DNA of 33,783 bases. Source: Oligoflexaceae bacterium. GTDB lineage: Bacteria > Bdellovibrionota_B > Oligoflexia > Oligoflexales > Oligoflexaceae. The position numbers and the translations under genes were made by a program. Under the pieces are notes generated by a model. That model was not told where the DNA came from, did not search any database, and was given only the letters and a program-made list of their open reading frames with translations. The DNA lies in assembly GCA_947454545.1 (NCBI GenBank), contig CANGNB010000005.1, positions 1-33,783 on the forward strand, in the 5' to 3' direction. The first letter of the stretch is position 1. Each line of letters opens with the position of its first letter. Below, one piece after another: positions 1-33,783 of the stretch.

Positions 1-31
1 GTCCCCCGACGAATAAGAAGGATGGAGAGCA

Positions 32-2002
32 ATGACAAAATCTTCGCAACACGACAATGGCTTCGCTGGCTTTTTAAAGGATCGCTTGAAAAACTCACGG
101 GTCTTAACCGAGATTTTCGAGAAAAACAAACCTAATATTTCCACTCTCATGCGCGTCGCCAGCGGTCGCGAATTTCAGTACATCAATCGTCTGAAGGGCG
201 AAGTCAAATCGCTTCGTTCGGAAATCGAACAGCTCAAGGCAGCCATCAAACAGGTTCCTGTCGATGGCGACAAGCCCTACGAACCTTTGAATCGAGATTT
301 TAAGACTATCCCGAAACAACCTTGGGAACGCTTCTATGACGCCGAAGTGTTACGACACTATGCTCCCCCCACAGGGACTATAGTCGATAACTTTAGGGAA
401 ACGGTCGATAAATTTCCTGGTAAAGACTTCACTCTCTTTCAAGGCGCAACGATCGATTATCGAACCGCTGATCGCTACACAGATGCCATCGCAGCTGCCC
501 TGCAAGAACGAGGTGTTCGCAAGGGTGATCGCGTCGCCATCCAATTGCCCAACATACCCCAAGTAGTCTTGGCTTATTATGGAGTCATGAAAGCGGGCGG
601 CATCGTTGTCTTCGTCAGCCCACTCTACACTGAAGAAGAAATCCAGCACCAAATCAATGATGCTAAGCCTGTCGTCTATATCACTCTTGATATCATCTAT
701 GACAAGCGCATCCGCAAAATACGTTCGAAACTGCCCTCCGTTCGCAACGTGCTTTTGGCTGATATTAAGAGCTTTTTGCCTGCTCATCTGCGCCAGCTCT
801 ATCCTATTAAGGCCAAGAAAACCGGCATGCTGGCCGAAATTCGTAAAGACGACCCTGTCGAGTCTCTCGATCAGCTGATCGATCAGACGAATCCTGAAGA
901 TTATAAGCCCGTTACCGTTACCTTCGAGGACATCGCCGTACTTCAGTACACAGGCGGTACCACAGGTCGTTCAAAAGGCGCTATCCTCACCCACAGCAAT
1001 CTTGCAAACAACATCAGCCAGCTCCAAGCCCTGCAGTATTCCTGTCAGCCTGGTGAAGAATCTATCCTCACAGCTGTCCCCATCTTCCACGTTCTTGGTA
1101 TGACCGTCTGTATGAATTTTGGTGTTAAAATCGGTGCTTGTCTCATCATGATACCCAAGTTCGATATCGATCTGATCGTCAAAGCGATTACGCGCTATCA
1201 GCCGACCTTCTTCCCCGGTGTACCAACGATGTTTGTTGCTTTCAACAATTACCCTGGCATCACTGAACTCGATGTCAGTTCGATTAAGTCTTGCTTCAGC
1301 GGAAGCGCTCCCCTGCCTGAAGAAGTTATGCGCCGCTTCGAACAGCTCACAGGTTCAAAAATCGTCGAAGGCTATGGCCTTTCTGAAACCTCACCTGTCA
1401 CTCATGTGAACCCCCTCTATGGCAAGCGTAAGCTTAATTCCATTGGTATCCCCATCCCAGGCACAGAAGCCAAAGTCTGCGATATGGAAACAGGCAAAGA
1501 GTGTCCTCCCAACACTCCTGGCGAGCTCTTGATTCGTGGACCTCAGGTTATGCGTGGCTACTGGAACATGACGGAAGAAACCGATCGCGTTCTGAAAGAT
1601 GGCTGGCTCCGCACGGGCGATGTGGCTCAGATTGATGATGATGGTTACTTTGCGATTGTCGATCGCATCAAAGACATGATCATCGCCGGGGGCTTCAACA
1701 TTTATCCTCGTGAGATCGACGAAGTCCTCTTTACTCACCCATCTATAGCTGAAGCGGTATCCGTAGGTATCCCAGACGCCTATCGCGGCGAAACAGTGAA
1801 GGCCTTTATCGTCCTCAAAGAAGGCAAAAGCCTCAGCGACGAGGATGTGAAAAACTTCTGCCGTCAGCATCTCGCGGCCTTTAAGGTGCCGACTCAGGTC
1901 GAATTCCGACCTGAACTGCCCAAAAATATGGTCGGGAAAATTCTGCGGAAAGTTCTTCGTGATGAAGAGATTGCCAAAGCAAATATGAAAAAAGCGAGCT
2001 AA
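32..2002 (+). CDS. fadD: Long-chain-fatty-acid--CoA ligase (AMP-dependent acyl-CoA synthetase)
   Basis: 656-aa ORF with AMP-binding motif YTGGTTGRSKGA, GYGLSETSP and C-terminal DRIKDMIIAGGFNIYPREIDEVL. Confidence 0.93.
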   Translation: MTKSSQHDNGFAGFLKDRLKNSRVLTEIFEKNKPNISTLMRVASGREFQYINRLKGEVKSLRSEIEQLKAAIKQVPVDGDKPYEPLNRDFKTIPKQPWERFYDAEVLRHYAPPTGTIVDNFRETVDKFPGKDFTLFQGATIDYRTADRYTDAIAAALQERGVRKGDRVAIQLPNIPQVVLAYYGVMKAGGIVVFVSPLYTEEEIQHQINDAKPVVYITLDIIYDKRIRKIRSKLPSVRNVLLADIKSFLPAHLRQLYPIKAKKTGMLAEIRKDDPVESLDQLIDQTNPEDYKPVTVTFEDIAVLQYTGGTTGRSKGAILTHSNLANNISQLQALQYSCQPGEESILTAVPIFHVLGMTVCMNFGVKIGACLIMIPKFDIDLIVKAITRYQPTFFPGVPTMFVAFNNYPGITELDVSSIKSCFSGSAPLPEEVMRRFEQLTGSKIVEGYGLSETSPVTHVNPLYGKRKLNSIGIPIPGTEAKVCDMETGKECPPNTPGELLIRGPQVMRGYWNMTEETDRVLKDGWLRTGDVAQIDDDGYFAIVDRIKDMIIAGGFNIYPREIDEVLFTHPSIAEAVSVGIPDAYRGETVKAFIVLKEGKSLSDEDVKNFCRQHLAAFKVPTQVEFRPELPKNMVGKILRKVLRDEEIAKANMKKAS

Positions 2003-2028
2003 AACCTCGCAGGAAAGCCTCTTACGAG

Positions 2029-2066
2029 AAAAGCCTTGAGTGAATCCACTCAAGGCTTTTTTCTCG
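2029..2066. terminator. Rho-independent, potentially bidirectional terminator after the acyl-CoA ligase
   Basis: AAAAGCCTTGAGTG-AATC-CACTCAAGGCTTTTTTCTCG: long stem plus T run shortly after the stop codon. Confidence 0.9.
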
Positions 2067-2366
2067 TCTCAACGACTCGACTACTGTCCCTTACTGGCGA
2101 CAGTTCTCGTCAAAATCAGCTGCAATCCTCGCAAGATAAACCATAGAATAAGCGTCGAACGCTCATATTTTTCTGTACTCTGCTGAATTTTGTAAAGTGC
2201 TAGCTCCCTGTATCCAATCTCGATTTGTTCACCGCTCTCTTTCCCACCAAAACCTTGAGCTCAACCCCAGCGAGCGGTTTCCGAAAGGTTTCGTGGGAGG
2301 CATGATTCCCTCAAGATCTCACATGCCCCGATAGCTTAAGAACGAAAAAGTTTGGAAGGAGTCTCT

Positions 2367-3080
2367 ATGCTCTTCTCGCGATGGATCCCACTGCTTGGTC
2401 TTTGCTTACTGCTCAACTCACAGGCCTTCGGCCAAACCCGAAGCCAGGTCTATGGGGATGATCTCACACGCCAGGCTCAGACGCTTTATGTATCTGGCAC
2501 CACAGGCATGACAACCTTCGAGAGTGAAGCAGCTGGAAGCAAGGAAACCAAAGGCTCCAACAGCTATGAAATCGGCGGATGGTTTGGAGAAGCTCGTATC
2601 GTAGGTCTGAATGTGAGCTCTCATAGCGATCTGATTTCATTTTCCCTGAATCAGAGCAGCAGCAAACAAAATTTCACCGACGTGCGTATGGCAGGACGTC
2701 TCTGGTGGTTTACACCTTCGGTTGGTATCAGTGTCTCTGAAGTTGATGTCATCCAAGCAGGTACAAAAACTGTAGGCCTCTTTGGAACAGGCATCAATAC
2801 AGGATTAGGCGCAAATGTTTCGATTTACAAAGGACTGGTCGTGAGTGCGGATGCGATGCGCGTCCACAATAATCATGTCTATGACAAACTTTCCCAGTCG
2901 GCAGCCTTGGGAGATCGCAGCGAGGCGGATGCTCACATCGCCTTCGATATCACCGATCGCATCGTTGATCTGATCGTTGGCTACCGCACTCAGAACTATG
3001 AGATTCAGACGGAAAACGAAACTTACAATGAAAAGAATGCAGGAGCCTACGCCGGCGTTCGCTTCGGTGTGTACTTCTGA
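2367..3080 (+). CDS. Secreted/outer-membrane-like hypothetical protein with signal peptide
   Basis: N-terminus MLFSRWIPLLGLCLLLNSQAFG looks like a signal peptide; alternating Gly/aromatic C-terminus ending GVRFGVYF suggests a small beta-barrel. ATG at 2367 preferred over 2352 because AAGGAG lies just upstream. Confidence 0.75.
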   Translation: MLFSRWIPLLGLCLLLNSQAFGQTRSQVYGDDLTRQAQTLYVSGTTGMTTFESEAAGSKETKGSNSYEIGGWFGEARIVGLNVSSHSDLISFSLNQSSSKQNFTDVRMAGRLWWFTPSVGISVSEVDVIQAGTKTVGLFGTGINTGLGANVSIYKGLVVSADAMRVHNNHVYDKLSQSAALGDRSEADAHIAFDITDRIVDLIVGYRTQNYEIQTENETYNEKNAGAYAGVRFGVYF

Positions 3081-3094
3081 TTCTCCCCTATAGA

Positions 3095-3127
3095 AAGCCC
3101 GCCAGCTCCATGAGCTCCGGGCTTTTT
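3095..3127. terminator. Terminator-like hairpin between convergent genes
   Basis: AAGCCCGCCAGCTCCATGAGCTCCGGGCTTTTT: AAAGCCC/GGGCTTT and AGCTC/GAGCT arms followed by T run. Confidence 0.75.
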
Positions 3128-4028
3128 AGCCAAACACCCTGCGAATCTCTTCCAACCAAGACAGCCAATCACAACCCTCATGCCACACCACATTTTCTTC
3201 GACACTGCGAAACCAAGTCTCCTGTCGCTTGGCGTACTGACGTGTAGCAATGATAATCGCTTCCGCCAATTGCTCGCGCGCCAGATCCCCCTGAAGAAAG
3301 GCGCAGACCTCACGATAGCCAATGCTTTGCATAGGCTTGGCTGAAGGCGAAACACCAGCCTTCAACAGGTCTTCTACCTCTTCGATAAATCCCGACTGGA
3401 GCATCTGCTCCGTTCTCTTTGCGATCCGTTCGTGCAAGAGCGACCTTTCGCATTGCACACGGATCACAAAGGCTTCATGGCGCCTGCCCGCAGCAGGGGG
3501 CAGCTCATGGATAGGATGTCCCAAGAGAGTGCTGATTTCTAGAGCGCGCTGCAAACGAAAGCGATCATTCGGATGGATGGCGCGCGCTCGTTCTGGATCT
3601 TTGGCTTCAAGTCGCGTCCGCAGATCTTCGATGCTGAGCTGGGACAGCTCAGCACGCAAGGGCTCGCTCTTGGGGAGATCGTGCCACTTTTCTTGCCAGA
3701 GAGCTCTGAGATAAAGGCCCGTCCCCCCCACCAAAAGGGGGCGTTTACCGCGCGCAAGAACTTCCTGCACAACGCTTTCCGCACGCACAGCAAATTCGCG
3801 TGCATCAAACTCTTGATGAGGCTCCAGAAGATCCCAGAGGTGATGAGGAACCAGTGCCTGCTCTGCAGCATCCGGCTTTGCCGAACCAATATCAAAGCCG
3901 CGATAAAATTGGACGGAATCGCAGTTTATCAACTCACCCGCCAGGGCTTGAGCAAGCCTTATCGCGAGCGCCGACTTACCGCTTGCCGTAGGACCGATGA
4001 CCGCAATGTAGCGAGGCTTTTGCTGCAT
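3126..4028 (-). CDS. miaA: tRNA dimethylallyltransferase
   Basis: IAVIGPTASGKSALAIRLAQAL, INCDSVQFYRGFDIGSAKP, LVGGTGLYLRAL motifs. Confidence 0.96.
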   Translation of the reverse strand: MQQKPRYIAVIGPTASGKSALAIRLAQALAGELINCDSVQFYRGFDIGSAKPDAAEQALVPHHLWDLLEPHQEFDAREFAVRAESVVQEVLARGKRPLLVGGTGLYLRALWQEKWHDLPKSEPLRAELSQLSIEDLRTRLEAKDPERARAIHPNDRFRLQRALEISTLLGHPIHELPPAAGRRHEAFVIRVQCERSLLHERIAKRTEQMLQSGFIEEVEDLLKAGVSPSAKPMQSIGYREVCAFLQGDLAREQLAEAIIIATRQYAKRQETWFRSVEENVVWHEGCDWLSWLEEIRRVFG

Positions 4029-4031
4029 GAC

Positions 4032-6110
4032 TTATCCTAGGCGATCAAACCAGGCGGCCACCTGCGACAGTTTCCACCAGCGAAAAACCCGCCGTCCGTG
4101 AGGACAGTTATGATAAAAATCGACCGTTTGAGCCTCTCGCAACAGACTGCGCAATTCCGGTTCGGGCAAGTCTTCACCGGCGCGCACAGCGGCATGACAG
4201 GCAATAGTTGCCAGATGATCGTGCAAGAGTTCGCCGCTCTGCTGCACTCCGGACAGCAGAGCTTGCATCACGGTACCGAGGTCTTTGTTCACCAAGAGGC
4301 TAGGAACAGCTTCAACTTCGACTTCCGTTTCATTGAGCACACGATAGCGGAGACCGAGACCAGCAAAGTGCTCTTGCTTTTGCGCGAGCTCGACAACCTC
4401 ACTCGGTCGAAACACGAGCGCTTCAGGCATCAAGAGCGGCTGCGAGCTTTTCAAGAGCGCCGGATTTGCGAGCAAGCGCTCATAGAGCACACGCTCGTGA
4501 AAAGCATGCTGATCGACTGCGAGCAGTTGATCGTTGTATTCGAAAAAGAGAAAACAGCGGGCAAAGGCCCCGACAAAATTCAACTCTTCCCAGGGAATAG
4601 TCTCACCAGAGGGCCCTTGCGCTGACTGAGGCCCCTTCGATGCAACGGGAGTAGGTTCAGGGCCGGCTGTGCTGAGCAAAGCTTCGAAGAGCTGACTCGC
4701 AGGCTTTGATGGAACGGCGACCTGCGGAATCGCCTCGCGACGATCGAAGCTCATGCGGGTTTCGCGAATTTCGCGAGGGGGTGGAGCTTCTGCGGAAGCC
4801 CTTGACGTGCTGACGGACCGCGCGGGAGCTGCTTCAACGGCAGTGGGGGCACGCGGCGCAGAACTTTCCCTATCTACGGTTCGTGCCGCGGCAGGAAACG
4901 AATCTAAGGCCTGCGTGGGTGTCGTATGCTCGCGCCCTAAGAGGAGATCAAAATCTTGAGGCAAGGTCGTCCGCGAAACCTCTCGTACACGTGCCTCTGC
5001 GACAGGCTCGTTCGAAGCAGGACGAGGAGCTTGGGCCTCTTGCGCAGGGATCGATTCCTCTGGCTCAGAGACAGAGACGGGGGCTTCTGTCCATGCCCCT
5101 TGTCGCAAGGCTTCCCGTATTGCTGTCGCGAGCGCGTTTTGCACTTCACTGCCGTATTGGAAACGCAGCTCTGCTTTCGCAGGGTGCACATTCACATCAA
5201 CAAGGGCGGCATCGATATCAAGATGCACAAAAGCGATCGGAAATTTCCCCTTCAAAAGATGCGAATGATAGCCTCGCAAGATGCCGTAGCGCAGGGTCTT
5301 ATCGCGCACCCAACGCTGATTGACAAAGGTGAAGAGGTAACGAGCACTCGTTTTATCCTGGCCAGGAGCAGAGAGCAAACCCTCGATACGAGCAAAGCGA
5401 TCGACCTTTGCCACGTAGAGCAGAGACCCCACAAACTCATCACCAAAGAGCGCTTCAGCCCTGCGGCGCAAAGCAGCTTCCCCACGCCAGCCAGTATCCT
5501 TAAGGGGCAAGGCTTGCACCGAAAAAATTTCTCGATCGTTATGGACCAGCGAAAAACCGATATGAGGCATAGAAAGAGCAAGGGCCTGCATATACTCGTG
5601 ACAGGCTGCAAATTCGGCCGCAGCTGTCTTTAAAAAGTTTTTACGAGCCGGCACGTTATAGAAGAGATCAGCAACTGTAATGCTGGTTCCATAAGCTCCC
5701 GACCAGGGCACAGACTTCACCTGTCCTTCTTCTAAAGTGACCCGGACTCCGCTCGCGCTCTCACGTGCCTGCGACTGCAGAGTAAAGCGCGATACGCTTG
5801 AAATCGAAGCAAGGGCTTCCCCGCGAAACCCCATCGTACTCACAGCAAAAAGATCGTCAGCACGAGCCAGTTTCGAAGTTGTATGCCTGCGCAGAGCCAA
5901 AACAGCGTCCTCTGGCTCCATGCCAAAACCATCGTCCGAAACCTGAATCAAACTGCGTCCGCCTTCTTTAAGGATGACCCGCACATGATTCGATCCTGCA
6001 TCGATGGCATTTTCTACCAATTCTTTCACGACGCTAGCCGGCCGCTCGACAACTTCTCCAGCTGCGATCTTGTTAATGAGCTCGTCATCGAGTATATGGA
6101 CTCTCGCCAC
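4032..6110 (-). CDS. mutL: DNA mismatch repair endonuclease MutL
   Basis: VHILDDELINKIAAGEVVERPASVVKELVENAIDAGS, GFRGEALASI and a conserved C-terminal domain. The ORF extends to 6257, but a GTG at 6110 preceded by AAGGTAAGG fits the family start better. Confidence 0.95.
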   Translation of the reverse strand: MARVHILDDELINKIAAGEVVERPASVVKELVENAIDAGSNHVRVILKEGGRSLIQVSDDGFGMEPEDAVLALRRHTTSKLARADDLFAVSTMGFRGEALASISSVSRFTLQSQARESASGVRVTLEEGQVKSVPWSGAYGTSITVADLFYNVPARKNFLKTAAAEFAACHEYMQALALSMPHIGFSLVHNDREIFSVQALPLKDTGWRGEAALRRRAEALFGDEFVGSLLYVAKVDRFARIEGLLSAPGQDKTSARYLFTFVNQRWVRDKTLRYGILRGYHSHLLKGKFPIAFVHLDIDAALVDVNVHPAKAELRFQYGSEVQNALATAIREALRQGAWTEAPVSVSEPEESIPAQEAQAPRPASNEPVAEARVREVSRTTLPQDFDLLLGREHTTPTQALDSFPAAARTVDRESSAPRAPTAVEAAPARSVSTSRASAEAPPPREIRETRMSFDRREAIPQVAVPSKPASQLFEALLSTAGPEPTPVASKGPQSAQGPSGETIPWEELNFVGAFARCFLFFEYNDQLLAVDQHAFHERVLYERLLANPALLKSSQPLLMPEALVFRPSEVVELAQKQEHFAGLGLRYRVLNETEVEVEAVPSLLVNKDLGTVMQALLSGVQQSGELLHDHLATIACHAAVRAGEDLPEPELRSLLREAQTVDFYHNCPHGRRVFRWWKLSQVAAWFDRLG

Positions 6111-6144
6111 TGCCTTACCTTTTTGACTTGAGGGTTCGCTTCGT

Positions 6145-6729
6145 ATGGATTGCAGATATATCACCAGCGCCCTAAAACCGGAACAGCTTCCTGACTTCGA
6201 GCTTCCTGAACTCGCTTTTATCGGCCGTTCCAACACAGGTAAGTCGACCCTTATCAACGCTTTGCTCGGTCACAGCAAACTTGCACGCCACGGGCGGACG
6301 CCTGGGCAGACGCAAATGATCAATTTTTTTCAGGTCGCTCACCAGCTGATACTCGCCGACTTACCCGGTTATGGCTTCAGTGCTATTCGCCGCGACGTAG
6401 CGGAACAGTGGCAGCCTCTTGTTGAGGCCTACGTCCGGCGTCCCAATATTCGCGATTTTTTGTTTTTGGTCGATTGTCGCAGAGAGCTGAATGACGAGGA
6501 TTGGGAACTGGCCTTCATCCTAGGCAGAAACGTGCCGCTTTACGTGGTGCTCACCAAAAGCGACAAGGTCGCCAAGCATGAACTGCACAGCCGTATCCAG
6601 AGGCTCCAGAAGGAAATCGAAGCGAAGGGTATCGCCGTGAAAAAGATCGTGGCCGTGTCGAGCATGAAGAGACAGGGCCTCGACCAGGTGCGGGAAGACC
6701 TGTTTGGGACCATCATCCCCCCGCGCTAA
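6145..6729 (+). CDS. engB: Ribosome biogenesis GTPase EngB/YsxC/YihA
   Basis: ELAFIGRSNTGKSTLINALLG (G1), DLPGYGFS (G3), TKSDK (G4). Confidence 0.95.
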   Translation: MDCRYITSALKPEQLPDFELPELAFIGRSNTGKSTLINALLGHSKLARHGRTPGQTQMINFFQVAHQLILADLPGYGFSAIRRDVAEQWQPLVEAYVRRPNIRDFLFLVDCRRELNDEDWELAFILGRNVPLYVVLTKSDKVAKHELHSRIQRLQKEIEAKGIAVKKIVAVSSMKRQGLDQVREDLFGTIIPPR

Positions 6730-6748
6730 GTATCGCAAGAGCCTGAAA

Positions 6749-7000
6749 TCAGTCGAGCTGAGCCTGCTTTTTCATAACCTTCTGACAAACGTAGTAGAGC
6801 TCGGCCTTCTCCTCGAGATGATTCATCAGGGTGCCCAGCCTATGGGATAAAACCCCAACCAATTCACGAGGATCGATATCTTTGTCGCTCAGGTGTCGAA
6901 GCAAGACTTGGTCGATTTCATCCGCCATTTTCACCAGCTTTTGGGTCACCAGTTCTTCCCGCTTTACTTCTCGCGATTTGAACTCAATCACCTTTCCCAT
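6749..7000 (-). CDS. Small hypothetical protein, 83 aa
   Basis: Strong RBS AGGAGGGCTT directly before the ATG; charged helical composition; no antisense competitor of known function. Confidence 0.7.
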   Translation of the reverse strand: MGKVIEFKSREVKREELVTQKLVKMADEIDQVLLRHLSDKDIDPRELVGVLSHRLGTLMNHLEEKAELYYVCQKVMKKQAQLD

Positions 7001-7260
7001 AAGCCCTCCTATGCGGCCTCAAAAATCCAATTACTTCAGAACGTTACAGAACTATCGTCAAGTTTTTGGACAGCTGAGAGCCGAGTCGTGATGCTTGCTT
7101 TACCCTCGAAAGCTTTATCGGCACTCGCTCGGCACTTACCTGAATTGTACCAAATATTTGCTTTAAGGTTCACCGTTTATTGGTGTAAGTTTCAGGCTCA
7201 TCCGCAGGAACGACCAAGGATGGGACGACGAAAGCTCTTGGTGTGCAAGGAGATGGATCT

Positions 7261-8649
7261 ATGTCAAATTTCGATCTAGTGGTGATTGGTTCTGGCCCTG
7301 GGGGCGAAGTGGGTGCCATCAAAGCAGCTCAACTTGGCCTCAAAGTCGCACTTGTGGAAAAAGCCGAACATCTTGGCGGCACCTGTCTCAACTGGGGCTG
7401 CATCCCAACCAAAGCTCTTTTGCACGCCGCTAAAACCTGGGAAAAACTCCAGCATGTGGAAGAACTGGGCTTTAGCATCGGTAAGCCTTCTTACGACTGG
7501 AAGCGCATCCTCGAGCGCAAAGAAAAGATCGTCGACCAGCAGCGCAAAGGTCTGCGCTTTTTGATGAAGAAAAATAATATTACTGTCTTCGAAGGCCACG
7601 GTCGCCTTGAGAGCAAGACTCAGGTGAGCATCACTGACAAGGCTGGCAAGGTCACCAAAATCGACAGCAAATACATTCTGCTCGCGACGGGTTCGCGTGT
7701 ACGCGAGCTGCCTTTTGCCCGTTCGAATGGCAAAAATATTCTCAACTCGGATCATGTCCTCTCGATCGATCACATTCCAGAGTCCCTCGCTGTGATTGGC
7801 GGCGGTGTTGTGGGAACCGAATTCGCCTCTCTCTTCGGTCGCATGGGCAGCCAAGTGACTATCATCGAACTCGGACCTCAGATTCTGCCGACTGAAGATT
7901 CCGAATGCGTCAAGGAACTCGAGAAGACCCTCAAAAAGCAGAACATCACCATCGAGACAGGAAGCAAGCTCACTGGCCTTGCTGACGATGGCAAGACGGT
8001 CAAGGTTTCTGTCGAAGGCAAAGCTGATCGTAGCTTCGCCAAAGTTCTGCTCTCCATCGGGCGCGAAGCGGTCACCGATGATATCGGCCTCGCCAAAGTT
8101 GGCCTGAGCACCGAACGGGGTGGCTTCCTCAAAGTCGATGCGGACTATCGCACAAGCGTTCCCAATATCTTTGCGATCGGCGATATCATACCGACGCCAG
8201 CATTGGCCCATACAGCCTCGGCGGAAGCCTATCACGCAGCCGAGGTGATCGCGGGCCATAAAGCCCCTGCGATCAACTACAGCGCCAATCCAAGCGCCAT
8301 CTACTGCTATCCTGAAATCGCCAGTATCGGTATCAGCGAAGACAAAGCCAAGGCTGATAAGCTGGATTATAAAGTAGCTAAATTTCCCTTCGCACCGATG
8401 GCTAAAGCGAAGATTGAAGACGCTACTCTAGGCTTTGTGAAGATCGTCTTCGAACCGAAATACAAAGAAATTTTAGGTGTTCACATCGTCGGAGCAACGG
8501 CGACGGAGATGATCGCCGAATTTGCTTTAGGCAAAGTTCTAGAGACCACTGTCGATGAGATCGGACACACCATCCATCCCCACCCCACCATTTCTGAGAC
8601 TGTCATGGAGGCGGCACACGTGGCGAGCGGTGGTGCTATTCACATGTAA
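7261..8649 (+). CDS. lpdA: Dihydrolipoyl dehydrogenase (E3)
   Basis: FDLVVIGSGPGGEVGAIKAAQLG, GGTCLNWGCIPTKALL redox motif, C-terminal HPHPTISE. ATG at 7261 follows AAGGAGATGGATCT. Confidence 0.96.
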   Translation: MSNFDLVVIGSGPGGEVGAIKAAQLGLKVALVEKAEHLGGTCLNWGCIPTKALLHAAKTWEKLQHVEELGFSIGKPSYDWKRILERKEKIVDQQRKGLRFLMKKNNITVFEGHGRLESKTQVSITDKAGKVTKIDSKYILLATGSRVRELPFARSNGKNILNSDHVLSIDHIPESLAVIGGGVVGTEFASLFGRMGSQVTIIELGPQILPTEDSECVKELEKTLKKQNITIETGSKLTGLADDGKTVKVSVEGKADRSFAKVLLSIGREAVTDDIGLAKVGLSTERGGFLKVDADYRTSVPNIFAIGDIIPTPALAHTASAEAYHAAEVIAGHKAPAINYSANPSAIYCYPEIASIGISEDKAKADKLDYKVAKFPFAPMAKAKIEDATLGFVKIVFEPKYKEILGVHIVGATATEMIAEFALGKVLETTVDEIGHTIHPHPTISETVMEAAHVASGGAIHM

Positions 8650-8729
8650 GAGACAGGGCTTTTGCGGAAAAGCCTATCCGAAGTTTTCAGATAGGCGCGT
8701 GGGTTCAGTTCACTGAGGGGCAACAGTTC

Positions 8730-10049
8730 ATGGCGCAGATGATTGAAGTTCTCCTTCCCCAGATGGGTGAAGGTGTGCACGAAGCAACAGTTACCAATTG
8801 GTTGGTAGCCGAAGGTCAAAAGGTCGAAAAGGACAAACCCCTCTTCGAAGTCTCGACGGACAAGGTCGATACCGAAATCCCAGCTCCCGCTTCGGGCTAT
8901 CTTTCCCGCATCGTTGTGCCCGTTGGCTCAACTGCCCAGGTCAATCAGTGTCTGGCTTATATCGCCGCTGATGCGACCCAGGCGACAGTTCCCCTCCTCG
9001 TCGAGGATGAAACCCCGCGCGAGCAGCTCTCTGCACCCATAAGTCCCGACTCAGCCATGAGCGACGAAGAGGATGACCACACTGCGAGTGGTGGGTTTGC
9101 CCGCTCTTCCCCTCTGGTTCGCAAAATTGCTAAAGATCGCGGTATCAATCTGGAGCAGGTCAAAGGTTCCGGTTTGCATGGCCGTATCACCAAAAAAGAC
9201 ATCCTCGACTTTGAAGGCCAGGCCCCCAGCCTGACACCAAAGCCGGTATCAGCACCTCTCGTCACGGCAGCAGCCCCGAGTGCTCAGGCTCTTACCCCCG
9301 TAGAACCCACACGCCTCAAGCTTAATGTCCAAGATGGGCAGGAGCTCCTCGAGGGCGTTCCTGTTCGGCGTGAGACGATGAGCCGCATGCGCCAGCTGAT
9401 TGCGGATCACATGATCGACTCTGTTCGCACCTCGCCGCATGTGACGACGGTGTTTGAAATGGACCTTCACCGCATCACCACGATCCGCGAGAAATATAAG
9501 GATCAGTTCTTCAAACAAGAGGGTTTCAAACTCACCCTGACTCACTTTTTCATCCATGCAGCCGTGCAAGCCATCAAGCAGCATCCTATCGTCAACGTCT
9601 CGGTTGATGGTCAGGACATCCTCTGGAAAAAGGATATCAACGTCGGCTGTGCTGTGGCTCTCGATAACGGCCTCATCGTCCCTGTGATCAAACAAGCTGG
9701 CGACCTTAGCCTGCTCGGCATCGCCCGCCGCATGAATGATCTTGTGGTAAGAGCTCGTAGTAAAAAGCTCAAACCTGAGGATGTTCAAGGAGGGACCTTT
9801 TCCATCACCAATCCGGGAGGATGGGGTAGCATCACCTCGAATCCTATTATCAACCAGCCTCAGGTCGCGATTTTGGGCATCGGGGCGGCTGTGAAGCGTC
9901 CGGTCGTTGTCGATGATATGATTGCGATCCGACCCATGATGTATATGAGTCTGACCTTCGATCACCGGGTGATCGATGGGGAAGGTGGCGCCAAATATTT
10001 GGCGACCCTCAAGCAGATCATTGAATCTTATGATGAGCTGCCGACTTAA
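8730..10049 (+). CDS. 2-oxo acid dehydrogenase E2 (dihydrolipoamide acyltransferase)
   Basis: Lipoyl domain FEVSTDKVDTEIPAP, peripheral-subunit-binding domain, catalytic FDHRVIDG. Confidence 0.94.
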   Translation: MAQMIEVLLPQMGEGVHEATVTNWLVAEGQKVEKDKPLFEVSTDKVDTEIPAPASGYLSRIVVPVGSTAQVNQCLAYIAADATQATVPLLVEDETPREQLSAPISPDSAMSDEEDDHTASGGFARSSPLVRKIAKDRGINLEQVKGSGLHGRITKKDILDFEGQAPSLTPKPVSAPLVTAAAPSAQALTPVEPTRLKLNVQDGQELLEGVPVRRETMSRMRQLIADHMIDSVRTSPHVTTVFEMDLHRITTIREKYKDQFFKQEGFKLTLTHFFIHAAVQAIKQHPIVNVSVDGQDILWKKDINVGCAVALDNGLIVPVIKQAGDLSLLGIARRMNDLVVRARSKKLKPEDVQGGTFSITNPGGWGSITSNPIINQPQVAILGIGAAVKRPVVVDDMIAIRPMMYMSLTFDHRVIDGEGGAKYLATLKQIIESYDELPT

Positions 10050-10096
10050 GCAGTAGAAACGGTCAGAGACGGGCGGGGCATCGAACTCGCTCTAGG

Positions 10097-10115
10097 AGAG
10101 GCCTAATAGGCCTCT
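10097..10115. repeat. Perfect inverted repeat at the convergent end of the E2 and Hpt-like genes
   Basis: AGAGGCCT-AAT-AGGCCTCT, 8-bp arms with 3-nt loop; overlaps the stop codon of the minus-strand gene; no T tract. Confidence 0.7.
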
Positions 10116-10477
10116 TCACTCGATCCACTCACTGTATCGAGATCTTGAAGAAACTCCAGCAATTCCCCATAGACTTCGTCGATCTGCCCGCGTAATTCCC
10201 CAAAAAGTTCCTGAGCTCTTTCGATATCTCCTCGTTCCCCATGGCCTTCGATCGAAGAGAGGACCTGACTCAGAGGTTTGACTCGAAAGGGTTGAGCCAG
10301 ACCTTTGAGAGAACTCACAGACTGCACGAGACTATTTGCATGAGCTACTTGGATCGCTTCCTGCAGCTCGCGGAGCTGAGTGGGTGCGTGCTCTAAAAAA
10401 AGCTCTATCTGCTCGCGAACAGCTTCACGATCACCCTGCCAGCGATGAAGCATCGTTTTTCGGCTCAGATATCCCAT
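10103..10477 (-). CDS. Hpt-domain-like protein lacking the phospho-accepting histidine
   Basis: GDREAVREQIELFLEHAPTQLRELQEAI...SVSSLKG...GDIERAQELFGEL matches the layout of an Hpt domain, with VSSLKG where AHTLKG is expected; RBS GGGGAG upstream of the ATG. Confidence 0.65.
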   Translation of the reverse strand: MGYLSRKTMLHRWQGDREAVREQIELFLEHAPTQLRELQEAIQVAHANSLVQSVSSLKGLAQPFRVKPLSQVLSSIEGHGERGDIERAQELFGELRGQIDEVYGELLEFLQDLDTVSGSSEEAY

Positions 10478-10502
10478 GGTAAGCTCCCCATATTCCTAGT
10501 GC

Positions 10503-10733
10503 TCAAGATCTAGTGGGGGCTTTCGGATCGAGTCCGAATTTCTTGAGGACAGACAAGCCGCGAAGCCGCGAAGAACACAGACATCCTTCCCACCGAGGTA
10601 ACTTGGTGGACCAACTACATTCCAAGAGAAAGTCATATAGATCAGCCGTTTTGCTCTCGTCAGCTTCGCGCCTCCGAAGCAATCCAGAACCTTGGACGAG
10701 GGAAATAAATTTCCACCTTTCTCGTGCTATCAT
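10503..10733 (-). CDS. Possible small protein, 76 aa, upstream of the Hpt-like gene
   Basis: CGGAG RBS 8 nt before the ATG and same orientation as the downstream gene; composition is not convincingly protein-like. Confidence 0.3.
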   Translation of the reverse strand: MIARERWKFISLVQGSGLLRRREADESKTADLYDFLLECSWSTKLPRWEGCLCSSRLRGLSVLKKFGLDPKAPTRS

Positions 10734-10824
10734 CAGTAAGTCTCCGGTTGAGCAAGCTAGCCATATATGACATAACAGCTAGAATCTGCGAGCTACTCGG
10801 CGCAATCGGTCGGAGGAAGTCAGC

Positions 10825-11634
10825 GTGAATATGTATCACATTGGTGTTATCACAGCCCTCTTAGCCTTTGCCTGCTCTTCAGGGCTCTATCTGCACAGCT
10901 TCGCCAGTCCCCGGACACGCCTGTCCCTGCACCGCGCGGCCTACGGCCTGTTTATAGTCGCGGCTATTCTTATGACCAGCAATGCTGTGACGGCTTACAT
11001 GCACGGCCTAGGTCCTGCTACGACCAGCTTTGCTCTGATCGCGGCAACCTCATGGATCACTGTCTTTGCCCAGTCCATCTTTGGAGTCCGCGTCCTCGGG
11101 GGCTTGGTAGCCCCTCTGTCGACCCTGATCCTCCTGGTTCAATCTTTCTTCGTCACCCATCATGGACAAAGTACCGCTGGCGAAAGCCCGGTCGGCCTGC
11201 TGGGAGCGCACATTCTGACGAGCGTTCTAGGGGAAGCCTTTAGTATCATTGCGTTTGCCACAGCAGTCCTCTACTTGCTCCAGCAGCGAGCCTTGAAGCA
11301 AAAACAACTCGATCGCCTCCAGCACACTCAGGTTTCCATCAGCACCCTCAACCACGCACTCATCGTCTCCATTTGGATCGGCTTTATTTTGCTGACCTGT
11401 GGCCTCATTTTGGGCTCCATCTACTCGCAGTTTTATTACACAGGCAACCGCAATGAGCTTCTAGGCAAAATTATCTGGGCCTTTATGGTGTGGCTCTGGT
11501 ACCTAGCGACCTTAAGCTGTCGGAATATCTTCAATGTCTCCGCAAAAAAGCTTGCGTGGATGACCATTTTCGGTTTCCTTCTTTTGGTTTTGGGGCTGTT
11601 CGGCATCAACAATTGGAGCTACTTCTTTGAGTGA
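10825..11634 (+). CDS. CcsA/HemX-like cytochrome c assembly membrane protein
   Basis: Polytopic membrane protein of 269 aa directly upstream of and overlapping hemA; C-terminal IIWAFMVWLWYLATLS resembles the CcsA/HemX family; CGGAGG RBS before the GTG. Confidence 0.8.
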   Translation: MNMYHIGVITALLAFACSSGLYLHSFASPRTRLSLHRAAYGLFIVAAILMTSNAVTAYMHGLGPATTSFALIAATSWITVFAQSIFGVRVLGGLVAPLSTLILLVQSFFVTHHGQSTAGESPVGLLGAHILTSVLGEAFSIIAFATAVLYLLQQRALKQKQLDRLQHTQVSISTLNHALIVSIWIGFILLTCGLILGSIYSQFYYTGNRNELLGKIIWAFMVWLWYLATLSCRNIFNVSAKKLAWMTIFGFLLLVLGLFGINNWSYFFE

Positions 11635-12943
11635 GAAGAACCCCATACTTTTTTGTATCGGCACCAACCACGAGTCGGCAGGTCTCGACTTTCGCGAGAC
11701 TTTGTTTTTAAGTCGCGAAGATATCGACGTAGCCCTCCCTCGTGTCGTCGCTAAACACAAGATCCAAGAGGTTTTTGTGCTCTCGACGTGCAATCGCCTT
11801 GAGATTTATGGCGTGCTCGAACATCCTGAGGTCACTCAGCACCATCTCAAAGAGATATTTATCGACCTTCAGCGCTTTTCTCCAAGTCCTAAGGCTGAGC
11901 TCGATGAAGAGATCAAGCATCGTAGCTATTCGCACGTTCAAAAAGAAGCGGCACGCCACGCCTTTTCTGTTGCGGCTGGCCTTGACTCGCTGGTCCTGGG
12001 CGAGACCCAGATCGCGGGTCAATTCAAACTCGCCGCCCAGCTCGCACAAGAAAATGGAACCCTTGGTCCCGTCCTTAAACGATTGACGCAGGAAGCCTTC
12101 TCGGCTTCTAAAAAAGTTCGTACTCATACGGATATAGGTAAAAAACCTGTGTCCATTAGCCATGCCGCCATTGACTTGGCCAACCGCGTTTATGGCAATA
12201 TCAAAGACTGCAACGTCCTTATTGTCGGCGCCGGTGAGATGGCTGAAGTTGCTGCCAAATACCTGCTCAAGTATCAGCCTCAGCAGCTCTTTGTCTGCAA
12301 TCGGACGCTGGCTCGCGCCGAGCAGCTTGTGGAAAAAGTTGGTATCGGCATTCCGTACCCTTGGGACGAGTTTCACAATATCCTGCCCCAAGCCGATGTT
12401 GTCATCAGCTGCACAGCTTCCAACGAGATTGTCATCGACAAGGCTCGCGTGCTGCGCTCGCAGCAGCAGCGGAATCACAAGCCACAGTTCCTAATCGATA
12501 TCGCCCTCCCGCGCGACATCGATCCGGCTTGTTCGACTCTTGAAGATGTCTACGTCTTTGACATCGATGATCTGAAGCAGGTCGTCGGCGAAAATTTTGA
12601 GGAGCGCCGTCGTGCAGCTGAGCAGGGTAAGCACATCGTCGTTGAAAACGCTCACGCCTTTGAAAAATGGCTGAACAATCTCAGCCTCAAACCAGCCTTG
12701 AGCCATTTCCGTGAGTATCTTGATAGCCTCACAGCTCAAGAACTTCAAAAATCTCTCAGCAAATCACCGCTCAATGCCCTCGATACCAAACAACAGCAGG
12801 CCCTTGAAGCACTGCTCAAGTCTATCGTGCAAAAAATGTCTGCAGATGCTGGTCGCACCGTGCATGCACCACCCCTCGGCTATAGCCCTGAGAATCTCGC
12901 TGACGCTCTGAAAACCCTATTTCCCATGGATAAAAACGGATGA
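11627..12943 (+). CDS. hemA: Glutamyl-tRNA reductase
   Basis: FCIGTNHESAGLDFRE, VLSTCNRLEIYG, VLGETQIAGQ, VLIVGAGEMAE. Confidence 0.97.
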   Translation: MSEKNPILFCIGTNHESAGLDFRETLFLSREDIDVALPRVVAKHKIQEVFVLSTCNRLEIYGVLEHPEVTQHHLKEIFIDLQRFSPSPKAELDEEIKHRSYSHVQKEAARHAFSVAAGLDSLVLGETQIAGQFKLAAQLAQENGTLGPVLKRLTQEAFSASKKVRTHTDIGKKPVSISHAAIDLANRVYGNIKDCNVLIVGAGEMAEVAAKYLLKYQPQQLFVCNRTLARAEQLVEKVGIGIPYPWDEFHNILPQADVVISCTASNEIVIDKARVLRSQQQRNHKPQFLIDIALPRDIDPACSTLEDVYVFDIDDLKQVVGENFEERRRAAEQGKHIVVENAHAFEKWLNNLSLKPALSHFREYLDSLTAQELQKSLSKSPLNALDTKQQQALEALLKSIVQKMSADAGRTVHAPPLGYSPENLADALKTLFPMDKNG

Positions 12944-13947
12944 CTGACAAACGTCCTCTCAAGATTGCAACGCGTGGAAGTCAGCTCGCCCTTTGGCAAG
13001 CCAATTATGTCGCAGGATTGCTTCAAAACCTCGGTTACCCCTGCGAGCTCGATATAATCAAAACCACGGGTGATCGTGTTCAGGACCGCTTTCTTCATGA
13101 GATCGGCGGCAAGGGACTTTTTGTTCGTGAACTTGAAGAAGCGCTGCGAGCTGGCAAAGCCGATCTCGCTGTGCATAGTCTCAAAGATCTCCCGGCTAAG
13201 ATCCCTGAGGGCTTCACCCTAGCGGCGATTCTCAAACGGCATATCCCCCATGATGCCCTAATTTTTCATCCCAAAACCTTCGCACGGCTCTCTTTGAGCA
13301 AGCAAAGCATTTTGGATAGAGACGCATTGGAAAAGCTTGGCCCTCTGACGATCGCGACGGCTAGTCTGCGTCGCCAGTCTCTCCTCAAAGCGCTCAAAAA
13401 TCCGATACATCTCGTACCGGTCCGCGGCAATGTCGACACGCGCATCCGTAAGTTAAACGAAGGTGACTGGGATGGTCTCATCCTCGCAGGCGCTTCGCTC
13501 GAACGTCTCAGTCTGCAGGATCTTCCTCATTGCCTGATCGACACCAACTGGTTTGTTCCCTGTGCAGCTCAAGGCGCCCTCGCCATTGAAACGACGGCCG
13601 ACAGCCCCTTCCGTTCTGTCATCGCTCAGCTCAACGATCCGACGACCTATGCCTGCGCGACTCTCGAACGCAAAGTCCTCGAACTTTTGGGTGGCGATTG
13701 CACAATGCCCTTTGGCGCCTACTTTGCCCCTCAGGCCAATGGCCTGCATACCGGGGGACAAGCTCTCGTCCTCGATTACGAAGGCGAAGAGGTCAAGTGC
13801 TCCTTTGCTTTCCAGCAAAGCCCTTCGCAGCTTGATATTGAGGCAAAGGCCCAAGAGATCGTTGCGGCTCTCGACCAAAAGGGTGTTGCGACTATCCTCG
13901 AACGTCTCAAAATCAAGGTTCCTATTTTAGGCAAGCTCAGCGAGTAG
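12940..13947 (+). CDS. hemC: Hydroxymethylbilane synthase (porphobilinogen deaminase)
   Basis: KIATRGSQLALWQANYV, VHSLKDLP, cofactor-binding Cys in LGGDCTMPFGAY; overlaps the hemA stop. Confidence 0.97.
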   Translation: MTDKRPLKIATRGSQLALWQANYVAGLLQNLGYPCELDIIKTTGDRVQDRFLHEIGGKGLFVRELEEALRAGKADLAVHSLKDLPAKIPEGFTLAAILKRHIPHDALIFHPKTFARLSLSKQSILDRDALEKLGPLTIATASLRRQSLLKALKNPIHLVPVRGNVDTRIRKLNEGDWDGLILAGASLERLSLQDLPHCLIDTNWFVPCAAQGALAIETTADSPFRSVIAQLNDPTTYACATLERKVLELLGGDCTMPFGAYFAPQANGLHTGGQALVLDYEGEEVKCSFAFQQSPSQLDIEAKAQEIVAALDQKGVATILERLKIKVPILGKLSE

Positions 13948-13977
13948 AGCTCTGCTAAGCTAGCTTTTAGAAATCGA

Positions 13978-14100
13978 GCCTCTCACCAGCAGTGAAGTGT
14001 GGTGCAATTCCACCGCTGTCCCGCAACTGTAAGGCCCTCCTATTGAGGGCCAAGCCAGATCCTGGGTGGGAGCCTTTTATTCCCGTGGAGGAGCTTTTTT
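13978..14100 (+). promoter_or_regulatory. Cobalamin riboswitch (compact)
   Basis: Core GAAGTGTGGTGCAATTCCACCGCTGTCCCGCAACTGTAA, P6 hairpin GGCCCTC-CTATT-GAGGGCC, B12-box-like AAGCCAGATCCTGG; immediately upstream of a btuB-like TonB receptor. Confidence 0.88.
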
Positions 14101-15996
14101 ATGTCCAGACCTTCAGTACTCTTGCTCGCTGCGTCCCTCGTCAGCCCTCATCTGCTTGCTGATGAGGCCTCTTCGAGCGAGCCCATGTCCAACAAAGAAA
14201 GCATGCTCGTCACAGCCACACGCCACCCCCTCGCGGTGAACGAAGTCGGCTCGACTGTCATCATACTCACGCGCCAAGACCTTGAACTCTCTGGCGCCCA
14301 GAGCGTACAGCAAGCTCTAGCAGGCCTACCCGGACTCAATCTTCGTCGCAATGGAGGGCTCGGTGCCAACACGGAGATCATGATTCGCGGAGATAAAGGG
14401 GGCCACACTCTCATCATGATCGATGGCGTGGAGCAAAGTGATAGTGCCTCGATTGAAAAGAACTTTGACATTGGCGATTGGCCCCTCCACGATGTCGAGC
14501 GCATAGAAATCGTCAAGGGTCCACACTCGGTCGCTTATGGTGGCTCGGGATTAAGTGGGGTCATCAACATCATTACGCGCCGGCCCGAAGAAAAATTCGA
14601 AGGTTCCGTGGGACTTGAGCTCGGCAGCTATGAGACCTATGGCCTCAAGGCGCGCGTGGCAGGTAAACAAGGCTCGTTCTCCTATCACACACAAGCATCT
14701 TCCCTGCAATCTGCAGGGTTTTCCCATACAGGTCGACGCGACGAGGATGAAGCGGATGGTTACAATCGCAAGGACTTGAGTCTTGGATTTGGCTATCAAA
14801 ACGAGGGCCTTTATGATGCTCAGCTCCTCTTCAAAGGGGCTCAGTCCCAAGCTCACGTCGATGCCGGCGCAAACAGTGACGATCCCAACTATCGCAGCAA
14901 GCGCCTCGATTGGAGTGCTCAGCTCAATCAAACATTGAAATACGCAGATCATTTCGAAACACGCCTCCTGACAGCCGTTCAGTCCAATGATAGACGCTAT
15001 ATCGATGATCCCGATCCCCTGAATCCCGAACGCGACCAGACTTCCACTCGCTCACGCTATCGCGGTGAACGTAGAAATATCGAGCTGAGCCAATCCATAG
15101 CCCTTGCTGAAACACACAATCTTTCTTTGGCTGCGCAATGGCTTCGCGATCAAGCTCAGATTCAAGACCATTCGGAATTTCAGGGATCCGCCTTCGACAG
15201 CGACTTTCCGCTTAAGACTCTTGAAGAGCGCTCGTTCAGCCTTCAGTACCAAGGCTCACTGACGAAGCGCTTTTCCTATCAGGTCGGGGCTCGTAATCTT
15301 CAGAGTGGAACCTTCAAGGCGCAGACTGTCGGCCAGAGTGCCCTGCGCTTCGAACTCGTTCCTGAAGCCACGAGCCTCCGCGTCAACTACGGACGCGGCT
15401 ATCGCACGCCCTCCCTCTACCAGCTTTTCGATCCGACGGTCGGCGAGAAAAGTCTGCAGCCCGAAGCTGTTGTCTCTGGCGAAATCAGTCTCGAGCAACG
15501 CTTTACACCCCAGCTCAAGGCTAGCGTCAACGCCTTTCAAAATGAGACCAGTCAGCTCATCGAATATAACTTTGACACCAATCGCTACTACAACATTGCT
15601 CGCGCGAGCTTTAAAGGTCAGGAATACCAAATCTTCTGGGATATCAACAATGCTTGGCGAACAGAAGCTCAGTATACTCAGCTCGTCAGCTTGGACCGCT
15701 TGACCAAAGAGCCACTCCCCTCGCGACCTGACTCACTCTGGGCAACCAACCTCACCTGGAAAAACGAAGCCTGGAGCTGGCGTACATCGCTGCACGGACA
15801 ATCGCGCAGCCGCGCGCAAGCATTTCTGGCAGCGTCCGAAGGCTATCGCCTCGTCGATACCAGCCTCGCCTGGACCCAAGGAGCCCAGCGTTATTCAGTG
15901 CAGATCACTAACCTTGGCAATACCAACTATCAGCAGGTGGCAGGATACAACAGCCCGGGACGTTCAATCCTAACCGGAGCCGAAGTTCACTTCTAA
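14101..15996 (+). CDS. btuB: TonB-dependent outer-membrane receptor, vitamin B12 (BtuB-like)
   Basis: Signal peptide, TonB box SMLVTATR, plug domain IMIRGDKGGHTLIMIDGVEQ and VERIEIVKGPHSVAYGGSGLSGVINIIT, C-terminal phenylalanine EVHF; cobalamin riboswitch leader. Confidence 0.92.
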   Translation: MSRPSVLLLAASLVSPHLLADEASSSEPMSNKESMLVTATRHPLAVNEVGSTVIILTRQDLELSGAQSVQQALAGLPGLNLRRNGGLGANTEIMIRGDKGGHTLIMIDGVEQSDSASIEKNFDIGDWPLHDVERIEIVKGPHSVAYGGSGLSGVINIITRRPEEKFEGSVGLELGSYETYGLKARVAGKQGSFSYHTQASSLQSAGFSHTGRRDEDEADGYNRKDLSLGFGYQNEGLYDAQLLFKGAQSQAHVDAGANSDDPNYRSKRLDWSAQLNQTLKYADHFETRLLTAVQSNDRRYIDDPDPLNPERDQTSTRSRYRGERRNIELSQSIALAETHNLSLAAQWLRDQAQIQDHSEFQGSAFDSDFPLKTLEERSFSLQYQGSLTKRFSYQVGARNLQSGTFKAQTVGQSALRFELVPEATSLRVNYGRGYRTPSLYQLFDPTVGEKSLQPEAVVSGEISLEQRFTPQLKASVNAFQNETSQLIEYNFDTNRYYNIARASFKGQEYQIFWDINNAWRTEAQYTQLVSLDRLTKEPLPSRPDSLWATNLTWKNEAWSWRTSLHGQSRSRAQAFLAASEGYRLVDTSLAWTQGAQRYSVQITNLGNTNYQQVAGYNSPGRSILTGAEVHF

Positions 15997-17009
15997 AACT
16001 GATGCCTTGAGTTGGATGCAAATTTCAGTAGATGTCTCTCGCTATTTCATTTCCGCCATCGTAATTTTCCCCCCTAGGGGGAAAGTATGTGTCCTATATG
16101 CAAAAATCAAAATAAAATCATCAAACGCGGTTTTTATAGACGCCCATCAGATCAAAAAAAAGTCCAAAGATACCACTGCAAGAGCTGCAAAATAAGCTTT
16201 TCAGACCAAACTTACGCCATAGATTATCGACAGCAAAAGCGATGGTTTAATCAGTCTTGTTTTTTGACTCTTTGCAGCGGAGTTTCCCAGCGTCGCACAG
16301 CCTATATATTTCGTGTTGTCCCCCGAACAATTGCGAGGCGAGTAAAAAAATTCGGGGAAATCTGCGAGAAGAACCTTGAAAAATACAGAGATAATAGAGC
16401 TAAAGCAAATGAAGTCGAATTTGATGAACTTGAAACTTTCATTCATACCAAGCTAAAACCTGTAACTATTCCTATCGCAGTTGAAAAGAAAACTCGAAAA
16501 GTTTTAGCTTTGAGCATTGGGAATATAGGAGCTAAGGGTCATTTAAAGCAGATTTCAATCAAAAAATACGGACGTCGACCTAGCGAGCGACTTCCAGCAC
16601 TAAAATCTATGGCAAAAGACTTGCAGAAGTGCCTCGCGTCAAAAGCAAATATAGGAAGCGACAAGTGCCCCCTCTATCCAAAACTCGTAAGAGACTATTT
16701 TCCTGAGGCCTCACATCATACTTGCACAGGATCTCGAGGCGCAGTGGTAGGATTGGGAGAGCTTAAAAAAACCGTCTTCGACCCTATTTTCACTCTTAAT
16801 CACACCTATGCGATGTTTCGCGATAATCTCAAAACATTGAGTCGTCGCACGTGGGCAACAGCAAAAAGAAAAGACAGGCTCCTCCTATTACTCAACATTT
16901 ATGCGTGGTTTCATAATCTTTGGCTGGATCGAAAAAGAGCAAAACCAAAGCTAGAGGTTTTTAATTGTTAAATTTTTTGCTTAACAACCAATTCAAGGCA
17001 TCAGTTTTT
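15996..17009 (+). mobile_element. IS1-like insertion sequence, ~1.0 kb
   Basis: Terminal inverted repeats AAAACTGATGCCTTGAGTTGG (left) and CCAATTCAAGGCATCAGTTTTT (right) enclose one transposase ORF; no clear target-site duplication. Confidence 0.85.
16087..16971 (+). CDS. Transposase, zinc-ribbon plus IS1-like DDE domain
   Basis: N-terminal MCPICK...RYHCKSC zinc ribbon; VEFDELETFIH, GSDKCPLYPKLV, NHTYAMFRDNLKTLSRRTWATAKRKDRL in IS1-like order; lies between the inverted repeats. Confidence 0.85.
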   Translation: MCPICKNQNKIIKRGFYRRPSDQKKVQRYHCKSCKISFSDQTYAIDYRQQKRWFNQSCFLTLCSGVSQRRTAYIFRVVPRTIARRVKKFGEICEKNLEKYRDNRAKANEVEFDELETFIHTKLKPVTIPIAVEKKTRKVLALSIGNIGAKGHLKQISIKKYGRRPSERLPALKSMAKDLQKCLASKANIGSDKCPLYPKLVRDYFPEASHHTCTGSRGAVVGLGELKKTVFDPIFTLNHTYAMFRDNLKTLSRRTWATAKRKDRLLLLLNIYAWFHNLWLDRKRAKPKLEVFNC

Positions 17010-17016
17010 AGGGAAT

Positions 17017-17048
17017 AGAACTCTTGAAAAAGAGCTCTATTTCATTTC
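17017..17048 (+). terminator. Weak terminator-like hairpin downstream of the IS
   Basis: AGAACTCTT-GAAA-AAGAGCTCT followed by ATTTCATTT; one mismatch in the stem. Confidence 0.5.
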
Positions 17049-17093
17049 ACATCGACCGACCCAAGGAGGTCGGGACAAGCCCCAGAGCCTTCC

Positions 17094-17936
17094 TCAACGT
17101 TTGAGGCTGACCTCTTCGCTCATCGGCTGCGTATCGATAGCATCGGACAGGATCTGGCGCTGCTTTTGGAGGAATTTCTTGTCAATGGCTGCAACCGAGT
17201 CAATGACAACATCCGGCGCGTAGGCGAAATTCGTGATATGCTCGCGTTTGGTTCCACCCGAAAGCACCAGTATCGTGCGAAAGCCGAGCTGGTTGCCGCC
17301 AAGGATATCCGTCTCCATGGTATCGCCCACCATGATGGTTTCCCCGGTGGCAAGACCCAAGATTTTACGCGCTGCCCGAAAAATGACTGGGCTGGGCTTG
17401 CCAGGGCTGAAGGCCTTGAATCCTGTGGCCTCTTCCACCAACTTTACAAACGCTCCACAGCCTGCTCGGGTGCCCCCGTCCTGGGTCGGACAGTTGGCAT
17501 CCATGTTGGTTGCGATGAGCTTTGCCCCATCCATGACCATCTGCACAGCTTTGTCGACAGCTTCAAGGGTAAAGGTGCGGCCCTCGCCCACAACCACAAA
17601 GTCAGGCCTGTGATCGACGATAGCAATACCCACACGATCGAGGGCGCTCAGCAATCCACCCTCACCGATGACATAGGCTGTTCCTCTTGGCTTATGTTGC
17701 GCAAGATAGCTCGCTGTGGCTAGCGCGCTTGTGAAAATATGCTGAGCTTCCACATGAAAGCCCAGCCTTTGCAAGCGTATGGCGATATCCGTTGGGGTTC
17801 TTTGACTGTTATTGGTGAGGAACATGAAAGGGATCTTCTCGGAAACGAGCAGATCGACAAATTCAACCGCGCCTGGAATAAGCTGGCTGCCTCGGTATAC
17901 AACTCCGTCCATATCGATCAAAAAACCCATATTCAT
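17094..17936 (-). CDS. HAD-superfamily IIA hydrolase (NagD-like phosphatase)
   Basis: FLIDMDGVVYRG, FLTNNSQRTP, GKPSPVIF, MVGDTMETDILGGNQLG. Start placed at the ATG following AAGGAG. Confidence 0.92.
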   Translation of the reverse strand: MNMGFLIDMDGVVYRGSQLIPGAVEFVDLLVSEKIPFMFLTNNSQRTPTDIAIRLQRLGFHVEAQHIFTSALATASYLAQHKPRGTAYVIGEGGLLSALDRVGIAIVDHRPDFVVVGEGRTFTLEAVDKAVQMVMDGAKLIATNMDANCPTQDGGTRAGCGAFVKLVEEATGFKAFSPGKPSPVIFRAARKILGLATGETIMVGDTMETDILGGNQLGFRTILVLSGGTKREHITNFAYAPDVVIDSVAAIDKKFLQKQRQILSDAIDTQPMSEEVSLKR

Positions 17937-18214
17937 CGTCGCAACTCCTTGTAAGCGTGGTATTCCGCACGTCAATTGACTGTCAGAGCGGTAGGACCCG
18001 CGCCTTTTTATGTATCAGATTTGACTGTCTGATGCCACCAGTGGAAGCAATTTGGCCTCATCTTCCTGCTAAGCGGTCGCTACCAATGTGTAAGACAAAG
18101 CGCCAAATCATCCTAGTTAGCGGATTTTACGGGATAATATGCTTGAGCTTTGACATTTTCCCCGTTTTTTCGGTATGTTTGGGCCGCTTTTGGGCCCCCT
18201 TATGAGAGTACAGT

Positions 18215-19324
18215 ATGGAAAAGCCGCACTTCTTAGATCACGACCTGAGCTCCTATCGCCAGCTCTTCAAAGAGTGGGGCTTGCCAGCCTACCGAGCCGA
18301 TCAGGTATCCCAATGGGTCTATAAAGCGGGCGTCCACGACCCCGAGCAGATGAGCAATCTCAGCCGCGAGCTCCGTCAGGAACTCTTTTTAAAATTTGAC
18401 TGGTCTCTCCCCGAAATTTTGAGTCGTCTCGATTCGCAGGACGGCTCAAGCAAGCTGCTGCTCAAAAGTAAGAAGGGCCACGTCATAGAATCCGTGATCC
18501 TTCGCTACGATGGTCGGACGAGTCTTTGCGTTTCCAGTCAGGTGGGCTGCAAACTCGCCTGTGATTTTTGCCAAACCGGAAAGCTCGGCTTTGTACGAAA
18601 CCTTTCACGGCATGAGATCTTAAGCCAGTTTTATTTGGCCAATCAGCTGCTCAAAGCTGAAGGATTGCGGGTCACCCATGTCGTGTTCATGGGGATGGGG
18701 GAACCACTCGATAACTACGACAATGCTGTTGCTGCTGCGAATGTGATGATGGCTGAAGACGGTTTTTTCCTCTCCGCTCGCCACGTCACGCTTTCAAGTT
18801 CTGGGCTAGCGCCTCAAATCGAAAAACTGATCACCGACTGCCGTGCTGCACTCGCCTTGTCTTTGCATGCCGCCCGCGACGATCTGCGCACCGAACTGAT
18901 GCCCATCAATCGACGCTACGACCTTGCCCGACTCAAGGAAGCTCTGTTGAAATATCAAAAGGAGACGGGTCGCAAGATCACCATCGAGTATATCCTGATC
19001 AAGGGAAAAAACTGTGGTCTGCGCGAGGCCAAAGATCTCGTGCGCTTTCTTCACGGACTGCGTACAAAAGTGAATCTCATTCCCTTCAACGCCCATCCCG
19101 GCATGCCCTACGAGCGACCTTCAGACGAAGAGATTCGTACCTTTCAGAAATATCTTGCAGATCGTTCGATCCCTGCGCCCGTTCGCTACTCCAAAGGGCT
19201 TGATGTCTCGGGAGCTTGCGGTCAATTGGCTGCGAAGCATGCGGAACAGATTCACGCCAAACCTGAACGCAAGCGCGTCGTCGCAAGTACCGTCCAAGCC
19301 GCTATCCTTACTGAAAACTCATAA
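18215..19324 (+). CDS. rlmN: 23S rRNA (adenine2503-C2)-methyltransferase, radical SAM
   Basis: SSQVGCKLACDFCQTGKLGFVRNLS (CxxxCxxC), VVFMGMGEPLDNYDN, LALSLHAARDDLR, IPFNAHPG. Confidence 0.96.
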   Translation: MEKPHFLDHDLSSYRQLFKEWGLPAYRADQVSQWVYKAGVHDPEQMSNLSRELRQELFLKFDWSLPEILSRLDSQDGSSKLLLKSKKGHVIESVILRYDGRTSLCVSSQVGCKLACDFCQTGKLGFVRNLSRHEILSQFYLANQLLKAEGLRVTHVVFMGMGEPLDNYDNAVAAANVMMAEDGFFLSARHVTLSSSGLAPQIEKLITDCRAALALSLHAARDDLRTELMPINRRYDLARLKEALLKYQKETGRKITIEYILIKGKNCGLREAKDLVRFLHGLRTKVNLIPFNAHPGMPYERPSDEEIRTFQKYLADRSIPAPVRYSKGLDVSGACGQLAAKHAEQIHAKPERKRVVASTVQAAILTENS

Positions 19325-19413
19325 TTTAACCTATCGAGAAGCTTTGAGATTGCGACGATACCCTTAGAGTCCGGGGATTTACCATCCCCTTGGGAGACCG
19401 AGAGGAGATACGT

Positions 19414-22400
19414 ATGCTTAAGCTTCTCATAGTGGCGCTTGCGGGAAGCAGCTTAGTCGCATGCTTTGATTTGAAGTTTAAAACAAAAGGCCAAACCAAA
19501 TCACTTACAGGCGAAGTTCGCGTTGTAAAAGCGACACAAATCACTGAAGAAAAAACGGTTTCTAAATTTAATGCGAGTGCGACAAGCTCTCAGCAGTTCC
19601 AGGTTTCTGAGAGTGGATCTTTAGCAGGTTCGGCCGTCACCTTCCCACCTGGAGCCCTGCAGATCTCCACCGATATCGTTCTCGAAGAAGCTGCGACCTT
19701 ACAGCAAACTTCGCTTGTCAGCGAACTTGGCTTGGCTGGAACCGTCACGCTCAACAGTGCGACCACAGGTATGATTATTCGTCCTACTACTGTGGTTCAG
19801 CTTTCACAACCGCTGACGATCAATATGCCCCTTCCTACAAACTTGAGCGCTTGGCTCTTTGGAACCGAGAATTACGTCGTCTTTTACAAACAGTACAAGG
19901 AATCGGGACTGGAGTCGGGAATTATTCCTTCTGACAAAATCGAAATCATCAATGATCTGAGTGGAACAACTGCGAGATTCTCTGGCTACTTTGGAGCCTA
20001 TTGGGTTGTAAAGGTAGAGACACCGATTCTCGAAGAGAAGAAAGTCGCCTCGACAGAGCCTATCGTAAATAGTAAAAACGTCGTTGTTATTGAAGAAAAA
20101 GGTATCATCAGCGAAGCTGTGATCGTCCAAAAGCAGACGCTCCCAGAAGTCCAATGGGGCCCTGTCAGCCTCGATTTCACTCGAAGCACACGCACCCTGA
20201 CAGTCCAGGGTTCCTTGGCTCAAGCCGCCGACCTCACCACTTGCAAAGCAGACTTTGGCAAAAAGCAAGATGACCTCAATTCCATAGCGACCGAAGCCAG
20301 TACGAATCTGACGGCAAACTATGTGTGGCCTGACATCACAGAAAGCGATGCTGTCGCACGCTTTCGGTGTGTCGATAGCTCAGGGCGTATCACTTTATCA
20401 CCCTGGTCAAGCATCTATCGTATACCCGCGAAGTCGATTCTTCCCCTTACAGCGAGCCTGACTTCTCCCATCTATGCCTCTCAGCTCACAAGCTTGGCAC
20501 CACAGGTCTCAGGAGCTAGTAGCTTTAGTTGGGACACGATTTCGGGACCAGGTCTCATAACATTTGGCTCTCCTCAGGCCTCTACGACAACTGTGAGCGC
20601 CTCGGTCGAAGGGCCCTATAGCCTTCGCCTCCGCTTGACGAACGATGATCAAGAGAGCAAAGACTTTGAGATGAAGTTTATTTGGGATACAACAGCCCCA
20701 ACTCAGCCGAGCCAAATAGCATTCGCTCGTACGGTCAGCAATCAACTGCAAAACACGGTGACCTGGATCAACAGCACAGATGCCAATTTTCAAGCCCACG
20801 AAGTGAAGGTCTGTACGGCAAACGACTGCCTGGTGGGTTGCCGCACTCCCGTGACCAGCAGTTCCTCACCGCTTTCTCTCACTCTTGTCGACGGTGACCA
20901 GGTCTATGCCTGTGTACGAGGACTTGATTTAGCAGGGCAGGCCAGTGCCTGGGTGAGTTCTGCTCAGAGCCTCCGCATCGATACCAGTGCTCCCACTATC
21001 ACAGGACTGAGTACAAGTCTCAGCAATGGCTATTACGCGGCTGGGACCAACATCCCCTTAACTCTCAGCTTTCAAAAAGCTATGACCTCACCAGCGCCGA
21101 ACGGGGTCCGTATTCCCCTCGATACGAGCGCAAGCGCATTGGCTACCTATGTGAGTGGTAACGGGACAGCGTCCTGGACTTTTACCTATACGGTTCAGGC
21201 AGGAGATATGAGTCCTGATCTAAACTATCAAGGCAGCATCCTCGCCATAGACGCAGGAAGCACGCCCCTAGATGCCTTAGGTAGCCCTCTTGTGAATGCC
21301 TTGCCAAGCCCTTCAGGACCGAATTCTCTGGCGGCTCAGAAGGATATTGTGATCCTTACCTCAGCTCCCAGTGCTCCAAGTTCACCAGGATTCTCAGCAG
21401 CCCAATTCAATACTCGTGCGCTTTCCTGGAGCTGGTCGAATGGAACAGTGCCTTACCTTGTCCAAAACATAAGTATGCTCTGTACCACTGGAGACTGTAC
21501 CCAGGGCTGCACCAGCCCCATCACTCAGACCGCAGCTCCAGGCACTACGGGCACCACAAGCACTCCTGTCCCGGCAGATGGCACCTATTATGGCTGTGTC
21601 AAAAATCGGGATGCAGCTGGCAATGAATCTTCAACTTGGGCCGTGACCTTGAGCCCAGCTGCAGTTGACACTTTGGCTCCCACAGCTCCAACAACTGTTT
21701 CCTTAGCAGCGGGTTCTCACAGCTGGAATGCCTCGGTGTCTTGGTATGGAAGTAATGATGGAGCTGTTGCAACGTCTCTGTATGAAGCCAAGCTCTGTCC
21801 TTCATCCTGTGAAGCCATGCAAGGATGTTCCAGTTCTGTTCCTTTCGCTAACACGACCAGCGGCGAACTCTCAGCCCCCATCGCCGGCACCTACCTTGCC
21901 TGCGTTCGCTCCCTCGATGCTGCCAACAATAAGAGTGCTTGGGCAAGCTCCTCCTCCAGTTTGACCTTGTCTTCTTCTGACACCACTCCTCCAGTGATCA
22001 GCAATCCCAACCTCAATCTCAGCACACAGGCCGATGGAAATCTCACCATCAACTGGTATGCGGCCACAGACAACATCACGCAAGCGGCGTACCTTCTCTA
22101 CAGCCCCTTGGTTCAAGAGGGCAATTGTCCCGCCTCCGCAGAGAGTATCGTCAGTATCATTCCCTTAGAGCTTATGGGAGGTACTTCTGCCAACCTGAGC
22201 CTATCGCCTGGAAAGACCTACTGCATCAGCTTAAAGGTACAGGATGAAGCTTCGAACACTGCCTACTATCAGATGAGCTCAACGAGCCACAAGGCTCCCC
22301 TCATCAATGGCTACGATCTCGCTGGAAGCCTTGGACAGAGCTCACAACGCAAAACCTTCTATCATGCTGCGAGTGGAACCCATTGGATGTTTCATGCTGT

Positions 22401-25400
22401 TCCCGGTGGCCTCAGAGTCTATCGCTCATCGGACGCCCAAACCTGGATGCTCGCCAGCAACCTCAGCATGACCATCAAGGATTTTTCGATCACTCTCGGC
22501 ACCGTCCAGAGTCAAGACTTTGCTTACTTAGCCTATAGCGATGCCGATGGAGATATTTGGGTACAGCGCGGCGCTCTCAGTGCCAACGGCATCACCTTTG
22601 AGACAGCTGTCCGCATGTTCGATGGTACTGTCACCGAACCCTTTTATGAAAGACCCAGCATCGCTTTGGATAAGAGCAATGATCCAAGTCTTTGGCTCGT
22701 GGCTAGCAGTCGCTCATCAACAGCTCAAGGCAAGGTCTATGGCTTACGCTACCAAAGAATCGTTCCTGATCTGAGCAGCTCTAGCGTCGGAACGATCGCC
22801 GAAAATGAAACCTGGATCCGTGACCTTAGCTTGACTCCCGATGATGCAGGGGGCGTGTTCCTCGTCAGCAATTCCATGCGACTGACAACTTACTATCTCA
22901 GTCCTGTCGGGGTCACGAATGTTTCGAGTGACGAAACGGATTGGAAACGCTTTCTCAATCGAAGTTTCCGTGGTGAAGTCTATGCTATGGCTCTTGTGAA
23001 CGGCACCTTGTATGTCGGGGGTCATTTTCAATTTGTAGACCTGTCGGGACAGACGATACGCAACATTGCGAAGTGGGACGGCACAAGCTGGCAGGCCTTG
23101 AAAGATGGCTGCGAAGGTACTGTACGCCAAATGCTGAGTGACACCAATGGTCGCATCTATGTTCAAGGCATCAGCCCCTCAGAAAAAAGCTATCTTCGCT
23201 CCTGGAATAACAATCAGTGGACGGATATCCCAGTAGAACCTATGCTCAGTTTTGATAACATCGAGACCCAAGGGCTGGTCACCTCTATATCTATCGACTC
23301 TCAAAATCGTCTGCTTGTCGGGGGGGCCTTCTCCCGGATACTTGTGCCAGAAAAGGGCTATATCAATGCTCAGGGCCTGATTCGCTGGGATCCGAGCAAC
23401 GACACTTGGACGGAAATAAGTTCGCCATGGAGTGCTAGCCAGCCTCGCGCTATCATCCAATCGATGCTATGGTCAAGCGGTAAGCTGTACGCAAACTATC
23501 ACCAGATCGCAACAGCCAATGAATTTTGGAATCAACGTTCGGCTCTTATTTGCCACCAATGCAATACATGGACACTTGGCCAATTTCAAAGCTTTCCCGC
23601 TGCCTGGGATGGTGCAAATTGGACTCTCATTGAGGGCCCAGCCAACATAAGCATGCAGTTTGTGCAACTCGTCCGTGATACGAGTACTCTCTACGGTCTC
23701 GGCTACACACCTGTAACAGTCAAACCGCAGGCAATGTCTAGTTCAACATACACTGTAGCAATACCCAAGATTTTAAAGCTTGCAGATGGAGGAGTGTGGC
23801 AAGATCTTACGCCAAACTCAGCTTGCAACAGCGAATTAGAAAACAATGTTGCCGTCAATCGCTTCTGCGATTCTGGGATAATCTTCGCAGCGGGGATGTG
23901 GTCCGGTAGCTTCTATGTTTCAGCGATACCAACCCGATCGTTTGCTCAGAGTGCAGGCTCAAGCCCCTGGCCCGCCCAACAAGCCCAATTTATGAGAGCC
24001 AATGCTGACAACACCTGGACTCCTGCGATCCCAACAGGAGGACGCCCCATACTTTCGACAATTTCGACATTGAATGCGACAGGTTCGGGTACTCTGTACG
24101 TTGGCGGAAGCTTCAACCAGTTTGGAAACACCAACTTTTCCGGGCTTGTTGCCATGACTTATGTCAACGGCACGATGACAAACATCAGCTCCCTACCCTC
24201 CGTAGCCAATAGCGCCCCTAGCCAAGGCCCCAATGGCCCTGTGAACAAAATTCACATAGGTTCTCAAGACACGGCCCTCATCTCTGGATCGTTCACTCAG
24301 GTCAATGACGTAAATTCGCGCTATATCGCAAAATATCAGGCAGGCACTTTTACCCCACTCACTGGCCTAACTGCTGAGCCCCAAGAGATTCGCCTTGCTC
24401 CAGATGGCACCCCCTATGCAGCGGTGAACAATGCACTTTATCGCTGGACAGGAAGCAGCTGGACGCTTCTCCAAGCGTTTGTTGGTCTCCTCTCAAGTTT
24501 TGAAGTTGGAACGGATAACTCCGTTTGGGTAAGTGGAAACCTGCGTCCCTCCTCCCTGTATCAAAGTAATACGATGCCAGCTTGGGTCTACGATCCCGCA
24601 CTAAACCAATGGACAGGCTTAGGAACAGTGGGCACATCGGGCTATAATATGGCTGTAAGCAACTCTCAGCAAATGGCCTTGCTCTCAAGTTCTGATAGTA
24701 ACCCTTATGGCTCCAATCTGATCCTCCTCCTTTGCAATAAGATCGACAATGCTTGGGGGTGTTCGAGTTTTCCCAGTGTTGCGCAGGGCATCAGCATGGC
24801 GAACATGTCTGCTGTCTCGCTTGTGTGGGGTAGCAACGGAGCTCTCTATGGTGCAGGACTTCGTAACTCTGACCACATTTCCTTTGTCGCTGCATGGACC
24901 AATCAATCAGGTTCCTGGGGTTGGCAAAACCTCGGACTATCGGCAGCACCACCGACCTATCCACTCCTCCAAAATGATCGAGCGGATTCAGATAAAATCT
25001 ATATTTTAGGCCAAGAAAACATGAATGCATACGATACGACGCCCAAAATCAAACAGATACATTGGTCATTGAGCAGCGCTTCCGAGGCATCAATCCGAAG
25101 TTGGCCAGCTCCAAAGCCTTCCTCTACTAACATACTCCAAGTGTCCTACTATCCGCAGTTCTATCTCAGAACTTCAATCTCATCTCTCGGCGTATTTTCC
25201 GATGGCAGTCCTTTCCTTGGTGGAACTTTTACCAGCATCAGCGACTTCCCTTCGGCTTATCTCGCTCAGGGATACCTGAGTAAGGGTCGTAGCGGTGCTT
25301 CACGAGGAATATCCACGGTCTACGATAGCACCTTAGGCCGACTTTCTCTTTTGAGCGCAAGTCCTTCACGCTTGCGTCTTCAGAATTTCGTTGTGAATAA

Positions 25401-25728
25401 TGAACTCTCGGATGGCTTTGATTGGGACGATCCCATGACCAATTTTGATACGCAGCAACCCAATCTTTCGCTCCAACATTCAGCCAGTGGCGACTACCTT
25501 AATATCTACTGGCTCAACCAATCCCGAATCTTTGCCCAGTCCTGGAATCTTTCGAGTCATAGCTTTGACCCCAATCATCTTGGCTACGGCTATATTCGCT
25601 CTCATCGAGTCCGTGAATTTAGTGTGGACGATACTGATTTCAATTTTTATGGAAACGCTACGATAAAAATCTTGCTTCAAGAAGATGCACCCGAGGCTCG
25701 AATTCGATGGATGCGTATTCATGAATAA
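19414..25728 (+). CDS. Giant modular lipoprotein (~2,104 aa): lipobox, ZU5-like segment, Cys-patterned FN3-like repeats, beta-propeller-like repeats
   Basis: MLKLLIVALAGSSLVAC lipoprotein signal, FPPGAL motif, three CxxxC..GC..C modules bounded by D[TS]xAP, and xxVGGxFxxxxx...IAKWDGxxW repeats; GAGGAG RBS. Confidence 0.88.
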   Translation: MLKLLIVALAGSSLVACFDLKFKTKGQTKSLTGEVRVVKATQITEEKTVSKFNASATSSQQFQVSESGSLAGSAVTFPPGALQISTDIVLEEAATLQQTSLVSELGLAGTVTLNSATTGMIIRPTTVVQLSQPLTINMPLPTNLSAWLFGTENYVVFYKQYKESGLESGIIPSDKIEIINDLSGTTARFSGYFGAYWVVKVETPILEEKKVASTEPIVNSKNVVVIEEKGIISEAVIVQKQTLPEVQWGPVSLDFTRSTRTLTVQGSLAQAADLTTCKADFGKKQDDLNSIATEASTNLTANYVWPDITESDAVARFRCVDSSGRITLSPWSSIYRIPAKSILPLTASLTSPIYASQLTSLAPQVSGASSFSWDTISGPGLITFGSPQASTTTVSASVEGPYSLRLRLTNDDQESKDFEMKFIWDTTAPTQPSQIAFARTVSNQLQNTVTWINSTDANFQAHEVKVCTANDCLVGCRTPVTSSSSPLSLTLVDGDQVYACVRGLDLAGQASAWVSSAQSLRIDTSAPTITGLSTSLSNGYYAAGTNIPLTLSFQKAMTSPAPNGVRIPLDTSASALATYVSGNGTASWTFTYTVQAGDMSPDLNYQGSILAIDAGSTPLDALGSPLVNALPSPSGPNSLAAQKDIVILTSAPSAPSSPGFSAAQFNTRALSWSWSNGTVPYLVQNISMLCTTGDCTQGCTSPITQTAAPGTTGTTSTPVPADGTYYGCVKNRDAAGNESSTWAVTLSPAAVDTLAPTAPTTVSLAAGSHSWNASVSWYGSNDGAVATSLYEAKLCPSSCEAMQGCSSSVPFANTTSGELSAPIAGTYLACVRSLDAANNKSAWASSSSSLTLSSSDTTPPVISNPNLNLSTQADGNLTINWYAATDNITQAAYLLYSPLVQEGNCPASAESIVSIIPLELMGGTSANLSLSPGKTYCISLKVQDEASNTAYYQMSSTSHKAPLINGYDLAGSLGQSSQRKTFYHAASGTHWMFHAVPGGLRVYRSSDAQTWMLASNLSMTIKDFSITLGTVQSQDFAYLAYSDADGDIWVQRGALSANGITFETAVRMFDGTVTEPFYERPSIALDKSNDPSLWLVASSRSSTAQGKVYGLRYQRIVPDLSSSSVGTIAENETWIRDLSLTPDDAGGVFLVSNSMRLTTYYLSPVGVTNVSSDETDWKRFLNRSFRGEVYAMALVNGTLYVGGHFQFVDLSGQTIRNIAKWDGTSWQALKDGCEGTVRQMLSDTNGRIYVQGISPSEKSYLRSWNNNQWTDIPVEPMLSFDNIETQGLVTSISIDSQNRLLVGGAFSRILVPEKGYINAQGLIRWDPSNDTWTEISSPWSASQPRAIIQSMLWSSGKLYANYHQIATANEFWNQRSALICHQCNTWTLGQFQSFPAAWDGANWTLIEGPANISMQFVQLVRDTSTLYGLGYTPVTVKPQAMSSSTYTVAIPKILKLADGGVWQDLTPNSACNSELENNVAVNRFCDSGIIFAAGMWSGSFYVSAIPTRSFAQSAGSSPWPAQQAQFMRANADNTWTPAIPTGGRPILSTISTLNATGSGTLYVGGSFNQFGNTNFSGLVAMTYVNGTMTNISSLPSVANSAPSQGPNGPVNKIHIGSQDTALISGSFTQVNDVNSRYIAKYQAGTFTPLTGLTAEPQEIRLAPDGTPYAAVNNALYRWTGSSWTLLQAFVGLLSSFEVGTDNSVWVSGNLRPSSLYQSNTMPAWVYDPALNQWTGLGTVGTSGYNMAVSNSQQMALLSSSDSNPYGSNLILLLCNKIDNAWGCSSFPSVAQGISMANMSAVSLVWGSNGALYGAGLRNSDHISFVAAWTNQSGSWGWQNLGLSAAPPTYPLLQNDRADSDKIYILGQENMNAYDTTPKIKQIHWSLSSASEASIRSWPAPKPSSTNILQVSYYPQFYLRTSISSLGVFSDGSPFLGGTFTSISDFPSAYLAQGYLSKGRSGASRGISTVYDSTLGRLSLLSASPSRLRLQNFVVNNELSDGFDWDDPMTNFDTQQPNLSLQHSASGDYLNIYWLNQSRIFAQSWNLSSHSFDPNHLGYGYIRSHRVREFSVDDTDFNFYGNATIKILLQEDAPEARIRWMRIHE

Positions 25729-27064
25729 GTTTGCTAGAAAAATCCTACTTTTGATCGCTGTCTGGTTCCTTACAGGCTTTGGGACGACTCCCCTTTGTGC
25801 AGCCTCCTCGATGACATTTCGCTTTGAAACGGGCCCTTCCTGGAGCTCTATCAATCGTCTCGTCCTCAAACTTCCGCACTCCCATGAGACTGTCTTCGAT
25901 AAAAGAGTGCGCGCATCTGATCACTTTGATATCACCTTCCATCGAAGCGATATTTACCTTCTTGAAGCCTACAGAGATGATACCTTTGTCGTAAGCCAAG
26001 AAATCCTGATAATCCTCAACGAATCAGGAAAGCAGGGTGCCTTTCGTGTTGAACTGAAAGCAGCCAAAGCCAAAAAAGATATCGTATGGGCGCTAGAACT
26101 CCCCGATCAAAAGCTTATGATGCTTCAGAGTTCATTACCTAAGATCTATCTGCCCTCGGAACTTTGCCCCTGCCTTATATTCGTGCCAAGTGAGGAACGA
26201 GGTCGACCCCAAGGGGATCTATCGCGCTTGAAATGGACATGGGTGAATACTGCACTTTCCTCACTGTCCTCAGCTCATTTAGCCAAGACAGCGGTAAAGA
26301 CTCGCCCCATCGCAGTGCACCTCGATCCTTACGCGAGCGATGAGGATCAGATAGCGTTTGAACCTCGCGATAGTCGAGACATAGACCCCTCCCTGGGATC
26401 CATGCCTGATCGCCGCAAAGGAGTCAACGAGACGATCAAACTGCCCCCCCTCGTCCGCAATTCCTATCTTCAATTGAGTCTACGTCATCTGCAGGAAAGC
26501 TTTACGGTGGATCGTCAGGAACGCTATTACAGTCCACCCAGTTCCGGATTGGGTTTAGGGTTCCAAGGGGCCTACTACCTGCGCCCCTTGATACAGATCA
26601 TGGCTGCCCTCGATACTCACGCAACAGAAACGAGCTATGAACAGCCGGGGGACGATGCCCCAGCCGCATACCAACGACGCATGAGAGGCGTCCTCTCCCC
26701 TCGCTTAGATGTTATAAATCAAGAAGCTCGCCGCGATGGAATGAGTCTTTATGTGGGGCCTGCCCTCGGCCTTCTTCAAATCCCACTCGCAAACAATGAG
26801 CAAAAGCTCACAGATTTTGGCATGAGCTGTGAATGGGTATGGATCGATGGTGGTCTATCCTTGGGGCTCCAACTTTTCACGAGCAAGAGTCATGATGAGA
26901 GTGTGAGCTGGGTGAGTCCTTGGAAGATCGGGAATCTCAACCCTTTTGTCAGCTTGTACCGTCGTCACACTGAGGCTAAGGACGAAGTCAATCTCAGCAG
27001 CTTTGACGAAAAGGGTGTGCGCTTGGGCATAGGTTGGGAATTGTCCCCTGCGACCAAAAAATAG
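25721..27064 (+). CDS. Secreted, probably outer-membrane-associated hypothetical protein coupled to the giant lipoprotein
   Basis: Signal peptide MNKFARKILLLIAVWFLTGFGTTPLCAA; start overlaps the upstream stop (ATGAATAA); beta-strand-rich C-terminus. Confidence 0.75.
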   Translation: MNKFARKILLLIAVWFLTGFGTTPLCAASSMTFRFETGPSWSSINRLVLKLPHSHETVFDKRVRASDHFDITFHRSDIYLLEAYRDDTFVVSQEILIILNESGKQGAFRVELKAAKAKKDIVWALELPDQKLMMLQSSLPKIYLPSELCPCLIFVPSEERGRPQGDLSRLKWTWVNTALSSLSSAHLAKTAVKTRPIAVHLDPYASDEDQIAFEPRDSRDIDPSLGSMPDRRKGVNETIKLPPLVRNSYLQLSLRHLQESFTVDRQERYYSPPSSGLGLGFQGAYYLRPLIQIMAALDTHATETSYEQPGDDAPAAYQRRMRGVLSPRLDVINQEARRDGMSLYVGPALGLLQIPLANNEQKLTDFGMSCEWVWIDGGLSLGLQLFTSKSHDESVSWVSPWKIGNLNPFVSLYRRHTEAKDEVNLSSFDEKGVRLGIGWELSPATKK

Positions 27065-27066
27065 GC

Positions 27067-28047
27067 TCAGGCTTCTTTTTTATCCTTTTCCTTGGACAGA
27101 TAAAAAGCCTCTATACTTTTGACCAGATTATAGATCAGAGTATTGGCCACGGCTGGCAAGCCTTTTTCCTTGGCAACTGCTACGACAGCTCCATTCAAAA
27201 AGTCGACTTCCGTAACCCTCTTATTGATACGATCCTGCTGCATGGACGAGACATGCTCAGAGGAGTAAGGAATCAGCTGCTTGATCAAGACCTCGGTGTA
27301 TTCCTCTGGAGTCGACCATGGCACTGCATATCCCAGGGCTTTGATGACTGCAAAAATTTCTACGACAAGACTCGCGATCAGCTCTTGGCTGTAGCTCGTT
27401 CGAACGAGTTCACCATTTTTTGAGCTCATAATAAAAGACAGAGGATTGGTCGTGCAGTTGTAAAGCATTTTGCTCCAAATCAGCGAGCCGATGTCAGAGG
27501 AGTACTCGCAAGGCACTCCTCCGGCCTGAATGCCCTGACACAGCTTTTCAACCGTGGGATCGACAGTACGATGCGTGATATTTCCGAACGCACTTGGCCC
27601 ACCCACTGCGGTAATGTCGGCACAATGGAGCTTGGGTCGATTGATTCCAAGATGAATGAAAGCATTAAAAAGATTTTGGTCTGCGATTTTACCTTTAAAA
27701 AGACGATTGATGCCCCAACCATTTTGCAAAAGCACAACCTTTGCTTCTGGATTGGCATCGTAAACCTGCATAAATTCTTTCACCAGAGATTCGATCTCCG
27801 TGAGTTTTGTACAGAGTACAATAACATCAAATTTTTCGCGCAGTACGAGTTCTATGGAGTTCAGAACTTTAAACTTGGTCGATTCAACCTTTTTCTTGCC
27901 CAGCACACCCGTAATGTGGATCCCTTCGAGCATAAGGTTGAGAGCTGTGCTCGCACGTGCGTAAAAGCTTACGTCGAATCCTGCAGAAATCAACGATGCT
28001 GAAAAGGCTAGACCGACCGCACCAGCGCCATAGAACAAGACTCTCAT
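27067..28047 (-). CDS. panE: 2-dehydropantoate 2-reductase-like (ApbA/PanE family)
   Basis: MRVLFYGAGAVGLAFSASL Rossmann motif, VVLLQNGWG, KMLYNCTTNPLSFI. Confidence 0.85.
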   Translation of the reverse strand: MRVLFYGAGAVGLAFSASLISAGFDVSFYARASTALNLMLEGIHITGVLGKKKVESTKFKVLNSIELVLREKFDVIVLCTKLTEIESLVKEFMQVYDANPEAKVVLLQNGWGINRLFKGKIADQNLFNAFIHLGINRPKLHCADITAVGGPSAFGNITHRTVDPTVEKLCQGIQAGGVPCEYSSDIGSLIWSKMLYNCTTNPLSFIMSSKNGELVRTSYSQELIASLVVEIFAVIKALGYAVPWSTPEEYTEVLIKQLIPYSSEHVSSMQQDRINKRVTEVDFLNGAVVAVAKEKGLPAVANTLIYNLVKSIEAFYLSKEKDKKEA

Positions 28048-28176
28048 GACCTTCCCCTTCTGCATGTTCGCTCAGCATTCTACTCCTGCCCTGAGATCTT
28101 CAGAGGGCAGCCTACGAGACTTTCATGATACGATTCCCTGAGCCACTGGGTCAACTTCGTTATAGGCAAGGGCACA

Positions 28177-30132
28177 TCAAGCCGCAAGGACATGATCGCG
28201 TGGAATAAAGACTTCCAGTACCCAATCAGCAAAACCATTCGCGTGGACTTTTTCCAACCGAAGTTCAACGCGGCCACCGATCGATAGTATGCTCTCTCGC
28301 ACAGCATCCATGCCCACGCCCCTTCCCGAAACCTGCGTGAGGGTGGCAGCCGTACTAAATCCTGGCAAAAAGATCGCATTGGCTATCGTTTTTGGATCAT
28401 TCACTTCAGGCGAGAGCAATCCGAGATTAACCGCTTTATCCTTGATGCGATTGAGGTTCAAACCTCTGCCATCATCTCCGATCGAGACCATCCAGTGATC
28501 CCCTTCAGGTTTGGAAATAAAGGCGATCGAGCCGATTTCATCTTTGCCTGAAGCAACTCGCTCCTGCGCATTTTCAAGACCATGATCCAAAGCATTTCGT
28601 AAGACGTGGACCAGCATTTTTTCAAAGACTGCCTCAGCTCTTTCCGTAAGACGAACATCTTCACCTGCACGCAGGAGGCGTGGAGAAGGTTTACCCAGAT
28701 CTGCAGCAATCTTTTTCACATCCTCCTCGCAACCTTCGACCAAATTAAAGAGAGAGGGGAGAAGGCTAAGAAGGAAAGCTCTTTCTTTGCCTTCTTTCAA
28801 AGCGCGATTGATATCGTCGGCTTTTTGTTTGCTGGAATCGCCGCGGAAGCGTTCGTTTACGATGATATCGATACTTTTGAGAATGGCGATAGCTTTTTGG
28901 ATATGGGTCAGAGCCTTTTGCTTGTCTTCTCGGTTCACATTTTCTTCGGCTTCATGGATCGCTGTTGCTAGGGTCATAAAGCCGAGAGTTCTTGCAGCAC
29001 CTTTACCTGTGTGCAGGTCGATATAGGCATCGCGTTTATTGGCGATGAGATCACCTTCCACCTTGTTCAAGGCATCATTCAGATAGTGAAAGCAGGCTTT
29101 GGTGAAAGAGAGGAGCTTTTGAGGATGCGTTTTATGGACTGTGAGAATGAGCTGATCGGTTTCAGCTCGTTCTTGGAGGCGAGAAATCTCTTCGATATCG
29201 ACGGCTTCAAGCTGAAGGCGCGAGACAACACCACCCTCGACGATGGGACTCCAGGTCACATTGTGCAGCTTACCCTGAAAGCGAGTTTGATGAGGAAGGA
29301 GTGCACCATTCATTTCATAATTGAGTTCATCCTCGTCCAATATGGCTTCGACGGCTGACAGCAAACTCGCCCGCTGGTCTTCATGAAACATCGTACAGAT
29401 ATCGTGTGCGTTCGACGCCGAAGCATTCAACTCTCGAAAAGCGGCTGAAGCAGCAATGATCGAATCCATTGAAAAAATCACCACCAGGTTTGGTGTTGAT
29501 GACAGGATAGAACGAATGTTGTTGTTGGAGGCCTCGGCCTCTTTGCGGAGAGTTTCAGCACGATCTTTTTCCTGAAGAATAACCTGCTGGTATTCCCCAG
29601 CGTTCTTATCAAAGAGAAAGATGATAAAAAAGGTGAGACTGATGGCAAAGAGTTCAATGATCAAGGAATATCCCGCCAGATCTGTCTTGGGTTGAGTGAA
29701 GAAAAAGTAGAAAAGTATCCCAAGCTCGATCACGAGCAGGGCTTTCGCTTTCTTCACCCCAAACGAATACATAATCCCAGCAATAAAAAGTGGGAAGGTT
29801 GCGATAAATGCTGAGGCCAAATAACCTGTTTCCGCAACAACCGCATACATAATATAAACAGAAGTGAGTAGTCGAATCAGTGAACCTAAGGAGATCGGTT
29901 TCGCCTTATCTTTGAGCACTCCGTAGAGGGAGAAGATCGTTCCCAAAAAAGTCGCTGTGGCACCCAGAGCCGGGATCACAAAGAAGTTTTTTGAGCTCGC
30001 CACGCTTGAGAAAAAGTAAAGCGCTATGGCTGTTACTGCCTGGCCCAGAATCCCCAGCGATCCATTGAGCGCGATCGCATTAAATTCCTTTTGCTTTTCG
30101 GCACTTAGAGAAGCTTTCAGCGAGTTCAGCAT
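28177..30132 (-). CDS. Membrane-bound CheA-like sensor kinase: ~6 TM, PAS-like linker, Hpt, CheA-type HATPase
   Basis: Hydrophobic N-terminal segments; Hpt motif DLHTGKGAARTLG; HVLRNALDHGLE N-box; IGDDGRGLN; PGFSTAATLTQVSGRGVGMDAVRE. GAGGAGG RBS. Confidence 0.88.
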   Translation of the reverse strand: MLNSLKASLSAEKQKEFNAIALNGSLGILGQAVTAIALYFFSSVASSKNFFVIPALGATATFLGTIFSLYGVLKDKAKPISLGSLIRLLTSVYIMYAVVAETGYLASAFIATFPLFIAGIMYSFGVKKAKALLVIELGILFYFFFTQPKTDLAGYSLIIELFAISLTFFIIFLFDKNAGEYQQVILQEKDRAETLRKEAEASNNNIRSILSSTPNLVVIFSMDSIIAASAAFRELNASASNAHDICTMFHEDQRASLLSAVEAILDEDELNYEMNGALLPHQTRFQGKLHNVTWSPIVEGGVVSRLQLEAVDIEEISRLQERAETDQLILTVHKTHPQKLLSFTKACFHYLNDALNKVEGDLIANKRDAYIDLHTGKGAARTLGFMTLATAIHEAEENVNREDKQKALTHIQKAIAILKSIDIIVNERFRGDSSKQKADDINRALKEGKERAFLLSLLPSLFNLVEGCEEDVKKIAADLGKPSPRLLRAGEDVRLTERAEAVFEKMLVHVLRNALDHGLENAQERVASGKDEIGSIAFISKPEGDHWMVSIGDDGRGLNLNRIKDKAVNLGLLSPEVNDPKTIANAIFLPGFSTAATLTQVSGRGVGMDAVRESILSIGGRVELRLEKVHANGFADWVLEVFIPRDHVLAA

Positions 30133-30370
30133 GGATCCTCCTCAAAACACATCATGTATTCTCAAGTCTCGGCGCACAAAGCCAAGAACTGAGCAAGCCT
30201 TTGACAATCTTGGCGACAGCTGTCGAATTTGGCAAAACACCAGTCGACTTCCCGTCACCCAACGTATAAAAACTCCTTTCATTATATCCTTACTCAAGAT
30301 ATTTCTCAGCATATCGCCTTGGCCCAATTCATGTAAAAGCGAGAGCGTGGTTTCAGTCGTGGAGGTTGCT

Positions 30371-31036
30371 ATGTTTCCAGTGAAGTTTGTTTCTGTAGGG
30401 TTGAGTATTGCAAGTGCTCTAGCTCTGGGTTTTGCCTGCAGGAGTGATCAAAAACCAAGCGCGAGCTCGCAGGTTGCCAGTGAATTCAGCACCAACTCGG
30501 ATCTTTCCGTAAGATCGGGAGAACATTGCAATCAAGCTTTGATCCGCCTGGATCCACCCTCAATAGGTCCGGATGGAAGCACCATCCTCAGCTGGAACCT
30601 GCCGGGCTATCAATCGGTACGCAACGAACAGGGTCTGTTCTTTGAAGAGCGTGGCCCCAATGGCAGTATCATCATCCGGGGTGGTCCCAGCCGCGTTCTG
30701 CGCCTCTTGGCCAAACCCATCGGCAACGGTCCTGAGTCGATCTTTGAAATACCGCTTCGTGTGGAAGCCGTCGGGGGCGAACCTCGGATTCTGAGCTTTT
30801 ACAGCACCAAAGCTGTCGTCGGCGTCAACGAAGCCACTCAGCTGCGTTGGATCGTGAGTGGTTGCTCTTCGATCGAAGTCCGTGGTCCAGGTGGTTGGAC
30901 ACATGGGGCCCCTTGTCGCCCCTTTGAGGACAGCATAGGCGTTGCGATTCCTGAGACGGGGACCTATGTCCTCACTCTCAAAGATGCCTTCAACTCGCCA
31001 CTCGGAAGTCAGATCTATCGCCTCGAGGTGCGCTAA
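30371..31036 (+). CDS. Lipoprotein with Ig-like domain, hypothetical
   Basis: MFPVKFVSVGLSIASALALGFAC lipobox-type signal; ATG at 30371 preceded by GTGGAGG. The longer ORF from 30026 runs antisense over the kinase start. Confidence 0.75.
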   Translation: MFPVKFVSVGLSIASALALGFACRSDQKPSASSQVASEFSTNSDLSVRSGEHCNQALIRLDPPSIGPDGSTILSWNLPGYQSVRNEQGLFFEERGPNGSIIIRGGPSRVLRLLAKPIGNGPESIFEIPLRVEAVGGEPRILSFYSTKAVVGVNEATQLRWIVSGCSSIEVRGPGGWTHGAPCRPFEDSIGVAIPETGTYVLTLKDAFNSPLGSQIYRLEVR

Positions 31037-31073
31037 GCCTCTTTTCCTGAAGGCTCGGTAGCCAAAAATCAGT

Positions 31074-31095
31074 TCAGCCTGAGCAGTCAGGCTGA
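31074..31095. repeat. Perfect stem-loop after the lipoprotein gene
   Basis: TCAGCCTGA-GCAG-TCAGGCTGA, 9-bp arms and 4-nt loop; no T tract. Confidence 0.7.
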
Positions 31096-31232
31096 GAGCC
31101 TCCTATTTCCCCATAGTCTCGGACCTTTACACAGTTCTTATCCCCTTTTCTAGGATATGTGCGCCCACCGAGTTCAGCTCCTATCAGGGCACAAGCATTG
31201 GATATTTTGCAAAGCCTCCCAAATCATGTCAT

Positions 31233-31268
31233 TTAGACATTGCCTTTGTGACACAAATACGTTAGACA
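31233..31268. promoter_or_regulatory. Candidate operator upstream of the HTH regulator
   Basis: Perfect dyad TTTGTG-A-CACAAA (31245-31257) between direct repeats TTAGACA at 31233-31239 and 31262-31268. Confidence 0.4.
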
Positions 31269-31370
31269 GCAAAAGCCTAAAGTGTTAGGTCGAACTGCGT
31301 AGGCTGATAAGAGTCCTTAGGACGTTCGCATACGCACGAGAACCTTGAGTAACTTCGTTGAGGTCAGACG

Positions 31371-32114
31371 ATGGGTGAGCTTCTCAAAGAACTACAGGAA
31401 CTGATTGAGGCATGGTTAGGTTCGCGCAAGTATGCGAATCTTTCGGTCCTGGCAAGGATTTCAGGAGTCTCTTACCCGACACTTCGCCGCATTGTCCAAG
31501 GCGAGATGACGCCAGCTCTGCAAACCGTCTTGCAACTCGCTCCGGTCCTCCAAGAGCAGTCTCAGGCCCAAAGCTTTGTTGCTAGACATTTTCCTGAAGT
31601 TGCCAAACTCTACCGACTCACCGATCGCCAGGGCTATGCTTTGCTCAATGCCAATGAAGTGTTTCAGTCGATGAGCAAAGAAGAGTTTCTGGTCTTCTCT
31701 ATGGCAGCACAGAAACGTGGCATCAGCCGCAATCGCCTCGCCCAGCGTTTAGGGGAAGGCGCCGAGGATGCTATCCAGCGTCTCTTGGATGCTGAACTTA
31801 TCATCGAACCTATTCCAGGACGCCTTCAAACCAAAGATGAAAACGTCTTGATCGCAGGCCTTGACAACACCCTTCATCGCATCAAACTTGCCGTCGATGC
31901 TTTTGATCGGCAACGCGAGCAGGAATATGGCAGCTACTACGGTCTGTTTAGCAATGGACTCAACGATGAAGGTATCAAAGCCGCTCATCGCGTCTTGCGT
32001 GAGGCCGAAAGTAAACTCATGTCCATTTTTCAAGATGAGGGTCTTCAGGGCCCCAAAATTCTTTATCATGCTATGATTTCAAGCTTTATAGATGCAAAAG
32101 GGGAAGTACCATGA
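31371..32114 (+). CDS. HTH (XRE-like) transcriptional regulator
   Basis: LSVLARISGVSYPTLRRIVQGEMTPALQTVLQLA helix-turn-helix; second winged-helix-like segment ISRNRLAQRLGEGAEDAIQRLLDAELI; helical C-terminus. Confidence 0.75.
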   Translation: MGELLKELQELIEAWLGSRKYANLSVLARISGVSYPTLRRIVQGEMTPALQTVLQLAPVLQEQSQAQSFVARHFPEVAKLYRLTDRQGYALLNANEVFQSMSKEEFLVFSMAAQKRGISRNRLAQRLGEGAEDAIQRLLDAELIIEPIPGRLQTKDENVLIAGLDNTLHRIKLAVDAFDRQREQEYGSYYGLFSNGLNDEGIKAAHRVLREAESKLMSIFQDEGLQGPKILYHAMISSFIDAKGEVP

Positions 32115-32434
32115 AACATTCCACGCTGAGCGGCATTGTACTCTTAAGCTTTCTTACACCCGTTCTTGCTTATGCAGGGATCGCTACCTCGGGAGGCGGG
32201 CCAGGACGATTGGTTGAAGTAACTCCCTCAGACAAAAGTGAAGTCGTCGTGAGCAAAGTTGAATTTCTACGGATTCAAAATCACTTGATCACCCAGGGCA
32301 GCGCGATTGTTCCCATAGAAACGGGAAGCGTTGGTGTTCAGGGGCAAGGCCAAGATCTCTTCACCGCCGAACCCATCGCCCGTCCTATCGTTCCAAGCCA
32401 TTCGGAAGTTTCGTTCGTCAAACCTCAGAACTGA
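32111..32434 (+). CDS. Small secreted protein, 107 aa, coupled to the HTH regulator
   Basis: ATGA overlap with the regulator stop; signal peptide MKHSTLSGIVLLSFLTPVLAYA; Gly-rich mature start GIATSGGGPG. Confidence 0.7.
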   Translation: MKHSTLSGIVLLSFLTPVLAYAGIATSGGGPGRLVEVTPSDKSEVVVSKVEFLRIQNHLITQGSAIVPIETGSVGVQGQGQDLFTAEPIARPIVPSHSEVSFVKPQN

Positions 32435-33081
32435 TCCTCAAGATCGCGCAGGGCTCCGCGAGATGACGTCTCGCGCCCCTTGTGCTGGGCTGCTTGACAG
32501 AAACCAAGTTCAGTTCCCTCTTCGAGCTCTTTGGCAAAGCAGTCATGACAGGCAGGAAGGTATTTTTCTTCAGCTCCAAGATCGACGGTCGGACCTGCTA
32601 GGCTGGGTCGGCCCTCAACGAGCTTGAGGTTAAAAATCCCCTTACGATTACAAAAAGCACAGGTTGTCTTCACTTCTTCGATAGCATCCGAAAGTTCCAT
32701 CAGCCGCTTCGATCCTTCGAACAGCTGGGCCCGAAAATCGGTCCGCAGTCCGTAGCAGATGACAGGAATCTGCAGCACACGCGTCACGCGCCGCAGCTGA
32801 TCGATAAAATCTGCGCTGAGAAATTGGGCTTCATCCACCAAAATACAGTGATAGCCCTCCAAAAGATCGAGATCGAGGACGGTATCAGCGTCTACAAGAA
32901 GATCTGCTTTTTGACTCAGACCGGCTCGCGAACGAATCACAGCCTCACCAAAGCGCGTATCTAAGCGCGGCTTCATCAGGAACACTTGCTTATCTTGCTG
33001 ACGGTAGGCATGCGCAACAGCCAAGAGGTTCAGAGTCTTCGCACTCCCGACCGCTCCGAACCGAAAATAAAGCTTGGCCAT
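32425..33081 (-). CDS. tdk: Thymidine kinase
   Basis: MAKLYFRFGAVGSAKTLNLL, CILVDEAQFL, VICYGLRTDF, Cys pairs CAFC/CHDC (structural zinc). Confidence 0.94.
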   Translation of the reverse strand: MAKLYFRFGAVGSAKTLNLLAVAHAYRQQDKQVFLMKPRLDTRFGEAVIRSRAGLSQKADLLVDADTVLDLDLLEGYHCILVDEAQFLSADFIDQLRRVTRVLQIPVICYGLRTDFRAQLFEGSKRLMELSDAIEEVKTTCAFCNRKGIFNLKLVEGRPSLAGPTVDLGAEEKYLPACHDCFAKELEEGTELGFCQAAQHKGRETSSRGALRDLEDQF

Positions 33082-33107
33082 TGTTCATTCCTTTCTTGAA
33101 GCTTTTT

Positions 33108-33783
33108 TTAAGCGTTATCATCACCGCTTGCGCCACCAGCTCCCTGACCCTCTTTTTTGGGGCTGATAGGACTCAAGACCTTGATCTTGGGCCCGTCGGA
33201 AGTCTCAGGCTTGCCCTTAGCTTCGAGAGGTGGACGTGCCTGCACAGGTCGCGGCGCTTGGGGTGCCTGAGCTGTCTGGGCTCCCTGAGGGCCTTCTTCA
33301 CGACGGCCATCTTTATTGCGTTTGCCGCGATCACGGTCCCCACGATTGCGACCACGGTTTCGATCGCCACGGTTTCCTTCGGCTCCCGGCTCTTGGCGAG
33401 GGGAAGCAATCTGCTTACGCTCACCCTCCACCCGTTCCTGACGGTCACCGCGGTCTTGGCGTTCGTTTCCACGTTCGCCACCACGTTCACGCCTTGGCTC
33501 CCCGCGATCGGACCGTCCAGCACGCTGCTGATCACGCGATCCTCGACCTTCAGGCCTTGGCTGCTGAGAACCTCTCGGGGAAACGCTCGGGCGTGGACGC
33601 GAAGCCGCTGCGGGCTCATCACCTCGCTGCCGCTGAACTTCATCGCTATCATCCAAAGCTGCAATATCGCCATCGCCCATCAGTTGGTTCAGATCGAGAT
33701 CACTTCCCCAATCATCATCATCGCTCGCAGCCTGTCTTGCTTCGAGGACTTCCAGTTCCGAGATGGGTACCGATCGTTGCTCA
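33108..33783 (-). CDS. Disordered RGD/RNRG-rich C-terminal region of an unidentified protein; runs off the window
   Basis: Frame stays open from 33680 to the window edge (EQRSVPISELEVLEARQAASDDDDWGSDLDLNQL...); Arg/Gly/Asp-rich tail; 26 bp upstream of tdk. Confidence 0.6.
   Translation of the reverse strand, partial: EQRSVPISELEVLEARQAASDDDDWGSDLDLNQLMGDGDIAALDDSDEVQRQRGDEPAAASRPRPSVSPRGSQQPRPEGRGSRDQQRAGRSDRGEPRRERGGERGNERQDRGDRQERVEGERKQIASPRQEPGAEGNRGDRNRGRNRGDRDRGKRNKDGRREEGPQGAQTAQAPQAPRPVQARPPLEAKGKPETSDGPKIKVLSPISPKKEGQGAGGASGDDNA

Follow-up and report, generated by a model that had tools for sequence, protein, structure and literature searches.

In the RRNPP systems (PlcR-PapR, Rap-Phr, Rgg-SHP), the gene of a cytoplasmic HTH regulator adjoins that of a small protein exported by Sec, and many paralogous pairs occur. 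RRNPP receptors are TPR-repeat proteins of 250-500 aa (PMC10075063). Regulators of the TIGR02147/DUF4423 type (PF14394), found in Fibrobacter, Bdellovibrio and relatives, consist of an HTH, a winged helix and a C-terminal helix; the domain is of unknown function and is hugely multiplied in Oligoflexia, with 8 such regulators in the genome analysed here and up to 37 copies per genome in its relatives. At the hit locus of Bdellovibrio, a related lineage, Bd0108 is an exported protein of ~100 aa with a regulatory effect; its mature part starts with DE, and its partner Bd0109 is a cell-wall protein (PMC3818213).

The window, a 33,783-nt stretch of an Oligoflexaceae genome, carries a regulator gene followed by a gene for a small exported protein. 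A sequence-only reading had proposed that these could form an RRNPP-analogous pair in a Gram-negative bacterium. The layout and adjacency of the genes agreed with this proposal, but membership of the RRNPP class was rejected: no TPR was found in the regulator in the AlphaFold model, by Pfam or by Foldseek, which bore out the statement in the same reading that the system would not be a classical one. No RRNPP receptor was present among the Foldseek/PDB matches listed for the regulator. The regulator (247 aa) and the open frames of its paralogues (239-321 aa) lie around the lower end of the receptor range given above, and the partner (107 aa with its signal peptide; 46-222 aa in relatives, mostly >80 aa) around the upper end of the RRNPP propeptide range of 10-100 aa. 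The window pair differs from RRNPP systems in its lack of TPR, its longer partner and its Gram-negative host, and peptide sensing in it is putative.

The likeness to TIGR02147/DUF4423 extends from the domain order of the regulator to an exported protein downstream, often with an ATGA overlap, and to a Gly/Asn tag behind the signal peptide; the adjacent tagged protein was recognised here as a feature of that family and is not a published criterion for it. The partners of the window family differ in being small and soluble, with GGG-type tags and not VGNGGD or GTEVGN. Similarity to Bd0108 was considered but went no further than small size and export, and no coupled HTH regulator is described for Bd0108/Bd0109 (PMC3818213). 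The regulator/exported-protein pairing was not found described in the open literature searched (subscription journals lay outside its scope). The window pair does not stand alone: Oligoflexia contain many copies of this two-gene module.

Gene arrangement of the locus

Both open reading frames, including the ATGA in which the regulator ends and the partner begins, were confirmed as the sequence-only reading had described them (Table 1). The signal peptide and mature start that it had reported also stood, and comparison with orthologues placed the cleavage after residue 22. Since the thymidine kinase gene (PF00265, Pfam) 3' of the pair is convergent and an inverted repeat follows the upstream + strand gene, the regulator and its partner were taken as a two-gene unit.

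Table 1. Features of the module, in window positions or regulator residues
Feature	Position	Strand	Basis
Regulator ORF, 247 aa	31371..32114	+	ORF reading, Pfam, AlphaFold model, Foldseek
Cro/C1-type HTH of the regulator	residues ~2-60		
MarR-like winged helix of the regulator	residues ~103-155		
C-terminal long helix of the regulator	residues ~199-221		
Exported partner ORF, 107 aa	32111..32434	+	ORF reading; homologous to partners of the closest orthologues
ATGA, partner start overlapping regulator stop; putative translational coupling	32111..32114	+	Sequence; same overlap in homologous pairs
GGGGAA, Shine-Dalgarno-like, within the last codons of the regulator	32100..32105	+	Read from sequence
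Predicted Sec signal peptide, residues 1-22 (AYA^G)	32111..32176	+	Home-made heuristic and orthologue alignment
Gly-rich mature N-terminus GIATSGGGPGR, conserved element of the partners	32177..32209	+	Sequence comparison
TTTGTGACACAAA palindrome, candidate operator 5' of the regulator	31245..31257		No more than expected by chance across the whole region
9-bp inverted repeat, terminator-like, between upstream gene and promoter region	31074..31095		Sequence reading

The TTTGTGACACAAA palindrome was not conserved in the upstream regions of orthologues. A conserved operator was sought in these regions and none was found, the alignment being uninformative, and a search of positions 30900-32600 for riboswitches and known RNA elements gave no match. 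Two neighbouring genes were noted in passing. The + strand gene 5' of the module (window 30026-31036), which had no Pfam or NCBIfam match, encodes a lipoprotein-like N-terminus (ALGFACRSDQ) when read from an internal start. Positions 33108-33782 (- strand) encode the open-ended, Arg/Gly/Asp-rich, low-complexity C-terminal tail of a protein that runs off the window; no Pfam match was obtained for it.

Domain structure and family of the regulator

The N-terminal HTH of the regulator matched HTH_3 and HTH_26 above the Pfam cut-off. An AlphaFold2 model built from a 72-sequence alignment (pLDDT 89.8, pTM 0.69) showed, after this HTH, connecting helices and a winged helix, with a long helix at the C-terminus. 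The top PDB matches in Foldseek were MarR-type repressors and were weak (E 0.02, TM 0.25); membership of the MarR family was rejected, as its criterion is the winged-helix dimer fold alone and the regulator has an extra N-terminal Cro/C1 HTH.

In family scans the regulator had no match to TIGR02147 or PF14394. Among its relatives, TIGR02147 was matched by 2 of 72 (best E 1.4e-4) and DUF4423 by one of 11 (E 0.08). Profile-profile comparison with hhalign aligned the regulator family with DUF4423/TIGR02147 proteins of the same phylum over 224 columns (probability 97.4, E 9.7e-12), and the C-terminal part with the HTH removed was still matched (probability 95.5, E 1.6e-8). Since profile homology is present, yet the curated models miss the window protein, the regulator is, as judged from these profiles, a remote sister family of TIGR02147/DUF4423 and not a member. 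The window module represents a new sub-branch within a large class, so far apparently undescribed, in which a local regulator is paired with a tagged exported protein.

Co-conservation of regulator and exported partner

Loci were collected from 58 genomes of the phylum by a regulator-profile search, and closed, near-full-length regulators with >350 nt of downstream sequence were counted (n = 85). A partner was scored when an ORF of 40-260 aa lay -40 to +80 nt from the regulator and passed a strict home-made signal-peptide test. Such an ORF was found directly 3' of 70 of the 85 regulators, compared with 8 of 109 other genes from the same loci subjected to the same test (Fisher p = 2.5e-28); the 8 control positives were mostly poor candidates, and three partners missed by the test (L094, L107 and L120) were plain on reading. 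Regulator homologues lacking an adjacent secreted ORF, which the sequence-only reading had named as counting against a pair, were not the general case, and nearly all had one.

The claimed pair is real and co-conserved, but not every copy has the exact ATGA overlap. Of the 70 pairs, 25 overlapped by exactly 4 nt and a further 5 by 1 nt, so that 30 of the 85 regulators overlapped the following ORF. Because the three closest orthologues of the window pair have a gap of 30-40 nt and no overlap, translational coupling was considered a common but not a fixed trait.

Pairs were multiplied in a lineage-specific manner, with 5-15 per genome: five paralogues of the regulator were found in the window genome and up to 15 regulators in genomes of relatives. 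A narrower profile applied to named genomes retrieved seven loci, all from Oligoflexus/Oligoflexaceae or Proteobacteria MAGs; MAGs of Oligoflexus sp. and Oligoflexaceae were the nearest named relatives, in keeping with the origin of the window in Oligoflexaceae. There were also regulators without a partner. No exported ORF lies behind one paralogue in the window's own genome (L005, G000:C106), which is a natural orphan, and several regulators in two other families also lack one. In the opposite direction, a search with the profile of one partner class within the window's own family returned nine genes, of which eight adjoin a regulator and one (L257) does not. As a separate observation, tandem regulator-partner modules were present at L077 and L078, two in each of two genomes, which fits joint duplication of regulator and partner.

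The exported partner and its Gly-rich N-terminus

In the window partner a positively charged n-region precedes a hydrophobic core, and VLA/AYA offer cleavage sites. Its predicted mature start, AYA^GIATSGGGPGR, aligned with the AFA^GIIGVGG found in the closest relatives, and the mature part was 26-33% identical to the partners of the closest orthologues. No Pfam or NCBIfam family matched it, and the structure model (pLDDT 50) was not interpretable.

Across relatives the partners were diverse and fast-diverging, often with a common Gly-rich segment at the mature N-terminus. A hexamer with >=3 G within residues 15-48 was present in 44 of 73 partners, compared with 6.5 +/- 2.4 in shuffled sequences. 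In close orthologues identity was 87-97% for regulators and 42-76% for mature partners, and the segments GIIGVGG, GQHSGLGG and SGSNTV were invariant in the partners while their codons varied synonymously, which argues for selection on the peptide and not on the RNA. When all 76 pairs were taken together, the excess identity of the first ten mature residues was modest (0.46 versus 0.34), owing in part to rough cleavage calls and to one subclass with a later NGG motif. Loss of conservation or of signal-peptide cleavage in the small protein, which had also been named as evidence against a pair, was not seen in general; the predicted signal peptide and the Gly-rich N-terminus are kept.

Tagged proteins beside DUF4423 regulators

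About 20 of ~25 sampled DUF4423 regulators with enough downstream sequence had the gene of an exported protein or lipoprotein behind them, and ATGA overlaps were frequent. Many of these partners had a VGNGGD or (C)GTEVGN-type tag behind the signal peptide, and many were lipoproteins or proteins of 300-500 aa. DUF4423/TIGR02147 regulators at L147-L176, L198-L218 and L221-L242 systematically adjoin exported proteins or lipoproteins tagged with VGNGGD or GTE[VIT]GN, a pattern that may far exceed the window pair in extent.

Since this sample had started from the regulators, the phylum was then searched from the tag alone. With VGNGGD, 16 of 19 exported proteins (export of L200 being putative) adjoined a DUF4423 regulator: 13 were downstream on the same strand, two were divergent and one was followed by the regulator. 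With GTE[VIT]GN, all 17 lipoproteins with a readable start lay directly 3' of a DUF4423 regulator. Tag matches that were off-frame or in non-exported proteins (VGNGGD), or that were out-of-frame or in non-lipoproteins (GTE[VIT]GN), were never beside one (0/3 and 0/12, respectively). The VGNGGD proteins fell into at least four groups, related within groups and with no detectable similarity between them; as partners are partly homologous within a tag class, part of the tag conservation reflects descent.

Discussion

The comparisons established the gene order, the co-conservation of the two genes, the conserved tag and the near-exclusive link of the tag to this regulator superfamily. The last of these suggests that the tag matters to the circuit, possibly as the cue to which the regulator responds. 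The best explanation, to which a probability of roughly 45% was assigned, is a translationally coupled module whose operon is controlled by the regulator and in which the Gly-rich N-terminus links regulator and partner. Regulator and exported partner would be produced from one mRNA with coupled translation. It is likely that the regulator controls its own operon, including the gene of its partner, and it would do so by binding to its own promoter. The Gly-rich segment behind the signal peptide would be the functional link, in that the C-terminal region of the regulator would most likely bind the tag of the cytoplasmic, not-yet-exported precursor; expression of the operon would then follow export or demand, a direction of response that we infer. 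Against this explanation stand the lack of a conserved operator in the upstream regions, the regulators without a partner, the partner without a regulator, the share of tag conservation owed to descent and the modest excess identity over all pairs.

As the cytoplasm is the only place where a soluble regulator could communicate with a soluble exported partner, the signal would have to be either the unexported precursor or a returned fragment. Recognition of the precursor is favoured because the tag adjoins the signal peptide, because coupling keeps both products in step, and because large proteins and lipoproteins, as many DUF4423 partners are, would be unlikely sources of imported peptides.

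Nearly as likely as tag recognition is an ordinary local regulator, which would sense a small ligand or stress through its MarR-like domain and control the operon of its own envelope or secreted protein, receiving no feedback from the partner; the Gly-rich tag would then serve folding, processing or surface delivery of the partner. The best structural match, weak as it was, is to a MarR-like winged helix, two DUF4423 regulator genes point away from their target gene, the classical orientation for a local regulator, and partner bodies evolve faster than the C-domain of the regulator. A delivery tag would be expected on exported proteins without a regulator as well, yet only 3 of 36 tagged proteins lacked one, and the tag-first search weakened the case for a general sorting signal. 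An envelope protein under a dedicated regulator, the alternative that the sequence-only reading had itself offered, fits the data about as well as signalling does.

Signalling of the RRNPP kind, in which the exported protein is processed outside and a Gly-rich fragment is re-imported and binds the regulator for self- or density-sensing, was judged improbable. An adjacent Sec-exported small protein, the lineage-specific multiplication of pairs and the conservation of a short stretch at the start of the mature chain would all suit it. The regulator has no TPR, however, most partners exceed 80 aa and many in the DUF4423 family are lipoproteins or far larger, and the tag is N-terminal with no evident second cleavage site. 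A type II toxin-antitoxin (HigA/HipB) or bacteriocin-type pair, in which the small protein would be the toxin and the HTH protein a repressor resembling an antitoxin, was rejected as very improbable: the HTH part does resemble HigA/HipB-type domains, but an exported, coupled second gene is not a toxin-antitoxin layout, the regulator has an additional winged-helix domain, no antitoxin family scored above its cut-off (TIGR03070, 16 bits against 71.65) and the partner matched no family.

The extension of tag recognition to TIGR02147/DUF4423 and the sister family as a whole, with each regulator reading the Gly/Asn tag of its own partner as an export monitor or self-sensing circuit, is rather doubtful. 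If true, tag reading would be a mode of regulation not described before in Gram-negatives, in a superfamily with dozens of members per genome, and possibly a novel means by which a cell senses the proteins it exports. The systematic pairing with N-terminally tagged exported proteins offers TIGR02147/DUF4423 its first concrete, testable role and suggests that relatives of predatory bacteria have many surface or secreted proteins that have gone unrecognised.

One further observation concerns a VGNGGD exported protein without an adjacent regulator (L193/L218; G006:C86, ~29 kb). An IS200-like transposase ORF lies just upstream of its gene and may have separated the protein from a regulator.
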